64,000 nt of DNA from Moritella sp. 5 (GTDB taxonomy: Bacteria > Pseudomonadota > Gammaproteobacteria > Enterobacterales > Moritellaceae), in NCBI RefSeq assembly GCF_018219455.1, contig NZ_CP056122.1, positions 2,356,001 to 2,420,000 on the forward strand. Reading direction: 5' to 3'. Positions within the stretch are counted from its first letter, which is position 1. Every line of letters begins with the position of its first letter. The notes under the pieces are model-generated. The model searched no databases and was not told the DNA's origin. It worked only from the letters and a program-made list of their open reading frames with translations. The translations under genes were made by a program, and so were the position numbers. Shown here piece after piece: positions 1 through 64,000 of this stretch.

Positions 1-102
1 TGCAAGTGTGAATGCGAGGCTACTGCCAACAAGGTTACCGTAGGCGATTTTATCGCCTTGTTTTTTCGGTAATGGTAAAGAAAGAATAGCTGTTGATTTC
101 AT
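1..102 (-). CDS. mfd: Transcription-repair coupling factor Mfd, N-terminal fragment (cut by window edge)
   Basis: Reading the minus strand from an ATG at 102 gives 34 codons open to the window edge, beginning MKSTAILSLPLPKKQGDK. This resembles the first residues of Mfd, the ATPase that removes stalled RNA polymerase and recruits UvrA: a short hydrophobic run, then basic residues and a GxLxGSSLA-type stretch. Only the first 3% or so of the protein is visible, so the call leans on context. I recall mfd sitting next to a PilZ gene and lolCDE in Vibrio cholerae. The 48 bp between this start and the end of the PilZ gene show no terminator. Confidence 0.7.
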   Translation of the reverse strand, partial: MKSTAILSLPLPKKQGDKIAYGNLVGSSLAFTLA

Positions 103-150
103 AGTTATCAGTAATCTAATCGAATTGTTAGGGATTGTGTTTTAGTCTAT

Positions 151-750
151 TTATTGACCATTTTCTTGGCGTAGCTCGGCACGTTGTTTAAGCTGCAACT
201 GCTGAATTCGCAACGTCGCACGGATTAATATTTCTCGGTCGATATCACGGATCCTAGTATATGATGCGGTATATTCAATGAGGCTATCATCTGTGTCTAG
301 CTCATCACGTGCAGAGTGTTGTTCTTCACGTTCAGAGATAGCGCCATAGCAATAAATAGCCGAAGAGTCATTAGGTAAGAATATCTTAATACGTACTGCT
401 TGCTCTAGAGCTAAATCAGTATGCGCTAGAAACTTGACTTCACCCGCACCAAACATCGTTGAGTTAAAGCGAGATTCAGGGTGATCTTGTTGTGCGAGAA
501 CATAACCCATGATCAAATTTATTTTATTATTTTGCATCTGTAAAAAATCAGCAAGTGCGTCAGCTTGTTCGCCGATGTTTCGAATTGAGCGTAAGGCATT
601 ACTGTCGATTTCGGCAACGTCATTGGCCATTTTAAATGGAACTGGCATTTCGTTTTCGAGCGCCAATCGAGACGTTGGGACTTGATCAATAGAAACAGGT
701 TCAATATTGACAGATAAACTATGCTGAATAGAAAAATATTGTTGAGCCAC
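151..750 (-). CDS. PilZ-domain protein (PlzB-like)
   Basis: 199-residue cytoplasmic protein without signal peptide or membrane segment. The N-terminal half (about 1-95) is helical. The C-terminal half has a beta-rich PilZ-like core, with hydrophobic strands around FGAGEVKFLAHTDLALEQAVRIKIFLP and a terminal helix rich in Q, R and E. The canonical c-di-GMP RxxxR and D/NxSxxG motifs are not clearly visible, so it may be a non-binding PilZ, as several Vibrio homologues are. Its place between mfd and lolC matches the V. cholerae VC1885 (plzB) neighbourhood as I remember it. It probably forms a unit with mfd downstream and is divergent from lolC, with the shared promoter region at 751-968. The family call is fairly sure; ligand and partner are not. 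Confidence 0.65.
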   Translation of the reverse strand: MAQQYFSIQHSLSVNIEPVSIDQVPTSRLALENEMPVPFKMANDVAEIDSNALRSIRNIGEQADALADFLQMQNNKINLIMGYVLAQQDHPESRFNSTMFGAGEVKFLAHTDLALEQAVRIKIFLPNDSSAIYCYGAISEREEQHSARDELDTDDSLIEYTASYTRIRDIDREILIRATLRIQQLQLKQRAELRQENGQ

Positions 751-968
751 TTGCTGTCATCCTTTTCGAGATTACGAACCTGTTATTGTGGCATATCTAT
801 TTCTATTTATCTTGTTTAGTTTATTGTATTGCACTTTAAGACGCTGCTTTAAAACCAGAATAACTAATCGATCACAAGTTGGTGTGAAGACGTGATTTTA
901 CTTGCTCATTAGTGGTCATGTCTTTAGAATGAAAGACAGTTTTTAGCAAGGTATTCTTAATTATATTT

Positions 969-2195
969 ATGTATCACCCTCTAAGTTTATTCATCGGCTT
1001 GCGTTATACTCGCTCGAAGCGCAACAATCGATTCGTATCATTTATTACTTTATTTTCGACAGCTGGTATCACCATTGGCGTATTAGCGCTGATCACTGTT
1101 TTATCGGTAATGAACGGTTTTGAGCAAGATTTGAAAGTCCGTATTCTTGGCGCTGTTCCCCATGTAATTGTCACCCCAAAAACAGATTCGATTGATGTAG
1201 AAAAAAGTTTGTCTGCATTGGCTAACGACCCCTTAGTGGCCGCTGTTACCCCCTTCTTACAAGCTGATGCGATGGTGCAAAGTAAAAGCGAAATCCAAGG
1301 TGCACAGTTACAGGGCATCGATCCCGCGTCTTATCCGCAATGGGATGTTATTCGTCAGAATATGCTTATTGGTGATATTTCATTATTGCAACCGGGTAAG
1401 TACAACATCATTATTGGCCGCAGCATGGCAAAATCGTTAAATGTTAAGCTTGGCGATAAAATTAGACTTATTTCAACCAAAGGCAGTGTTTTTACGCCGA
1501 TGGGGCGCGTGCCGAGCCAACGTAAATTTACGGTAGTGGGGATTTATTCTGTTGGCTCGGATGTCGAAGCCACGCAGGTATTGGTTAATATTACCGATGC
1601 GGGTAAATTGGCGCGCTTAAAACCCTCGAGTCCGATGCAACATCGTGTGTTTGTGCATGATCCGTTTTCTGTTAATGAATTAGCCAGTCGTGACTTTTTT
1701 AATGATTTTGATTCAATGGATTGGCAGACTGCGCGTGGTGAGTTATTCCAAGCAGTAAAAATGGAAAAAAATATGATTGGCTTATTGCTGTTCTTAATCA
1801 TTACTGTTGCTGTGTTTAACATTCTTTCATCACTGGTTATGCTGGTCACAGAGAAAGAAACGGATGTTGCTATTATGAAAACCTTAGGTATGAACCGACC
1901 GACTATTGTGCAAATTTTTATTATCCAAGGTGCTTGGACCGGTGTGCTGGGCGCAATGGTTGGTGGCATTATGGGCATTGCATTAGCGGCTAATTTAAAT
2001 GAGTTTATGTCCCTTATTGGTCTTAATCTTTTAGCGCAAGCATCTGGCGGTGCGCGTTTATTACCTGTTTTATTTGATTGGTCGCAGATCGCGTCCATAA
2101 TTTTCGGTGCGATTGCATTAAGTCTACTCGCAACACTTTATCCTGCATTTAGAGCGGCAAATATTAAACCTGCCGAGGCATTACGTTATGAATAA
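969..2195 (+). CDS. lolC: Lipoprotein-releasing ABC transporter permease LolC
   Basis: 408 residues, the normal LolC length. It starts with the family signature [20 protein letters not shown] and has four membrane segments (about 22-48, 265-295, 315-345 and 372-395) around a large periplasmic loop of the MacB/LolC type. LolC, LolD and LolE form the inner-membrane complex that extracts mature lipoproteins and hands them to the periplasmic carrier LolA. LolC supplies the LolA-binding hook within its periplasmic domain. It is the first gene of an operon and overlaps lolD by 8 nt (2188-2195). The C-terminus [18 protein letters not shown] is the usual FtsX-family ending. It is homologous to LolE at 2907-4154, confirming the two-permease form. 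Confidence 0.95.
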
Positions 2196-2907
2196 TTCTT
2201 TATTAGTTTGCAATAATCTCGAAAAAATTTACCAAGAAGGTAATCTTGATACTCACGTATTAAAGAAAGTGTCATTAACGGTCGAAAAAGGTGAGTTGGT
2301 TGCGATTGTTGGTCGTTCAGGTTCTGGTAAAAGCACATTATTACATTTGATGGGCGCGTTAGATACGCCGACTTCAGGTTCGGTACACCTTAACGGTGTT
2401 GATATTCACAGCATGTCAGAAAAGAAACAAGCGGCAATGCGTAACCAGAACATGGGTTTTGTGTATCAATTTCATCACCTGCTTAATGAATTTACGGCGT
2501 TAGAAAATGTGTGTATGCCGTTGTTGATTGCCGGTATGAAAGTGTCCTTAGCGAAACAAAAAGCATTGGCAATATTAGATCGAGTCGGGTTATCTCATCG
2601 TGTTGAACATAAACCAAGCGAGCTTTCTGGTGGTGAACGTCAACGTGTTGCGATTGCACGTGCCTTGATTAACGAACCTAATATTGTGTTCGCGGATGAA
2701 CCAACGGGTAACTTAGACCAAAGCAGTGCTGAAACGATTTTCAATTTGATTAAAGAGTTAAATGAGACTTGTGATACGGCCTTTATTATCGTTACCCATG
2801 ATGAAGAGCTCGCTAATCGGTTAGGGCGTACTTTGCATATGGCTGACGGCGTATTAACAAACGAGAATGAAAATCTGCAGGTAAGTACTGTGAAGGAGGA
2901 GGTGTAA
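2188..2907 (+). CDS. lolD: Lipoprotein-releasing ABC transporter ATPase LolD
   Basis: 239-residue ABC ATPase. Walker [10 protein letters not shown] lies near residues 42-50, the ABC signature [15 protein letters not shown] near 146-160, Walker [13 protein letters not shown] near 166-177 and the switch histidine in VTHD near 200. It is the cytoplasmic ATPase energising LolCE-mediated release of outer-membrane lipoproteins. The start codon lies inside the end of lolC and its stop overlaps the lolE ATG by one base (TAATG), so the three products are translationally coupled. Its nearest non-Lol relatives are MacB-type ATPases, but the permease neighbours settle the assignment. Confidence 0.96.
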
Positions 2908-4154
2908 TGTTTCGTCCGTTAGCGGCTTATATCGGATTGAGGTATACATCATCTAAGCGTCGAAATGGCTTTATTGCGTTTATCTCAGCATCCTCAACTG
3001 TAGGCATTGCATTAGGTGTGATGGTATTGATTATTGGTTTATCTGCAATGAACGGTTTTGAGTATGAGCTTAAAAACCGGATTTTAGCGGTTGTGCCTAA
3101 TGGTGAGCTCGAAGGGGTGAGTGAACCTTTTGATGATTGGCAAAGTGCACAGAAGACATTACTCGACCATCCCGAAGTTGTCGGCGCAGCACCCTTTATC
3201 AAACTGAATGGTTTATTACAAAAAGGTCATGAGTTAAAGGCGGTTCAACTTCGCGCGGTCGACAGTGAGGCTGAAAAGCAAGTCTCTGAAGTATACCGGT
3301 ATGTTGCGCAAGGGACGTGGGATAGTCTTAATGACCCGACTAATAACCGACAAGTTGTGCTCGGTCGAGGCATTGCAAAAGAGCTTAAGTTAGCACTTGG
3401 AGATACGGTCACGGTATTATTATCGCAGCAATCAGGGCAATCCTTTAAAGCACCACGCCGTTTTAACTTTACTGTATCAGGTATTATTCACCTAAGTGGT
3501 CAATTAGATAACAACCTTGCCTATGTGCCTTTGAGTGCAGCTCAAGATATTCAGGATAAAGCGTTTAAAGCAGATGGCTTGAGTATTAAAGTGACTGACA
3601 TTTTTGCGGCGAACCGTATTGTCCGTGAAGCGGGTAATAAGTTAAATCATTACTTGTACATTCGCAGTTGGATGACAAGTCAGGGGTTCTTATATCAAGA
3701 TATTCAGATGGTTAAAAGTTTGATGTACGTAATCTTAATTTTAGTTATTGCCGTGGCTTGTTTTAATATTGTGACCACATTAGTGATGGCAGTTAATGAT
3801 AAGCGAGCAGATATTGCCATTTTAAAAACGATGGGGGCGTCAAATACGTTATTACGTTTGATCTTCATCGTGCACGGAGGTATTAACGGTATTCTTGGTG
3901 TTGTTTCAGGGACGATACTGGGTATTTTAATCTCAGAGAATTTAACTGTGATTATCAAATTTATTGAAGGCTTAATAGGTCATGAATTTTTATCAGGTGA
4001 CATATACTTTATCGACTTTCTACCATCCCAGCTTGCAGTAAATGACGTGCTGGTGGTCGGTGGTGTTGCAATGGCCATGAGTGTACTCGCAACTATCTAT
4101 CCAGCAAATAAAGCGTGTTCGGTACAGCCTGCGCGTGAACTCGGAAACAAGTAG
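2907..4154 (+). CDS. lolE: Lipoprotein-releasing ABC transporter permease LolE
   Basis: 415-residue partner permease of LolC. It has the same N-terminal signature (YIGLRYTSSKRRNGFIAFIS), a periplasmic domain at about 50-265, three C-terminal membrane segments and the ending YPANKACSVQPARELGNK. LolE binds the lipoprotein substrate in the LolCDE complex. An AAGGAGGAGG-type Shine-Dalgarno sequence lies just upstream, inside lolD. The gene ends the operon; a hairpin with a run of seven T follows 37 nt after the stop. Length and features are normal. Confidence 0.95.
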   Translation: MFRPLAAYIGLRYTSSKRRNGFIAFISASSTVGIALGVMVLIIGLSAMNGFEYELKNRILAVVPNGELEGVSEPFDDWQSAQKTLLDHPEVVGAAPFIKLNGLLQKGHELKAVQLRAVDSEAEKQVSEVYRYVAQGTWDSLNDPTNNRQVVLGRGIAKELKLALGDTVTVLLSQQSGQSFKAPRRFNFTVSGIIHLSGQLDNNLAYVPLSAAQDIQDKAFKADGLSIKVTDIFAANRIVREAGNKLNHYLYIRSWMTSQGFLYQDIQMVKSLMYVILILVIAVACFNIVTTLVMAVNDKRADIAILKTMGASNTLLRLIFIVHGGINGILGVVSGTILGILISENLTVIIKFIEGLIGHEFLSGDIYFIDFLPSQLAVNDVLVVGGVAMAMSVLATIYPANKACSVQPARELGNK

Positions 4155-4190
4155 TTAAATAAAATTCGCTATATATCAACAAGTAATTGG

Positions 4191-4219
4191 ATGCACTTCC
4201 TCGAGAGGTGTATTTTTTT
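4191..4219 (+). terminator. Intrinsic terminator of lolCDE
   Basis: A 9-bp stem (ATGCACTTC with GAGGTGTAT, including two G-U pairs) with a 5-nt loop is followed directly by TTTTTTT on the plus strand, 37 nt after the lolE stop. Confidence 0.75.
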
Positions 4220-4287
4220 GTCTCGAATTCATGCTTAAATGATAAACCCACAATAGGTTGTTTTAACTCTCCATATTTGAGGTCGAT

Positions 4288-4560
4288 ATGAATATCAGAT
4301 TTGTACTAGCTTTTACATTAATACTAGCCAGTATCGGGTAAATAGTGAGGGCTTAATTATGTAATACCGCCACCGATCAGTGTTGAAAGTGTATTGGTAT
4401 CGTACTTCTTATAGTACAAATGGTTTGTTCTGGAAGAAAATCGGATGAAGAGATGTGCATAGAAGAATTTGACTCTGTGTCTGTGCTCCTAGCCTTTTGG
4501 GATGAAGGTTATTACGGAAAACCCATAAAATTCAGTCTTGTTGGGTATTATGATTATTGA
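4288..4560 (+). pseudogene. Possible relic of a small secreted protein gene
   Basis: The 470-bp stretch between lolE and the DUF2062 gene (4155-4624) has no full-length gene. It holds two short ORFs in a row on the plus strand. The first, 4288-4341 (17 codons), has a GAGGTCGAT Shine-Dalgarno-like leader and encodes MNIRFVLAFTLILASIG, which looks like a signal peptide cut off by a stop. The second, 4420-4560 (46 codons), starts MVCSGRKSDEEMCIEEF and could be the body of the same small exported protein after frame-disrupting changes. I do not recognise a family. It may equally be non-coding sequence. Confidence 0.25.
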
Positions 4561-4577
4561 AATGGGTAAGAATACAA

Positions 4578-4610
4578 AAGGCCACATCGCTGATTAAGTG
4601 ATGTGGCCTT
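4578..4610 (-). terminator. Intrinsic terminator for the DUF2062 gene
   Basis: A perfect 11-bp stem (AAGGCCACATC with GATGTGGCCTT) and 11-nt loop lie 15 nt after the stop of the minus-strand gene at 4625. On the minus strand the stem runs into TTTTGT. A weaker T-rich stretch on the other side would allow action in both directions. Confidence 0.8.
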
Positions 4611-4624
4611 CTCATTTTTAACAC

Positions 4625-5143
4625 TTATTTTGTGCGTGATGCTTTACGTTTCTTCCAAGCATTAATAATTTTCCAACGCCATAACCAGCGGATACTAAAA
4701 TAACCAGCAATAGAAAAGAGTGTGCCGGATACAAAACAGCCAAGTAGAAATGCAGGACCATATAAGTTTATCGCCTGCATTAACCAGTCTATTGTTAGTT
4801 CGAATGAGAATGGATGGACTGGTTCTTGCAATATCCATGCACCTAACTCATAAGTGGCAAAAAACATTGGTGGCATGGTAATGGGGTTTGATAACCACAC
4901 GAGCGCTACTGATAATGGTAAATTTACACGGAATAAAATGGCAAAACCAGCGGCTAATAACATCTGAAAAGGCACGGGAACAAACGCCATAAAAAGACCA
5001 ACAGCGAAAGCACCAGCTGCAGAGCGGCGATTTAGGTGCCAGAGGTTTGGGTTGTGTAACAGATCACCAAAGATCTTAAGGTGCTTATGTTCTTTGATTG
5101 ATTCTGGGTTTGGGAGATATTTTTTAATTAAATTCTTAGGCAT
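4625..5143 (-). CDS. DUF2062 inner-membrane protein
   Basis: 172 residues from the ATG at 5143; a TTG at 5155 would add four residues but sits directly against its GAGAA motif. An amphipathic N-terminus precedes the DUF2062 core: a basic NRRSAAGAFAVGLFMAF segment, then alternating hydrophobic spans with conserved SNPITMPPMFF, and a final membrane segment near 125-155. The C-terminus is strongly basic (WRWKIINAWKKRKASRTK) and presumably cytoplasmic. Function in the family is unknown. In related genomes such genes sit beside comEC, as here, where it is divergent from the ComEC-like gene with only 28 bp between starts. Confidence 0.8.
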   Translation of the reverse strand: MPKNLIKKYLPNPESIKEHKHLKIFGDLLHNPNLWHLNRRSAAGAFAVGLFMAFVPVPFQMLLAAGFAILFRVNLPLSVALVWLSNPITMPPMFFATYELGAWILQEPVHPFSFELTIDWLMQAINLYGPAFLLGCFVSGTLFSIAGYFSIRWLWRWKIINAWKKRKASRTK

Positions 5144-5171
5144 AATTCTAATCAATTCTCAGGGGTAATGA

Positions 5172-6755
5172 ATGACCGTTAAGGCCATACTGCTTTCCAT
5201 TACCATATTAATAAGTATGTTCTTTGTTGATCTTGAACGTATTCAATTTTTAACGATAATGACGGTCGTGGCCTTTATCCTTGCTTATGTGAAAGTGCCA
5301 CCTATTTTAGTTCTTCTGTTGGTTACATTGAGCTGGTCCATTTTGTATAAAAACAGCGTAATAAATGAAGCGAATACGTTATTCAATAATACGACATCGC
5401 AACACAAACAACCACAAGTGGAAGCTGCACAAGACAATATCATAACAGCTGAGGTAATAACATTAGTAAATAAAAAAAACCTACTTTCGTTTGATGTAAA
5501 AGTCATCGAGATTAATAATACAGCGTTGTCTTTTATACAACCTAAACTGGCCTTAAAATGGCGAAACCCAGAATACTACTATCCAGGGGAACTGGGTATC
5601 GGTCAAGTATGGCGGTTTAAAGTACGATTAATTAAGCCAAAGATTCAGACGGATGATAATGCCTTCCTTTCCTTTAAATCTAGATTGTCATCTCGGCATA
5701 TTCAATATATAGGGTTAATTGAAAAGGGTGAGGTGATTCGACCTCAATTGAATTTGCGCGGTGACTTGTATCAGATGTTTAAATCTGTATTACCGACTAA
5801 TGCAAACCCTATGTTGTACGCATTAACATTTGGTGATCGCAGTTATATCAATAATGCACTTTGGACTCAGTTTAAATTACTCGGTATTGGCCACTTAGTT
5901 GCAATATCAGGTTTGCACATTGGGCTTATTTTTGGGTTTTGTTATCTCTGCTCACGGCGATTATTGAGGTTATTTTGGCCCCCTTATAATCTTGTGATTA
6001 GTTTATCGATAAGTCTTGTTGCAGCCATCTTTTATGCATGGATTGCGGGTTTTTCATTACCTGCGCTACGGGCTATTGTTTTACTGTGTTTACATTGTTT
6101 ATATCGCATTCAATATTACAAAGTGACACTATTTCAATTGTTCGCGACAATGCTCTTAGTTACCTTACTACTGGATCCTTTAACGGCATTTTCGATTAGT
6201 TTTTGGCTATCATTTTCAGCAATGGCTGCCGTATTTATGTTAGTTTGGATTTATCAAAAAGAGACTAAAATCAGGGATGAGAGCCCAATTAAACAGGCGT
6301 TAAAGAATGGTTACCGTAAATTGACAACCGTATGTTGTAACCAGATGTTGTTAACATTACTATTGCTTCCCATTCAAGTTGCTGTTTTTTCAGGGTTTAG
6401 TTGGTTGTCTGCTGTCGTAAATCTGATTTTCATACCCGTATTTAGTGTATTAATATTACCGGCATTGTTGTTTGCAGTCATACTATTGCCTGTCATGCCG
6501 ATGATTAGTCGTGTATTCATGAGCACTGTTAATACATTCTTGAATATCATTCAGGAGATATGGGTTAAATTGACGTCTAATGACGTTATTTGGATTGATG
6601 TTGGAGCGGAATTAAATACGGTCTTTTATAACTGTTTGTTGCTCATTTTCATATTATTGATGGCTGGTTTACTATTTAAACCGTTACAAGTGACATTTCA
6701 TTCTTTATCCTTGTTATTATTACCCTTAGTTTGTTATAGCTATATATTGAGTTAG
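5172..6755 (+). CDS. ComEC/Rec2-like DNA-uptake channel protein, lacking the C-terminal metallo-hydrolase domain
   Basis: 527 residues; full-length proteobacterial ComEC is roughly 750-800. Two N-terminal membrane helices are followed by a DUF4131/OB-like segment (about 80-190) and a multi-helix competence domain (about 210-500) with the family hallmarks LTFGDRSYI, LLGIGHLVAISGLHIGLIFG and AGFSLPALRAIVLL. The protein stops straight after the last membrane helix. The metallo-beta-lactamase-like domain with its HxHxDH motif, which normally follows, is absent, and no continuation exists in any frame before the next gene. The start has an AGGGG Shine-Dalgarno at 5161. In many relatives msbA-lpxK follow; here a 114-residue gene does, 8 nt later. 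It may be a channel-only variant or a decayed uptake protein. Confidence 0.8.
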   Translation: MTVKAILLSITILISMFFVDLERIQFLTIMTVVAFILAYVKVPPILVLLLVTLSWSILYKNSVINEANTLFNNTTSQHKQPQVEAAQDNIITAEVITLVNKKNLLSFDVKVIEINNTALSFIQPKLALKWRNPEYYYPGELGIGQVWRFKVRLIKPKIQTDDNAFLSFKSRLSSRHIQYIGLIEKGEVIRPQLNLRGDLYQMFKSVLPTNANPMLYALTFGDRSYINNALWTQFKLLGIGHLVAISGLHIGLIFGFCYLCSRRLLRLFWPPYNLVISLSISLVAAIFYAWIAGFSLPALRAIVLLCLHCLYRIQYYKVTLFQLFATMLLVTLLLDPLTAFSISFWLSFSAMAAVFMLVWIYQKETKIRDESPIKQALKNGYRKLTTVCCNQMLLTLLLLPIQVAVFSGFSWLSAVVNLIFIPVFSVLILPALLFAVILLPVMPMISRVFMSTVNTFLNIIQEIWVKLTSNDVIWIDVGAELNTVFYNCLLLIFILLMAGLLFKPLQVTFHSLSLLLLPLVCYSYILS

Positions 6756-6763
6756 GAGATGTT

Positions 6764-7108
6764 ATGAATAAAACCCTTAAAGCAGGCCTATTATCCGCGT
6801 TCTTATTTCCAGGTGCTGGACATTTGTGGTTAAAGAAGTATATGGCGGCGACTGTCTTTGCCGTTGCTGCAGCGCTACCACTGTATTACATTATGGATAT
6901 CACTATAACGCAGACGCAATTAATTGTAGATCAAGTTATGTTATCAGGTGGTAATATCGATTTACTCAGTATTAACCAGTTACTTACACAGCAGGCGGCA
7001 TCTATAGATACACAAAACATGCACCTTGCAACTATTGTGTTGCTCTGCGTATGGCTTGTTAATATATTGGATGCAATTAGATTAGCAAGAAAACTTGGGC
7101 ATGAATAA
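6764..7108 (+). CDS. Small TM2-like membrane protein
   Basis: 114 residues beginning MNKTLKAGLLSAFLFPGAGH. The FPGAGHLWLKKY stretch followed by a hydrophobic helix resembles the TM2/DUF-type hairpin seen in small membrane proteins of unknown role. A second membrane segment near 87-105 (IVLLCVWLVNILDAIRL) ends in a basic tail. An AGGAG Shine-Dalgarno overlaps the stop region of the ComEC-like gene, so the two are probably cotranscribed. I cannot name a function. Confidence 0.55.
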   Translation: MNKTLKAGLLSAFLFPGAGHLWLKKYMAATVFAVAAALPLYYIMDITITQTQLIVDQVMLSGGNIDLLSINQLLTQQAASIDTQNMHLATIVLLCVWLVNILDAIRLARKLGHE

Positions 7109-7129
7109 ATTTCATCAATATTTAGCCAA

Positions 7130-8038
7130 TCATGCATCATAGATAGCTGAAAATGCTTGATCTAGTGCATCAAAACTAAACGTAAAACCAGCATCAAGTA
7201 ATCGAGTTGGCAATACGCGTTGACCATAAACAAGGAGGTCGGCTCGTTCGCCCAGTAATAATCGTAAAAGAAGCGCTGGTGTCGTTAAGCGCGCCTTTTT
7301 ACCAAAGCAAGCGGCTAATTTTTGGGCAAAATCAGTATTCGTCACCGGGTTTGGTGAGGTAAGGTTAAAGGCGCCACTGGCTGATTCATGTTGTAACAAA
7401 TAATTAATTGCAGCAACCATGTCGTCAATATGTATCCATGACATGTATTGATGACCTTTTCCTATTGGACCGCCAAGTCCTAATTTAAAAGGAAATGCCA
7501 TCTTTTGTAATGCGCCTTTATCTTTACCTAATACAATACCCGTGCGTAATATAACAGTGCGGGTCGACGGGCAGCATGTACGGGCTATTTCCTCCCAATG
7601 TTCACACAGCTTGCTCGCATATTCGGGATAATGATTGAGGTGTTTTTCATCTATGCTACTATCACCTTGTCGACCATAAACGCCAACGGCTGAACCACTG
7701 ATAAAGACGTCGGGTGTGATCGTCTTTGTGGTAATAAAATCAACCAGGTGTTGTGTTATTTCCCAGCGACTCGACTCTAAAACATGTTTGTGCTTTGCAC
7801 TCCACATTTTATCCATAATAGGGGAACCAGCCAAATTGATCACTGCATCGATATGGATTGCACTGGGTAACTCATGTAACTCCGAGATGAACTTGATGTT
7901 CTCTGTAGAAATATGTAAAAAGATAGCTTTTGCATTATTAACATCGCGGGTCAATACGGTAAATTGATAATCAGCTTGAAAGGTATTAATAAATGCTTGG
8001 CCGATAAAGCCTGTGCCACCCGTTATCAATATATGCAT
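7130..8038 (-). CDS. NAD(P)-dependent epimerase/dehydratase, YfcH/TIGR01777 family
   Basis: 302-residue extended short-chain dehydrogenase. The nucleotide-binding glycine motif GGTGFIG is at residues 7-13. A SGSAVGVYG stretch near 115 carries the Ser/Tyr active-site region, though the canonical YxxxK is altered (YPEYASK, about 137-143). The C-terminal DUF1731-type end (RLLLGERADLLVYGQRVLPTRLLDAGF) is diagnostic of the YfcH (SulA-like) subfamily. The substrate is unknown. It is convergent with the TM2-like gene (21 bp between stops) and lies downstream of the glycosyltransferase operon on the same strand, separated by a terminator-like hairpin. Confidence 0.85.
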   Translation of the reverse strand: MHILITGGTGFIGQAFINTFQADYQFTVLTRDVNNAKAIFLHISTENIKFISELHELPSAIHIDAVINLAGSPIMDKMWSAKHKHVLESSRWEITQHLVDFITTKTITPDVFISGSAVGVYGRQGDSSIDEKHLNHYPEYASKLCEHWEEIARTCCPSTRTVILRTGIVLGKDKGALQKMAFPFKLGLGGPIGKGHQYMSWIHIDDMVAAINYLLQHESASGAFNLTSPNPVTNTDFAQKLAACFGKKARLTTPALLLRLLLGERADLLVYGQRVLPTRLLDAGFTFSFDALDQAFSAIYDA

Positions 8039-8120
8039 GCTTGTTACTCAGTTAGTTATGCTACTTTCAGTGTAGGTCATTTTGGCCTTTTTTATAATAT
8101 TGTTTTATGTCGGACTTAAC

Positions 8121-8157
8121 AAAAAGTAAGTCAGGCCATAAACCTAACTTGCTTTTT
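8121..8157. terminator. Terminator-like hairpin after the GT39 gene
   Basis: An imperfect 15-bp inverted repeat (AAAAAGTAAGTCAGG with CCTAACTTGCTTTTT, two mismatches) has A and T tails on either side. It lies 47 nt downstream of the stop of the minus-strand gene at 8204 and could work in either direction. Confidence 0.55.
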
Positions 8158-8203
8158 ACGACTGCGTTATACGGTGTTTTTTACTACAGCGTAGTTATGA
8201 TTA

Positions 8204-9688
8204 TTAGGTTGCGCTACAAAACACCAGTATACGTTTTTTTGCTTCTTCGATAATCTTACATTGCGGTAAGCTGGTAATAAGTAATTCTGACTCAGTTGAT
8301 TTTAGGGTGACAAAATAAGTGTCTTTTGTTATGCCTTGTACTGCGACTTCTAGCTTTTCTTTACGTTCAACCGCGACACCACGCGAATAAAACTGTGCAG
8401 AGAATGGGCGTTTATCAATATAAATCAGCTCATTATTTTGTGCTTGCTCTGACCACGTTTGCATCAACCCTTTTTCTGATTGCTTACCAGTTACTTCTGT
8501 ACGTAATAAAATAGCGACAAGCAAGATTAATATGGGGGTTATAAAGCCTGTCTTATATACTTTGCTTGATAAGGGGTTATTACGTTGATATGTCACCATC
8601 AATAATGCAAATGCGGGTAAGCAAGGCATCACATAGCTAGACAGAATGTTGCCGCTGAATGTAAATAAGAGTAGGGGTGCTAACAACCATGCCCATAAGA
8701 AACTGGTATAACTAAGTTCAGTGGTATCATCATCTTGTTTTGCTTGGGTTTCAGTTTCAGTTTCAGTTCTTTTTGTTATTTGTAAGCTTTTAATCCATTG
8801 ATAAATAAAAATTGGCGTCCAAGGTAGTGCAGATACAATAGCGAATATCCAAATTGTGCCTTTTATTTCCTTATGTGCCGTTCCATATAAATCACCTTGC
8901 CATCCACTTACTAAGAAGCGTTTAACATGCTCGCCAACAATGAAATAATTAAGGAAACCCGGAGATGAATACTCTGCAATCATGTACCAAGGTAAACTTG
9001 TCGCAAGGAAAAGTGGAATACCTGTTTTCCACGGTAAGCGACGGAACATACCCGCCCAAGTTTTGTTAAATAATGCCCAGATGAACAAACTTACGCCAAT
9101 TAAGACTAATGCTAGTGGACCCTTCGCTAACATGCCGACGGTTAAGCCAATAAAAAACAGGTGACCCCATAACGCGGATTTGTTTTTATAGTTAAGCCAA
9201 AATGCAGCCATGCTTAACGTAATGCCTAAAGTCAGAGCTGTGTCAGTCATGACTGCGCCTGTCACCACGATAAACGTCGTTGTAGTTGCAAGGATACCTG
9301 CTGCTAACCATGCTTCTTGTTTACGATCTGCAGTGCTACGCGATGGGGTAATACTATAAGCAAGCAGACCGACGATGAATAGCACGAAGCCACCAGCAAG
9401 TAAGTGTGGCAATCTAACGGCTAACTCATTTAAACCAAATAGCTTAATACCGCTCGCGCTCATCCAGGTGAATAGGGGGGGCTTACCCCAGAATGGTACA
9501 TCGTAATCGAACATCGGTGTGACCCAATTGCCTGTTTCAGCCATGATCCTAGCCATTTCACCGTAACGAGCTTCTGTTGTGTCCATGAGAGGAAAGAAGC
9601 CGAGGGTAAATAATCTGATTACTATCGCGGTGATAACCAGTGTGATTGCTATTTTGGTCAAAGATAATTGCTTCAGTGCGTTAGACAT
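8204..9688 (-). CDS. GT39/ArnT-like integral membrane glycosyltransferase
   Basis: 494 residues with about 12 predicted membrane segments. The first periplasmic loop carries the ArnT/PMT signature LMDTTEARYGEMARIMAETGNW, with the acidic catalytic pair (Asp and Glu of D-x-x-E-A-R-Y), and then PFWGKPPLFTW. Such enzymes transfer a sugar from a polyprenyl-phosphate donor to an envelope acceptor; ArnT moves L-Ara4N to lipid A. The acceptor and sugar here are unknown. The gene lies 5 bp after the GT2 gene that probably makes the donor, so the pair forms an operon. A TETETET acidic run near 310 comes from three in-frame TTTCAG repeats in the plus-strand reading. It is probably controlled by the neighbouring two-component system through the operator at 10800-10817. 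Confidence 0.85.
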   Translation of the reverse strand: MSNALKQLSLTKIAITLVITAIVIRLFTLGFFPLMDTTEARYGEMARIMAETGNWVTPMFDYDVPFWGKPPLFTWMSASGIKLFGLNELAVRLPHLLAGGFVLFIVGLLAYSITPSRSTADRKQEAWLAAGILATTTTFIVVTGAVMTDTALTLGITLSMAAFWLNYKNKSALWGHLFFIGLTVGMLAKGPLALVLIGVSLFIWALFNKTWAGMFRRLPWKTGIPLFLATSLPWYMIAEYSSPGFLNYFIVGEHVKRFLVSGWQGDLYGTAHKEIKGTIWIFAIVSALPWTPIFIYQWIKSLQITKRTETETETQAKQDDDTTELSYTSFLWAWLLAPLLLFTFSGNILSSYVMPCLPAFALLMVTYQRNNPLSSKVYKTGFITPILILLVAILLRTEVTGKQSEKGLMQTWSEQAQNNELIYIDKRPFSAQFYSRGVAVERKEKLEVAVQGITKDTYFVTLKSTESELLITSLPQCKIIEEAKKRILVFCSAT

Positions 9689-9693
9689 GTCGA

Positions 9694-10752
9694 CTAGCCT
9701 TGTTTGTAATTGGTGTTGTGTGTTTGATTCGTACTTGTCTGCTGATTTACGTTAAAGACTATACTTGATACGGTGGTTTTTTCATCCATGACAATAAAGT
9801 TAGGTCTTTGTTTCGATTCAATAAATAAACGGCCGACATACTCACCCATCAAACCAATCGATAATAGTTGTATGCCGCCAAGTAATAAGACGACTGTCAT
9901 GAGGGAAGGGTAACCCGCTACTGGGTCACCCCAAAATAGGGTTTTACTGACGAGTACAATCGCCATTAATATCGAAATGAACGATGTGACGACGCCTGCC
10001 GCTGTGGCGATACGTAATGGCTTAATACTAAAAGAGGTAATACCTTCAAAGGCGAGGTGAATTAGTTTCGTGTAATTCCACTTAGTGATACCTGCTTGGC
10101 GCGCATCACGGTCGAATTGTAATGTACAGGTATTGAAACCAGGCCAAGATAGCAGCCCTTTCATGAAACGATTACGTTCTGGTAAGTTATTAATGACATC
10201 GACCACTTTACGGTCTAATAGTCTAAAATCACCCACATTACGGGGTATTTCAATATCAGCCAGACGGTTAATGAGTTTATAAAAAAGGGAGGCCGTTGTA
10301 CGTTTTAGCCAATTTTCACCGTGGCGTTCTTTACGTTGCATATTAACGACATCATAACCACGTTCCCATTCGACGACCATTTGAGGAATGAGTTCGGGTG
10401 GATCTTGCAAATCGGCATCCAATAGAATGATCGCGAGGCCTGCCGCATTAACCATACCCGCGGTCATCGCGGCTTCTTTACCAAAGTTACGACTGAGTTT
10501 AATACACCGTATTACATGATTATTGGCTGTAAAATTAATGACCTGAGACCATGAGTCATCCCGGCTACCATCATCAATATAAATAATCTCGCAAGATTTT
10601 CCGATAGAATTGAGTACAGCAACAACACGCTGATGGCAAGATGTTAGCACTTCATCTTCATTAAAAAATGGAACCACAATTGACAATAATGGTGGTAAGG
10701 TAACTTTAGGCCCATCTCTATGCCCTGTAATAGATGTGATATTGGCTTGCAT
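9694..10752 (-). CDS. GT2 polyprenyl-phosphate glycosyltransferase (GtrB/ArnC/DPM1-like)
   Basis: 352 residues. The N-terminal GT-A domain (about 20-245) has the nucleotide-binding VVPFFNEDEVL segment, YIDDGSRDDSW and the metal-binding ILLDADLQDPPELIPQM. Two C-terminal helices (about 250-280 and 288-315) anchor it in the inner membrane, as in GtrB and ArnC. Family members load a sugar from a nucleotide donor onto undecaprenyl phosphate on the cytoplasmic face. The partner flippase GtrA lies at 12916-13305 and the lipid-to-acceptor transferase follows at 8204. The promoter region holds an operator (10800-10817) and a TAGCAT -10-like hexamer, shared in layout with the regulator and gtrA promoters. 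Confidence 0.88.
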   Translation of the reverse strand: MQANITSITGHRDGPKVTLPPLLSIVVPFFNEDEVLTSCHQRVVAVLNSIGKSCEIIYIDDGSRDDSWSQVINFTANNHVIRCIKLSRNFGKEAAMTAGMVNAAGLAIILLDADLQDPPELIPQMVVEWERGYDVVNMQRKERHGENWLKRTTASLFYKLINRLADIEIPRNVGDFRLLDRKVVDVINNLPERNRFMKGLLSWPGFNTCTLQFDRDARQAGITKWNYTKLIHLAFEGITSFSIKPLRIATAAGVVTSFISILMAIVLVSKTLFWGDPVAGYPSLMTVVLLLGGIQLLSIGLMGEYVGRLFIESKQRPNFIVMDEKTTVSSIVFNVNQQTSTNQTHNTNYKQG

Positions 10753-10799
10753 ATAGCATTCCCAAACGGATTAACAATATTGGAATGCTAACTAGGTGG

Positions 10800-10817
10800 A
10801 TGTCGAATAAATGTTTT
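10800..10817 (-). promoter_or_regulatory. Operator copy 1, for the GT2-GT39 operon
   Basis: On the minus strand this reads ACATT-TA-TTCGACAT. Nine nucleotides later comes TAGCAT (10790-10785), a plausible -10 hexamer, and 47 nt separate the box from the ATG at 10752. The two ACAT cores are 11 bp apart, one helical turn, as expected for an OmpR-family dimer site. See the copies at 10845 and 13354. Confidence 0.65.
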
Positions 10818-10834
10818 CGACATGTTTTTTACAT
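10817..10834 (+). promoter_or_regulatory. Additional half-site pair between the divergent promoters
   Basis: TCGACAT (10817-10823) and TTTACAT (10828-10834) are direct repeats with an 11-bp period, made of the same two half-sites as the main operators but in reverse order. With the flanking boxes the 63 bp from 10800 to 10862 hold six half-sites, suggesting cooperative binding of the response regulator. Confidence 0.45.
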
Positions 10835-10844
10835 TTTCTGTATT

Positions 10845-10862
10845 TTTACATTAATTCGACAT
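10845..10862 (+). promoter_or_regulatory. Operator copy 2, for the two-component system genes
   Basis: TTTACATT-AA-TTCGACAT is followed after nine nucleotides by CATAAT (10872-10877), a good -10 hexamer. The box ends 48 nt before the ATG at 10911. Its position overlaps the -35 region, and no good -35 consensus is present, as is usual for an activated promoter. It implies autoregulation. Confidence 0.7.
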
Positions 10863-10910
10863 CGTCTTTGTCATAATAGCCCCGTATTTATTTTATTAGA
10901 TTGAGTGACT

Positions 10911-11582
10911 ATGAAAATATTATTAGTAGAAGATCATCAAGATATCGCCGGCATTATTTTTGATTTTTTTGAAATTAAAGGCTACACCTTGGATTATGCG
11001 CAAGATGGTGTGCATGGTTATGAGCTCGCTAGTAATAACTATTATGATTTAATTATTTTAGATATACAGATGCCACGTATGGATGGTTTAACTGTTTGTC
11101 AAAAATTGCGAGAGCAGGGGAATGATACACCAATCCTGATGTTAACTGCCCGCGATACCCGAGAAGATACGTTAGCTGGTTTTGATTGTGGTGCGGATGA
11201 TTATCTTATTAAACCATTTGACCTTGATATTTTAGCTGCGCGAATTCAAGCGTTACATCGCCGTCGCAGTGGCCAAAATATAGCCAAAACATTAACCTTT
11301 CATGAATTGTCTCTGGACCTAAAGACCCATGTTGCCACACGTAATGGCTGTAATTTCGAACTTAATCCGACCCAATTTACGATTTTAAAATTATTGATGA
11401 TGCGTACACCTGAAATTGTCACTAAAAGTGAGATAATTAACGCGATTTGGGGGCAAGACGAACCTGAAGGGGATATTCTGCGTAGTCATATCTATCAGCT
11501 ACGTAACCAGGTTGATAAACCTTTTCAACAGCATTACATTAAAACCTTATCCAAAATCGGCTATCAGTTAGTATCTAGTTAA
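10911..11582 (+). CDS. OmpR-family response regulator
   Basis: 223 residues from the ATG at 10911; a GTG six bases upstream is possible but less likely. The receiver domain (1-115) has the acidic pair in VEDHQD, the phospho-acceptor Asp51 in LIILDIQMPRMDG, the Thr in MLTARD and Lys in LIKPFD. The C-terminal winged helix (about 128-220) ends in the family pattern ILRSHIYQLRNQVDKPF...IKTLSKIGYQLVS. It is encoded with its kinase 67 bp downstream and sits between the glycosylation genes it probably controls. The 11-bp-period operators at 10800, 10845 and 13354 are its likely binding sites (inference). Confidence 0.93.
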   Translation: MKILLVEDHQDIAGIIFDFFEIKGYTLDYAQDGVHGYELASNNYYDLIILDIQMPRMDGLTVCQKLREQGNDTPILMLTARDTREDTLAGFDCGADDYLIKPFDLDILAARIQALHRRRSGQNIAKTLTFHELSLDLKTHVATRNGCNFELNPTQFTILKLLMMRTPEIVTKSEIINAIWGQDEPEGDILRSHIYQLRNQVDKPFQQHYIKTLSKIGYQLVSS

Positions 11583-11649
11583 ATCGCTCGAACAACAAGA
11601 TAATAATTAGGTCAAAAAGACAAGGGTTTGTTCCAATAAGGTAATAATA

Positions 11650-12906
11650 ATGGCAAAAGTTAGGTCTGCGAAACAACTTACATTCATTTATTTTTCTATC
11701 GTTGCTTTTGCGATCATCATGATCCACGCCACAGTGCTTGACTCCACGCTTGAAAGTATCGAAAAATTGAGTATTCAAAATAGGCTGTTATTACAGAAAG
11801 AGTCAATTGTTGAAAAATCTAATTTAAGTAATCATACTAGCTCGTTCAAAATTGACGAATTTACAACGGGTTATGTGGATCGAGTCACCTTACCTGAATT
11901 GGTAGATGAAAAAATTTTTCTACCTATCGATGAAGCGGTGGAAATCCAGAAGAGTAATGCTATAGGTACCGAGTTCTTTTTGATGAAATTGGCCGTGTCA
12001 GAAAAGAAGGATAAATTTATTTATGTTGTTCATACAGACCCTGCTTTTGAACTTGGTGAAGAGGAGATTATGTGGACGCAATCATGGCAGTCTTTAATTT
12101 CGTTATTTTTGTTGTTGGTGGCATTGTTCGTTGTGATGCGAATATCAGAAAGGTTAACGGCACCGATATCTGTATTCGCTAAGCAGATTGCCAATCGCTC
12201 ACCTGACGATACAAGTGATATTCAATTGCCGTCAGGACTTGCAACGAAGGAACTACTGCAATTAGTGGATAGTTACAATCAGAATCAACAACAAAAAAAT
12301 GCATTAATTGAGCGAGAACGGGCTTTCAACCGTATGGCAAGTCACGAATTACGGACACCATTGATGGTGATGCAAGGCGCGACTAATTTATTGAGCTACA
12401 GTAATGAACCTGAATTCATTAAAAAACAGCAAGTGCGTTTACAAAGTGCAACTAACGAGATGAACGATTTTATTGATGCGCTATTATCACTAACTAAATC
12501 AGAGAAAGATTTAGCCTTATCCAAACGACAGCTGACTAAAGAAGAAATAAACGTTATTGTCGATGCACACAGTGCATTATTAAACACCAAATCCGTTGTC
12601 GTTCATATTGAACTAAGGCAAGCGCCAATGGTTATTATTCCTGAGGTCGCGTTAAAACTATTGCTTGGTAATTTGTTAAAGAATGCTTTTACCTGTACGG
12701 ACGCTGGTGAGGTCAATGTTGTTGTTGATAGCCATAGTATCTCTGTGACTGATACTGGTGTGGGTCTTTACAAGAAGCAGCGTAACGATGATGGTCATGG
12801 GCTAGGTTTGTTAATTACCCGAGATATCTGTCGTAAATACAATTGGACATTTGAGTTGAAAAATAACGATGCTGGTGGTTGTATCGCTATTATTCACCTT
12901 TCGTAG
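11650..12906 (+). CDS. Sensor histidine kinase
   Basis: 418 residues. Two membrane segments (about 11-31 and 147-167) enclose a 115-residue periplasmic sensor domain of no recognised family. A HAMP-like linker (SERLTAPISVFAKQI) is followed by the H-box RMASHELRTPLMVM with His232 and an HATPase_c domain having an N-box (LLLGNLLKNAFTCTDAG), a DTGVGL G1 box and GHGLGLLI. The N-box Asn is followed by a somewhat divergent sequence, but the core residues are present. It is the probable phosphodonor of the adjacent response regulator. The signal is unknown; the linkage to envelope sugar modification suggests an envelope cue. It ends 9 bp from the convergent gtrA. Confidence 0.9.
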   Translation: MAKVRSAKQLTFIYFSIVAFAIIMIHATVLDSTLESIEKLSIQNRLLLQKESIVEKSNLSNHTSSFKIDEFTTGYVDRVTLPELVDEKIFLPIDEAVEIQKSNAIGTEFFLMKLAVSEKKDKFIYVVHTDPAFELGEEEIMWTQSWQSLISLFLLLVALFVVMRISERLTAPISVFAKQIANRSPDDTSDIQLPSGLATKELLQLVDSYNQNQQQKNALIERERAFNRMASHELRTPLMVMQGATNLLSYSNEPEFIKKQQVRLQSATNEMNDFIDALLSLTKSEKDLALSKRQLTKEEINVIVDAHSALLNTKSVVVHIELRQAPMVIIPEVALKLLLGNLLKNAFTCTDAGEVNVVVDSHSISVTDTGVGLYKKQRNDDGHGLGLLITRDICRKYNWTFELKNNDAGGCIAIIHLS

Positions 12907-12915
12907 CTCGGCTGA

Positions 12916-13305
12916 TTATTTTTTAAATACCCAACGATCAGCGAGAATAAAGTTAATCAGCATACCAAATAAAATACCGGGAATGATCGCTATGATTGCT
13001 GCACTCCCTGATAGTGAAAGACCTGTCACTAGAATCCAGTAACAAAGCAGGTTGGGGATTGCGCCAAAGCAAGACGAGCAAATAAATTTACTCCATTCCT
13101 GAGCCAATCCTGTGTCATTGTCTAATTGTTGTGTTTTAAAGGTAAAGCTTCGGTTTAATAACCAATTGCTATTCACTGCACAGAAAAAAGCAACTAACCG
13201 AGCAATGAACAAAGGTATTAGAGAAGATAATAACAGCATTGTGCTTAAATCTATTATAAAGCCAATACCTCCGACAAAAGCAAATTTAATGTATTTGGTA
13301 TTCAT
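12916..13305 (-). CDS. gtrA: GtrA-family flippase
   Basis: 129 residues, four predicted membrane helices, with the GtrA signature at the N-terminus (KFAFVGGIGFIIDLSTMLLL) and the mid-protein VNSNWLLNRSFTFK, where the conserved NxxxxRxFTF motif is intact. GtrA proteins are thought to flip undecaprenyl-phosphate-linked sugar made by GtrB-type enzymes to the periplasm. The GT2 and GT39 partners are 2.2 kb away on the same strand, beyond the two-component genes. The promoter carries operator copy 3 at 13354-13371, indicating coregulation with them. The gene symbol is by family only. Confidence 0.88.
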   Translation of the reverse strand: MNTKYIKFAFVGGIGFIIDLSTMLLLSSLIPLFIARLVAFFCAVNSNWLLNRSFTFKTQQLDNDTGLAQEWSKFICSSCFGAIPNLLCYWILVTGLSLSGSAAIIAIIPGILFGMLINFILADRWVFKK

Positions 13306-13353
13306 GTTTAATGCACGCCAATAAGTTTACAAATATAAAATCTAGCACTAAAC

Positions 13354-13371
13354 ATGTCGAAAAAATGTAAA
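13354..13371 (-). promoter_or_regulatory. Operator copy 3, for gtrA
   Basis: On the minus strand the sequence is TTTACATT-TT-TTCGACAT, identical to copy 2 at all 16 non-spacer positions. A -10-like TAGATT (13344-13339) follows after exactly nine nucleotides, and the box ends 48 nt before the gtrA ATG. The match in sequence and spacing to copies 1 and 2 makes chance very unlikely. Confidence 0.7.
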
Positions 13372-13429
13372 TAACACAATGGTACTCATTGTGAGTAATT
13401 AAATAGATGTTCGAAAATTTACCCCGATG

Positions 13430-13903
13430 TTACAATAAAAAATCTTCATAAATAGGATTGAATACGGTTGCGCTATTGATTAAAGCATTCGCGGTTAAGG
13501 CGGGCACACCATAAACTTCAGTTCTCACTTGATGACGGTTTTTTATCGTATCAAGCAGGATAGAAAAGTCACCATCTCCAGAGAGCAGGACAACAGTATC
13601 GACCGATTCTGCGACTTGTAGTACATCGATTGTGATCCCTACATCCCAGTCACCTTTCGCCGAACCATCACTGCGTTGGATAAATGGTTTAAGCTTCACG
13701 TCAAAACCGATATGTTTGAGTGCATCTTGGAATTTACGTTGCTGATCATCACCTTTATCTATGGCATAAGCATACGCTGTTATTACGTCGCCCTGTAATA
13801 ATAAATGTTGCCAGAGTTTTCGGTAATTAAACTGGCGACCATAAGTTTGGCGAGTGGTGTAATAGATATTTTGAACATCAACAAACACAGCAATTTTTTG
13901 CAC
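13430..13903 (-). CDS. NYN/LabA-like PIN-fold protein
   Basis: 157 residues forming a single NYN (DUF88, LabA/TIGR00288-like) domain. Conserved acidic residues are visible in AVFVDVQNIYY (Asp near 9 and Asn near 12), KGDWDVGITID (Asp near 84 and 91) and LLSGDGDFSILLD (Asp near 109, 111). These are the metal-ligand positions of PIN-like ribonucleases. Family members are predicted nucleases, but I know of no defined RNA target. The start has AGGAATCATTTG-type upstream spacing (AGGAAT). It lies in tandem, 32 bp upstream of the YaiI-type gene. Confidence 0.85.
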   Translation of the reverse strand: MQKIAVFVDVQNIYYTTRQTYGRQFNYRKLWQHLLLQGDVITAYAYAIDKGDDQQRKFQDALKHIGFDVKLKPFIQRSDGSAKGDWDVGITIDVLQVAESVDTVVLLSGDGDFSILLDTIKNRHQVRTEVYGVPALTANALINSATVFNPIYEDFLL

Positions 13904-13935
13904 AAATGATTCCTAGGGTTCGATATTAATGAGAG

Positions 13936-14403
13936 TTATGATTTATTCGCATACTTAGCAAGATATTGGTCAAGAGCATTACCAAACGCTTGTTTATCTT
14001 TTGCTCCTAAAGCCGCTGGACCACCAGTCATTTCACCACTTGCTCGCATCGTATCCATAAAGTCCCTCATATTAAGACGTTGACGAATATTACTTAATGT
14101 ATATTTTTCGCCACGAGAGGTGATTACATGTGCGCCTTTTTCGATGACTTCTGCTGCAAGTGGTATATCAGAGGTAATAACGAGATCATCCTTCGCTACT
14201 TTTAAGACAATGTGATCATCAGCAACATCAAAACCAGCAGGTACTTGTGTCATCGAAATATAAGGAGAGGCAGGGACTCGTATCCAATGATTTGCAACTA
14301 ATACTAATGGCGCTTTAACGCGAACTGCTGCACGAAAAAGTATTTCTTTCATTGGAATCGGACAAGCATCTGCGTCAACCCAAATTGTAATATTGTTTTG
14401 CAT
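13936..14403 (-). CDS. YaiI/YqxD family protein (UPF0178)
   Basis: 155 residues, the usual length. The opening [20 protein letters not shown] is the hallmark of the family, followed by [30 protein letters not shown] and a Gly-Pro-rich C-terminus ([22 protein letters not shown]). It is thought to have a PIN/NYN-like fold, and function is unknown. Sitting next to an NYN protein may be more than chance, since both folds are related. It is divergent from the L,D-transpeptidase gene. Confidence 0.9.
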
Positions 14404-14514
14404 ATAACCTTCACGTTAGTTTAATAAACTTCATTTTAGCGTATTAACAACCAAAATTGTTGGTCAGTTGGTATTTATTTACCATACTTAATTATATTCA
14501 GTGGAGGGATTACC

Positions 14515-15828
14515 ATGTTTAAAAGGTATCCCTTTAAGGGATTAAAATATGTACTTCGAAGTGGGCTAAAAAATAAAATAACATTATCACTGCTATTCGT
14601 AATGTTGTTAGTCTATTACCATTCTTTATCTGCTTTGCCGTTACATCAGATCTCGATTGTAGGGCCCAATTTTAATGAATCAAAAAGTACAAATGAAATC
14701 ATAAATGATCGGTATGCGGTTGTAAATCACCGCAATTTACAACCGCACAGTGCATTGCCTTTTATGAGTGGTAATATCTTTGTGCCTATGTCTAAAACAG
14801 AACTGCAATTTTTGAGTCGTGCAAGCTATCTTAGCAGGCTCTCCTCGCAATATACGTGGGATGAAATCAAGATATCAGGGTTATTACGTGTTGGCGATCG
14901 TGACGCGGTGATTTATGATATACATTCACGATTAATATTACTTGGCGATGGTGATGAATCGGTAGAAGTGTCAGATCTTTATACAGATAAAGTAGCCAGT
15001 GCAGTGCGCAGTTTTCAGCGTCGACACGGTCTTAATCCTGACGCTATAATTGGTCCAAATACATTAAAGTGGTTAAATTTAAATCCTCACCGTAGAGCTG
15101 AATTACTCACTCATAATATGCAACGAAAGATTAACTTCATGGCAAATCTTGGCGCTCGTTATCTCCTTGTTAATATACCTGCTTACGAATTATTACTGAG
15201 TGATAATGGTGAAATTGCACTGCGCTCACGTGTTATCGTCGGTAAACCTAAAAAACCAACCCCGATACTGACCAGTGAAATTAAAAGTATGGTGATTAAT
15301 CCAATCTGGCGTGTACCCCGCAGTATTTTAGAAGATGATCTGCTGCCAAAAGTAAAACTCAATGGTGATTTCTTTAATCAGCGCGATTTTAGTGTTTACA
15401 ATTATCAAAATGAAAGAGTTGAAAAGTCACCTGAAGAATGGGAAATGCTAGCAAATGGTCTATTTCCATATCGACTTGAGCAAATGCCTGGTGTAAAGAA
15501 TACGCTAGGTCGTTATAAATTCTATTTTCCTAATAACTTCAGTGTTTATCTACATGATACAACCAATCCTAAATTGTTTAGTCATTCGAATCGAGCGCTG
15601 TCTTCCGGCTGTATTCGTATCGAAAAAGTGGATGAATTGGCTAATTGGATTGCACATAGTTTAGTCGATAATAAGTCGTTGTGGTCAAAACTAAGGTTCA
15701 GTCGAGATATAACAAAATGGTTCCCTTTGAATGATGCACTACCGGTTCACTTGGTGTATTGGACAGCATGGATTGACGACAGTGGATTAAGCCAATTTCG
15801 CGATGATATATATGCATTACAGAAATAA
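14515..15828 (+). CDS. L,D-transpeptidase (LdtD/YcbB-like)
   Basis: 437 residues. A basic N-terminus and one hydrophobic segment (about 22-42) form a signal anchor or signal peptide. A peptidoglycan-binding helix bundle follows (about 150-190, with VRSFQRRHGLNPDAIIGPNTLKW), then a YkuD catalytic domain (about 215-400). The active-site motif is SHSNRALSSGCIRIE with Cys366 and conserved His upstream. Such enzymes make 3-3 (mDAP-mDAP) crosslinks in peptidoglycan or attach lipoproteins. It is shorter than E. coli LdtD (about 615), lacking much of its N-terminal region. A GGAGGG Shine-Dalgarno precedes the ATG. The next gene encodes a MepK-like endopeptidase, the E. coli order. Confidence 0.9.
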   Translation: MFKRYPFKGLKYVLRSGLKNKITLSLLFVMLLVYYHSLSALPLHQISIVGPNFNESKSTNEIINDRYAVVNHRNLQPHSALPFMSGNIFVPMSKTELQFLSRASYLSRLSSQYTWDEIKISGLLRVGDRDAVIYDIHSRLILLGDGDESVEVSDLYTDKVASAVRSFQRRHGLNPDAIIGPNTLKWLNLNPHRRAELLTHNMQRKINFMANLGARYLLVNIPAYELLLSDNGEIALRSRVIVGKPKKPTPILTSEIKSMVINPIWRVPRSILEDDLLPKVKLNGDFFNQRDFSVYNYQNERVEKSPEEWEMLANGLFPYRLEQMPGVKNTLGRYKFYFPNNFSVYLHDTTNPKLFSHSNRALSSGCIRIEKVDELANWIAHSLVDNKSLWSKLRFSRDITKWFPLNDALPVHLVYWTAWIDDSGLSQFRDDIYALQK

Positions 15829-15898
15829 AACTTGATTAAACACTTTTTAGCATATATATTCCACGATTTCTGTATGAAAAGTGATCGGTGGTGGTGTA

Positions 15899-16447
15899 GT
15901 GTCAATAGAATGTCCAACACGTAGAAAAGTGTTATTAAGTCTTGGGGGGTTAGCGGCGTACTCTGTTGCACCAGTTAAAGCTCAAGCAAGTCAAGGTGTG
16001 TTAGGCATGAGAGAACTCGGTTTTTACAACATACACACGAGAGAGCATGACCAGGGTAATTACTGGATAGATGGCTTGTATCAAGAAGATACACTTCAAA
16101 GTTTCAGCCATTTATTACGTGATCATAGGCAAAACTTGTCCGTACCTATGGACAACCGTTTATACGACCTACTCTATAGACTAAACAGAACACTGAATGT
16201 ATCAGAAGAGTTCCATGTTATTTCTGGTTATCGTTCACCTAAAACTAATCAGATGTTAGCGGGTAAGAGCAATGAAGTAGCAACTAACAGCTACCATATG
16301 CGAGGCATGGCTATTGATATTGCTATCCCAGATGTTAAATTACTTCATTTACGTGAAGCTGCTATCTCATTAAAATTAGGCGGAGTGGGTTATTACCCTA
16401 AGTCGGGTTTTGTACATGTTGATACAGGCCCTGTTAGAATTTGGTAG
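15899..16447 (+). CDS. mepK: MepK/YcbK-like murein endopeptidase (DUF882, M15A)
   Basis: 182 residues from the GTG at 15899 (E. coli YcbK has 182); an in-frame GTG at 15881 would give 188. A twin-arginine signal (PTRRKVLLSLGG) precedes a cleavable hydrophobic segment ending near VKAQA. The peptidase-M15A/DUF882 domain has the zinc motifs GYRSPKTNQML, SYHMRGMAIDIAI (His and Asp ligands) and GFVHVDTG. In E. coli MepK preferentially cleaves 3-3 crosslinks, the product of L,D-transpeptidases such as the gene just upstream. The pair is probably cotranscribed (70 bp gap without a clear terminator). Confidence 0.85.
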   Translation: MSIECPTRRKVLLSLGGLAAYSVAPVKAQASQGVLGMRELGFYNIHTREHDQGNYWIDGLYQEDTLQSFSHLLRDHRQNLSVPMDNRLYDLLYRLNRTLNVSEEFHVISGYRSPKTNQMLAGKSNEVATNSYHMRGMAIDIAIPDVKLLHLREAAISLKLGGVGYYPKSGFVHVDTGPVRIW

Positions 16448-16504
16448 TTTTGTTTTACAAATAGGCGTAACCGAATTAATCATGAAAGGAGTGTCGATAG
16501 GCAG

Positions 16505-17596
16505 TTATTTTAATATGACAACTGCCTTCGCGTTATCATTTGTTCCGCCTCTACACCCTGCAGAGAACGGAGTTCCCGTACCAATTAATTGATTATTCTC
16601 TAATGTTACTTTATTTAATTTTGGATTTAGAAATGTAGTAAACAGACAAGTCGCAAGAAAATTATCATTATCATTATTATCGATAATCAAGTTGTTTTTA
16701 ATTAGCGTATCACCGTGTCCGACCGCAATACCAATAGGGCGGTAACCAGAACGGTTAACGATATTTGTAATTACATTATCAATTATCTCATAGCCTCCTA
16801 GCTCGGCAAAGGATGACTCAGTTGCTATGGTGATCGCAGCGTTGAATTTTAAGTTTATATCGTTGATGCTATTACTGATTATTTTAACATTGTATGCGTT
16901 TGCTTTTACATCAATAGCTTCATTTCTAGTATGATGAATTATGTTGTTTTTTATTATAACGTCATCAACAGTGTACTGTATTTTCAATCTGCTCTTATCT
17001 TCAGTATACGAACCATCGCCAATATATAATCCTTCGCCATAGCGTGGGTTTAAAAGTCCGGTGTTAAAAATTACGTTATCTTTAACTAAATAATGGCTAC
17101 CACCATGATGGCGTGGTTTTATCGATATTGCTTGGTTACCCGTGTTAAATACCTTATTTGATAGAAGTGATATGTTTGATGAATCTTGCACCAAAATAGC
17201 AGTTAAGCCTCCTGTTATGATTAATCCTTTAATAATTATCCCTTGTGAGTTTTTTATTGTTATTCCAGTGCCAGTGTAATGCCTGTTTTTTATTTTTGTT
17301 CTTAAATAATGCCATGGGCGTATTATTAACGGCTTGCTTCCACTATCAAAATTTTCAATTGTTATCGCTGGTTGCTCGCCGTCGGCTAGGCATATGACAT
17401 CACCGTCCACATACTTTTCTAAGGCGTTATTGATATTTTTATACGTAGGGATGAGAACTGCTAATTTTTCATTTGAAATTATTTTTGTGCACTTACTTGT
17501 CGCGGGATTTGATTCAGCTTTAGCTGTGTTGATGAATACAGCCATTATAAAAATAATGACGATATTATTTTGTTTATTGATAACGTTATATGTCAT
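16505..17596 (-). CDS. Secreted right-handed parallel beta-helix protein
   Basis: 363 residues with a signal peptide (hydrophobic IVIIFIMAVFINTAKA). The remainder is a ladder of short strands rich in N, I, V and G (for example GIIIKGLIITGG, NISLLSNKVF, DVIIKNNIIH, VKIISNSIND), characteristic of pectate-lyase-like right-handed beta-helices. Two cysteines near the start (TSKC, ICLAD) and two near the end (TCLF, AGCRGG) may cap the helix. Proteins of this shape are often polysaccharide lyases or epimerases. No catalytic motif is certain here, so it is a candidate exopolysaccharide-modifying or -degrading enzyme of the adjacent locus. It is convergent with mepK. Confidence 0.6.
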   Translation of the reverse strand: MTYNVINKQNNIVIIFIMAVFINTAKAESNPATSKCTKIISNEKLAVLIPTYKNINNALEKYVDGDVICLADGEQPAITIENFDSGSKPLIIRPWHYLRTKIKNRHYTGTGITIKNSQGIIIKGLIITGGLTAILVQDSSNISLLSNKVFNTGNQAISIKPRHHGGSHYLVKDNVIFNTGLLNPRYGEGLYIGDGSYTEDKSRLKIQYTVDDVIIKNNIIHHTRNEAIDVKANAYNVKIISNSINDINLKFNAAITIATESSFAELGGYEIIDNVITNIVNRSGYRPIGIAVGHGDTLIKNNLIIDNNDNDNFLATCLFTTFLNPKLNKVTLENNQLIGTGTPFSAGCRGGTNDNAKAVVILK

Positions 17597-17783
17597 ACAG
17601 AACCTTGTTTATCGGTAATGTAACTGTGTTAATAATAGTGTATTAGCTGCACATTGGCTTTAGTTTGATGCCAAAATCATACCTAACGTCTAATATCATA
17701 TTTATGCTGAAATAATTGATATCTGTCTCCTTAAATGTATTTATCTACTCTTGCTTTAGATATAACGTCCTAGTTGGTTCTGT

Positions 17784-19043
17784 ATGAATGTGCTTATTTG
17801 GCTTGAAAAATATGGTTTGTTGCTTATGTTGTTGTATTGTCTAGGTGTTTTCACACCTGATTTTACAAGTAAGATTAGTATGATGGATCATGAATTAGAC
17901 GTGGTTACTGGTAGTCTTGCAGAGAGTAATATATTTAAACAACTTTTTTGGATTTCTCTGTTCTTGTTTTTTTCGTTTCGGTTTTTTATAAATAAAGAGT
18001 TTAACAACCTTAAGTTAGTCTTGATCAATAAACTTTTTATTTTACTCGTTATCTGCCTCATTGCTTTACTGAGTGCGAGTTGGTCAAATTATCCACTAAT
18101 AACAATGAAGCGAGCCATATTTCAAATGGTATTTTGTGCATCTGTATCAATTGCATTTTGCTTTTCATTTTATCACAAAAGTATTGAGGTTAATCTTAAA
18201 GTCGCGATCGTCATCTGTATTTTAATGATCATTTTTTCTATTGTTAAAGGCGCCGGTTTTAATGAAAGTTTAAATTTGGCAGGTTATTTTAAGTCCAAGA
18301 ATACGATGGGTGTCAATTTAGCTGTGCTGATTGTTATTAGCTATATGTGGATTAAGTCTTTTGATGTAAATAGTCGTTTTATCAACGTTTTACTTATTAT
18401 TTTATTTGCGTTTCTATTAATAACCCAAAGTAAGACGAGTATTGTATTATGTATGACATATTTTATATTAATTCAGCTCAGCATTTTTAAAATAAAAGTA
18501 GTAATGTCTATACTCGCGATTACGTTTTTTTCGGTGTTTATTTTTATACCTGGCGTCAGTTATCACATGAATGATTATCAGCATATTGCATTATATGTTG
18601 ATGCAGATTTCTTTACTGGCCGGGGTATTATTTGGGACTCATTGTATTATGATCTTGAGTTTTTTGACAAAATGACACTTGGTTATGGCTACGGTAGTTA
18701 CTTTGAAGTAGGTGTAATCCCCTTTGTATTAGATGATAAATATAGCTTTTTACAATATATATCATCGGCTCATAATGGTTACTTGCAATTACTTCTACAG
18801 TTTGGCGTTGTTGGTTCATCGCTTATCTTTATATTTTTTGTGCTCTCAATGCTGAAATCGAATAGTGTTTTTATCCATACGGCACTAATCATCCCCATTT
18901 TACAAAATGTAACAGAGTCCAGTATATTTAGGGACGCTAACATGGCGTGGTTTTTGATGGTGATGATTGTTATTTCATCTGGTGTTTATATGATTAGGGA
19001 TGAAGTTATCAATGAGCATGAAGTAATTCACGGTGCTGAGTGA
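17784..19043 (+). CDS. O-antigen polymerase/ligase-like (Wzy) membrane protein
   Basis: 419 residues, about 11-12 membrane helices, low complexity in I, F and L. A large periplasmic loop near 255-320 contains GRGIIWDSLYYDLEFF and YGYGSYFE, as in the Wzy_C/WaaL family, followed by SSAHNGYLQLLLQFGVVG, whose His-Asn-x-Tyr/Phe motif is the best family marker. It is likely the polymerase joining exopolysaccharide repeat units in the periplasm. It starts the plus-strand part of the locus; the next gene, a flippase, is 34 bp downstream. Confidence 0.82.
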   Translation: MNVLIWLEKYGLLLMLLYCLGVFTPDFTSKISMMDHELDVVTGSLAESNIFKQLFWISLFLFFSFRFFINKEFNNLKLVLINKLFILLVICLIALLSASWSNYPLITMKRAIFQMVFCASVSIAFCFSFYHKSIEVNLKVAIVICILMIIFSIVKGAGFNESLNLAGYFKSKNTMGVNLAVLIVISYMWIKSFDVNSRFINVLLIILFAFLLITQSKTSIVLCMTYFILIQLSIFKIKVVMSILAITFFSVFIFIPGVSYHMNDYQHIALYVDADFFTGRGIIWDSLYYDLEFFDKMTLGYGYGSYFEVGVIPFVLDDKYSFLQYISSAHNGYLQLLLQFGVVGSSLIFIFFVLSMLKSNSVFIHTALIIPILQNVTESSIFRDANMAWFLMVMIVISSGVYMIRDEVINEHEVIHGAE

Positions 19044-19077
19044 TCTATTATTCACTTAGTGATAGGTTTATCTCATT

Positions 19078-20529
19078 ATGAGTAAAATAAATAACGAATT
19101 AAACAAAGGTATTCTTCATAGCCTGATAGGCAAGTATTCACTTTATGTCCTACAAATCGCATCTCTGGCTATTTTAGCAAGATTGTTCACTCCCAATGAC
19201 TTTGGTACGTTAGCTGCGTTACAAGTTCTTATTTTATTCTTTCAGCTGTTAGCCACATCAGGCCTTGGGCCTGCAATTATACACAGAGATTCGATTAATG
19301 ATGAAGAGCGTGATGGTATCTTTAGTGCGACATTAATCATTGGTCTTATGTTGTCATTATTATTTATTTATATTACGCCTGTCCTAGCGAATTGGCTTGA
19401 GTTAATGAATGTCAATTTACTCACATATATTTTAGCCTTGAGTGTCTTTTTTTCTGCAATTTCAATGCTGCCATTGGCATCGTTACAAAAGGACACCCAA
19501 TTTATTATTATTGGGAAAGCAGAAATAATTGCAGAGTTAATTGCACTAATGATTTGTATTCTACTTTATTTTATGGGGCTAGGGGTTGTAGCCTTGGCTA
19601 TAAAAATATTAGTTACGCCAATAGGACGTTTCATTTTCTATCATCGTTTTTCAAATAATACTGAAATAGGTAAAGCCAAAATAGGAATCAAAATATCAAG
19701 TATTATACCCTTGTTCGCGATAGCTAAATTTCAACTTGGATTTAATATCCTTAATTTTTTCTCGCGCAATTTAGATACTGTATTAGTGGCGAAATATTTT
19801 GGTGTTACGACTGTTGGTTTCTATGAAAAAACATATCAAGTTATGCGTTATCCACTCCAATTGTTTACTTTTGCTATCACACCTGCACTGCAACCCGTAT
19901 TGACTAAGTATAAAAGTCAGCCTGATATAGTTTTTACTGCTTACTATCGATTGGCCTATAAATTGGCTTTATTGGGGATCTTGACGGCTACAATTATGTT
20001 TTGGTATGCAGACGATATTATCTTCATCCTCTTTGGCTCGCAGTGGTTCGCAGTGAGTGAATTATTGAAAATATTAGCATTATCAATCCCTGTGCAAATG
20101 GTTTTAAGTTCTACAGGAGGCTTGTATCAAGCGATGGGTGCTACAAAGCAAATGTTTTATTGTGGTATATTTTCATCGGTTGTTAATGTATCCGCTATTA
20201 TTTTTGGTGTTTATATGGGGGATATGATCGTATTGTGTATCAGTTTAGTGACCGCTTTTATCATCAACTATATACAATGTTTCTATGTATTACATCGCTT
20301 TGTATTTAAGGTTAAAAAATTGAAGTCGTTCATGACTTTATCTTTCTTTGTGTTAATTGGTTTACTAAATATTTTTTTGGGTCAGACAGAAAACATTCCG
20401 CATGACAGTTTTACTTACGCTAACAGTTTTTATAATATCGCTTATGCAATAGCACCCTTGCTATTAATATTAATATTTTCATTTATTGTAAGAAGAAAAT
20501 TAAAATGGTTCTTAAAAGATAATGTATAA
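19078..20529 (+). CDS. Wzx-like oligosaccharide flippase (MOP superfamily, WzxC-type)
   Basis: 483 residues with 12-14 predicted membrane helices. The N-terminus carries the polysaccharide-synthase signature SLIGKYSLYVLQIASLAILA followed by RLFTPNDFGTLAALQVLI, typical of lipopolysaccharide biosynthesis proteins. The SRNLDTVLVAKYFGVTTVGFYEKTYQ stretch near 235-260 is strongly conserved in WzxC-like proteins. It should move undecaprenyl-diphosphate-linked repeat units across the inner membrane for the Wzy-type polymerase upstream. Convergent with the acyltransferase gene, 7 bp between stops. Confidence 0.88.
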   Translation: MSKINNELNKGILHSLIGKYSLYVLQIASLAILARLFTPNDFGTLAALQVLILFFQLLATSGLGPAIIHRDSINDEERDGIFSATLIIGLMLSLLFIYITPVLANWLELMNVNLLTYILALSVFFSAISMLPLASLQKDTQFIIIGKAEIIAELIALMICILLYFMGLGVVALAIKILVTPIGRFIFYHRFSNNTEIGKAKIGIKISSIIPLFAIAKFQLGFNILNFFSRNLDTVLVAKYFGVTTVGFYEKTYQVMRYPLQLFTFAITPALQPVLTKYKSQPDIVFTAYYRLAYKLALLGILTATIMFWYADDIIFILFGSQWFAVSELLKILALSIPVQMVLSSTGGLYQAMGATKQMFYCGIFSSVVNVSAIIFGVYMGDMIVLCISLVTAFIINYIQCFYVLHRFVFKVKKLKSFMTLSFFVLIGLLNIFLGQTENIPHDSFTYANSFYNIAYAIAPLLLILIFSFIVRRKLKWFLKDNV

Positions 20530-20536
20530 ATTAAAA

Positions 20537-21553
20537 TTAGCTTCCGATGAAATACCGGCTTCGTTTACCTAATATTTTAATAATGCTAATAGATAGTAAT
20601 GAACTTATTACAACCACAAGGGTGAACTTTATAAGCATAGCTCCAGACTCATTGAAACCATAATTTAATAATGTATCGTTGATAGATAATCGAGCTAACA
20701 ATATTAATACATAGCCATGAATGAAATATAGTGAAAAAGATATATTAGCAAAGAAAGAAAGAGGTTTAACATTTTTGTTTTCAAGTGTATTTAACGACGT
20801 TATCACAAATAACAATAAAAAAACCTTTTGTAGGTACATAATGTCAATGCCTGAGAATGTAAATAAGTCTTTGTGGCTACTACCAATAACATCCATGAAG
20901 TTAACTTGAAAATAAGCGAGTAGTACCGTTGCTATTAAAAAAATCACATTGTACTTTTTTATTTTTTCAATTAAGTCTCGGTTTACAACAGCATAAATAC
21001 CAAATAAATAGAATGGGATATAATAGAGGAAAGAATGAAACGGGTTAAGTCCACCTATAGGTCGGTGAGCATAGATCGCGATAATCGAAAATATAAAGAG
21101 TATCGATAATTGCATGCTATGTTTTAATAATGAGAACTTCACTATAATTGGTGCGCTCATAAATAGTAAGGCAGCAAAGGGAACATACCAATATGCAGTC
21201 ACATGCCTACCTGTGAGAAGATTGATTACACTACCTTCGATAGCCGTTACATCCCCGAGGAGTGGGTGAAACTTACCTGTGATTGCTATGTTAATAATAG
21301 CCGGGGTTGAACAGATTAAATATGGAAGAATTACATACTTAAACTTCTTATTTAAATACAAAGGATAATTAAATACACCTTTTTGTAAATGTTGAAATAA
21401 ATAACCACTAATGAATACAAATAAAGCCGTAGACCCTGAAACTAGGTTCGTAAATGTAGGGTAGTCCAATTCGCTATTACCTACGTGAACATGTCCTGCG
21501 ATGATAATTAATATTGCGAATCCTCGGAAGTAGTGAAAAGAACTTATAAACAT
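20537..21553 (-). CDS. Acyltransferase-3 family membrane O-acyltransferase
   Basis: 338 residues from the ATG at 21553, which has an AGAAGAG Shine-Dalgarno five bases upstream; a GTG at 21577 lacks one. Ten membrane helices. The opening FISSFHYFRGFAILIIIAGHVHV contains the conserved Arg and the catalytic His of the OafA/AT3 family. NISFSLYFIHGYVLILL near 270 is the second conserved block. Likely transfers acetyl (or another acyl) groups onto the exopolysaccharide repeat unit. It is the only gene in the locus on the opposite strand apart from the beta-helix gene and the small ORF at 21601. Confidence 0.85.
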   Translation of the reverse strand: MFISSFHYFRGFAILIIIAGHVHVGNSELDYPTFTNLVSGSTALFVFISGYLFQHLQKGVFNYPLYLNKKFKYVILPYLICSTPAIINIAITGKFHPLLGDVTAIEGSVINLLTGRHVTAYWYVPFAALLFMSAPIIVKFSLLKHSMQLSILFIFSIIAIYAHRPIGGLNPFHSFLYYIPFYLFGIYAVVNRDLIEKIKKYNVIFLIATVLLAYFQVNFMDVIGSSHKDLFTFSGIDIMYLQKVFLLLFVITSLNTLENKNVKPLSFFANISFSLYFIHGYVLILLARLSINDTLLNYGFNESGAMLIKFTLVVVISSLLSISIIKILGKRSRYFIGS

Positions 21554-21600
21554 ATTAACTCTTCTTCTTAATGGCACGATTTAAGATTATAGCTTAATCA

Positions 21601-21837
21601 CTAGTTATATAAAGTTTTCCACTGCCATTGCGTCTGCTTTTGATTGTTTATGTTGCATTTTTCATTACTATTGAATATATACTCTTCTGAAAGGTAACGC
21701 ATGTTGCGGCCATAAAAAAAATCACTGCTATATTTAGTGAGATGTTTAATTAGTATTTTAAACTTAATGCTACTATCTTCATTGAAGAAAATAATTAATG
21801 GATTATCAATGACATATTCATTGGATGAGCGAATCAT
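21601..21837 (-). CDS. Small hypothetical protein or gene remnant
   Basis: 78 codons starting with MIRSSNEYVIDNPLIIFFNE. The composition is ordinary for a soluble protein (IIFFNEDSSIKFKILIKHL, FFYGRNMRYLSEEYIF), with no signal or membrane segment. There is no convincing Shine-Dalgarno. It could be the remains of a larger enzyme of the exopolysaccharide locus, since this position in related clusters often holds a glycosyltransferase, but I recognise no motif. It could also be spurious. Confidence 0.3.
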   Translation of the reverse strand: MIRSSNEYVIDNPLIIFFNEDSSIKFKILIKHLTKYSSDFFYGRNMRYLSEEYIFNSNEKCNINNQKQTQWQWKTLYN

Positions 21838-21900
21838 TTATTTAGCTCGGTAGTTCATTTTCAAAATGTGACTACTTTAAATTTGTTAAGGAATCGTATT

Positions 21901-23295
21901 TTGAAACCTATTAATACATTTAAGGTAAGTACTGCCAATTATTCTTTTGTTTATCGCTTCTTAGATTTAAGTTGTGTTACATTTTCTTTTTTTATTGTAA
22001 TTCATAGCTATAACCTTCGAATGACACAAGAATATATAATTATAGCGTTAACGACTGCCGTCGTTTTTTTATATATTGCAGAAGCGCTTAATTTATATCA
22101 ATCATGGCGTGTAGGCCGATTTATTGCAGTCCTCATGACTGTCGTTGCTGTATTTATATCTTCATTTTTAATATTGTTTGGTATTGGCACATGGCTGGAA
22201 GCTTCTTTTGAGTTTCCGAGTTATGTCTTAAATGTCTGGTACTTTGTGGCATTTTTGTGTTGTTTTTCGTGGCGAGTATTGAAGTATCAATGGTCTGTTG
22301 TACGCTGTAAATTGGGCATAAACTTACGAAAAATGGCTATATTAGGGGCTACGTCAACAGGGGCTAATTTATATCATGAGATCAGTCATTGTGATGAACT
22401 TGGGTTTGATTTTGTGGGTTTCTTTGATGATAGAAACGCAGAACGTTTACCTAAAGGCATTACGGTAGTGAGTAATATCTCTGCGGGTATTTTTGAAGCT
22501 AAAAATGGCTCAATTGACGTGTTGTTCATTGCTTTACCTATTTCAGCCGAGAAACGTATAGCAGAAATTATCAACTTATTATCAGACACAACTGTCGATG
22601 TTTATGTTTTACCCGCATTTATGCTCTCTGATGTTATGCATGGCCGTGTTACCCATATTGGTAAAGTTGATGCGCTAAGTATTTTTGAATCCCCTTATTT
22701 AGGTGCCAAAGTTTGGTTAAAACGATTTGAAGATATTTTAGTCAGTCTAATCGCCATAATATTGCTTTCCCCAGTGTATCTTGCTATTGCAATAACGTTA
22801 AAGTTTACATCCCCTGGTCCAGTATTGTTCAAGCAAAGTCGTTATGGACTACACGGTGACAAAATTACTGTATACAAATTCAGAAGTATGTCGGTAATGG
22901 AATCTGACGGGAAGCTAACACAGGCAACAAGAGGTGATAAACGTGTTACCCCTTTCGGTGGTTTTTTACGTCGCAGTTCCCTTGATGAGATCCCGCAATT
23001 TTTTAATGTATTGATGGGAGACATGTCAGTTGTTGGGCCTCGGCCTCATGCTGTATCACACAACGAGGAATATCGTAAACTCATTCAATTTTACATGTTA
23101 AGACATCATGTTAAACCAGGTATTACCGGTTGGGCCCAAGTCAGTGGCTGGCGAGGGGAAACTGATACATTAGATAAAATGCAAAAACGTATTGAGTTTG
23201 ATCTTTATTATATTTTGCAATGGTCAATTTGGTTTGATTTCAAAATTATGCTTTTAACTGTTTTGACCTGCTTAAAAAGCGAGAACACATATTAG
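21901..23295 (+). CDS. Undecaprenyl-phosphate sugar-1-phosphate transferase (WcaJ/VpsL-like)
   Basis: 464 residues from a TTG at 21901 with AAGGA eight bases upstream; a GTG at 21868 without Shine-Dalgarno would add 11 residues. Four N-terminal membrane helices (to about 120), a Rossmann-like CoA-binding domain (about 140-255, starting AILGATSTGANLYHEI), one more membrane segment and the C-terminal bacterial sugar-transferase domain (about 270-464). That domain has the diagnostic PVLFKQSRYGLHG, VYKFRSMSV, RRSSLDEIPQFFNVLMGDMS, VGPRP and KPGITGWAQVSG. It attaches the first sugar phosphate to undecaprenyl phosphate. I recall a similar vpsL-M-N-O gene order in V. cholerae. Confidence 0.93.
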   Translation: MKPINTFKVSTANYSFVYRFLDLSCVTFSFFIVIHSYNLRMTQEYIIIALTTAVVFLYIAEALNLYQSWRVGRFIAVLMTVVAVFISSFLILFGIGTWLEASFEFPSYVLNVWYFVAFLCCFSWRVLKYQWSVVRCKLGINLRKMAILGATSTGANLYHEISHCDELGFDFVGFFDDRNAERLPKGITVVSNISAGIFEAKNGSIDVLFIALPISAEKRIAEIINLLSDTTVDVYVLPAFMLSDVMHGRVTHIGKVDALSIFESPYLGAKVWLKRFEDILVSLIAIILLSPVYLAIAITLKFTSPGPVLFKQSRYGLHGDKITVYKFRSMSVMESDGKLTQATRGDKRVTPFGGFLRRSSLDEIPQFFNVLMGDMSVVGPRPHAVSHNEEYRKLIQFYMLRHHVKPGITGWAQVSGWRGETDTLDKMQKRIEFDLYYILQWSIWFDFKIMLLTVLTCLKSENTY

Positions 23296-23313
23296 CTATT
23301 TGAGAGGTAAAGT

Positions 23314-23358
23314 ATGAACAAGACTCGGTATATCAACCTGCGAGGTGAGCCAGAATGA
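23314..23358 (+). CDS. Possible 14-residue leader peptide coupled to the beta-barrel gene
   Basis: ATG at 23314 has a good GAGAGG Shine-Dalgarno seven bases upstream and encodes MNKTRYINLRGEPE. Its stop overlaps the next start as ATGA (23355-23358), the layout of translational coupling. Its last codons also carry the next gene's GAGGTGAG ribosome site. It may serve only to bring ribosomes to the downstream start. No homology is claimed. Confidence 0.35.
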   Translation: MNKTRYINLRGEPE

Positions 23359-24551
23359 AAGCATTCAAAGATAACTACTATTGCTTAGGTTTAAGCTTAG
23401 TTTTGTTGAGTGGAGGGGCTGTTGCATACACCCAAGATACATACATTACTGATGGTGGGCTATTCGTAAAACCGTCATTGGAAGTGAGTATTGCAGATGA
23501 TGATAATATTTATAAGCAACAAAAAAACGGTAAAAGTAGCTCTATAATCACTGTTATTCCGATGATAAATTTAAAACTTGATGATGGTATTAATTACTTT
23601 AGCCTTGATGCTAAAGCTGAAAAAGGTATCTATAAAGCAAGCTCTGCTGATAATTATATGGACGGATTGTTGGGTTTTAATGTGCATTTAGAACCCAGTG
23701 ACACGCACCGTCTAGACATAAACCTTAAAGCTCAATGGTTAGCGGAACAGCGCGGCGGTGGTTTGACAGAGCAGAATTATGAATTAACAAACGAACCTAT
23801 TAAATATGGTAAAAAGACGCTGTCTGCAAAATATGAATATGGCGCTTTGGAAACAAAAGGGCGCCTTGCCTTTAACGCAAAATTTTACGAAAAAGAATAT
23901 ACTAACTTTGAAACTATTACCCGAAGAAGTAATCACGACTCATTGTTATTGGGCTCAATATTTTTCTATTCTACAAGAGCACATACCGATGTATTTATTG
24001 AAATAAATGCCGAAACTATTGGTTATGATTATAACAAACCAGGGGATCTAAATCGCGATTCTGATGTATATACTGCATTGTTAGGTATGCAGTGGAAAGC
24101 ATCTTCCGTCGTCCATGGGTTCATTAAATTGGGTGGACAAGCAAAAGAATTTGATGATAAAGGCCGTAAAGACTTTACGGGTTTTAGCTGGAATATTGGT
24201 GGTGTTTGGCGTCCGCTAACTTATTCAAAAATCACGTTGTCCACGTCTCAAACAACGAAAGACCCTGATGTTGATGGAGACTATGTGCTTGAAACAAAAT
24301 ACAAGCTTGATTGGAAGCATAACTGGACATCGTATTTTTATTCATCGGTAGGGGTTTATAAGTTCACGGATGATTACAGTGGTATATCTCGAGTTGATGA
24401 TACGGACGGTTACAAGATTAAATTTAACTATGACTTTACCGATAATATTGCCATCACCCTATTTGGACTTTGGGATAGAAATACTTCAACAAATACGATA
24501 TTTGAATATGATAAAAATGTTGTCGGCGCTAGTTTAACATTGACGCTTTAA
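23355..24551 (+). CDS. Outer-membrane beta-barrel protein of polysaccharide export (Wzp/VpsM-like)
   Basis: 398 residues. A signal peptide (hydrophobic YCLGLSLVLLSGGAVA, cleavage after AYT or near it) is followed by alternating amphipathic strands to the end: for instance SLEVSIADDDNIYK, HRLDINLKAQWLAEQ, ITLSTSQTTKDP and VVGASLTLTL. This is typical of an integral beta-barrel of about 16-18 strands. It sits directly before a short OPX gene and a Wzc-type gene. In published work on OPX classes, short OPX proteins lacking their own membrane-spanning barrel work with such a porin. That role is inferred here from length, topology and position. Confidence 0.72.
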   Translation: MKAFKDNYYCLGLSLVLLSGGAVAYTQDTYITDGGLFVKPSLEVSIADDDNIYKQQKNGKSSSIITVIPMINLKLDDGINYFSLDAKAEKGIYKASSADNYMDGLLGFNVHLEPSDTHRLDINLKAQWLAEQRGGGLTEQNYELTNEPIKYGKKTLSAKYEYGALETKGRLAFNAKFYEKEYTNFETITRRSNHDSLLLGSIFFYSTRAHTDVFIEINAETIGYDYNKPGDLNRDSDVYTALLGMQWKASSVVHGFIKLGGQAKEFDDKGRKDFTGFSWNIGGVWRPLTYSKITLSTSQTTKDPDVDGDYVLETKYKLDWKHNWTSYFYSSVGVYKFTDDYSGISRVDDTDGYKIKFNYDFTDNIAITLFGLWDRNTSTNTIFEYDKNVVGASLTLTL

Positions 24552-24562
24552 AGGACAGTGTA

Positions 24563-25078
24563 ATGAAAAGTATCTTTTTTTGTATATTATTGCTCTTAAT
24601 ACAAACACCTGTATTGGCAAAGGGATCTTATATTTTAGGGCCTGGTGATAAGGTCGAAATTAAAGTTTTCGGACAAAAAAATCTGACGGTAGAGACGTTA
24701 CTGAGTAATAGTGGTCAAATTAATTATCCGTTTTTTGGTGAAATAAAGGTAACAGGTCTAACGGTTAAGCAAGTTGAAAAATTGATTTATAACGGTTTGA
24801 AAGGAGATTACCTCGTTAATCCAAATGTTTATGTTCATGTCGTTGAGTACCGACCTTTTTATATACACGGTGAAGTTAATAAACCAGGAGGTTATTCATA
24901 TCAGCCTGGTTTAACGGTAAATCAAGCGATAGCGTTGGCTGGCGGACTAACTGAACGCGCATCAAAACAAAAAATATATTTATTTAAAGAAAAGAATAAA
25001 AACACGCAAATAAACGCAAGCTTAACGTATAAAGTTAATGCTGGTGATACCATTTTGATTAAGCAAAGGTTTTTCTAA
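24563..25078 (+). CDS. Polysaccharide export OPX protein, short Wza-like
   Basis: 171 residues with a cleavable signal peptide (FFCILLLLIQTPVLAKG); no lipobox cysteine. The Poly_export domain (about 25-95) begins YILGPGDKVEIKVFGQKNLT and is followed by one SLBB domain (about 105-150: FYIHGEVNKPGGYSYQPGLTVNQAIALAGG). E. coli Wza is 379 residues with two SLBB domains and a C-terminal helix that spans the outer membrane; both the second SLBB and that helix are missing. It would therefore need a separate outer-membrane pore, supplied by the preceding gene. It overlaps the Wzc-like gene by one base (TAATG). Confidence 0.9.
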   Translation: MKSIFFCILLLLIQTPVLAKGSYILGPGDKVEIKVFGQKNLTVETLLSNSGQINYPFFGEIKVTGLTVKQVEKLIYNGLKGDYLVNPNVYVHVVEYRPFYIHGEVNKPGGYSYQPGLTVNQAIALAGGLTERASKQKIYLFKEKNKNTQINASLTYKVNAGDTILIKQRFF

Positions 25079-27375
25079 TGGATAAACTTGAACAGAGTCT
25101 CAATAAATCGTCGGTCAATAAAGACATTGTGTTACCTTCACCACATTGGCATGTTGTCCAGCGCTATAAATGGCGAATTCTTTTACTGTCTGTCTTTGTC
25201 TCTCTCTGTGCTGCGTTGTATTTATCAAAAGAACAACCGTTATACCGCGCTTCTGCCACGTTATTAATCGAAGCAAATCAAGCGCAAGCTGTTTCGTTTG
25301 ATTCAGTGCAAGGTCTTGATTCAAATAGAAAAGAGTATTATCTAACTCAGTTTGAAATACTTAAATCGGGGTCAATTGCGGAAACTGTATTTGACCGCTT
25401 AAATTTACAACAGCAACCATCATTTCAAAAACGTGAGAGTTGGCGTGATATAGCCGTCGCGTATATTCTTGATGCTTCACCTCTTCTTAAATCATTTATT
25501 ATGAATATTGATAGTGAATTTGCGGAGAACATTGGTGCGGGTTATATCAGTGGCGTACCACAATCAGCGACAGATATAGGTAATCAAGAGCTTGAAAGTC
25601 AACAAGTGAAAATTGCGCGTTTAAGGCAGTTTTCAAAACGTTTAACAGTGACGCCAATTAGAAAAACACAGCTTGTTAAGCTTTCATTTGAGAGTGAAGA
25701 TCCCGCACTTGCTGCAATGATTGCCAATGCTGTCGGCGAGGCATATATAGCACAAGACCTTGAGATAAAATCATCTATTAATAAAAATGCAGCTCACTGG
25801 TTAACAAAAAGACTTGAGGGTTTACGCCAGAGTCTTGATAAGTCTGAAACGCTATTACAAGCATATCGTAAAGATGAAAATATCATTGATTTACAAGATC
25901 GAGGCGGACGAGGATTAACCGGTTTAGTGAGTAATGAACTTGAGCAAACGTCTTATCAATTAGTTGAAGCTAAAAATGAGGTGAATCAGCTACGGAGTAT
26001 TGTGCGTGCTATTAATGAATTTGGGGTTAAAAACCTGGAGAGATTAGAGTCAATACCAGAGATAACATCACACCCGGTGATTCAAAATATCAAAAGTTTA
26101 AAGGTAAAAGCTAAATTAAAAGTATCGGAATTATCACAAATTTATGGTCGTAAGCATCCCGATCTTATTGCAGCTAAATCAGAGCTCTATACGGTGAACA
26201 AGCATCTGACAACACAAATTTCTAAATTAGTAAGAGGTTTGGAGAGAGAACTAAAAACCAAGAAAAGTAATGTTTCGGCTTTAGAAAGGCAATACAGTAA
26301 TATTCAGAATCAATTTCAAGATGTTATCGGTAAAGATAATGAATATCAAAAGTTAGTGCGAGACGTAGAAAGTAACCGGAAATTATATAATACGTTTCTA
26401 GAACGCTCTAAAGAAACGGCGCTGACGAGTGATTTTAATGCAGCTGTAGCACGTTTTACTGACAGAGCTAAAGCACCAAATAAACCGATTACGTTAAGTA
26501 CTAAAATAGCAGTTATTATTGTATTTATAATAACGGTATTGTTACATATCACCTATTTACTCATTAAAGAATATTTTACCGACAATTTTAACTCTGTGGG
26601 AGATATAGAAACTAAGCTTGGATTACCTGTGTTAGGTGTATTACCCAAGGTTGCTAGAAAACGAAATCAAGATTTAGATTTACATTATTTTTTTAATGAC
26701 GATGGCCGCCAGTTTTCTGAATCAGTGCGGACATTACGCACGAGCTTCCTGCTTGCACAGGGTCTGCGGGTTAATCAAGTGATAGGGATCATTTCATCTC
26801 AACCTAATGAAGGTAAGTCTACAACCGCGACAAATATTGCGTTCTCGTTAGCTCAGATCGAAAAGACAGTACTGATAGATGCTGATATGCGTAAACCAAG
26901 TTTGGCAAAGAACTTTCGCATTCCAAAAGATAAACCTGGACTTGCACAAGTGATAACGGGTAATGCTAATTTATCTGATTGTATTACCGTGGACCCAGCC
27001 TCGGGTGTTCATGTAATGACGTGCGGCCCAACACCGAAGAATGCGCAAGAATTACTATCCTCAAAACGTTTTAAGCAATTATTGGAAAGCCTCAGACAAT
27101 CTTATGATCGGATAGTTATTGATACGCCACCTATTCAAGCTGTCAGTGATTCATTGATTATATCTCTACACACAGACGCGATTATTTATGTCATTAAAAG
27201 CGAAGCGACACGAGTAAGATTAGTGCAAAACGGCATTCGTCGTCTTGCTAAAGTAGACGCCAATTTAGTCGGGATTGTGATGAACCACGTTAATACCGAT
27301 GGTGTTGCTGATTCTGAATATTATTACGGTTATTACAGTGATGATGATTATGCAGAAAAACCGACTAAGTCATAG
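25078..27375 (+). CDS. Polysaccharide co-polymerase/BY-kinase (Wzc/VpsO-like)
   Basis: 765 residues. A Wzz domain opens the protein, with membrane helices near 32-50 and 475-495 and a long coiled-coil periplasmic region between (including a GNVR-like stretch). The cytoplasmic kinase follows: Walker A NEGKSTTATNIAFS near 578, Walker A' VLIDADMRKPS near 600 and Walker B RIVIDTPPI near 680. The C-terminus is a tyrosine cluster (EYYYGYYSDDDY), the autophosphorylation sites of bacterial tyrosine kinases. It governs chain length and couples polymerisation to export through the OPX protein. It is the last gene of the operon. Confidence 0.94.
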   Translation: MDKLEQSLNKSSVNKDIVLPSPHWHVVQRYKWRILLLSVFVSLCAALYLSKEQPLYRASATLLIEANQAQAVSFDSVQGLDSNRKEYYLTQFEILKSGSIAETVFDRLNLQQQPSFQKRESWRDIAVAYILDASPLLKSFIMNIDSEFAENIGAGYISGVPQSATDIGNQELESQQVKIARLRQFSKRLTVTPIRKTQLVKLSFESEDPALAAMIANAVGEAYIAQDLEIKSSINKNAAHWLTKRLEGLRQSLDKSETLLQAYRKDENIIDLQDRGGRGLTGLVSNELEQTSYQLVEAKNEVNQLRSIVRAINEFGVKNLERLESIPEITSHPVIQNIKSLKVKAKLKVSELSQIYGRKHPDLIAAKSELYTVNKHLTTQISKLVRGLERELKTKKSNVSALERQYSNIQNQFQDVIGKDNEYQKLVRDVESNRKLYNTFLERSKETALTSDFNAAVARFTDRAKAPNKPITLSTKIAVIIVFIITVLLHITYLLIKEYFTDNFNSVGDIETKLGLPVLGVLPKVARKRNQDLDLHYFFNDDGRQFSESVRTLRTSFLLAQGLRVNQVIGIISSQPNEGKSTTATNIAFSLAQIEKTVLIDADMRKPSLAKNFRIPKDKPGLAQVITGNANLSDCITVDPASGVHVMTCGPTPKNAQELLSSKRFKQLLESLRQSYDRIVIDTPPIQAVSDSLIISLHTDAIIYVIKSEATRVRLVQNGIRRLAKVDANLVGIVMNHVNTDGVADSEYYYGYYSDDDYAEKPTKS

Positions 27376-27408
27376 TTTATCCCAATCTTAATCAGTGAGT
27401 TAATATTT

Positions 27409-27447
27409 ACAGCAAGCACTTGGATAAATATGACGTGTTTGCTGTTT
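27409..27447 (+). terminator. Terminator-like hairpin after the exopolysaccharide operon
   Basis: An 11-bp stem (ACAGCAAGCAC with GTGTTTGCTGT, one G-U pair), 15-nt loop, then TTATTC, 33 nt after the stop of the Wzc-like gene. The T-run is short, so the call is moderate. Confidence 0.5.
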
Positions 27448-27500
27448 ATTCAATTTATGGTTAAATGATGTAAATTATAAATTAGTTTACAAGGATTAAA

Positions 27501-27986
27501 ATGTTCACCTCTCGCATGTTCACTCGTTCTACATTCGTACTGACTTGGAGTGTATTACTGGCCGCTTGTACAGGCACTCCGCCTGATAACCTTGGTGTTG
27601 TTAACTCAAAGTTGGCTGTTTGCCCTGAATCACCGAATTGCGTATCAAGTGACAGTCTAGACGAAAGTCATTATGTGCCAGCTTTCAAATTAGAAGTGAA
27701 CGCTGAGCGGGTTTGGTCGGAAATTAAAGTCTATTTACAAGCGCAACACAATATGGAAATTATGATAGAAACGACAGATTACATATATGTCGAAAGTACG
27801 AGTACTTTAATGCGATTTGTCGATGACTTTGAACTTCACCTTCGTTTAAAAGATGGCATTATTGCGGTTAGGTCAGCATCGCGATTAGGTAAGTCAGACT
27901 TTGGTGTAAATAAGCAGCGTGTTGATGATTTATATAAGATTTTGAATGATAAAGGCTTAGTTAGCGAGGCGCCTAAGCCAATTTGA
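27501..27986 (+). CDS. DUF1499 lipoprotein
   Basis: 161 residues. A signal peptide ends in a lipobox-like LLAAC (cysteine near residue 24), so an outer- or inner-membrane lipoprotein is likely. The mature part is a DUF1499 domain: LAVCPESPNCVSSDS near the start, then a mixed alpha/beta body with FVDDFELHLRLKDGIIAVRSASRLGKSDFGVNKQRVDDLY, whose RSASRxGxxDxGxNxxR pattern defines the family. The function of DUF1499 is unknown. A preceding AAGGA box sits 8 nt from the ATG. It is a single gene bounded by terminators. Confidence 0.85.
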   Translation: MFTSRMFTRSTFVLTWSVLLAACTGTPPDNLGVVNSKLAVCPESPNCVSSDSLDESHYVPAFKLEVNAERVWSEIKVYLQAQHNMEIMIETTDYIYVESTSTLMRFVDDFELHLRLKDGIIAVRSASRLGKSDFGVNKQRVDDLYKILNDKGLVSEAPKPI

Positions 27987-27989
27987 TTA

Positions 27990-28019
27990 ATGGGTAATAC
28001 ATTTTATTGTATTACCCAT
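27990..28019. terminator. Bidirectional intrinsic terminator
   Basis: A perfect 12-bp stem (ATGGGTAATACA with TGTATTACCCAT) and 6-nt loop lie three bases after the DUF1499 stop, followed by TTTTAGTTTTA. It lies between convergent genes and probably also ends the cyd operon read from the minus strand, where A-rich flanks supply the U-run. Confidence 0.8.
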
Positions 28020-28072
28020 TTTTAGTTTTATTAATATATAGATTGTTTTAATTACCGATTCATTACGGGAGA

Positions 28073-29836
28073 TTAGAAGTAATTTAACAGTTTTCGGTAA
28101 TAATCATTGGTTTCCATTAAGGTTTTATGGTCCCCTTGGGCTACGATAGTGCCTTCATCCATAACGATGATGTGATCCATTTTTTGTAACATTAATGGTT
28201 TGTGCGTGATCAGGAGTAAGCTTTGTCGTGATTGCTCAAGTTGTTCAAATAGGTTTGTAATGATTGTTCTTTCACTATGACGATCAAGTCCTTTGGTTGG
28301 CTCATCGAGAACGAGTACCTTTGCATTTCGTAATAACACTTGCGCTAAACATAAACGTTGCTTTTGACCACCGGATAAACCAGAACCTGTTTCTCCTAAC
28401 CAAGTGCTAAACCCATTTTCTAGTTCATCAATAAAATCGATTAACCCCACAACCCGACATACATCACGCATTTGTGACTCTGTTATTTTCGGGTTTGCTA
28501 AGCGAAGGTTATCACCAATCGTTGCATGAAAAAGATGGCTGTTTTGGCTCATTAATGCAATGTGTTCACGTAATGATTCTGTACTCAACTCATTTAAGTC
28601 AATGTCATCAATGGTGATACCAGGCTTTAACTTACCGACCATATCTGAACGTGGTGTATTGTTAGATGGGGGAATAGGCCAGAATCCCATTAATAGATTT
28701 ACTAAGGTTGATTTACCCGCACCACTGGCACCGATAATCGCAACTTTCTTACCTTGTTGAATGGTAAGGTCAATATCTTTTAAAACACAGTCATGACCAT
28801 CAGGGTAAGTGAAACTTAAATTATTAAACTTAATTGGACCTGTTGTCACTAAAGTATCACCACCTAGGTCGGGAATAGGTTTATCAATAATCTCGAACAA
28901 GCGAGCGGCACTGTCATGCACTTTAGGTAAGATTTGGCAGGCGAGGGGCATATTAATGACTGTTTCGAAACAAACTAAAATGAGTAACGCAGCACTGGCA
29001 ACAAATTCCGGTTTTAAATCGCCAGTTTGTACCAGAGGTACGAGTAGATATATGCTTGCCAGCACGGTTGTGTTAATGGCTAAAAATGTTAAAGCTGTGG
29101 CGAATGCATGCAGGCGGTGTAAATGTAATTCAGCGCGGTGATAGTTTTCAGACACACGATGAATCGATTGTTGATATTGCTGTGATATTTGATAAACCAA
29201 TAATTCACGCATTGATGCCATGCCGTCGACTAATTCAACTTTTAGCTCACTCGAGAGTTTCGCTTGTTGTTGTGCGCGCTTTTTGCTTAATAATAAAATG
29301 AATATTGGTAAAACAAAACCGACAAGAATTAATGCACCGACAATAACAAACGCGAGATCGGATGAAATAAAACTCACCCCCAAGCCAACAAGTGGAATAC
29401 TACAAATAGCAAGTAATGCCGGTAGTAACACTCTTAAGTAAAAGTTATCAAGTTCATCGATGTCTTGCTGCAAACGAGCAAGGATATCTGCTGACTTGAA
29501 GTTAACACGGTAGTAGGGCAATAAAGGCTCTAAGCGTGTATAAAAATAGTAACGTAATGCAGCAAGTGTATTAAATGTTGCACGGTGAGTTAACAAACGT
29601 TCAGCATATCGACCTGCTGTACGTACGATGGCTAAAAAACGGATAATGGCGGCAGGCGTGAAATAGTTAGCTGTTACACCAGACAGTCCTGCAATCGCCA
29701 TGATAGTAATGAACCAACCGGAAATCGCGAGTAAGCCAATATTAGCCATCACGGTAATAATAGACAACAAGGTACCAAGTAACATTAAAGGGAGTTGTGG
29801 TTTAAGTAGTCTCATCAATCTAACTAATGGATTCAT
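28073..29836 (-). CDS. cydC: Heterodimeric ABC transporter CydC (thiol/heme exporter for cytochrome bd assembly)
   Basis: 587 residues: six-helix ABC-exporter membrane domain (about 15-310) and ATPase domain (about 335-587). Walker A GASGAGKSTL is near 372, signature LSGGQKQRLCLAQVLL near 494, Walker B VLVLDEPTKGLD near 514 and the switch His in ITHK. CydDC is required to assemble cytochrome bd and exports reduced thiols or heme-related cargo from the cytoplasm. The start ATG overlaps the end of cydD by 4 bp (ATGA). It is the last gene of the cyd operon. Confidence 0.92.
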   Translation of the reverse strand: MNPLVRLMRLLKPQLPLMLLGTLLSIITVMANIGLLAISGWFITIMAIAGLSGVTANYFTPAAIIRFLAIVRTAGRYAERLLTHRATFNTLAALRYYFYTRLEPLLPYYRVNFKSADILARLQQDIDELDNFYLRVLLPALLAICSIPLVGLGVSFISSDLAFVIVGALILVGFVLPIFILLLSKKRAQQQAKLSSELKVELVDGMASMRELLVYQISQQYQQSIHRVSENYHRAELHLHRLHAFATALTFLAINTTVLASIYLLVPLVQTGDLKPEFVASAALLILVCFETVINMPLACQILPKVHDSAARLFEIIDKPIPDLGGDTLVTTGPIKFNNLSFTYPDGHDCVLKDIDLTIQQGKKVAIIGASGAGKSTLVNLLMGFWPIPPSNNTPRSDMVGKLKPGITIDDIDLNELSTESLREHIALMSQNSHLFHATIGDNLRLANPKITESQMRDVCRVVGLIDFIDELENGFSTWLGETGSGLSGGQKQRLCLAQVLLRNAKVLVLDEPTKGLDRHSERTIITNLFEQLEQSRQSLLLITHKPLMLQKMDHIIVMDEGTIVAQGDHKTLMETNDYYRKLLNYF

Positions 29837-31584
29837 ACGCTTATCTCCATATCGATGTTAACAGTATTTGCATAGCTGCCATTTAGCTCAAGTAATTCTG
29901 TGTGGCTACCTTGTTCGATAATTTGACCTTGTTCTAATACAATGATCTGTTTCGCGTCAATCACGGTATGTAAACGATGGGCAATAACAATAACCAAATG
30001 TTGTTTTGCATATTCAGCGATGCTATCACTGACAATTTGTTCGGTATCTTTATCTAAATGGCTGCTTGGTTCATCAAGAATGAGTACATCCGGCTGGTGG
30101 TAAAATGCGCGTGCTAATGCTAACCGTTGAGATTGACCACCAGAAATACCAACACCACCTTCACCAACATGGGTATTTAATCCGTCTTTTAATTGCGATA
30201 CGAAATCAGCAAGGCCGACACTGGTTAATACTTGTTGTATTTTAGCGTTGTCATAGTCTTCTGTTAACGCAATATTGAAACCAAGACTGCCGTAGAAAAC
30301 GTGACCTTGTTGTGCGATCCAGCCACAATGATTTAACCAAGCATCACGCTCTGCGGATGTGTGTTTAGTACCGTTGATCGTCATTGAACCACTATCAGGG
30401 GTATTAAAACCTAAGATGGTATCGATCAGCGTTGACTTACCCGCGCCACTTTCGCCAATAACAGCATATAAACCGTGATTAGACAGTGTTAAGTTAATAT
30501 TTTTAAGCGTGTTCTTACGACCCGAGTAGGTGAAGTTAACATCTGTTAAGCTGATATCGAAAGGTGCTTTAAACTGCGTTTCAGTTTGGTTTTCTTTAAT
30601 TGGTGTACTGAGAATTTGTAGCATATCTTGGGCTGCGGTAACCCCCGCCATTTTGGCGTGATACTGAGTACCTAATTGTCTAAATGGTAAATAGAATTCC
30701 GGGGCCAGTAACAATACCCACAGCGCTAATAAATAATCAACACCACCATAATAAAGTCTAAAACCTAAGATCACAGCAACAAGCGCAATGGCAATAGAGG
30801 CCAAAAACTCTAACATGAATGAAGAAAGAAAGGCGACCTTTAAGATACCCATGGTTTGGTTACCATAGTCTTCACTAATGGTTTTTACTGCAGCCATTTC
30901 TTGGCGCGATGCGTTGAATATTTTAAGCTGGGTAAGCCCTTGAATAATATCAAGAAAATGACTGCTCATGCGCAGTAGCTTGGTCCAATGTTTTTGGTTT
31001 AAATCATGCGCTTTATGGCCAATGATGATCATAAACATCGGTACCATTGGTGCTGTTAACATTAAGACTAAACCAGAACGCCAATCCATCGGGAATACTG
31101 CAAATAAAATAGCGCTTGGGATCACCGAACAATAAGCGACAATAGGTAAGTAACCGGAGAAGTAATCTTCGAGTGAGTCAACACCTTGATGCAGCAGTTG
31201 GGCTATTTTAGCGCTGCCGATAGTTTGTGTTTTTGCGGGACCCATTGCGAACAAGTGCTGCAACAACTGTTGTCTAATTGACACTTTGATTAGCATGGCT
31301 GCATGGCGACTGTATCGCTCACTGATATAGCCGAATATAGTACGAATAATGATGATGGCAACTAAGCCAAATAATAATGGTTTTATTTCTGCGATAGCTT
31401 TGTTTGAGAATATAATTTCGTTGATGATACCAGCTAAAATAGCCATTTGAACGATCATTAATATGCCATTCAACGAGCCTAATGCAATCGCTTTGCTTAA
31501 ACGACCTTGGGCGTGGGTTCGCTGGCTTTTTAGCCAAGTTAGAAGTTCTTTTTGTGTGTAATCTGTTTTTACTGATTCTGTCAT
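29833..31584 (-). CDS. cydD: Heterodimeric ABC transporter CydD
   Basis: 583 residues with the ABC-exporter layout. The membrane domain (about 25-325) includes the family stretch QQLLQHLFAMGPAKTQTIGSAKIAQLL. The ATPase has Walker A GESGAGKSTLIDTIL near 378, signature ISGGQSQRLALARAF near 482 and Walker B VLILDEPSSHLD near 504. It partners CydC. The start lies 123 bp after cydX, a gap holding a duplicated 14-bp motif and a short GC-rich hairpin, so cydDC may have some independent control or mRNA processing. Confidence 0.92.
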   Translation of the reverse strand: MTESVKTDYTQKELLTWLKSQRTHAQGRLSKAIALGSLNGILMIVQMAILAGIINEIIFSNKAIAEIKPLLFGLVAIIIIRTIFGYISERYSRHAAMLIKVSIRQQLLQHLFAMGPAKTQTIGSAKIAQLLHQGVDSLEDYFSGYLPIVAYCSVIPSAILFAVFPMDWRSGLVLMLTAPMVPMFMIIIGHKAHDLNQKHWTKLLRMSSHFLDIIQGLTQLKIFNASRQEMAAVKTISEDYGNQTMGILKVAFLSSFMLEFLASIAIALVAVILGFRLYYGGVDYLLALWVLLLAPEFYLPFRQLGTQYHAKMAGVTAAQDMLQILSTPIKENQTETQFKAPFDISLTDVNFTYSGRKNTLKNINLTLSNHGLYAVIGESGAGKSTLIDTILGFNTPDSGSMTINGTKHTSAERDAWLNHCGWIAQQGHVFYGSLGFNIALTEDYDNAKIQQVLTSVGLADFVSQLKDGLNTHVGEGGVGISGGQSQRLALARAFYHQPDVLILDEPSSHLDKDTEQIVSDSIAEYAKQHLVIVIAHRLHTVIDAKQIIVLEQGQIIEQGSHTELLELNGSYANTVNIDMEISV

Positions 31585-31591
31585 TGGGTAG

Positions 31592-31637
31592 CCTGAAATT
31601 GGAGGAATATTGAAAGAATAGACCCTGAAATTGGAGG
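31592..31637. repeat. 14-bp direct repeat between cydX and cydD
   Basis: CCTGAAATTGGAGG occurs at 31592-31605 and again at 31624-31637, 32 bp apart. The copy nearer cydD overlaps its ribosome-binding region on the minus strand. A short CGCCC...GGGCG hairpin lies just beyond the second copy (31650-31666). Possibly a duplication scar or a regulatory pair. Confidence 0.5.
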
Positions 31638-31707
31638 TTTAGAAACAGACGCCCGTCCTTGGGCGCAGAGCTTAATCCTTACTTTTTATAACTTTAATTA
31701 TGCTTAG

Positions 31708-31842
31708 TTACTTTTTATTCTTTTGATCGTCCTGATCTTTTGCGATGTTATCCGTGTGTTGTTCCATTTCGTACCACATTACATTAATGATACCGAGTGA
31801 AACAGCCAGCAAAACACCTAGAATCCAACTGAAATACCACAT
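31708..31842 (-). CDS. cydX: Cytochrome bd small subunit CydX
   Basis: 44-residue protein too short for most gene finders. It starts MWYFSWILGVLLAVSLGIIN and continues VMWYEMEQHTDN with a charged, Lys/Asp-rich tail. The aromatic MWYFxWxLG opening and single membrane helix are diagnostic of CydX (YbgT), a structural subunit that stabilises the heme arrangement of CydAB. An AGGAG Shine-Dalgarno lies nine bases before the ATG. It begins 10 bp after the cydB stop, the usual cydABX order. Confidence 0.93.
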   Translation of the reverse strand: MWYFSWILGVLLAVSLGIINVMWYEMEQHTDNIAKDQDDQKNKK

Positions 31843-31852
31843 GGTTTACTCC

Positions 31853-32992
31853 TTAATAAGATGAATGATTATTATTTTCAATTTCTGAACGAGTTACCGT
31901 TCTCCACATCTTGCTATAGCACCAGATGGTGTAACAAAGAATAATAGGTAAGAATACTGCAACAACCATCAACATTAAGTTTAACGTACCTTCACTCGAT
32001 ACAGCATCCCATAATGTTAAGCTGTGATTGGGTGTGCTACTTGAAGGCATAACAAATGGGAACATAGATACACCCATAGTGAAAATTACACCGGCAATTG
32101 ATAATGCACTTGCAGTAAACGCTAGACCACCCGGCTTGAAGCGTGCAAGTAAGCCCGCGATAATAGCCATAACAATACCGGTTGTTGGTAATAACCAAAG
32201 TACAGGATGTGCATTAAAGTTATTTAACCAAGCGCCAGTTGCTGTTGTTACAACTTTTGTTGTTGGCTGTGCAAGGGCAAATGGGTCTATCGTGCTTTGA
32301 ATGATAAAACCATCAATTGAAGTGGCAATCATTAGACCTGCAAGGCTAAAGCTAACAACAAGTACAGCTGCAAATATCTGTGCTGCTTTTGCTGAACGAG
32401 CGGCAACATGTTCATCTGTACGCATTGATAACCAAGTGCCACCGTGCATTAACACCATAGAAACACTGACTACACCACTAAGTAGCGCAAACGGGTTGAA
32501 TAAAGCAAAGAATGAACCTGTATACGTAACACGCATAAATTCATCAAAGTTAAATGGTACACCTTGCAATAAATTACCAAACGCAATACCGAACACTAAT
32601 GTTGGGACCATGCTGCCAACGAATAAGGCTTTATCCCAGTTGTAGCGCCATTTTGGTGAATCAATCTTACTGCGATAATCAAAGCCAAGTGGGCGTAAGA
32701 ATAAGCAGAAAAGTGTCAGCATCATGGCAAAATAGAAACCACTAAATGCGGTTGCATATACCATTGGCCATGCAGCGAATAACGACGCTCCCGCGGTAAT
32801 CAACCATACTTGGTTACCGTCCCAGTGAGCGGCAATCGTATTGATCACAACACGGCGTTCAGTATCATCTTTTGCAACGAAGGGCAGTAAGCCACCCACG
32901 CCCATATCCATTCCATCGGTCACTGCAAAACCGATGAGTAAAACACCGATGATTAACCACCAGATAAGTTTTAAGCTTTCATAATCAAACAT
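31853..32992 (-). CDS. cydB: Cytochrome bd ubiquinol oxidase subunit II CydB
   Basis: 379 residues, the E. coli length. It begins MFDYESLKLIWWLIIGVLLI with the GFAVTDGMDMGVGGLLPF motif and has eight to nine membrane helices; the AAHWDGNQVWLITAGAS block is conserved. CydB partners CydA in the inner membrane, reducing oxygen with quinol under low oxygen or stress. It sits 11 bp after cydA in the operon. Confidence 0.96.
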   Translation of the reverse strand: MFDYESLKLIWWLIIGVLLIGFAVTDGMDMGVGGLLPFVAKDDTERRVVINTIAAHWDGNQVWLITAGASLFAAWPMVYATAFSGFYFAMMLTLFCLFLRPLGFDYRSKIDSPKWRYNWDKALFVGSMVPTLVFGIAFGNLLQGVPFNFDEFMRVTYTGSFFALFNPFALLSGVVSVSMVLMHGGTWLSMRTDEHVAARSAKAAQIFAAVLVVSFSLAGLMIATSIDGFIIQSTIDPFALAQPTTKVVTTATGAWLNNFNAHPVLWLLPTTGIVMAIIAGLLARFKPGGLAFTASALSIAGVIFTMGVSMFPFVMPSSSTPNHSLTLWDAVSSEGTLNLMLMVVAVFLPIILCYTIWCYSKMWRTVTRSEIENNNHSSY

Positions 32993-33003
32993 AATCTAAG
33001 CCC

Positions 33004-34593
33004 TTAGTATTTGTCTTGACGTAATTGTGGTGATGCTTGTTGCTCTTCTTTTTCAAAATGGTAACGGCCAGTGTGTAGCGCGCTTGGACCAATTTTCGCA
33101 AACTTGATCATTAACCACATTTCAATAACGAACAAAATGGCATAAACAGCAATGAATGAAATCATCGTAAAGAGTACTGAACTTGCTTCGTGGCTTGAAG
33201 TCGCCATGAACGTTGGTAAAATCTCACTGATAGCCCAAGGTTGACGACCTACTTCAGCAACGAACCAGCCTGTTTCAATTGCAATCCAAGGTAGTGGTAG
33301 TGCAAATAGAATTGCTTTCAATAACCAACGTTTTTGTTCAATTTGACGACGCGCGTTAAAGTAGAAGGCTAAGATGAATAAGCCAAACATAACAACGCCA
33401 CTACCAACCATCATGCGGAATGCCCAAAATATTGGCGCAACAGGTGGGATAGAATCTTCAACGGCCATCTGAATTTGTTCTTCAGTCGCATCAACGACAT
33501 TTTCAGAGTAACGTTTTAACAATAGGCCATAGCCTAAGTCGTCTTTATACTCATTGAAACGAGCAATGTTTTCAGGCGTTTCTTCACCACCACGCAATTT
33601 TTGTAAGTAGTCATAAGCGATCATACCTTCACGAATACGTGCTTCATGTTCTTTCTTAAGATCACTGATACCTGTCACTTGACCGTCTAAAGAACGTGTT
33701 GCGATAATACCGAGCGCATAAGGAATCTTGATCGCGTAATCTGTTTCCATCGTTTCTTCATTGGGTAAACCAACTAACGTAAACGCGGCAGGTGCGGGTT
33801 CGGTATGGAACTCTGCCTCAATGGCGGCAAGCTTCACACGCTGCACTTCACCGACTTCATAACCAGATTCATCACCCAGTAACAACACTGAGCAGATGGC
33901 TGCAACACCGAAACCACAGGCTACAGAGAATGAACGTTTTGCAAATGCAACGTCGCGCCCTTTAAGCAAGTAGTAACTACTGATACTCATTACAAACATA
34001 GCGCCAGCTACATAACCAGCCGCGACAGTATGAATAAATTTAACTTGTGCAACAGGGTTGAAAACAAGTTCAGAAAAACTAACCATTTCCATACGCATGG
34101 TTGCGTAGTTAAATTCGCTTCCTATAGGGTTTTGCATCCAACCGTTCGCAACAAGGATCCACATTGCAGATAGGTTAGTACCGATTGCCATTAAGAAAGT
34201 AGCAGCTAAATGCTGTCGCTTACTTAATCTATCCCAACCGAGTAAGAACATGCCAACAAAGGTAGATTCGAGGAAGAAGGCCATCAAGCCTTCGATCGCT
34301 AGCGGTGCACCGAAGACATCACCTACATAATGAGAGTAATATGACCAGTTGGTACCGAATTCAAACTCCATTGTTAAACCCGTCGCGACCCCGATCGCGA
34401 AGTTAATAGCAAAGAGTTTACCCCAGAATTTAGTCATATCACGGTAGATAATACGTCCTGTCATCACGTATACCGCTTCCATGATAAACAGGATCCAAGT
34501 CATACCGATTGTTAATGGTACAAAAAGGAAGTGGAATAGAGCTGTGATGGCGAATTGCCAACGAGAAAACTCTACTAAGGTTTCATTAATCAT
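33004..34593 (-). CDS. cydA: Cytochrome bd ubiquinol oxidase subunit I CydA
   Basis: 529 residues with nine membrane helices. The N-terminal [20 protein letters not shown] holds the conserved heme ligand His, and GRQPWAI near 430 is the family signature. Its length and the charged insert near 255-380 indicate the long quinol-binding loop type, as in E. coli. The gene starts 49 bp after the GbsR-type regulator; that gap contains an AGAGGGGT ribosome site and an A/T heptamer repeat that also spans the regulator's stop codon. No separate terminator or clear promoter is seen, so it is probably cotranscribed with the regulator. Confidence 0.96.
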
Positions 34594-34630
34594 TGTTGTA
34601 ATACCCCTCTAGATTAATTAGAATCAGATT

Positions 34631-34655
34631 ATTTTTTATTTTTTATTTTTTATTT
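34631..34655. repeat. Heptanucleotide tandem repeat across the regulator stop codon
   Basis: Three perfect ATTTTTT units (34631-34651) plus a partial ATTT. On the minus strand they cover the last Lys codons and the TAA of the GbsR-type gene and the start of the spacer to cydA. Since 7 is not a multiple of 3, unit gain or loss upstream of the stop would alter the protein end. Confidence 0.7.
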
Positions 34656-35191
34656 GGAAACAATTGCTCTTTTACAGATAACATTTTGGATACGCCAGCA
34701 CCCAACTTCATTAATCTACTGAGTTGTTCTGGGTTAAGCCGTTGTAATTCTGCTGCCCACTCAGTGACCATTTCCAGTAGGTCATGGATCTCTTGCATTT
34801 TACTTTGAGCGTACTCATCACCAGTATCGGTAGGCTTCTCTAGTAAAGAAGTGCGAAGTAAAGAGAGCGTTGGATCAATTTCACGCTTACGGCGTTCTTT
34901 GAATACAGTATTGGCCATATCCCAGATGCTGCCAATGGCGCTGTAGTACTCTTTACGATCACCAGGAATGTGGCTCACTTGAATCAACTGCCATGATTGC
35001 AGTTCTTTAATGCCCATGCTTACATTGCCACGAGAAATATTTAAGCCACTGGCAAGATCATTTGCGCTGACAGGCTCTTCTGTAATAACAAGAAGCGCAT
35101 ACATTTGGCCAACCGTACGGTTAAAGCCCCAACGACTGCCCATTTCACCGAAGTGATAAACAAAAGATTGGTTTTGTGCGGAGATATTCAC
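34643..35191 (-). CDS. GbsR/MarR-type transcriptional regulator heading the cyd operon
   Basis: 182 residues from a GTG at 35191 with an AGGT ribosome site; an overlapping ATGTGA makes the ATG one base earlier unusable. The winged-helix domain (about 20-85) contains GSRWGFNRTVGQMYALLVITEEPVSANDLASGLNISRGNVSMGIKEL, typical of the GbsR family, where the family's R/SRGNVS recognition helix is intact. A helical dimerisation region follows. GbsR-type proteins control osmoprotectant genes in Bacillus; in proteobacteria their roles are mostly undefined. Its place 49 bp upstream of cydA suggests it controls cytochrome bd, possibly binding the palindrome at 35207-35226, 15 bp before its own start. Confidence 0.82.
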   Translation of the reverse strand: MNISAQNQSFVYHFGEMGSRWGFNRTVGQMYALLVITEEPVSANDLASGLNISRGNVSMGIKELQSWQLIQVSHIPGDRKEYYSAIGSIWDMANTVFKERRKREIDPTLSLLRTSLLEKPTDTGDEYAQSKMQEIHDLLEMVTEWAAELQRLNPEQLSRLMKLGAGVSKMLSVKEQLFPNKK

Positions 35192-35206
35192 ATGCTACCT
35201 AACGAA

Positions 35207-35226
35207 CTTTCAGAAATTTCTGAAAG
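35207..35226. promoter_or_regulatory. Perfect 20-bp palindrome upstream of the GbsR-type gene
   Basis: CTTTCAGAAATTTCTGAAAG is fully self-complementary and ends 15 bp before the regulator's GTG. A symmetric site of this size so close to the start is a natural autoregulatory operator for a dimeric MarR/GbsR protein (inference). No second copy was noticed in this window. Confidence 0.6.
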
Positions 35227-35245
35227 TTTAAATCACTAGTTGTAA

Positions 35246-35309
35246 TTGATCAAGGTCAAATTCTGTATAAATACGTTTATAAGTGTAAAGTTTTGTTGAT
35301 TTATATCAA
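35246..35309 (-). promoter_or_regulatory. FNR/CRP-type boxes in the cyd operon promoter region
   Basis: TTGATTTATATCAA (35296-35309) is a perfect match to the FNR consensus TTGAT-N4-ATCAA, and TTGATCAAGGTCAA (35246-35259) is a one-mismatch version. Between them, TATAAA and TTATAC (minus strand) are possible -10 elements. FNR control of cyd is well known in enterobacteria, which supports the reading. The rest of the 349-bp gap (35192-35540) is A/T-rich, with nothing else I can name beyond two GTTAA motifs 15 bp apart near 35438. Confidence 0.6.
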
Positions 35310-35540
35310 AACGCTATATAGAGGATTAGATTTATCAAAGACTTGTTATAAACAGCATTTAATGACACCCTGTGTTTTTCCAGTAAGTGATTGTGATTTA
35401 GACTAACTTAATGCAGCTATAAAGTATTTTAAATTAAGTTAATTTACATAAGGTTAATATCTATGTTATTTATCCTGATATTCAACTGTTCTTATGTGAA
35501 TCAATCGACTGTATATAAATTGTGCGTAAAGGATTAAATA

Positions 35541-36185
35541 ATGCCAATGAATAATGAAAGTACACCCCCAGTAGAACCTGTACATAGCCAAAACGATAAA
35601 AGCATAAGTACGGATAGTTCTCAGAATTCGTTTTTTAGTGCGTGTGCAAGAAAAGTACTTGATTTGACGGGCTGGTATTGTGAACCGATCCCTCACAAAT
35701 ACAAAAAAGCGGTTATTGCGTACGCGCCACATACATCGAATTGGGATTTTCCGTTATTGATGGGCGCGCGATTTGCTAATAAAGTGAATGTGCAGTGGGC
35801 AGGAAAATCGGAGATGTTTTGTTGGCCATTTAAAAATATACTGACTTTTTTAGGCGGAGTGCCGATTGAGCGTTCAAAGTCGACCAATATGGTTCAGAGT
35901 GTTGTTGATATTTTTAATACTCAAGAGCAGTTTCTCTATGCGATGTCGCCTGAAGGCACTCGAAAATATCAAGATTTTTGGCGTTCAGGTTTTTATTACA
36001 TTGCGCTACAAGCAAATGTGCCAATTATTTTGTACCGTTTAGATTATAAGAATAAGCGCGTAACCATAGGTGATGTGATAAAGGTCACTGGGGATATTGA
36101 AAAAGATCTGGCGGCAATTGATATGGTATTTAAAGGTGTTACACCTAAATTTAAAGAGAAGTATTGCTTAGCTAAATTTAAATGA
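35541..36185 (+). CDS. PlsC-type lysophospholipid acyltransferase family protein
   Basis: 214 residues without a long N-terminal membrane region. The acyltransferase block I motif is APHTSNWDFPLLMG (H-x4-D, His near residue 62). Block III is EGTRKYQDFWRSGFYYIA near 140 and block IV follows in VPIILYRLDYKNKRV. The family moves acyl groups to lysophosphatidate or related glycerol/lipid A acceptors. This short cytosolic form resembles bacterial 1-acyl-glycerol-3-phosphate acyltransferase homologues of unknown substrate. It is divergent from the cyd operon, so the region 35192-35540 is shared. Confidence 0.83.
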   Translation: MPMNNESTPPVEPVHSQNDKSISTDSSQNSFFSACARKVLDLTGWYCEPIPHKYKKAVIAYAPHTSNWDFPLLMGARFANKVNVQWAGKSEMFCWPFKNILTFLGGVPIERSKSTNMVQSVVDIFNTQEQFLYAMSPEGTRKYQDFWRSGFYYIALQANVPIILYRLDYKNKRVTIGDVIKVTGDIEKDLAAIDMVFKGVTPKFKEKYCLAKFK

Positions 36186-36252
36186 ATATTAGTTACTGAT
36201 ATTTTCTTCTTCCATTTACGCATAATCATTAACAGCTAACGCGTTATAAAAG

Positions 36253-36280
36253 AATGGCCACTACAATATTCGTGGCCATT
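36253..36280 (+). terminator. Hairpin after the acyltransferase gene
   Basis: A perfect 9-bp stem (AATGGCCAC with GTGGCCATT) and 10-nt loop lie 67 nt after the stop. No T-run follows, so it may be a weak or Rho-assisted terminator, or another structure. Confidence 0.4.
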
Positions 36281-36466
36281 ATGACAGCTTCCACCGTAAT
36301 AATCATGACTCTAATGATGTTTGATTCGTTGTAACCCTCCTCTTCGGTACATTTAGCTTTTAACCTGAATTACAGGATTTAAATCATATTTCTAAATACT
36401 GTTAGTTGATTGATCGTCATTTCTGTAATAGGTTTACCAATCAGCTACTTATAAAGAGGTACTCAA

Positions 36467-36940
36467 ATGTTAACTAGAAATAAAAAGGCAGTTCTGCAAT
36501 GGGAAGGGAAGAACGAACTTATAGATTTTTTACTATCTAGGCGCCATAACCTGATCGTTAATTACTATAAAATTGCAGGGTTACCGCCATTTAGTCAAGA
36601 TAAGCGAACTTTACCGACTAGTTTTGCAATTGAAGAGTTTTGCAATACATTAGTTGATTATATTTCGATGGGGCACTTTGAAATTTATGACGCTCTGATT
36701 GCACGATATGAAATGAACGGTAAATTATGTCCTGAAGAGCTTCAACTAATTATGCTTCAGATCAGTGAGACAACTTCTATTCTCTTATACTTTACTGATA
36801 AATATTCAGAACTATCTGATTTACTATTGAATGAATTAGATAGTGATTTAGCGATACTTATGGGAAGTCTTGATCAACGTTTTGAGTTAGAGAATAAATT
36901 GATTGCAGCTTTATTTGAGCAAGTGACACAAACGGCTTAA
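36467..36940 (+). CDS. rsd: Anti-RNA polymerase sigma-70 factor Rsd/AlgQ
   Basis: 157 residues, all helical, no signal. The core RRHNLIVNYYKIAGL (about 25-39) and FCNTLVDYISMGHFEIYDAL (about 61-80) matches the Rsd signature, where the FC-x5-DY-x2-xGHFxIY pattern is diagnostic. Rsd binds free sigma-70 near stationary phase and shifts polymerase toward alternative sigma factors. The gene is monocistronic; the GAGGT ribosome site is nine bases before the ATG, and a shared terminator lies downstream. Confidence 0.92.
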   Translation: MLTRNKKAVLQWEGKNELIDFLLSRRHNLIVNYYKIAGLPPFSQDKRTLPTSFAIEEFCNTLVDYISMGHFEIYDALIARYEMNGKLCPEELQLIMLQISETTSILLYFTDKYSELSDLLLNELDSDLAILMGSLDQRFELENKLIAALFEQVTQTA

Positions 36941-37002
36941 TAAAAAATAATTGTTGTATTACGACTGCCTTTGGCGGTAATTAAAAGCACTGGTTAAATA
37001 CA

Positions 37003-37043
37003 CAGTTAAAACTCAAGGCTCGTAAAATCCTGAGTTTTAACTG
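37003..37043. terminator. Bidirectional terminator between rsd and the his operon
   Basis: CAGTTAAAACTCAAGG pairs with CCTGAGTTTTAACTG through 15 bp with a single bulged A and a 10-nt loop. It lies between the convergent ends of rsd and hisIE, with A- and T-rich stem bases on both sides. Confidence 0.7.
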
Positions 37044-37084
37044 ATTTAGGTCGATTAAATAACTATTTAGTGTCGGTTTAAACG

Positions 37085-37699
37085 TTATTTATGACGATTC
37101 TCTAGACACTGAACCACTTCAGTCAGTGGCACATCTTCTTTTTGTAGCAGTACGAGTAGGTGATATAGGAGGTCTGAGCTTTCATTCACTAATTCGTCAC
37201 GATCTTTTGCAACGGCAGCCAAAGCAACTTCAACACCTTCTTCACCCACTTTCTGTGCGCAGCGTTTCGTGCCACGGGCAAATAAACTTGCCGTATAGCT
37301 TTCTTCTGGATCCGCTGTCTTACGTTGTTCCAATACTTTATCCAGCTGTGCGATAAAAGTAAGTGCAGGTTTGTTTTCTGTTACAAAGCAGCTTTCAGTG
37401 CCAAGGTGGCAAGTTGGACCACAAGGTTTAGCGGTAATAAGTAATGCATCGTTATCACAATCTTTGGTGATCTCTTGCACTAATAAATAGTTCTCAGAAG
37501 ATTCCCCTTTTGTCCATAAACGTTGTTTAGTACGGCTAAAAAATGTCACCTTACCTAATTCGCGTGTTGTCGTTAAAGCTTCTTCATTCATATAGCCCAG
37601 CATCAGTACTTCACCTGATACTGAGTCTTGAATGATTGCCGGCATTAAACCATCTACTTTTTTCCAATCAAGTTGGTTAATTTGTTCGTTTGTTATCAT
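37085..37699 (-). CDS. hisI: Bifunctional phosphoribosyl-AMP cyclohydrolase / phosphoribosyl-ATP pyrophosphatase HisIE
   Basis: 204 residues. The N-terminal cyclohydrolase domain (1-115) has [29 protein letters not shown] and the metal-binding [25 protein letters not shown]. The C-terminal pyrophosphatase domain (about 118-204) has [28 protein letters not shown] and the acidic [13 protein letters not shown]. It catalyses steps 2 and 3 of histidine synthesis. The ATG overlaps the end of hisF by 4 bp; it is the last gene of the operon, followed by the terminator at 37003. Confidence 0.97.
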
Positions 37700-38469
37700 G
37701 TTCTGATCTCCACATCTTGATCTCGTAGATATTCTTTTAATTCACCAATATTGATGACTTGCTTATGAAATACACTTGCAGCTAATGCGCCATCAACGTC
37801 GGCATCTTTAAATACGCGGTTAAAATGAGTCATTTCACCGGCTCCGCCAGATGCAATTAATGGCACGTTACAAATTTTTCGTGCTTTTGATAATTGCACG
37901 GTGTCATAACCGCCACGAACACCGTCTTGGTTCATTACATTAAGCACAATCTCACCAGCGCCACGTTTCTGAACTTCTTTGATCCATTCAAAGGTTGTCC
38001 ATTTAGTCACTTGCGTGCGTGTTTCATCACCTGTGAACTGGTATACCTTGTACTCTTGGGTGTCTTCATCGAAATAACTGTCGATACCAATCACAATGCA
38101 TTGCACACCAAATTTGGCTGCAAGGCGGTTAATTAAGCTTGGATCTGCAAGTGCAGGGGAGTTGATTGATACTTTGTCAGCACCAAACTCTAAAATACGC
38201 GCTGCATCTTCTTCACTTTTTATTCCACCAGCAACACAGAAAGGAATATCAATTACTTCTGCAACGCGGCTAACCCAACTTTTATCGACAACTCGTTCGT
38301 CAGCACTGGCTGTAATATCATAAAATACTAATTCATCAGCGCCTTCTTCAGCGTAACGTTTAGCAAGTGGAACTATGTCGCCAATCAATTCATGGTTACG
38401 GAATTTAACCCCTTTGACGACCTTACCATCTTTAACATCTAAACACGGTATTATGCGTTTTGCTAACAT
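37696..38469 (-). CDS. hisF: Imidazole glycerol phosphate synthase cyclase subunit HisF
   Basis: 257 residues, a TIM barrel. It begins [20 protein letters not shown], where Asp11 is catalytic, with the second catalytic Asp in [14 protein letters not shown] near 130. Phosphate loops are [12 protein letters not shown] near 80 and [10 protein letters not shown] near 200. With HisH it converts PRFAR plus glutamine to IGP and AICAR. The PCLDVKDG start separates it from HisA, which it resembles. It begins one base after the hisH stop, leaving no space for the hisA gene that normally lies between them. Confidence 0.97.
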
Positions 38470-38470
38470 A

Positions 38471-39073
38471 TTACATCTCCAGGAAATTCTTGATTAATTG
38501 TGCACCCGCTTTACTTGAACGCTCTGGGTGGAATTGCACTCCGTAGAAATTATCTCTGTGCACGGCAGCAGTAAACGGTGAGCCGTGCGTACAGGTTGCA
38601 ATCGTGTCACTGCCAACGGCAAGCGCATAACTGTGTACAAAATAGAAATAACTGCCACTTGGAATATCCTTGAATAACGGATGATCTTGTTGCGGTATTA
38701 TTTGATTCCAGCCCATATGAGGCAGTCGAACACCTTCATTTGGCATTGAGTCAATACTGCCACTAATTAAGCCAAGCGTTGCCACATTACCTTCAGCCGA
38801 GAATTCAGCCAGTAGCTGCATACCAAGGCAAATACCTAACACAGGTTGAGTGAGGCTTTTTACTAACTCAATGAGATCGCGGTCAGCTAAGTTCTTCATT
38901 GCTTCTTGCGCAGTACCAACACCGGGTAAGAATAATTTATCTGCGTTGCGTAATACGTCGGATTCACGACTTACCGTTACTGTATAACCAAGACGTTCAA
39001 CGGCAAATCTTACCGACGATAGGTTGGCGCAACCCGTATCGATAATAACAACCTTGCTATTTGCTTGATCCAT
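38471..39073 (-). CDS. hisH: Imidazole glycerol phosphate synthase glutaminase subunit HisH
   Basis: 200 residues of a class-I glutamine amidotransferase. The nucleophile is in [11 protein letters not shown] (Cys near 82), and the catalytic His-Glu pair is in [13 protein letters not shown] near 180-184. It supplies ammonia to HisF. Its ATG overlaps the hisB stop by one base. Its last codons run straight into hisF, the unusual junction of this operon. Confidence 0.96.
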
Positions 39074-40146
39074 TAAAGTACTCCTTTCGAGCTTGGTAGC
39101 ACATCACCTTCGACTTTAATGCATTGGCGCAATGTCCGACCAAATACCTTAAATAAACTTTCAACAAGGTGATGGGTATTTTTACCTTCTACCTTAAGGT
39201 GCAGGGTTGCCGCCATGCCATCACTTAAAGAACGGAAGAAGTGCGGTACCATTTCGGTTGCAAATTCGCCAATATGATCGCGAGGGAAGTCACCACTAAA
39301 CTGCAAGTAAGCGCGGCCTGATAGATCCAGAGAACAAGATGCTTCGCATTCGTCCATTGGCAATACAAAACCAAAGCGGCCAATACCACGTTTGTCGCCT
39401 AATGCTTGATTGATCGCATTACCTAACGCCAGTGCAGTGTCTTCAACGGTATGGTGATCATCAATGTGTAAATCGCCTGATACGCTCAGTTTTAGTCTAA
39501 AACCGCCGTGTGTTGCAATTTGATCTAACATATGATCAAAGAACCCCATGCCGGTATCAATGCTATTACCACCTTGGCTGTCGAGGTCGACATCAACTTG
39601 GATATTCGTTTCTTTCGTGGTGCGGGTTACACTCGCCACACGATTACCTTTGTTCAGTATTTTCTGCTCAATCATAGGCCAATTCAAGTTATCTCTATTA
39701 TAGAAGATACCTTCAATGCCCATGTTTTCGGCAAGTTGGATATCAGTGATACGATCACCAATAACATACGAGTTAGCAAAATCGATACGACCTGACTGCA
39801 AGTATTCTTTGACCATGCCTAAGTGCGGCTTACGGCAACTGCAGTTATCTTCGGTAAAGTGGGGGCAGAGTAATACGGACTCGAATTTTACACCTTGTGA
39901 AGCAAACAGTTCCATCATGGCATTTTGTGGAATATCAAAATCACGTTGTGGATAGCTATCACTACCGAGACCATCTTGGTTAGACACAATAACCAGTGTG
40001 AAACCCGCAGCTTGTAATTTAAGTAGTGCTGGGATCACTAGTGGTTCAAATTTTAGCTTCTCTAAACTGTCGACTTGCTTATCGCTAATTGGTTCGTCAA
40101 TCAATGTACCATCGCGATCAATAAATAAGAATTTTTCCTTGCTCAC
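39073..40146 (-). CDS. hisB: Bifunctional histidinol-phosphatase / imidazoleglycerol-phosphate dehydratase HisB
   Basis: 357 residues, the enterobacterial fused form. The N-terminal HAD phosphatase (about 1-165) has [11 protein letters not shown] with the nucleophile Asp and a zinc site ([14 protein letters not shown]). The C-terminal dehydratase (about 168-357) has [34 protein letters not shown] and [13 protein letters not shown], the metal-binding His motifs. It performs steps 6 and 8 of histidine synthesis. 44 bp separate it from hisC. Confidence 0.96.
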
Positions 40147-40190
40147 ATCGGGCTCCTGCTTGTGTATTTTTATTTTTTAATGCTCTTATA

Positions 40191-41258
40191 TTAAGAGAGT
40201 ACGGACTTTAAAGCGGCTAATGTATTGTGCATTTCAGCCGCGCTGCCTAAGGTGATTCGAATACAGTTTTCTAATCTTACTTTGGAACTAAAATCTCTTA
40301 ATACAATACCTTGTTCGCCTAATAAGCTAAACACTTTTTGGCTATCGCTAAATTGTATTAATACATAGTTACCTGTGGCTGGGAATACTTTTGTTACCCC
40401 CTGCAACTGATTTAACTCGTCGATAAATGCACTGCGCATACCATTCAGCTGAGTTACGCGGGCTTGCATCGTACTAATGCCTGATTCTGTTAACGCTTGA
40501 GTGGCAATTTGTGCCACAGGCTCAGGTACTGGATAAGGTGCAATTACTTTTGACAGTAAACCAATAACGGTTTTACTGGCTAATGCAAAACCACAGCGTA
40601 ATGATGCTAACGCGAATGCTTTTGATAGTGTTCTTAAAATGACAAGGTTATCGAAGTCTTGCAACAATGATACTTGTGATGCTTCGGGGCAAAATTCGAT
40701 ATAAGCTTCATCGCATACGATAATGGCTTTATCTTTTGCCGCGTTCAATAAATCAGTTAAGTGGTCTGTACTAAGTAGATTACCCGTTGGATTATTTGGT
40801 GCACACAAAAACACAACATTTACCGTGTCTAGCTGTGCTTTAATCGCATCATAATCAGGGTCGAAATTCGCATCTAGATCCTGTCTTATGATATTTACAC
40901 CACACGTTTCAGCACTGATTTCATACATGCCATAAGTGGGTGGATTAATGAGAATACTATCTTTACCTGGCTCACAGAAAGTACGAATCAGCAGTTCAAT
41001 CGCTTCATCAGCACCACGTGTAGTGATAACTTGTTCTGGTGTTACACCCGCGTATTCGGCATAACCATTAATTACTGATGCGGGTTGAAACTCGGGGTAG
41101 CGATTTAAGCGACTACAGTCTAATGAATAGTGGCCTGAATCAGGGGCTTCATTGGCATTTAACCAAATATCACCAGTACCACCGATTCTACGAGCCGATA
41201 GGTATGGCGTTAGTTTTTGTACGCTCTTTCTTGCGAGTTGCGTTAATTTTTTGCTCAT
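40191..41258 (-). CDS. hisC: Histidinol-phosphate aminotransferase HisC
   Basis: 355-residue PLP-dependent class-II aminotransferase. [18 protein letters not shown] and [11 protein letters not shown] come first, then VCDEAYIEF. The Schiff-base lysine is in [20 protein letters not shown] near residue 213. It carries out step 7. The start ATG overlaps the hisD stop region by 4 bp, consistent with coupling. Confidence 0.96.
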
Positions 41259-42550
41259 AGCGTTGCTCCCAAACGATCGATTCTGATTGTGACGGCACGT
41301 TTGTGTGCGTCGAGTCCTTCTGCATCAGCCAGACAAGTGACCGTCTTCGCCAAGCTCTTGAGACCATCTTGGGTTAACTCCTGAACAGTAAAGCGTTTAG
41401 TAAAATCTGCAAGACCTAAACTTGAATAGGTTTTGGTGTAACCATAGGTTGGTAATACATGGTTAGTACCACTTGCATAATCACCGACAGACTCTGGTGA
41501 CCAAGCACCTAAGAAAATTGAACCCGCATGTTTCAGTTTCGGCAACAGACTACGTGCATTTTCAGTTTGAACAATTAAATGCTCTGGTGCATAGAGGTTA
41601 CTAATTGCAATTGATGTGTCTATATCATTGGTCACAATAATTAAACTTGATGCAATAGACTGTACAGCTATCTCCTGTCGAGACAAACACGCTAATTGTT
41701 GCTGAACTTCTTGAGCAACTTCTGCCGCTAACTTGCTCGATGATACAACCAGTATGGATTGTGAATCGGGACCGTGTTCAGCTTGTGAAAGTAAGTCAGC
41801 TGCGATAAAACCAGCGTCAGCGTCAGCATCGGCAATCACCAATACCTCCGATGGTCCTGCGGGCATATCAATAGCAGCCCCTTTAATATCCATGCTTACT
41901 TGGCGTTTAGCTTCCGTAACAAAAGCATTGCCAGGGCCAAAGATCTTATCTACTTTTAGTATAGATTCAGATCCGTAGGCTAGGGCTGCGATTGCTTGTG
42001 CACCACCAAGTGTATAAATTTCGGTGACACCGCATAATTGGGCGGAAAATAAAATTTCATCGGCAATCGGTGGTGGTGTTGTTAATACAATACGTTCACA
42101 ATTTGCAATGTTAGCCGGTGTAGCAAGCATAAGTACAGTTGATGGTAGTGGGGCTGTGCCGCCTGGGATATATAAACCAACAGCATCAAGCGCAACCGTA
42201 TGCATTTCACACATAACACCAGGCATCGTTTCTACACAAATCGTATCTTGTACTTGTGCTTCATGAAAAAGATGAATGTGTTGCTGTGCTTGTTTGATAG
42301 CTTGTTTAGTTTCATCGTCTACGCGTTGACTTGCAGCTTCAATTTCTGCCGTTGTCACACGTAAACAATCCGTTTCAACATTATCAAGTTTTGCGGTTAA
42401 TGCTTTTAATGCGGTATCACCTTCATTTCTTACTTGGGCAATTATATCGGTAACAATGTCACCTATTTTTGCCGAGTTTGATATTGCAGGTCGCATTAAT
42501 AATGCTGATTGTTCTACTTGACTAAGTTGATCCCATACTACTGTCTTCAT
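41255..42550 (-). CDS. hisD: Histidinol dehydrogenase HisD
   Basis: 431 residues. Conserved blocks include [51 protein letters not shown] (zinc-ligand Gln and His) and [21 protein letters not shown]. It oxidises histidinol to histidine with two NAD molecules, the last two steps. It is the second structural gene, 39 bp after hisG. Confidence 0.97.
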
Positions 42551-42589
42551 GCTTGATCCTCCCTTAACATTGCTTATGCATGCTTGCTA

Positions 42590-43501
42590 CTAACCGAGCA
42601 TTTTCTCAATTGGTAATACTAAAATTGAACTTGCGCCTAACTGTTTAAGTTCTTCCATTGTTTCCCAGAATAACTTTTCGGTACTTACCAAGTGTACTGC
42701 AACTGTATCGTCAGTCGATGCAAGTGGTAATACTGTAGGGTTTTCTGCACCTGGAAGTAGGGCTATTACCGCATCTAGTTGTGATTTTGGTGCGTGTAGC
42801 ATGATGTATTTACTTTCTTTTGCTTGCATTACACCTTGAGCACGTACCATCAAACGATCAACCAATGCTTGCTTCTCTTCAGATAAGGCTGCTTTTGCTT
42901 GGATTAGCACGGCTTTTGAGTGGAAGATGTCTTGCACTTCTTTCAGACCGTTAGCTTCAAGTGTTGCACCAGTTGATACTAGGTCACAAATCGCATCTGC
43001 AATACCAGCACGAGGAGCAACTTCAACTGAACCATTGAGCATGACTGATTTAAAATTAACGCCTTCTTTATCTAAGTAGCGTTTTAGTAGTTCAGGGTAT
43101 GATGTTGCAATACGTAACCCTTCTAGTGAGTGCGGGCCTTGGTAGTCAAACTCTTCTGTTGCAGCAATAGATAAGCGGCAACCACCAAATGTCATGCGTT
43201 TAAGCAGCTTGTATTCGGCGGGCTCACCAAGACGTTCACGTTCTAGTTCTTTTTCTTCTAGTTCGTTTTCACCAATGAAACCAAGGTCAGCGACGCCGTC
43301 CATGATTAAACCGGGAATATCGTCATCACGTACACGTAGAAGGTCAACGGGCATGTTTTCACAGTGTGCGATCAGACGTTGTTCGCGCATGTTAATTTTA
43401 AGGCCCATTGCTTTAAGTAGGTTTTGGGATTCAGTGCTAAGACGGCCTGATTTTTGAATTGCGATTCTTAGTCTTGGTTGTTCATTTTTGATTTCTAACA
43501 T
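42590..43501 (-). CDS. hisG: ATP phosphoribosyltransferase HisG, long form
   Basis: 303 residues, the long hexameric type that does not need His[21 protein letters not shown] starts the catalytic domain. The PRPP loop lies in [18 protein letters not shown] near 168-185. The C-terminal regulatory ACT-like domain (about 228-303) holds PTVLPL and ends [14 protein letters not shown]. It commits PRPP and ATP to histidine synthesis and is feedback-inhibited by histidine. It is the first structural gene, downstream of the attenuator. Confidence 0.96.
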
Positions 43502-43540
43502 AGTAATCCTTTAACCTTGTCAAAATAATTGTCTATAAAC

Positions 43541-43600
43541 GAAAAAACCCCCGGAAGTTCAATCTTCCGAGGGTTTTTCTAAATGAGTTCCGGAAGTTTG
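43541..43600 (-). promoter_or_regulatory. His operon attenuator: terminator and antiterminator
   Basis: The terminator hairpin pairs AAAACCCTCGGAAG with CTTCCGGGGGTTTT (minus strand, about 43578-43543, 6-nt loop) and ends in a T-run. Just upstream, TTCCGGAA near 43588-43595 can pair with the first arm as the competing antiterminator. Together with the His-rich leader at 43637-43684 this is a classical ribosome-stalling attenuator. A weak promoter may be TTGCAA (43755-43760) and TATTGT, 16 bp apart on the minus strand. Confidence 0.85.
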
Positions 43601-43636
43601 CATGCATACACCTCCAGTCAACAGCCTGAAAGCTAA

Positions 43637-43684
43637 TCAAATATGATGATGGTGATGCACGTTTACTTTCAGGTTGTTATTCAT
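43637..43684 (-). CDS. hisL: His operon leader peptide
   Basis: A 15-residue peptide, MNNNLKVNVHHHHHI, with five histidine codons in a row (CAT CAC CAT CAT CAT). When charged tRNA-His is scarce the ribosome stalls here and allows the antiterminator to form. It is shorter than the E. coli leader (16 residues, seven His), and its stop lies 36 bp before the antiterminator. It is too short for ordinary gene calling. Confidence 0.92.
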   Translation of the reverse strand: MNNNLKVNVHHHHHI

Positions 43685-44126
43685 AATGTTTTTCCAGTTA
43701 GTATATTGTTACTAATAATTGTGGTTGAGTTCACAATAACAATCTAGGATAAAATTGCAATGCTTTTTGGCGAATTATTTATAAATTATCCTCCATTACT
43801 GCTATTTAGCATTAAAAGTACTTCTTTATTGCGTTATCTTAATTAGGCAATATAGGGACTTGTGTGCATATTCAATCGGAGGGTCAAACCAACCGCTTTA
43901 GCGCCGTAACTTATATCAATTTCCCATATACGTTGTTGTGGATAAATTTCACGATAAGGTCAGTGACCTGGTTTTATTTGATTTACAACCGCTATTTCCC
44001 ATTATCTATTTGTAATTAATAGTATATTTGGTACTGTTTATAATAATTAAATTAAACTGGAATTCATGTTATACGGGATTCTGTATAACAAACAGTTAGG
44101 ATTACTCTTTGAGAGTGGAGTCAAAA
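43685..44126. other. Intergenic region upstream of hisL and the DUF4440-like gene
   Basis: 442 bp, A/T-rich, no gene recognised. It holds the his promoter region (near 43732-43760). At its right end a perfect 7-bp inverted repeat (GTTATAC 44068-44074 with GTATAAC 44083-44089) runs into AAACAGTTAGG (44090-44100). The TATAACAAA...GTTAGG arrangement looks like the edge of an integron-type cassette region; see the attC-like sites downstream. Confidence 0.4.
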
Positions 44127-44492
44127 TTGATAGAAAAAATTATTAAACTTGAACTTGAGCTTTTAAAACCTGAAGTGAGAACTTCTTTAGCTGAACTTGA
44201 GCGTTTAATTGCCGATGATTTTTTGGAATTTGGAGCGTCTGGTCTTAGCTTTGGTAAGAAAGAGGTAATAGCACGCCTACCTGAAGAAGTACCACCCGAA
44301 TTTACGGCGAGTGATTTTAAACTCCGCGAACTGAGTCCAAATGTCGTCCAACTGGTATATAGAGCGACCATGAAAAAAACAACTGATGATGGCATTCGTT
44401 ATTCACTTCGAAGTTCAATTTGGAAATTAAATAATGAAGTATGGCAAATGGAGTTTCATCAAGGCACGCCTTGTGAATCCTTTGAGCCGTAA
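44127..44492 (+). CDS. DUF4440/SnoaL-like nuclear-transport-factor-2 fold protein
   Basis: About 121 residues from a TTG at 44127 with GGAG eight bases upstream; TTG 44109 or GTG 44115 are alternatives. The pattern LELELLKPEVRTSLAELERLIADDFLEFGASG, KKEVIARL and ending in WKLNNEVWQMEFHQGTP is typical of DUF4440 proteins, small NTF2-fold domains of unknown or mixed role. No signal peptide. The stop sits three bases from a TTAACAAG motif that starts an attC-like region, as for many integron cassettes. First gene of an accessory stretch. Confidence 0.72.
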   Translation: MIEKIIKLELELLKPEVRTSLAELERLIADDFLEFGASGLSFGKKEVIARLPEEVPPEFTASDFKLRELSPNVVQLVYRATMKKTTDDGIRYSLRSSIWKLNNEVWQMEFHQGTPCESFEP

Positions 44493-44601
44493 CCTTAACA
44501 AGAACCTGAATGCGACAGCTAACACTGTCGTATTTTTTCGCAAACAACAAAAAGCGCAAAACCTGCGCCAGCATTATCTGCGGTTTAGGTTAGCGTTAGG
44601 C
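44493..44601 (+). repeat. attC-like site 1 (possible integron cassette boundary)
   Basis: The stretch begins CTTAACAAGAACCTGAA and ends GGTTAGCGTTAGGC. The end reversed and complemented (GCCTAACGCTAACCTAAA) aligns with the start over TAAC and AACCT-AA, giving the R/L box pairing of an attC, and GTTAGGC (44595-44601) fits the GTTRRRY core. Internal hairpins CGACAG...CTGTCG and GCGC...GCGC lie between. About 109 bp, within the attC size range. The left core is degenerate. Confidence 0.45.
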
Positions 44602-44690
44602 GTCACGGAGTAGATTCATGGAACTAGTTAAAATATACCCACCTAGCACCTAGTGGGGAGTCATTATGTCTATGTCTTTCAGGAGATTCC

Positions 44691-45205
44691 ATGAAGTTTT
44701 ATCGTGCTGAAGAATATCAGGTATCTTGTGAAGAGCAGTTTCAGCGATACCACCGGGAGATACTGACGTTGCTTCCTGATGCAGTTATTGAGCATATTGG
44801 GGCATCTTCTATTCCTATGGCTGTATCTAAAGGTGATCTAGATATATTAGTAGGTGTAGATGGTGCCGAACTAGAAGAGGCAGTTAAACTCCTCACGACT
44901 TTAGGCTTTCAAGAGAAAGCCGATACGTTAAGAACACCTGAACTCTGCATGTTGGAAGCCACCTCTGGCGAAGATGTCGCATTTCAAGTAGTCGCTAATG
45001 ATTCAGAGTTTGAGTGCTTTTTAGATTTTCGCGATAAACTACGTGAAAACAGCTCTCTAGTTCAGGAATACAATGAGCTCAAAATATCTTGTACAGGCTG
45101 CCTCAAGATGAGTACCGCTTAAAAAAGTCAGCCTTTGTAGAGCACGTCTTAGCGCAGGCACAACCAATCAATCCGAGTTTAGGTAGTATATGGAATATAA
45201 ATTAG
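44691..45205 (+). pseudogene. GrpB-family nucleotidyltransferase-like gene, frameshifted near 45100
   Basis: The intact N-terminal part gives 143 residues with the GrpB core VIEHIGASSIPMAVSKGDLDILVGVDG (Gly-Ser/Ala-x-x-x-P and acidic KGDLDI). After ISCTG, around 45100, the open frame ends as CLKMSTA. In another frame the expected family C-terminus continues as PQDEYRLKKSAFVEHVLAQ, running to a TAG at 45203-45205, for about 171 residues in total. A single indel (or a sequencing error) explains this. The out-of-frame tail overlaps the start of the next gene by 16 bp. GrpB/UPF0157 proteins belong to the nucleotidyltransferase superfamily; function is unknown. Confidence 0.75.
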
Positions 45206-45621
45206 ATATAGAGCCATTAGATAATGATATCAATGAGATCCGTTGTGGTTTAATCAAGCATAACACTCCATTTTTGGGCGGTATTATCAAGTCAGAGGTT
45301 AGCTACTACGCCGTAGAGGGGGACAAAAAAATGGGTGGCATTGTCGCTGACCTTTGGGGGAATTGGTTACTTATTAAATTCCTTTGGGTTGATGATTCCA
45401 TGAGAGGTAAGCAAGTCGGTAGCGAGCTTCTTCATCTTATTGAAGAGTATGCAAAATCGGAAGGGTGTAAGTCAGCACTTGTTGATACATTAAGCTTCCA
45501 AGCCAAACCCTTTTATGAAAAGCATGGGTACAAATGCCAAATGGTGTTGGAGAACTACCCTTTAGATTCATCGCTTTCATTTCTCACCAAATCGCTCAAT
45601 GATAATAGTCTTTATAGCTAA
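45190..45621 (+). CDS. GNAT-family N-acetyltransferase
   Basis: 143 residues. The acetyl-CoA-binding motif A is LWVDDSMRGKQVGSELLHLIEEYAKSEG (RGKQVG in place of Q/RxxGxG/A). Motif B follows in ALVDTLSFQAKPFYEKHGYKC. The substrate is unknown. Its second half closely resembles the GNAT at 51477 (DTxxFQAKxFYEKxGY), so the two are probably paralogues. Ribosome site AGGT lies seven bases before the ATG, inside the tail of the frameshifted GrpB gene. Confidence 0.85.
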   Translation: MEYKLDIEPLDNDINEIRCGLIKHNTPFLGGIIKSEVSYYAVEGDKKMGGIVADLWGNWLLIKFLWVDDSMRGKQVGSELLHLIEEYAKSEGCKSALVDTLSFQAKPFYEKHGYKCQMVLENYPLDSSLSFLTKSLNDNSLYS

Positions 45622-45666
45622 TACCATTGACATCATCAAAGGCGAACACGTTTCTTAAGGGGCCGT

Positions 45667-46107
45667 ATGAAAATTGACACAGCGACTAAAGCTGAATATT
45701 TAGAATTAATAAAAATTTGGGAGTCATCTGTTCGTGCTACTCATGATTTTTTGAGTGACGAAAATATCTCATCGTTAAAGCCGCTAATACTTGAACATTA
45801 TTTTGATGCTGTCGACTTACGAGTAGCTAAAAATGACAGTAAAACAATTGCTGGCTTTATTGGGGTCGCAGATTGTAACGTAGAAATGTTATTTATTTCG
45901 CCAGACTACAGAAATAAAGGTGTTGGTTCACTTCTACTTAAAAATGCGATTGAAAATCAATCCGCCAATAAAGTAGATGTAAATGAACAGAATCCAGATG
46001 CAGTGGGCTTTTACAAACATTTAGGTTTTAGCGTTATCGGTCGTTCGCCATTAGATGGGCAAGGTAATCCTTTCCCGTTAATCCATATGGCGTTAACCGA
46101 CACATAA
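45667..46107 (+). CDS. GNAT-family N-acetyltransferase
   Basis: 146 residues. N-terminal IWESSVRATHDFLSDENI resembles the YafP/PA4866-like group. Motif A is LFISPDYRNKGVGSLLLKNAIEN and motif B VNEQNPDAVGFYKHLGFSVIGR, ending FPLIHMAL. Similar proteins act on small molecules or protein termini; the substrate cannot be told. An AAGGGG ribosome site lies six bases upstream. The TAA is part of ATAACAAG, the start of attC-like site 2. Confidence 0.86.
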   Translation: MKIDTATKAEYLELIKIWESSVRATHDFLSDENISSLKPLILEHYFDAVDLRVAKNDSKTIAGFIGVADCNVEMLFISPDYRNKGVGSLLLKNAIENQSANKVDVNEQNPDAVGFYKHLGFSVIGRSPLDGQGNPFPLIHMALTDT

Positions 46108-46184
46108 CAAGAAAATAAACGAGGGCACGTAACAGTTGGTTACGTTTCGCTATATATTTTTAGCCCATTATTTGGGCATTAGGC
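46103..46184 (+). repeat. attC-like site 2
   Basis: Starts with CATAACAAG overlapping the stop of the preceding gene and ends with GGGCATTAGGC (core ATTAGGC, 46178-46184), 15 bp before the next start codon. Two internal stems, GTAAC...GTTAC and GCCCA...TGGGC, make it foldable. The core departs from GTTRRRY at its first base. Confidence 0.4.
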
Positions 46185-46198
46185 ATCAAAGGATAGAC

Positions 46199-46717
46199 AT
46201 GAGTAGTCTGAATATAAGAGTTCTAAATAAGGAAGACTGGGCAATTTATAAAGAACTCCGCCTCTTATCTCTACAAGACTCGCCAGATTCGTTTGGCAGT
46301 AGTTATGAACATGAGGTTCAGTTTCCTAATGAAGAGTGGGTTTCTCGTCTTGATCCTGATAATCGGGCGAAATATGCACGGCCACTTATTGCAGAGCTAA
46401 ATGGTGTTGCAATAGGTCTAGCTTGGGGAATGCTTCACAGTCCGAGCGATAAAACAGCCCATATCTATCAAATGTGGGTTTCTTCTCGTGTTCGTGGTCA
46501 AGGTGTTGGTCGATTATTGCTTAACAAAATCATTGAATGGGCAAAAAACTGTGGTTTGGATTATATTTCTTTAGCAGTAACAACGACCAATATGGCCGCT
46601 GTTCATCTATATAAAACGATTGGGTTTGAGCCTTGTGGGTCATTAGGAAGGCTCCGAGAAATATCAGTGCTGTCTGTTCAACCAATGAGATTGAAATTGT
46701 GTACTAATGTTGCCTAA
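46199..46717 (+). CDS. GNAT-family N-acetyltransferase (RimI-like)
   Basis: 172 residues from the ATG at 46199 with AAAGGA ribosome site; longer in-frame starts lie inside the attC-like site and are unlikely. The N-terminus NIRVLNKEDWAIYKELRLLSLQDSPDSFGSSYEHE is characteristic of a widespread acetyltransferase group. Motif A is MWVSSRVRGQGVGRLLLNKIIEWAKN, then SLAVTTTNMAAVHLYKTIGFEPCG. The stop codon is embedded in GCCTAACAAACGCTTGAA, a very good left half of an attC. Confidence 0.87.
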   Translation: MSSLNIRVLNKEDWAIYKELRLLSLQDSPDSFGSSYEHEVQFPNEEWVSRLDPDNRAKYARPLIAELNGVAIGLAWGMLHSPSDKTAHIYQMWVSSRVRGQGVGRLLLNKIIEWAKNCGLDYISLAVTTTNMAAVHLYKTIGFEPCGSLGRLREISVLSVQPMRLKLCTNVA

Positions 46718-46779
46718 CAAACGCTTGAATACAGCGGGTTTAGAGCGTCTAAATCTCTATTTGTTCTCAAGGGGTAAGT
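46711..46779 (+). repeat. attC-like left half-site 3
   Basis: GCCTAAC (46712-46718) is a perfect RYYYAAC core, followed by AAACGCTTGAA as in chromosomal-integron repeats. The expected closing GTTRRRY core is not found before the next gene, so the site looks truncated or degraded. A small stem GTTTAGA...TCTAAAT lies inside. Confidence 0.4.
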
Positions 46780-47235
46780 ATGGATATCCAGTTTAAAAGT
46801 GCTTCTGAGATGAAATATGCAGAGTCACTAACTCAGTCCAATATGTCTCGTTATTATTTAACTCGGAATATCGTTTGGGATAGCAATTTGTTTATAAATA
46901 ACTGGGCCAAATTGGATAATTTTGACATATTCGCGGATGGACTTCGTGTTGGTGTTGTTCGTTTTAGTTATAACGAATCAACCACTTTTCTACGAGATTT
47001 ACAGTTAAGTCCAGAATTTCAAGGAAAGGGAATTGGAAGTAAAAGTCTCGATATTATTGTTGAACATGCAAGGCAGCATAAATCGACAAAGTTACTTCTT
47101 CGCGTTTTTAGTGAAAACCCAGCCGTCAAACTATATAAAGAAAAAAAGTTTACTCAAACCGTAGAAGTGAATGGGTTAATAGAAATGGAATTTATTTTAA
47201 GTTCAAGCTTGCCCTTTAGCATAACCAGAGTTTAA
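46780..47235 (+). CDS. GNAT-family N-acetyltransferase
   Basis: 151 residues. Motif A is LQLSPEFQGKGIGSKSLDIIVEHARQH, followed by LLLRVFSENPAVKLYKEKKFTQ. The N-terminal half (SRYYLTRNIVWDSNLFINNW) is of the type seen in acetyltransferases of integrons and mobile regions. The substrate is unknown. An AAGGGG box lies eight bases before the ATG. Next gene starts within 41 bp on the same strand. Confidence 0.85.
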   Translation: MDIQFKSASEMKYAESLTQSNMSRYYLTRNIVWDSNLFINNWAKLDNFDIFADGLRVGVVRFSYNESTTFLRDLQLSPEFQGKGIGSKSLDIIVEHARQHKSTKLLLRVFSENPAVKLYKEKKFTQTVEVNGLIEMEFILSSSLPFSITRV

Positions 47236-47275
47236 AAACGGAATGAAAACATTTTCCAAATATTTTAGGCGTTTC

Positions 47276-48520
47276 ATGATTAAGAAGTTTTTGTCAGCGA
47301 TTTCGATTTATCGCGGTTTACCGAAAAATATCTATTATCTAGCGGTCGCAAGAATGATTTTAGGAATGGGTAATTTTATCATTCCCTTTTTAGTTTTATT
47401 TTTAACAGATAAATTGGGTTATTCAGCTACGGTCGCAGGCTCTCTAGCTATGGGGGTTACTGGGACTTATCTTTTGGGTAGTTTTTTAGGTGGGAAGTTA
47501 TCGGATATATTAGGGTATAAACTGGTCATGGTTTTCGGCGAGTTTATAGGGGCTCTATTACTCATTTTCTGTGGTTTCTTTTCTGATGCTCCTGTATTGG
47601 TGCCAGCATTTTTATTTGGTGCTTATTTCTTTATTGGTTTGGCATTACCAGCAAGTAACGCTTTAGTCGCAGATCTATCAAATGCGAATAATCGTGATGC
47701 GGTCATGTCGTTGAGCTATCTAGCCTATAATTTTGGTTCAGCTTTAGGTCCAATTATGGCGGGGTATTTATTCTGGAATTATACCGAATGGATATTTTTT
47801 GGTAATGGTTTCGCCGCATTGTTTGGCGTTTTGATTGTAGCTATGTTTATTCAGGTACAACCTGAAACTGAATCTATAAACGAAAGTGAGTTAGAAAAAC
47901 CTGTTTCTGGCTCAGTCTGGTCTGTCCTGAGGGCAAGACCAAGACTATTGTTTTTCACTTTCCTTTGCGGATTATTGTGGTACTCATTAAATCAAATGAC
48001 GATGGCAAGCCCGCTATATTTGAGCCATATATTTGGAGACGCGGGGCCCATTTTATTTGGGCAGCTAATGACCTATGCGTGTGTATTAGTCGTATTTATT
48101 ACGCCAATTTTGATGAAGTTTACGGCGAATAAAGCTGAAACAATCAGCTTGGCATATGCAGGTTTTATGTTTGCATTTGGATATACGCTAGTCATGCTGT
48201 TCCCAAATATCCCTGTGCATTTTATCGCTTGGTTGTTTCTATCTGCTGGTGAAGTCCTGCTGTTGACGAAAGAGGGCATATATTTAGCAAATAACTCTCC
48301 ATCTAGTCATCGAGGGAGAATTCAAGGTGTGTTAGTTACGCTCCGAAGTATTTTGGTTATGCCAAGTTTTATCGTTATCGGTTACTTTATCGATAATTAT
48401 GGTTACCGTTTTACTTGGTATAGTGTGATCGCAATTTCAATTGTTGCTGCTATCGGACTTTATGTAATGACAATCAAAAACAAGCAGGGTCCTGTAGTTG
48501 CTATTGAAAAATATTCATAA
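47276..48520 (+). CDS. Major facilitator superfamily transporter
   Basis: 414 residues from the ATG at 47276, which has TTAGG six bases before it; the ATG at 47243 would add 11 residues. Twelve predicted membrane helices. The loop 2-3 signature GGKLSDILGYK (GxLaDrxGrk) is near 75-85, and ILGMGNFIIPFLVLFLTDKLGYS opens the transport domain. Likely a drug or metabolite exporter, possibly resistance-related given the neighbouring acetyltransferases; the substrate is unknown. The stop is followed at once by CAAGCAATCAAGG and, 24 bp later, ATTAGGC. Confidence 0.88.
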   Translation: MIKKFLSAISIYRGLPKNIYYLAVARMILGMGNFIIPFLVLFLTDKLGYSATVAGSLAMGVTGTYLLGSFLGGKLSDILGYKLVMVFGEFIGALLLIFCGFFSDAPVLVPAFLFGAYFFIGLALPASNALVADLSNANNRDAVMSLSYLAYNFGSALGPIMAGYLFWNYTEWIFFGNGFAALFGVLIVAMFIQVQPETESINESELEKPVSGSVWSVLRARPRLLFFTFLCGLLWYSLNQMTMASPLYLSHIFGDAGPILFGQLMTYACVLVVFITPILMKFTANKAETISLAYAGFMFAFGYTLVMLFPNIPVHFIAWLFLSAGEVLLLTKEGIYLANNSPSSHRGRIQGVLVTLRSILVMPSFIVIGYFIDNYGYRFTWYSVIAISIVAAIGLYVMTIKNKQGPVVAIEKYS

Positions 48521-48551
48521 CAAGCAATCAAGGTCATCAATTTTATTAGGC
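48517..48551 (+). repeat. attC-like short motif after the MFS gene
   Basis: ATAACAAGCAATCAAGG at the MFS stop and ATTAGGC at 48545-48551. The same pair of motifs bounds the earlier cassettes, but only 18 bp separate them, too short for a functional attC. Perhaps a deleted remnant. Confidence 0.25.
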
Positions 48552-48754
48552 AATATTGTAAAGACTTATGGTATTGCTTTTCGTCGTATAGATCATATCT
48601 GAGCGTGGAACAGTATTACTTAGCCACTACATAGCACTACAAGCTTTAAGTGAGTCACTTGTTAAAACCCTACCTATGTGTACCGACAGTAATAGTCCTG
48701 TAAACCATCTAATTTAATCTTATTCGCCTACACTTAGCAGATAAAAATAACTAA

Positions 48755-49597
48755 ATGGTGATAACTAAGATGTTTAATACAACATTGTGTACCCGTTTAT
48801 TCATCCTGACATGCCCCTTTACAACTCAGCTTTATGCCGCCGACTGGAAAATGAATGCAGGGGTGCATGATTTTTTCGTCGCTCAGGAGAGCTCGCATAC
48901 GTTCGGTGCTGGGGTTGGACTTGTCGTATTACACACAACAGAGAATGAGATTCTGTTAACTGGAAGTGTTGATGCTTTTATTGATCGAGATAAGGATGAG
49001 CTTGATCAAGACCATATTCCTATTTGGTATCAATTTAAGTTGTTAAGTAAAGCCTTACTCGCGCGGCTTTCTAAAGACGTATCGGTTAATTGGTTAATAG
49101 ACATCAAGGGGAGGTGCAATACAGTAAGTGCAGTAGAGCAAGAGTTTAAGTTGATGCCGGGAGTTAATCTCCAGTACGACTCACCTTCTTTGTCTATAGC
49201 CTCGACGTTTTTAACGGGCTATTACTTCTTAGAAATAGATGATGATGCGCCGAAACTACGTGGTTACGCTCGAGATGATTTGCAAAATAAAAGCGGGGCA
49301 ATGTCACTCAGTGCGGATGTGCGCTTTGCTTTAAGGGAAAAGCTGGAAATGAACGCCTCAGCGCAACAATGGCATGATGGTGATACCTGGCTTGAAAATC
49401 AATATACGTTTAGCCTAGTTTATAATACAACTGATTGGATTAAAAAGAGCAATACTATTATCAGTGCCGTGTACACAAAATATAATTTAGATCCTTATGA
49501 TAATAAACCTGCGAGTGCACCTGATTATCAAGCGATATTGGCTTGGGATAACGATATGGTGATCCGCGCTTATATTAGCTTTCCACTCGGTTGGTGA
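48755..49597 (+). CDS. Putative outer-membrane beta-barrel protein, unknown
   Basis: 280 residues (the ATG at 48770 would give 275). A signal peptide (hydrophobic LFILTCPFTTQLYA) is predicted to be cut before ADWKMNAG. The mature protein is made of amphipathic strands, for example FGAGVGLVVLHTTENEILLTG, YQFKLLSKALLARLS and MSLSADVRFALREKLEMNA. It ends in AYISFPLGW, the terminal aromatic residue expected for BAM-inserted barrels. I recognise no family. It stands alone between the MFS gene and a Sel1-repeat lipoprotein. Confidence 0.6.
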   Translation: MVITKMFNTTLCTRLFILTCPFTTQLYAADWKMNAGVHDFFVAQESSHTFGAGVGLVVLHTTENEILLTGSVDAFIDRDKDELDQDHIPIWYQFKLLSKALLARLSKDVSVNWLIDIKGRCNTVSAVEQEFKLMPGVNLQYDSPSLSIASTFLTGYYFLEIDDDAPKLRGYARDDLQNKSGAMSLSADVRFALREKLEMNASAQQWHDGDTWLENQYTFSLVYNTTDWIKKSNTIISAVYTKYNLDPYDNKPASAPDYQAILAWDNDMVIRAYISFPLGW

Positions 49598-49809
49598 TGT
49601 CAATCACAATCACAATCTTACAATCACTCTAACTCGATTCTTCCGCTTCTGTTCTTCACCAAATGTCCTATAAAAGATCCCTTTAAATAAAAGTCTCAAT
49701 ATTGCGGAATAAGGTGGTTAAGATCTATATCCAACCGTATGGTTTTAAATGTATGATATTAATTGGGATATCATCGTTAATTATAATTTAAGGATTAAAA
49801 ATAATTAAA

Positions 49810-51390
49810 ATGAAACATATTTTACTTGTAGCGTTCCCTGTTGCTTTTTTTGTTCTTTCAGGTTGTTCAAATACTAATAAACCGCTAGATACTATCAAAT
49901 ATGAAACGCGAGATGCTGTTAAATATGAGCCGTTGTCTTCGCCATATGAGTTGGCCGTTATGTATTACCGTGATGACGATATTTCTCAGGGCTATTCAGA
50001 TACCGTAGCTTTGTTTCATAGAAGAGTGGAGCAGGGGCTCACTGAAACGCAAGCGGAAAACTATATTGGTGTTATGCATGAGAATGGACAAGATATACCA
50101 CTGAGCGATATAGAGGCCGCTCAGTGGTATCGTAAAGCTGCCGAGCAAGGTAATGTTTATGGACAATTACTGCTTGGTTATATGTATAAATATGGGAAAG
50201 GTGTTTCTCAGAGCAATACCGAAGCAATCATGTGGTTTCATGAGGCGGCAGAGCAAGGTAACTCGGAAGCGCAATATGAACTTGCTCGTATATATTTTAG
50301 TGGACCAGATGATTTTAAAAATGGCAGCGAAGCAGTCATTTGGTATCGTAAATCGGCTGACCAAGGGGATGTCAGAGCACAAACCATGCTTAGTGTTATG
50401 TACTTGGAGGGACTGTTTGTTGTTCAGAATGATAGTGAGTCAATAAATTGGTTACGTAAGGCTGCTAATCAAAATGAAGCTTATGCTCAAGCCCTTCTCG
50501 GTTCGATATATTATCAGGGGCTAGGTACTACGATTGCTCAAAATTATAACGAAGCGGCGTTATGGCTTGGTAAAGCTGCGGCGCATAATTATGCTGGTGC
50601 GCAATATTATCTTGGCCTTATGTATTTAAATGGACAAGGTGTACCTCAGGAAAATGCAGAGGCTATAAACTTACTTCATAGTTCGGCAAAACAGGGCTAT
50701 GCTAAGGCACAATATCAGATTGGAGCCATGTATTATCATGGTAAAGGTGTAACAAAGAGTTATTCCAAGGCTGTTAATTGGCTTAGTAAAGCGGCGAAAC
50801 AAGGAAATGCCGAGGCGCAACTCGTTCTTGCTCTTATGTATGATATCGGAAAGGATCAACCTAAGAATTACCCTGAAGCAGAAAAGCTGTACCTGCAATC
50901 GGCAGAGCAGGGACTTGCAGTCGCACAGTATTACCTTGGTAGCATGTATAGATTTGGTCGAGGGTGTTCTATAGATTATAAAAAAGCGGTGCGCTGGTTC
51001 CAAAAAGCGGCCGAACAAGGACATCCTAAAGCACAAAATAATCTTGCTGATTTATATTATAATGGACTCGGTGTGTCTCTGAGCTATAAAAAAGCGGCAT
51101 ATTGGTTCAGAAAAGCGGCTGAACAAGGCGTTGAATCAGCACAATCTAACCTTGGGTTAATCTATGAGTACGGGCTAGGTATACCTCAGAGTTATAGCGA
51201 AGCAGTGAACCTGTACCGAAAATCAGCCGCACAGGGTTTTGCAGAAGGTCAATATAACCTTGGTATTATGTATTTAACTGGGAGAGGCTTACCTCAGAAT
51301 AATGCTGAAGCCATAAAATTATTTCGTAAAGCTGCTGCGCAAGGTTATACCGCCGCTCTGGATAAATTGAAAGTTGCAGGGGCTATCTAA
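49810..51390 (+). CDS. Sel1-repeat (SLR) lipoprotein
   Basis: 526 residues. The N-terminal signal peptide ends in a lipobox (VLSGCSN, Cys near 19). About twelve consecutive Sel1-like repeats follow (residues about 75-520), each of the form AxxWYRKAAEQGxxxAQxxLGxMYxxGxGV, the alpha/alpha repeat of TPR-like solenoids. Such proteins are adaptor or scaffold modules, often in secreted or host-contact functions. Nothing shows the partner. No operon mate: the gaps are 212 bp upstream and 86 bp downstream. Repeats 5 and 8 are the most divergent. Confidence 0.88.
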   Translation: MKHILLVAFPVAFFVLSGCSNTNKPLDTIKYETRDAVKYEPLSSPYELAVMYYRDDDISQGYSDTVALFHRRVEQGLTETQAENYIGVMHENGQDIPLSDIEAAQWYRKAAEQGNVYGQLLLGYMYKYGKGVSQSNTEAIMWFHEAAEQGNSEAQYELARIYFSGPDDFKNGSEAVIWYRKSADQGDVRAQTMLSVMYLEGLFVVQNDSESINWLRKAANQNEAYAQALLGSIYYQGLGTTIAQNYNEAALWLGKAAAHNYAGAQYYLGLMYLNGQGVPQENAEAINLLHSSAKQGYAKAQYQIGAMYYHGKGVTKSYSKAVNWLSKAAKQGNAEAQLVLALMYDIGKDQPKNYPEAEKLYLQSAEQGLAVAQYYLGSMYRFGRGCSIDYKKAVRWFQKAAEQGHPKAQNNLADLYYNGLGVSLSYKKAAYWFRKAAEQGVESAQSNLGLIYEYGLGIPQSYSEAVNLYRKSAAQGFAEGQYNLGIMYLTGRGLPQNNAEAIKLFRKAAAQGYTAALDKLKVAGAI

Positions 51391-51476
51391 GCATTACCAT
51401 GAATAGTCTCGTTATAAGTTAGGAATGTTTTTATCGAGAGGCGCGATAGAAACCTGTTAAGCTCTAGGGGGAACCA

Positions 51477-51890
51477 TTGGAAATCACAGACAATCCAAAA
51501 GAAGAAGATATACGCATTATTAGTTCGAATGTAAGGCATTATAACCTAGAGTTCATGCCAAATGATTTCAGTGAGTTAGCTGTATTTGAACGAGATATTC
51601 AGGGAGTATTAATTGCGGGGTTAACTGCAAAGACATATTGGGAAAGGCTTGATATTGATTATTTGTGGGTGTCCTCCGAACACAGGGGTAAAGGTATTGC
51701 CCGAGAGTTACTTTTAAAGGCCGAAGAAGAGGCTATTCACCGTGGTTGTAAATACGCTCAACTTGATACCTTCGATTTTCAGGCTAAAGAGTTTTATGAA
51801 AAGTTAGGATATGAAATTTTTGGTAAGCTTGATGGTTATAAAAATGGACATAAGAGATTTTATTTGAAAAAGTGTTTAAAGCTGACTTAA
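51477..51890 (+). CDS. GNAT-family N-acetyltransferase
   Basis: 137 residues from a TTG at 51477, with the strong ribosome site TAGGGGG eight bases upstream and no closer ATG. Motif A is YLWVSSEHRGKGIARELLLKAEEEAIH; motif B is YAQLDTFDFQAKEFYEKLGYEIFGKLDG. It resembles the GNAT at 45190, suggesting duplication within the accessory region. GTTATAAGTTAGG (51403-51420) and the downstream TTAACAGGCCGCTGAG again recall the cassette-boundary motifs. Confidence 0.8.
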   Translation: MEITDNPKEEDIRIISSNVRHYNLEFMPNDFSELAVFERDIQGVLIAGLTAKTYWERLDIDYLWVSSEHRGKGIARELLLKAEEEAIHRGCKYAQLDTFDFQAKEFYEKLGYEIFGKLDGYKNGHKRFYLKKCLKLT

Positions 51891-51943
51891 CAGGCCGCTG
51901 AGATCCTCTCCATAAAATTATGAAGAGGAGAAGGACTATAGTA

Positions 51944-52387
51944 TCAATCTAAAAGACCTAATAACAAGGCCGCAGCTGCTGTTTGTAAAGCTTCATCATC
52001 ATCTTTAGCGTTTTTGATTACACCGACTTCTTGTAAAAAATGTGGATTATTACCTTTATACACCTTGCCCCACTTAGCACTATAGCTAGTAGAGCTCGCA
52101 CATTCGTATCGACCTATTTCTTCTCCAAAAACATCATAAATTTTGTGCCATTTAGCACTGTAACCTGTTGTTGATTCATTTTCCCATTTTCCGACTTCGT
52201 TTGAATCTTTGTACACTTTGCCCCATTTAGCACTGTAACCTGTTGTTGATTGACTTTCGCATTGTCCAACTTCAGTTGAATCTTGGTACACTTTGCCCCA
52301 TTTACCACTGTAACTAGTAGAATGTGCAGTTTCAAAGACCCCTACCATTTCTGAGTAACCTGAATCACTTTTGTAAATATCAGCCAT
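51944..52387 (-). CDS. Protein of tandem 25-residue repeats, unknown function
   Basis: 147 residues without signal peptide. Repeats with the pattern (S/G)YS(A/G)KWxK(V/I)Yxxxxxx(V/I)G start near residues 25, 50, 75 and 101, the last being shorter, with periods of 25-26; an N-terminal partial copy may precede them. The pattern YxDxxxEVGxxE suggests two short strands per repeat, so a small closed beta structure, similar to the four-fold beta-flower type, is possible (inference). The last 30 residues are acidic and then hydrophobic (ALQTAAAALLLGLLD). Repeat units are also near-identical at the DNA level. The gene is convergent with the GNAT at 51477. Confidence 0.6.
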   Translation of the reverse strand: MADIYKSDSGYSEMVGVFETAHSTSYSGKWGKVYQDSTEVGQCESQSTTGYSAKWGKVYKDSNEVGKWENESTTGYSAKWHKIYDVFGEEIGRYECASSTSYSAKWGKVYKGNNPHFLQEVGVIKNAKDDDEALQTAAAALLLGLLD

Positions 52388-52600
52388 TTAATCATCCTTA
52401 ATTTTAGTGAGAATATCTAACTTGTCGAATGTATCACTAAGAATAACACTTAACCTATTGATTATATGACTAAGATTGAAAAATGTGATTCGACGTCAGT
52501 TCGCTGATTTTTTTCGTCCTTCATACCTAATTTACTGGGTACACTATTTTAATAAGGCTAGAATAGATGGATTTGGGTTACATGATAGGGTATGCAATTA

Positions 52601-52924
52601 TTAGCGCTCGAGTAAAGACAGCTTATTTTCGACTCCATCCCATACGTCAGCATCTGCTGGTGGCTCGCATTTATCTGTAATAACAGGCCATAGTTCAGAG
52701 AGCTCTTCATTTAATTCGATAAATATCTCTTGATCTTCAGGCACTTCATCTTCTTGGAAAATTGCATCGACAGGACATTCTGGTACGCAAAGTCCACAAT
52801 CAATACAGGCTATTGGATTTATGACTAAAAAGTTTGGTCCTTCATGAAAGGCATCAGCAGGGCATACAGGGACACAATCACCATGTTTACATTTAATACA
52901 GTTTTCGGTTACGACAAAAGCCAT
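52601..52924 (-). CDS. fdxA: 7Fe ferredoxin FdxA
   Basis: 107 residues. Cysteine motif [14 protein letters not shown] (residues 9-22) and [16 protein letters not shown] (about 40-55) are the seven-iron pattern with [3Fe-4S] and [4Fe-4S] clusters, as in Azotobacter ferredoxin I. The acidic C-terminal extension ([22 protein letters not shown]) matches the FdxA family. It is a soluble electron carrier. No partner gene is adjacent; the gene is divergent from the oxidoreductase at 53148. Confidence 0.93.
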
Positions 52925-53147
52925 GATGCTTGTTCCTCAATTTTCAAAGTGCTGGCATTATACGTAAGCACGACTTAAAAGCAATTAACATCCTATAAAG
53001 GCAGTAAAAGAGGCTTGAAAAACAACCTAATTTCAAATAATAAAATGCATATTTATTAATAATAACGTAAAATACCCGCCCTAAGATTTTAGTTTTCTGG
53101 CTAGTGCTCTAACAGCGCGATGCACTTTGATATTTGGATAATTTTCT

Positions 53148-54764
53148 ATGTTACGTTTAACCGATGTAAAACTTCCGCTAGATCATGATGATCAAGCTAT
53201 TAATGAATATATTTTACAGAGATTGTCACTTCAACCTGAACAATTGATTGAATATACTGTTTTTCGTCGTGGTTATGATGCACGTAAACGTGATGTGATT
53301 ATCTTAATGTACACATTAGATATTACGTTGGCTGATAGCGTAGATGAGCAAACGCTTCTGGCTAAGTTTGAAAAAGATCAACATGTTCGTATTACTCCTG
53401 ATATGGAATACAAATTTGTTGCTGAAAAAACAGAAGAGCTAGAGCAGCGTCCTGTTGTGATTGGCTTTGGCCCATGTGGTTTATTTACTGCATTAATTCT
53501 TGCTCAAATGGGATTAAAACCAATTGTACTTGAACGTGGTAAAGAAGTTCGTGAAAGAACGAAGGATACATTCGGATTTTGGCGTAAGCGTGAATTAAAC
53601 CCTGAATCGAATGTTCAATTTGGTGAAGGCGGTGCGGGGACATTCTCTGACGGCAAATTATATAGCCAAGTTAAAGATCCTAAATTTCATGCGCGTAAGA
53701 TCTTAACTGAATTTGTTAAAGCTGGCGCACCTGAAGAGATCATGTACTTAAGTAAGCCGCACATTGGCACATTTAAACTGGTTACTATGATTGAGCGTAT
53801 GCGAAAAGATATCATTGCGCTAGGCGGTGAAATTCGTTTTAGTGCTCGTGTTGATGATATTTTAATTGAAAATGATCAAGTTACAGGTGTTGAGCTTGCT
53901 GGTGGCGAAATTATTGAAACAAACCATGTTTCTCTGGCTATTGGCCACAGTGCGCGTGATACATTCGAAATGTTACAAAACCGTGGTGTTTACCTCGAAG
54001 CGAAGCCTTTCTCAATTGGTTTCCGTATTGAACACAAACAATCAGCTATTGATGACGCGCGTTTTGGTAAAAATGCAGGTAACCCACTACTAGGTTCAGC
54101 CGATTATAAACTTGTTCATCATTGTAAGAATGGCCGTTCAGTTTATAGCTTCTGCATGTGTCCAGGCGGCACTGTTGTTGCTGCAACGTCAGAAGAGGGT
54201 CACGTTGTTACCAATGGCATGAGCCAATATTCACGAAATGAAATGAATGCGAACAGCGCTATCGTTGTTGGTATCACACCAGAAGATTACCCAGGTAATC
54301 CATTGGCTGGTATAGACTTACAGCGTAAGTGGGAAAAAAATGCATTCGTTATTGGTGGTAGCAACTACGATGCTCCGGGACAAACTGTAGGTGATTTCCT
54401 TACTGGTCGTGGCGAAGGTGAGTTTGGTGATGTGGTTCCTTCATACAAGCCTGGTCTTAAATTTACAGACTTAAGCAAAACTCTTCCTCCGTTTGCTGTT
54501 GCAGCTATTCGTGAAGCCATTCCTGCTTTTGAAAAGAAAATTAAAGGTTTCTCTGCGAAAGACGCAACACTAACGGGTGTTGAAACTCGTACATCATCGC
54601 CTGTAAGTATTAAACGTGGTCGTGATTTCCAAAGTATTAGTACGAAAGGTTTATACCCTGCTGGTGAAGGTGCTGGTTATGCTGGTGGCATTTTATCTGC
54701 GGGCATAGATGGCATTAAAGTAGCGGAAGCAATGGCGCTTTCTATGCTTGTAAAAGAAGTTTAA
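53148..54764 (+). CDS. NAD(P)/FAD-dependent oxidoreductase (COG2509 type)
   Basis: 538 residues. The N-terminal segment (about 1-90) is a small domain seen in this family. The FAD-binding glycine motif is VVIGFGPCGLFTALILAQMG near 104-123, with VLERGKEVRERTKDTF after it. NVQFGEGGAGTFSDGKLYSQ near 165 and the C-terminal AGEGAGYAGGILSAGIDGIKVAEAMA, the second FAD contact, fit uncharacterised FAD-dependent dehydrogenases. The substrate is unknown. Codon use is even and close to a highly expressed gene. A strong hairpin follows. Confidence 0.86.
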   Translation: MLRLTDVKLPLDHDDQAINEYILQRLSLQPEQLIEYTVFRRGYDARKRDVIILMYTLDITLADSVDEQTLLAKFEKDQHVRITPDMEYKFVAEKTEELEQRPVVIGFGPCGLFTALILAQMGLKPIVLERGKEVRERTKDTFGFWRKRELNPESNVQFGEGGAGTFSDGKLYSQVKDPKFHARKILTEFVKAGAPEEIMYLSKPHIGTFKLVTMIERMRKDIIALGGEIRFSARVDDILIENDQVTGVELAGGEIIETNHVSLAIGHSARDTFEMLQNRGVYLEAKPFSIGFRIEHKQSAIDDARFGKNAGNPLLGSADYKLVHHCKNGRSVYSFCMCPGGTVVAATSEEGHVVTNGMSQYSRNEMNANSAIVVGITPEDYPGNPLAGIDLQRKWEKNAFVIGGSNYDAPGQTVGDFLTGRGEGEFGDVVPSYKPGLKFTDLSKTLPPFAVAAIREAIPAFEKKIKGFSAKDATLTGVETRTSSPVSIKRGRDFQSISTKGLYPAGEGAGYAGGILSAGIDGIKVAEAMALSMLVKEV

Positions 54765-54809
54765 TTACTTATTTAGTGAGTTTAAATAAGTTTTAGAAAA
54801 TCGGTATTA

Positions 54810-54837
54810 AAAAGGAGAGCTAATTAGCTCTCCTTTT
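54810..54837. terminator. Bidirectional intrinsic terminator
   Basis: A perfect 28-bp palindrome with arms AAAAGGAGAGCTAA and TTAGCTCTCCTTTT lies between the convergent oxidoreductase and purC genes. The outer A/T bases provide the U-run for either direction. Confidence 0.85.
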
Positions 54838-54881
54838 CATTTTAACGTTTTAATCAATCTGCGATTTGATACCCGAAGGTA

Positions 54882-55985
54882 TTAATCGATAAGATTATAA
54901 TCGTCACGTAATATTTTAATGATTTCAGCTTTCGGATTATCAGATAAAATAATCTTTTCGCCAGTGATCTTCTCTGCGATATTCAAATAAGTTTCAGAAA
55001 CAGACATTAATACAGATGTCGGTAATACATTATGTTCAGCAAGCGCTAAACGTTCATCCATTCTGTTTTTATTGAGTAAAATATCAGGTTCAGGGAAGTA
55101 GTTAAGTAATAACTGACGGAAACCTTCTTTTGAGTTTTCAACCACATCACCTTCACGGAAAGCTGCTGCATCCCAAATACGTGATGAATCCGGTGTACCA
55201 ACTTCATCCATATAGATAAGCTTGTCTTGACCTTTACTGTCTGTTACATAGCCAAATTCGAATTTAGTATCAACAAACATTTGGTCAACATCCGCTAATG
55301 CATCACTGATTACGTTAAAGCCTTCTTTTAGTAACTTTTCGTAGTAAGTAATATCATCAGGTGATTTGAAGTTAAATGCTTCGTAGTTATCTGAAATATT
55401 TTTGCGGGTGATATTCACATCATCGACAGCTGGAACACCTGGTATGTCTTCTAAAATACCTTTAGTAGACGGTGTAATGAGTAGCTCTGGTAATTTTTGG
55501 TCTTTAGTTAAACCTTCAGGTAGTTCAATACCACAGAAATTACGCTCGCCTTGGCTATAAGCACGCCACATAGAACCTGTGATGTATTGGCGGCAAATAG
55601 CTTCAATCATTACTGGTCTGGCTTTTTGAACGATCCAAATGAATGGGTGAGGGATATCAAGAATATGACTATCAGCTAAACCGTTTTCACGGAAAGACTT
55701 AAACCAATGGTTTGAAATTGCGTTTAACGCCGCACCTTTCCCAGGTACACCGCGCATGCCGCCTTCACCGTGCCAAATGCATTCAAACGCAGAAATACGG
55801 TCACTAATAACCATAATTGCAAGTGGTGCATCCGCCGCTACATCGTAACCTTTTTCTTCGATCAGACGACGACTGTCAGCTTCAGTTAACCAGTAAACAG
55901 AACGCACTTTACCGCTGTGAACAGGTTTATCTGTACGTATCGGTAAATCATTGTTTACAGCTAATACTTTATCAGCAAGACTCAT
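54882..55985 (-). CDS. purC: Phosphoribosylaminoimidazole-succinocarboxamide synthase PurC, long form
   Basis: 367 residues, the Vibrio-like form rather than the 237-residue E. coli form. Motifs include [11 protein letters not shown] near 22, [32 protein letters not shown] and [32 protein letters not shown]. The enzyme joins aspartate to CAIR in purine synthesis. An AAGGATAG ribosome site lies eight bases upstream of the ATG. The leader carries a long inverted repeat at 56035-56088. Confidence 0.95.
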
Positions 55986-56034
55986 TGTTAACTATCCTTA
56001 TTGAGTTTAATCGTTTAAATAAAACTTACACCTA

Positions 56035-56088
56035 AGTAACTTGGAAGAGTTTCTTTCAATATCCCTGAAGGCTCTTCCAAGTTACTTT
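56035..56088 (-). promoter_or_regulatory. 16-bp perfect inverted repeat in the purC leader region
   Basis: AAGTAACTTGGAAGAG pairs exactly with CTCTTCCAAGTTACTT, with a 22-nt loop in which CTTTCA and TGAAGG can pair further. It lies 50 bp upstream of the purC start. No direct U-run follows on the minus strand, so it is not a standard terminator. The rest of the 342-bp gap (55986-56327) shows no gene. It contains a perfect anti-Shine-Dalgarno complement, TAAGGAGGTGA, at 56199-56209 with no ORF behind it. Confidence 0.55.
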
Positions 56089-56327
56089 GGACTCATTTAG
56101 CTAGATTCGAGGTGTTGCTGTCGATTTGACGGCGATTTTACCAGATGTGGAGAGTGATGCCACTATTACTGATTAATTTTGTTAAAAAGAACAAACTATA
56201 AGGAGGTGACTTTCTAAAATAGGGTCGAAAAATAACCATAAACTCGATTTTATAAAACATCAATTTGATTATTACGACGAGTGATGATATTAAATGCTGT
56301 CTTATAAAACTATATGGAAACTTGTTT

Positions 56328-58238
56328 GTGATAGAGCAATATTTTTTATCGGGTGGCGCTTTAGCCAAGGTCATCGATGGCTATACCGCTCGTCAACCAC
56401 AAATTGATATGGCAAAAGCCATTAATTCAGTGATCACAAACAAGGGGAGTTTAATCGTTGAAGCTGAAACGGGGACTGGTAAAACGTTTGCCTATCTAAT
56501 ACCAGCATTGATTAATGATAAAACAACAATTATCAGTACGGGTAGTAAAAATCTTCAAGAGCAATTATTCAATCGCGATTTACCCTTTATTATTGATGCA
56601 TTAAACAGTAAAGCAAAAACTGCGTTACTCAAAGGTCGAAGTAATTACCTGTGCACGGAGCGATTAACGCGGTTAGGGCGAGAAACTCAATATCAAAATC
56701 AAACTATATTAAGTGATTATGTTAAAGTAAAGGGTTGGTCCAATATCACTATTAGCGGTGATATGAGTTCAGTGCCGGGTCTTAAAGACGACGCAGAAAT
56801 TTTACCCTTAGTTACCTCTACTAATGATAATTGCTTAGGGCGAGATTGTCCTGACTATGACGATTGTTTTTTAGTCAAAGCGCGCCGTAAGGCGCTTGAA
56901 GCGGATGTAGTGGTTGTTAATCATCATTTATACTTTGCTGATTTGAATGTTAAAGACTCAGGGTTTGGTCGACTCTTACCAGACGCTGATGTGATTGTTT
57001 TTGATGAAGCTCACCAAGTACCAGATATTGCTTCAGAGTATTTTGGTAAAAGAATCACCAGTAAACAGATACAAGCACTTTGTAAAGATGTGCAGTATTT
57101 AGGGCGAACAGATCTTAAGGACTCAATACAAGTAACTAAAGCTGCGAATGGTTTAGCGAATGCTACGCAAGATTTAAGATTGAGTTTTTCGATGGAATCT
57201 GGACGTGGAAATTGGCGGCATTTATTCAGTCAACAAGCGGTAATGAAAACGATTATACGCTTTCAAGATCAACTCGACTTCATATATGAAGTGATCAAGC
57301 TTAATCTTGGTCGAACGGAACTTGTCGATCAATGCTTTGATCGCGTGGTGGAAATTAAAGCAACATTTCAACAAATAATGGCGGTTAATAATACTGGCGA
57401 GAGCTATTGGTATGAATGCACTAAGCGAAACTTTACTTTAAATATAACGCCACTTAATATTGCAGAACGTTTTAGCGCTGAACAAGAAAAAAGCAAATCA
57501 ACCTGGATTTTTACTTCTGCGACATTAGCTGTCGATAATGGTTTCTCACATTATCGCCAACAAATGGGACTCGCAGATGCGAAAGAGTTAATTCTAGCAA
57601 GCCCATTTGATTATCACAACCAGGCAATGTTGTGCGTACCGCGTAATATACCTGAGCCAAATGATCCAAATATAGCCCGTATACTGGTTGAAAAATTAGC
57701 ACCTATTATTATAGCCAATAAAGGTCGCTGTTTTTTCTTATGCACAAGTCATTACATGATTAGGCAAGTAGCGAGTTTATTACAACAACAGCTGACTATG
57801 CCGATCTTTGTCCAAGGACAAGATAATAAACAAGTCTTACTCGACCAATTTATTGAGCACGGTAATGCGTTACTGATTGGGACATACTCGTTCTGGGAAG
57901 GTATCGATGTACGTGGGCAAACATTAAGCTGTGTTATTATTGATAAATTGCCTTTTGCGTCACCAGATGATCCTCTTTTACAAGCGCGTATTGAAGATTG
58001 CCAGCGTAAAGGTGAAGATCCTTTCTCTGCATTGCAAATACCAAAGGCTGTTATTAATTTAAAGCAAGGAGTAGGGCGTTTAATCCGTGATGTCAAAGAC
58101 ACGGGATGTGTTATTATTTGTGATACACGTATCGTCTCTCGTGGATATGGCGCAACGTTTATCAATAGCTTACCCGATATGCCACGAACCAGAGATATAA
58201 ATAGCGTTTTATCTTTTATTAAGAAAACTAACAATTAG
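56328..58238 (+). CDS. yoaA: DinG-family ATP-dependent DNA helicase YoaA
   Basis: About 636 residues from the GTG at 56328, giving MIEQYFLSGGALAKVIDGY; TTG 56322 is possible and TTG 56265 unlikely. Helicase motif I is EAETGTGKTFAYLIPAL near 35-52. An iron-sulfur cysteine set is seen in NYLCTERL and DNCLGRDCPDYDDCFL. The DEAH box is IVFDEAHQ, and motifs V and VI are GTYSFWEGIDV and QGVGRLIRD. The XPD-like helicase family takes part in replication repair; E. coli YoaA works with the Pol III chi subunit. It heads a cluster in the E. coli order: tsaB, hydrolase slot, fadD, rnd. Confidence 0.9.
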   Translation: MIEQYFLSGGALAKVIDGYTARQPQIDMAKAINSVITNKGSLIVEAETGTGKTFAYLIPALINDKTTIISTGSKNLQEQLFNRDLPFIIDALNSKAKTALLKGRSNYLCTERLTRLGRETQYQNQTILSDYVKVKGWSNITISGDMSSVPGLKDDAEILPLVTSTNDNCLGRDCPDYDDCFLVKARRKALEADVVVVNHHLYFADLNVKDSGFGRLLPDADVIVFDEAHQVPDIASEYFGKRITSKQIQALCKDVQYLGRTDLKDSIQVTKAANGLANATQDLRLSFSMESGRGNWRHLFSQQAVMKTIIRFQDQLDFIYEVIKLNLGRTELVDQCFDRVVEIKATFQQIMAVNNTGESYWYECTKRNFTLNITPLNIAERFSAEQEKSKSTWIFTSATLAVDNGFSHYRQQMGLADAKELILASPFDYHNQAMLCVPRNIPEPNDPNIARILVEKLAPIIIANKGRCFFLCTSHYMIRQVASLLQQQLTMPIFVQGQDNKQVLLDQFIEHGNALLIGTYSFWEGIDVRGQTLSCVIIDKLPFASPDDPLLQARIEDCQRKGEDPFSALQIPKAVINLKQGVGRLIRDVKDTGCVIICDTRIVSRGYGATFINSLPDMPRTRDINSVLSFIKKTNN

Positions 58239-58250
58239 AAAGTGAATTTT

Positions 58251-58955
58251 ATGAGTAATATTTTAGCACTAGATACATCAACAGAAAATTGTTCTGCCGC
58301 ATTGAGCATTAACGGCCAGGTATTAGTGAGAGAGCTAGAAAGCCCACGCGAGCACACTAAGCGTATATTGCCTATGGTCGATAGCTTATTGACTGAAGCA
58401 GGGGTTAAATTAAAAGATTTAGATGCACTCGCATTTGGTCGTGGACCAGGCAGCTTTACCGGTGTTCGTATTGGGACGGGGATTGCGCAAGGTTTAGCAT
58501 TTGGTGCTGATTTACCAATGCTACCAATTTCAACCCTGGCAGCGATGGCGCAAGGTGCTCATCGTTTACACAATGTAACTGACGTATTACCGGCAATTGA
58601 TGCACGTATGGGCGAAATATATTTTGCTCATTACAAGCTCAATGGAGCGGGCGTAATGACACTAGTTGATAAAGAAATTGTAGTTACGCCAGATCAGCTA
58701 TTGGCTGATTTTAATAAATCAGAAACTGCATTCCATACGCTTGGAACGGGTTGGTCTACCTATGCTGAACAACTTGCTGATTTAAGCGTTGCTCAACTAA
58801 CAGCATGTGAAGGTATACAGTTCCCAAGTTCACAAGATATGCTCATTATTGCAGCGGCTGAATTCGAACAAGGGAATGCGGTTTCAGTTGAAGATGCTAT
58901 GCCTGTTTACGTTCGCGATACAGTAACCTGGAAAAAACTACCGGGTAGAGAGTAA
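58251..58955 (+). CDS. tsaB: tRNA threonylcarbamoyladenosine biosynthesis protein TsaB
   Basis: 234 residues from the ATG at 58251 (a GTG at 58242 is in frame). ILALDTSTENCSAALSING begins the ASKHA-fold domain, with SPREHTKRILPMVDSLL and AFGRGPGSFTGVRIG typical of TsaB/YeaZ, then the AIDARMGEIYFA stretch. TsaB is the TsaD-binding partner in t6A modification of ANN-decoding tRNAs. It lacks the metal-binding motif of TsaD, as expected. It starts 12 bp after yoaA. Confidence 0.95.
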   Translation: MSNILALDTSTENCSAALSINGQVLVRELESPREHTKRILPMVDSLLTEAGVKLKDLDALAFGRGPGSFTGVRIGTGIAQGLAFGADLPMLPISTLAAMAQGAHRLHNVTDVLPAIDARMGEIYFAHYKLNGAGVMTLVDKEIVVTPDQLLADFNKSETAFHTLGTGWSTYAEQLADLSVAQLTACEGIQFPSSQDMLIIAAAEFEQGNAVSVEDAMPVYVRDTVTWKKLPGRE

Positions 58956-58961
58956 ATTCTA

Positions 58962-59831
58962 ATGAATAGCTTTAGTATAGAGGTCAATGGTAAAACTATT
59001 GCTGGTTTACGCTATGGTGATAAGTCCAAACCTATTTTACTGGCTGTTCATGGGTGGTTAGACAATGCTGCAAGCTTTATTCCTCTTGTTGAAGAACTAA
59101 AGCGTAATTTAGATGATGGCTCATTACCCTATCAATTGATTGCGATAGATTTACCCGGTCATGGTCATTCTGATCATAAGAAAGGTCATTACAATTTCAT
59201 TGAATGGGTAGAAGACCTTTATCAAATAATTAAAACACAGCATTGGGGCACCGTCAGTATAGTTGGGCACTCAATGGGCGCAATGATCAGTTCCATTTTT
59301 GCAGCAACATTTCCAGAACTTGTTAATCGTTTGATACTAATTGAAGGGTTGGGCGCAATTTCAGCAGAAGCTGAACAAACAGTAAACCAATTGCGTAAAG
59401 GGATAGAACGCTGTTACAATTACCACCAAAGTGTTAGTCGTGGGGCTGATGCTTTGACATTGGAAAAGGTCGTTAAAGCACGTTGTTTTGTTTCTGATTT
59501 GACGGAGCAAAATGCTGTATTGATATGTAGAAGAAATTTAATTATTAATGCAGAAAAAATAACATGGCGATCTGATCCTAAGCTCAAACTACGATCTTTG
59601 GTTAGGTTGACAGAGCCTCAGGTTGTTGATATTTTATCATCTATATCAACGAGATGCCTGATTATTGTTGGTGATAAAGGTTATTCTTTAATTGTTGATA
59701 AATTAAAGTTGGACATATTTAATAAAGAAAATTTTGATATTTTGACACTTACCGGCGGGCATCATGTTCATATGGATAATGCTGTCGAAACTGCAAGTGC
59801 GATCGTTAAATTTGTTGATAAATTAAAATAA
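58962..59831 (+). CDS. Alpha/beta-fold hydrolase
   Basis: 289 residues. The oxyanion region LLAVHGWLDNAASFIPLVEEL is followed by IAIDLPGHGHSDHK and the nucleophile elbow GHSMGAMISS (Ser near 104). The acid is probably in VGDKGYS near 230 and the His in GGHHVHMDNA near 270. Substrate unknown; related to esterase and haloalkane-type hydrolases. It lies 6 bp after tsaB, hence cotranscribed. In E. coli the slip protein YeaY occupies this place, so the gene is a lineage replacement. Confidence 0.85.
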   Translation: MNSFSIEVNGKTIAGLRYGDKSKPILLAVHGWLDNAASFIPLVEELKRNLDDGSLPYQLIAIDLPGHGHSDHKKGHYNFIEWVEDLYQIIKTQHWGTVSIVGHSMGAMISSIFAATFPELVNRLILIEGLGAISAEAEQTVNQLRKGIERCYNYHQSVSRGADALTLEKVVKARCFVSDLTEQNAVLICRRNLIINAEKITWRSDPKLKLRSLVRLTEPQVVDILSSISTRCLIIVGDKGYSLIVDKLKLDIFNKENFDILTLTGGHHVHMDNAVETASAIVKFVDKLK

Positions 59832-59922
59832 TAGTTTATTTAATCGATAAAAATAGAGTTTATATTATCTAATTCTAAATAATGAAGATTTAAATAAGCG
59901 TGTAATATAGATATTTCATTTG

Positions 59923-59945
59923 TTAATTGAGTGTTAATCAATTAA
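59923..59945. promoter_or_regulatory. Dyad symmetry upstream of fadD
   Basis: TTAATTGA (59923-59930) and TCAATTAA (59938-59945) form an 8-bp inverted repeat with a 7-bp spacer, 111 bp before the fadD start. It is not a FadR consensus site. It may be a regulator's operator, but the sequence is A/T-rich, so chance cannot be excluded. Confidence 0.25.
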
Positions 59946-60055
59946 GATCTGTTCACAATAAATAATTTCATCAATAGCGGCTAAATATTATAAATGGATT
60001 AATAATACTTAGTCGTTTTGTTAAATTAATAAGTTAAATAAAAAGGAGTGGTAAG

Positions 60056-61714
60056 GTGGAAAAGGTTTGGTTAAATAGATACCCGGAAAATGTTCCCGCA
60101 GAAATTGACTTTGGTTCATTTCGTTCTTTGAACGATATATTCGATCAAACAGTTCAAAAATTTAGTAACAACCCTGCATATGTAAATATGGGTTGTTCAT
60201 TAACTTATGGTGAAATCGAAGAAAAATCTCGTGCTTTTGCAGCTTACCTTCAAAACGAGCTTAAATTAAATAAAGGCGACCGTGTCGCGTTAATGATGCC
60301 AAACTTACTTCAATACCCGATTGCCTTATTTGGTGTATTGCGTGCGGGTTTGGTGATTGTTAATGTAAATCCTTTATATACACCGCGTGAATTAAAACAT
60401 CAGCTAAACGATTCTGGTGCAAAAGCAATTGTTATTATCTCAAACTTTGCAAGCGTTTTGGAAAAGGTGATTAAAGACTCACCTGTTGAACATGTAATTT
60501 TAACGCAATTGGGTGACTTGTTCTCTCCAGTTAAAGGTGCTATCACAAACTTAGTTGTTAAGTACGTGAAGAAAATGGTCCCTAAGTTTAGCTTACCAAA
60601 TGCGATCACATTCAACCGCGTGTTGAATAAAGGTCGTTCAATGAAGTTTACCAAAGTTGAAACTGGTTTTGATGATATTGCTTTCCTTCAGTATACAGGC
60701 GGTACCACCGGTGTATCTAAAGGTGCAATATTAACGCACAAAAATATGCTTGCGAATGTATTACAGGCTGAAGGTGCATACGGCAGTATTATTGACCGTG
60801 GTACTGAAACAGTTATTACGGCATTACCGCTATATCATGTATTTGCCTTAACAGTGAATGGTTTGTTGTTCTTCTTGAGCGGTGGTAAGAATATTCTTAT
60901 TACAAACCCTCGTGATCTTCCTGCATTAATTAAAGAAATTGACGACCATAAACCAACTGCAATTACAGGTGTAAACACCTTGTTTAATGCGCTTGTAAAT
61001 GATGAAACATTCGCAAAGATTAATTTCTCTGGATTGAAGCTTTCAGTTGGTGGCGGTATGGCTGTTCAACGTTCTGTAGCGGAAAAATGGAAGAAAATAA
61101 CGGGTAATCACTTACTTGAAGGTTATGGTTTAACTGAATGTTCACCACTTGTAACTGTAAATCCTTACGATCTACATGAATACAATGGCTCAATCGGTTT
61201 ACCTGTATCATCGACGGATGTTCGTATCATTGATGAAGACGGTGGCGTTTTAACAAAACCTGGCGCAGTTGGTGAGATGCAAGTTCGTGGTCCTCAAGTC
61301 ATGCAGGGTTATTGGCAGCGTCCACAAGACACAGCTGAAGTGATTACTGCCGATGGCTGGTTAAACACAGGTGATATCGCTCGTATGGATGAAGATGGTT
61401 TCTTCTACATCGTTGACCGTAAAAAAGATATGATCCTTGTGTCAGGCTTTAACGTATTCCCTAACGAAATTGAAGACGTACTAACGTTAAATGACAACAT
61501 TCTTGAAGCCGCTGCTATTGGTGTTCCTCATGAGTCGTCAGGCGAAACAGTTAAAATCTTCGTTGTGAAGAAAGGTGAAATTTCGAAAGAAGAGATTGTT
61601 GCGCATTGTCGTGAGCACCTTACTGCCTATAAAATTCCTCGTATTATTGAATTCCGTGATGAATTACCTAAGAGTAACGTAGGTAAAATTTTACGCCGTG
61701 AATTACGCGATTAG
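60056..61714 (+). CDS. fadD: Long-chain-fatty-acid-CoA ligase FadD
   Basis: 552 residues from the GTG at 60056, ribosome site AAAAGGAG. The opening [21 protein letters not shown] and [24 protein letters not shown] match FadD. The AMP-binding motif is [18 protein letters not shown] near 212-229, [12 protein letters not shown] near 360 and [15 protein letters not shown] with [20 protein letters not shown] near 440-470. It activates fatty acids on the inner face of the inner membrane for beta-oxidation or phospholipid synthesis. It has its own 224-bp upstream region and a terminator. Confidence 0.95.
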
Positions 61715-61774
61715 TACTAGATCTAATTTAAAGTAATAAAACACTTATCATTAGTAATATATTTCGCTAAAATT

Positions 61775-61812
61775 AAGCCACTTTCTAAATTGTAAGAAAG
61801 TGGCTTTTTTTT
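61775..61812 (+). terminator. Intrinsic terminator of fadD
   Basis: AAGCCACTTTCT pairs with AGAAAGTGGCTT (perfect 12 bp, 8-nt loop) and is followed by a T-run up to 61812. It lies just 10 bp before the rnd start codon, so rnd needs readthrough or a promoter within or before it. Confidence 0.85.
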
Positions 61813-61822
61813 GAGGTTATAA

Positions 61823-62953
61823 GTGGAATATATTTTAGTTGAAGATCAAATAACATTGCAGAAGATGATAGCTCAATGTGCGGAAGTTGAAATTTTAGCT
61901 ATCGACACTGAATTTATCAGACAGCGTACTTATTACCCAATCTTAGGATTGTTTCAGTTATATAATGGTACTGAAACGTATTTAGTTGATCCACTCGCTA
62001 TTGATGACCTTAGCGCATTATGGCAACTCCTCGATCGTCAACCTGTTGTTCTTCACGCTTGTTCTGAAGATCTCGATGTATTCATGACGGTTGCAAATAA
62101 ATTTCCTGATTTTTTCCATGATACACAAATCGCAGCTGCATTTTGTGGACTCGGTTCTTCTCTCGGTTTTGGTGGTTTAGTTTCTGAATTTCAAAATATC
62201 ACGTTAGATAAAGGTGAGTCTCGTTCTAACTGGTTAGCACGTCCATTAACAACTAAGCAGTTAAGTTATGCCGCTGCTGATGTGTATCATTTGCTGCCAT
62301 GCTGGCATGAATTAAAATCCAAACTTGATGAACTAGGCTATTACGATTTTTATTTGCAAGAGTTAGATAATTTACGTCGCAGAAAAATGATCAATAAGAA
62401 TCCTAAAACAGTCTATAAACAATTCAAAAATGCATCTTTTTTATCACCTCGTGAGCTTGCAATCTTACAAGCGCTAGGCGAATGGCGTGAGACCAATGCG
62501 GTTAACCGTGATATGGCTGTCAATTTTGTGGTTAAAGAAGCCCACCTTCTGGAAGTCGCGAAACAGCAGCCTAAATCATTACGAGATCTAAATAAGTTAG
62601 GGTTACTTCCTATCGAGATTAAGCGTCACGGAAAACAGATTATCGATCTTGTTAAACAAGCTCAAAGTCTTTCAGATGAAGAGTTGCCTGAAGAGTTAAC
62701 GCGAATTTCTGATTACCCTGGCTATAAAAAAATAGTACAAGGAATACGTAATAAGATTGCTATCGTTGCCGATAAAACGAATATTCCAGCAGAACTAATT
62801 GGTTCAAAGAAAATTATCAATGAATTATTAAACTGGGTCTGGAAATTGACAGAGGAGGAGCGTGCTGTCGGTAGTAAACCTGTGTTGTTAAGTGATTGGC
62901 GTTCAGAACTGATCGGTAATCACTTGTTTGAAGGTTTAATGGCTAATAAGTAA
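61823..62953 (+). CDS. rnd: Ribonuclease D
   Basis: 376 residues from a GTG at 61823 with GAGGT upstream. The DEDDy exonuclease domain (about 1-170) has the acidic motifs ILAIDTEFIRQRTYYP (Asp and Glu), LHACSEDLDVF and LSYAAADVYHLLP. Two HRDC domains follow (about 210-285 and 295-376), as in E. coli RNase D. It trims tRNA 3' ends and other small RNAs. The final codons and stop lie in a TAATAAG tandem repeat (62944-62970). Confidence 0.94.
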   Translation: MEYILVEDQITLQKMIAQCAEVEILAIDTEFIRQRTYYPILGLFQLYNGTETYLVDPLAIDDLSALWQLLDRQPVVLHACSEDLDVFMTVANKFPDFFHDTQIAAAFCGLGSSLGFGGLVSEFQNITLDKGESRSNWLARPLTTKQLSYAAADVYHLLPCWHELKSKLDELGYYDFYLQELDNLRRRKMINKNPKTVYKQFKNASFLSPRELAILQALGEWRETNAVNRDMAVNFVVKEAHLLEVAKQQPKSLRDLNKLGLLPIEIKRHGKQIIDLVKQAQSLSDEELPEELTRISDYPGYKKIVQGIRNKIAIVADKTNIPAELIGSKKIINELLNWVWKLTEEERAVGSKPVLLSDWRSELIGNHLFEGLMANK

Positions 62954-62970
62954 TAAGTAATAAGTAATAG
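62944..62970. repeat. Heptanucleotide repeat at the rnd stop codon
   Basis: Three TAATAAG units followed by TAATAG. The rnd stop codon TAA (62951-62953) is within the second unit. Gain or loss of units could shift the end of the protein only slightly because stops recur in several frames. Confidence 0.65.
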
Positions 62971-62999
62971 CAAGTGTACATGAATGTTGTACACTTGCT
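62969..62999. terminator. Hairpin between convergent rnd and minE
   Basis: AGCAAGTGTACA pairs exactly with TGTACACTTGCT (12 bp) with a 7-nt loop, between convergent genes. Flanks are T/A-rich but no long T-run is present. Confidence 0.6.
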
Positions 63000-63006
63000 T
63001 AAATGC

Positions 63007-63273
63007 TTACTGGTCTTCAGAAAGAGTCACGTTCAGTTCTAAAACTGAAAGATTGTTGTCTCTTTGGTCAAGTTGAACATGAACCTGATCTGATGTTACA
63101 GCAACATACTTTTTGATTACTTCAAGTATATCCAGCTTTAACTGTGGTAAATAATCTGGCGTGCTGTCACGTATGTTACGTTCATGTGCAACAATTATTT
63201 GTAAGCGGTCTTTCGCTAAATTAGCAGATGACACATCCGGTTTTGATGTGCGAAAATAATCAAGTAACGACAT
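63007..63273 (-). CDS. minE: Cell division topological specificity factor MinE
   Basis: 88 residues, normal length. The N-terminal membrane-targeting helix [20 protein letters not shown] is followed by the MinD-contact segment [14 protein letters not shown] and the dimerisation domain. It stimulates the ATPase of MinD to create pole-to-pole oscillation. The ATG abuts the minD stop. Confidence 0.96.
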
Positions 63274-64000
63274 TTAACCTCCAAAAATTCTGCTTAAAAA
63301 GCCTTTCTTTTCTACGTCAAGAAAACGAAATTCGCGTTCTTCACCTAAAATTCTAGAAACAGTATCTGCATAAGCTTGTCCTGCATCACTTTCTGTGTCA
63401 AGGATCACAGGTTGGCCACAGTTAGATGCTTTCAATACGGCTGCTGATTCAGGGATGACACCTGCAAGCGGTACGGCTAAAATTTCAGTGATGTTTTCAA
63501 CACTTAACATATCACCACGCGCAACGCGTTCTGGTACGTAGCGAGTAATAAGCAAATGTTCTTTAATCGGTTCTAGACCTTGTTCGGCACGACGAGAACG
63601 GCTTTGTAGCATACCTATAATACGGTCTGAATCGCGCACTGACGAGACTTCTGGGTTTGTGGTAATAACCGCTACATCTGCAAAGTATAATGCCATCATA
63701 GCGCCTGCTTCGATTCCTGCAGGTGAATCGCAAATGATGTAATCATGATTTTCAGCAAGTTGGTCTAATACTTTACCAACGCCTTCTTTTGTGAGTGCAT
63801 CTTTATCACGCGTTTGCGAAGCGGGTAGAATATTCAGGTTCGCTACGCGTTTATCTTTAATCAAAGCTTGCGACAGGTTTGCTTCACCGTTGATTACATT
63901 AACAAAGTCATAAACCACACGGCGTTCACAGCCCATGATTAAGTCTAAATTACGTAAACCGATATCGAAATCGATAACAACAGTTCTTTTCCCTCGCATT
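63274..64000 (-). CDS. minD: Septum site-determining ATPase MinD, 3' part (cut by window edge)
   Basis: The 241 visible residues start at MRGKRTVVIDFDIGLRNLDL, which corresponds to about residue 29 of MinD; the deviant Walker A (KGGVGKTT) lies beyond the window edge. IICDSPAGIEAGAMMAL is the switch region and the C-terminus EFRFLDVEKKGFLSRIFGG is the membrane-binding amphipathic helix. With MinC it blocks division at the poles. It is upstream of minE in the usual minCDE order. Confidence 0.96.
   Translation of the reverse strand, partial: MRGKRTVVIDFDIGLRNLDLIMGCERRVVYDFVNVINGEANLSQALIKDKRVANLNILPASQTRDKDALTKEGVGKVLDQLAENHDYIICDSPAGIEAGAMMALYFADVAVITTNPEVSSVRDSDRIIGMLQSRSRRAEQGLEPIKEHLLITRYVPERVARGDMLSVENITEILAVPLAGVIPESAAVLKASNCGQPVILDTESDAGQAYADTVSRILGEEREFRFLDVEKKGFLSRIFGG

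Follow-up and report, generated by a model that had tools for sequence, protein, structure and literature searches.

A ColR-like operator family at a two-component locus with a putative envelope glycosylation module in Moritella

The enterobacterial PmrAB two-component system controls lipid A glycosylation of the ArnC/ArnT type, with Fe3+ as its signal, and the GtrA-GtrB-Gtr modules of O-antigen-converting phages combine a flippase, a polyprenyl-phosphate GT2 enzyme and a membrane glycosyltransferase. PmrAB-arn systems are named in excerpts of two accounts (PMC4074579, PMC8306577). According to excerpts of the Pseudomonas putida literature, ColR was footprinted at PP0035, a gene of the GtrA family whose operon, PP0035-PP0033, has ArnC-like and ArnT-like products as well; the ColR regulon includes DgkA and the LPS-modifying CptA, and the 16-bp core of the ColR site reads (T/C)(T/C)NA(C/G)NN(T/C)TTTTT(C/G)AC (PMC2689224, PMC4074579). 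RaxR-RaxH of Xanthomonas resembles the locus described here as a ColRS-type pair beside lipid A remodelling genes that include an ArnT homologue; the excerpted account gives the adjacent cluster as arnT-lpxE-eptA, names no GtrA or GT2 there and describes no operator (PMC8306577).

The locus lies in the window, the whole 64-kb stretch of Moritella sp. 5 DNA that was analysed. It holds an OmpR-type response regulator (RR; Response_reg and Trans_reg_C domains; 10911..11582, plus strand) and a sensor histidine kinase (HK; 11650..12906, plus strand), and the neighbours of this pair encode a GT39 (PMT) membrane glycosyltransferase of ArnT-like type (8204..9688, minus strand; under the NCBIfam ArnT cut-off), a GT2 glycosyltransferase of ArnC/PgfS-like type (9694..10752, minus strand; under the NCBIfam cut-offs) and a GtrA-family membrane protein (PF04138; 12916..13305, minus strand). 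The GT2 product is a probable polyprenyl-phosphate sugar transferase, and the GtrA-family protein, for which no second PF04138 match was found in the bacterium's own genome, is a probable polyprenyl-phosphate-sugar flippase. These are the same three component types as in the phage modules, but here they lie around a two-component system, and no phage genes were noticed at the locus. The orthologous pairs have these same neighbours, eptA/dgkA or other genes beside them (Pfam, tblastn).

A preliminary description had placed a box, ACATT-NN-TTCGACAT, at three promoters of this locus, and we recovered it exactly at all three. Copy 1 (ACATTTATTCGACAT; 10800..10814, minus strand; dimer site 1 below) faces the GT2-GT39 operon, whose -10-like hexamer TAGCAT lies at 10785..10790 (minus). 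Copy 2 (ACATTAATTCGACAT; 10848..10862, plus strand; site 3) adjoins the RR promoter, with CATAAT at 10872..10877 (plus), and copy 3 (ACATTTTTTCGACAT; 13354..13368, minus strand; site 4) sits in the gtrA promoter, with TAGATT at 13339..13344 (minus). The geometry that had been reported also held on recomputation: copies 2 and 3 are identical across all 16 non-spacer bases, the ACAT cores are spaced 11 bp apart, nine bases separate each box from its -10-like hexamer, and the distances from box to ATG are 47, 48 and 48 nt.

Could these copies be chance matches or generic AT-rich promoter elements, such as T-tracts and -35-like or UP-like sequences, with no dedicated regulator? At up to three mismatches, ACATTNNTTCGACAT matches the window 30 times against 32.4 expected, which is chance level, and T-tracts are common in AT-rich promoters. 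On the other hand, with no mismatch allowed, the three copies are the sole matches in 64 kb and each stands at a promoter of this single locus. This, together with the conservation, the de novo discovery, the relocation with genes and the shuffle controls given below, makes the reading so improbable that we give it next to no weight.

The further half-site pair noted at 10817-10834 is real, with ACAT at 10820 and 10831, and forms dimer site 2 (ACATGTTTTTTACAT; 10820..10834, plus strand). The idea of three equal copies has to be modified accordingly: all three exist, but there are four dimer-sized sites, organised around a back-to-back core element, [ATGT-N7-ATGT]-N5-[ACAT-N7-ACAT] at 10800..10834, which is common to the divergent GT2-GT39 and RR-HK promoters. 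This composite is exact and is the sole occurrence at up to one mismatch in the bacterium's own 5-Mb genome. Its layout recurs 5' of the RR in Moritella, Psychromonas, Photobacterium and Shewanella, with some half-sites degenerate; site 2 has counterparts outside Moritella, and the extra site-3 counterpart was noticed, by eye, in Moritella only. P. putida ColR likewise has several boxes between divergent genes (PMC2689224, PMC4074579). Compared with the ColRS system of those excerpts, the window differs in that the regulator gene is embedded within its target locus, in its four-half-site back-to-back operator, and in that no dispersed regulon was detected in genome scans.

The fixed spacing held within Moritella (eight compared) but was looser outside the genus. 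Seven other Moritella scored have the gtrA box, which stands exactly 9 nt from a TAnnnT hexamer in 8/8; site 3 is also found in the other RR-bearing Moritella, and the RR-proximal box stands 9 nt from CATAAT in 7/8, with CATACT in L198 (by eye). When outside-genus sites were included, TAnnnT lay 8-10 nt from the box at 19 of the 42 sites compared.

To compare loci more widely, we used the 54 RR matches at E<=1e-68, the window's own included. Regions were taken for 39 of the 53 others, along with one region from G069; among the 14 matches without a fetched region, four (L125, L126, L129 and L140) were seen in the upstream comparison. The resulting set of 47 loci consists of 36 fetched regions and the 11 best loci (L031-L041) of an earlier search for RR relatives, after L195, L199 and L201 (duplicates of L031-L033) and the G069 scar (L200) had been dropped; L221 and L222, both from the same genus, are nearly identical, and L042-L110, mostly Streptomyces, were left out because of their distance. 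The box is kept upstream of orthologues across genera, which excludes the objection, raised with the preliminary description, that it might not be conserved there. Furthermore, de novo EM motif discovery, for which no motif was supplied and the width was chosen after the upstream comparison had been viewed, returned TGTcATtGACATTTTTTtCAC (27 bits) in 19/19 non-redundant non-Moritella loci.

The box also moves along with the genes, a natural experiment that links operator to targets. In the five loci where gtrA diverges from GT2, GT39, RR and HK in that order, no box was found before the RR; opposed boxes lie between gtrA and GT2 in 5/5 of them, with best scores of 7-15 that were equalled by 0-11 of 500 shuffles. 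Similarly, where eptA stands upstream within the RR operon (L212 and L232), the box precedes eptA; the L213 stretch starts inside eptA, so its eptA promoter lies outside the comparison. No ColR box at up to two mismatches was seen upstream of the RR in L216 and L227, of which L227 has the EM site, and L140, the one family f7 locus looked at, has neither box nor adjacent GT2. The gtrA promoters of four Psychromonas and Photobacterium loci gave weak scores with the position weight matrix (PWM).

The box had not been recognised as any known consensus. The idea that it resembles none is not supported: in its conserved form it fits the consensus of P. putida ColR. At the RR-linked operon promoters of the 47 order-level loci, the consensus was found with no mismatch in 15, with up to one in 30 and with up to two in 44, compared with shuffle means of 0.00, 0.87 (maximum 3) and 7.5 (maximum 12). 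In random windows drawn from these loci the figures were 0.1%, 1.8% and 14.4%, and 39 RR relatives at greater distance had 0, 1 and 8 matches in their upstream regions at the same thresholds. The marine and P. putida motifs correlate in register at 0.858, a value reached by 0/5000 column permutations. Judged by sequence, the marine operator closely resembles the Pseudomonas ColR signal, a likeness that would carry the ColR regulatory code beyond Pseudomonas into another order; among the literature matches listed, we recognised no description of the operator for Moritella, Shewanella, Photobacterium or Psychromonas.

The four window sites follow the 16-bp ColR consensus unevenly, with 1-4 mismatches, and three of them match it poorly. 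With a PWM trained on non-Moritella loci only, the gtrA site (site 4), which is the best with one mismatch, ranked first among all window positions on both strands; its score of 17.1 was also reached by the best position in 4 or 5 out of 40 simulated windows, and it is one of five 1-mismatch matches to the consensus in the window. Site 2 ranked third (2 mismatches) and site 3 eleventh (3 mismatches), and site 1 fell outside the top 15 (4 mismatches). Sites 1 and 3 of Moritella depart from the T-tract of the ColR box.

Could the pair be a strict orthologue of Pseudomonas ColRS, metal-responsive and with nothing lineage-specific about it? This is a narrower version of our main reading and compatible with it. 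The P. putida box is in register with the marine motif, the GtrA, ArnC-like and ArnT-like targets of that system are of the same families as the candidate targets here, and its kinase has an ExxE motif near TM2 (PMC2689224, PMC4074579); gene linkage adds eptA and dgkA to the putative target families in common. A Pseudomonas plasmid locus, taken for colRS by synteny, has two perfect boxes, the kinase motif FEARE and an RR recognition helix, LRSHIHQLRQ, nearly the same as that of the window RR (LRSHIYQLRN); the FELGE of the window kinase (aa 133-137), right before TM2, resembles the metal-binding FExxE of ColS. In an unrooted tree, a 100/99 branch separates the 49 order-level RRs from all others, as expected from vertical descent. 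However, ColR falls outside the order's clade, and the ColR-like rows sit, with moderate support, among other class-level RRs, on the same side as the bacterium's own paralogue; consequently, the tree does not single out ColR as the orthologue. The genes of the colRS neighbourhood (PAP2, methyltransferase), of which the type was seen at L308, are absent around the window RR-HK, and in Shewanella and many further rows of the kinase alignment ExxE lacks its second Glu. Among 48 aligned kinases (47 of the clade and one ColS-like, whose row is shifted), 47 have the first Glu, 18 have both and 13 have Glu plus Asp; a plain search found ExxE before TM2 in 27/50 kinases, with some TM2 misplaced. We regard strict orthology as possible but doubtful.

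A Pho box or PmrA box, with an RR of the PhoB or PmrA type, would also account for 11-bp direct repeats, which are typical of the OmpR family, and the GT2-GT39 target resembles the PmrA-controlled arn genes. PhoB half-sites, TGTCA, resemble the reverse complement TGACA. The RR nevertheless scores far under the curated NCBIfam cut-offs: 157.8 bits against 296.2 for the PhoB equivalog, 161.2 against 330 for the PmrA (BasR) equivalog and 181.6 against 279.2 for TIGR01387 (heavy-metal type, CusR/CopR/CzcR). The Pho and PmrA consensus words presumably do not fit ACATTTTTTTCAC. In PmrAB-arn systems the box differs from that of the window, and the GtrA-GT2-GT39 set of the window takes the place of the arnBCADTEF operon. 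We consider this explanation very unlikely.

Within the genus, the RR is missing in 3/11 Moritella, whose corresponding site is without GT2, kinase or intact gtrA, and the module has gone in these three genomes via three different deletions; it is lost together with the regulator, as a unit. The earlier proposals of one operator family near -10-like elements and of the adjacent RR as its likely binder are supported by the comparison: the box is kept at orthologues and follows the glycosylation genes, and the module is lost with the regulator.

Taken together, the sequence comparisons make it highly probable that the pair is a ColRS-like system which regulates its own expression and controls the GtrA-GT2-GT39 glycosylation module, and that the repeats are ColR-type operators bound by the adjacent RR. 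Each consists of AC-containing half-sites spaced 11 bp apart as a direct repeat around a T-rich spacer, a size suited to a single OmpR-family dimer. Once phosphorylated by its kinase, the RR would bind these sites, and dimers seated just upstream of the -10 elements would, we infer, activate in class-II style rather than repress. The predicted targets are the GT2-GT39 operon, the RR-HK operon itself and gtrA. GT2 would make a polyprenyl-phosphate sugar, which GtrA would flip and GT39 would transfer to lipid A or another envelope molecule. By analogy with ColS, an excess of metal (Zn or Fe3+) or a related envelope stress is the probable signal.

Such a mechanism would tie a sensor in the membrane to genes that probably add sugar to the cell surface. 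It gives the GtrA-GT2-GT39 module a hypothetical function in metal- or stress-induced envelope glycosylation. For an unnamed two-component system of many marine bacteria, it offers an operator that can be tested and a probable class of ligand. More tentatively, and at somewhat less than an even chance, an RR clade distinct from ColR, seen in this comparison only in the order of Moritella, Shewanella, Photobacterium and their relatives, may have kept the ColR operator code, with a distinctive back-to-back element of four half-sites as one bidirectional switch that fires its own and the lipid-linked glycosylation operons, the whole forming a self-contained cassette that is rearranged or lost as a unit.

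A genome scan had been suggested to define the regulon; none was demonstrable beyond the locus. The worry that the motif might be common in the genome applies to its loose versions only. In the bacterium's own genome, ACATNNNTTCGACAT at up to two mismatches gave 484 matches against 620 for the control, TTNACATTNNTTCNACAT at up to one mismatch gave 11 against 8, and the exact ColR consensus gave 13 against 14, which is no enrichment, with 12 of the 13 inside reading frames. Across the order, the composite pattern at up to one mismatch was found in 22/394 genomes, and the reversed control also in 22 (counted from the listed matches); eight of the 22 are Moritella, the window included, with the match at the RR promoter. 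The pattern therefore says nothing outside Moritella. Exact TTNACATTNNTTCNACAT occurs three times in the 5-Mb genome, twice at the locus and once upstream of thrA. The thrA match was left out of the regulon because it is exact in Moritella with the RR and also in two without it.

Another reading is that the ColR-type boxes are shared among several RRs, or are bound mainly by a different regulator, for example the paralogue encoded at genome position 3303320. Measured against the plasmid ColR-like RR, this paralogue (50% over 205 aa, 196 bits) and the RR of the window (46% over 222 aa, 207 bits) are about equally close. On the other hand, the recognition helix of the paralogue, LKVHIYNLRK, differs from those of the window RR and the plasmid ColR, the boxes stay with the window-type RR operon across genera, and the losses in Moritella remove the locus as a whole. 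We therefore judge this reading improbable, and binding by the adjacent RR remains the one that we prefer. A point on the side of another regulator is a box-like site between a tlpA-like and an nrdD-like gene (3440328), before the tlpA-like gene, which is kept in Moritella whether or not they have the RR; G027 has lost one T there, and G069 shows two mismatches.

The preliminary description placed one operator with fixed geometry at three promoters around a two-component system, and the window sequence, when re-examined, contained three exact copies of the box: at 10800–10814 (−), before the genes for GT2 (9694–10752, −) and GT39 (8204–9688, −); at 10848–10862 (+), before the OmpR-type response regulator (RR; 10911–11582, +) and its sensor histidine kinase (11650–12906, +); and at 13354–13368 (−), before gtrA (12916–13305, −). 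The geometry also came out as claimed, with nine nucleotides from the box to a −10-like hexamer at each promoter, 47, 48 and 48 nt from the box to the ATG, and 11 bp between the ACAT cores. The exact pattern matched only these three copies in the 64-kb window, and with three mismatches allowed it was no commoner than chance predicts (30 matches against 32.4 expected). Moritella preserves the distance to the −10 element, which varies more elsewhere; TAnnnT lies 8–10 nt from the box in 19 of all 42 sites compared, including those outside Moritella.

The further half-site pair noted at 10820–10834 (+) proved, on comparison of the upstream regions of RR orthologues, to be half of a back-to-back element with copy 1, [ATGT-N7-ATGT]-N5-[ACAT-N7-ACAT], at 10800–10834; copy 2 is an extra site, in Moritella. 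This arrangement, its half-sites frequently degenerate, also occurs in Psychromonas, Photobacterium, Shewanella and other families. Within one mismatch, the full composite has a single match in its own genome, which is exact; the seven other RR-bearing Moritella carry it, with one mismatch, in their RR promoters. Among 394 genomes, 22 had a match within one mismatch, but the reversed control also matched 22 (counted from the listing), so the composite pattern is informative inside Moritella only.

Expectation-maximisation with no motif supplied, at a width of 21 picked after the upstream comparison had been seen, was run on a non-redundant set of 19 divergent GT2|RR regions, all from outside Moritella. 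It returned TGTcATtGACATTTTTTtCAC (27 bits); all 19 regions have a site, and in 18 the next match lies on the opposite strand at a 10-bp offset, which arises in part because the motif centre is palindromic. Under the matrix from these sites, the gtrA box ranked first among all window positions on both strands, the 10816–10837 site third and the 10844–10865 site eleventh, and copy 1 fell outside the top 15. Of 40 simulated windows, 4 or 5 had a maximum at least as high as the top score, 17.1, and the weight therefore rests on the rank of a pre-specified site.

Could the box belong to a known regulatory code? According to PMC2689224, the consensus for ColR of the Pseudomonas putida ColR/ColS pair is (T/C)(T/C)NA(C/G)NN(T/C)TTTTT(C/G)AC and derives from seven footprinted sites, including one at the GtrA-family gene PP0035; PP0033 encodes an ArnT homologue and PP0034 an ArnC homologue (PMC4074579). 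Across our 47 loci, this consensus was matched perfectly in 15, within one mismatch in 30 and within two in 44, compared with means of 0.00, 0.87 and 7.5 in shuffled regions of the same loci and 0.1%, 1.8% and 14.4% of 940 random same-locus windows. Upstream of 39 class-level RR relatives, including the genome's own paralogue, the counts were 0, 1 and 8, although the shuffles are the fairer control because the relatives' genomes may be less AT-rich. The marine and P. putida motifs correlated at 0.858 in register, which none of 5000 column permutations reached, and each of the seven P. putida sites was beaten on the marine matrix by just 0–24 of 1000 shuffles. The window sites fit the consensus unevenly, the gtrA site with one mismatch (one of five such window matches) and the others with 2, 3 and 4. 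We conclude that the operator system is real and functional-looking, and that a known regulatory code, that of ColR-type operators, here in a new setting, accounts for most of it.

Gene order differs among the loci of RR relatives, and the box follows the genes. In five loci ordered gtrA<|GT2>GT39>RR>HK, two of them near-copies, boxes lie between gtrA and GT2 in both directions (best scores 7.2–15.4; 0–11 of 500 shuffles as high), whereas upstream of RR in the same loci the best scores were just −6.0 to 2.2. Where eptA and dgkA (by Pfam; L212) or an eptA look-alike (by eye; L232) precede RR, the box stands before eptA; a third locus (L213) has eptA and dgkA look-alikes, with the eptA start beyond the stretch compared. 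Photobacterium chitinilyticum (L034) has a perfect box before RR and, at 7049–7064, a one-mismatch ColR box starting 74 nt before an undecaprenyl-phosphate-translocase-like gene (PF04018) adjoining the kinase. With the Moritella-type order, the gtrA box is clear in 7/7 other Moritella (0–6 of 500 shuffles scoring as well); the four scored loci of Psychromonas and Photobacterium have a weak one. The lineage-specific features of the system are its bidirectional element of four half-sites and its behaviour as a cassette, rearranged and lost as a unit. The gene just upstream of RR in an Aliivibrio locus (L037, 3055–4863) looks like a YejM/PbgA-type membrane sulfatase and would be a further envelope link.

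The window RR fell far below the cut-off of the NCBIfam PhoB, PmrA and heavy-metal-type models. Its recognition helix, LRSHIYQLRN, is near-constant in the clade, reading LRKHIYQLR in the five gtrA<|GT2 loci and diverging more in L204 and L205. A Pseudomonas aeruginosa plasmid locus (L308; CP137941.1, 129416–142096) carries PAP2, an LTA-synthase-family gene, RR, kinase, methyltransferase, InaA-like and diacylglycerol kinase genes, together with two perfect boxes. InaA belongs to the colRS neighbourhood, and by synteny we take the plasmid locus for colRS; PAP2 and the methyltransferase adjoin colRS in the accessible part of PMC2689224. The plasmid locus has two LTA-synthase-family genes, with a Tn3-family transposase nearby. 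The plasmid RR, with helix LRSHIHQLRQ, shares 46% identity with the window RR, and its kinase has FEARE before TM2, matched by FELGE in the window kinase; of 48 aligned kinases, 47 retain the first Glu but only 18 retain both. In the unrooted tree, a branch with 100/99 support separates the 49 order-level RRs from the ColR-like rows and the genome's own paralogue; orthology of the window RR to ColR is compatible with this tree but does not follow from it.

The anatomy, geometry, conservation and linkage of the operators are direct observations. By analogy with the OmpR family and with ColR, which is reported to bind more strongly when phosphorylated (PMC2689224), the RR would bind them as a dimer, more strongly in its phosphorylated form. 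Activation would proceed from sites overlapping the −35 region, the shared back-to-back element would mediate positive autoregulation, and the signal may be a metal or envelope stress. The putative product pathway is a polyprenyl-phosphate sugar made by GT2, flipped by GtrA and transferred by GT39.

The RR is present in 8/11 Moritella (matches of 94% in Moritella sp. PE36 and 93% in M. dasanensis) and was absent from three genomes, G001, G027 and G069, in a search at E ≤ 1e-68; a 47% match in G027 (3e-62) is taken for the paralogue. Tblastn at the three deletion sites found no GT2, RR, kinase or gtrA, the rest of the genome being covered for RR alone. Three different deletions affect the GT39-to-gtrA segment (L200, L311–L313): G069 retains the gtrA start codon with its operator, orphaned, G027 retains a GT39 C-terminal remnant, and G001 next to nothing.

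Similar sequences also lie elsewhere in the genome, a Moritella chromosome of which the window is G000:C1:2356001-2420000. A perfect ColR-consensus box, TCGACATTTTTTTCAC, stands at G000:C1:3440328-3440343 (L242) between nrdD-like and TlpA/thioredoxin-like genes (named by eye), with counterparts at the equivalent place in other Moritella, some RR-less; that of G027 is short of one T. Upstream of a thrA-like gene, TTTACATTATTTCAACAT occurs at G000:C1:4069058-4069075, with equivalents in most Moritella, RR-bearing or not (L166, L168–L170, L174–L176 and L178; one mismatch in L172), and could belong to a thr leader or attenuator.
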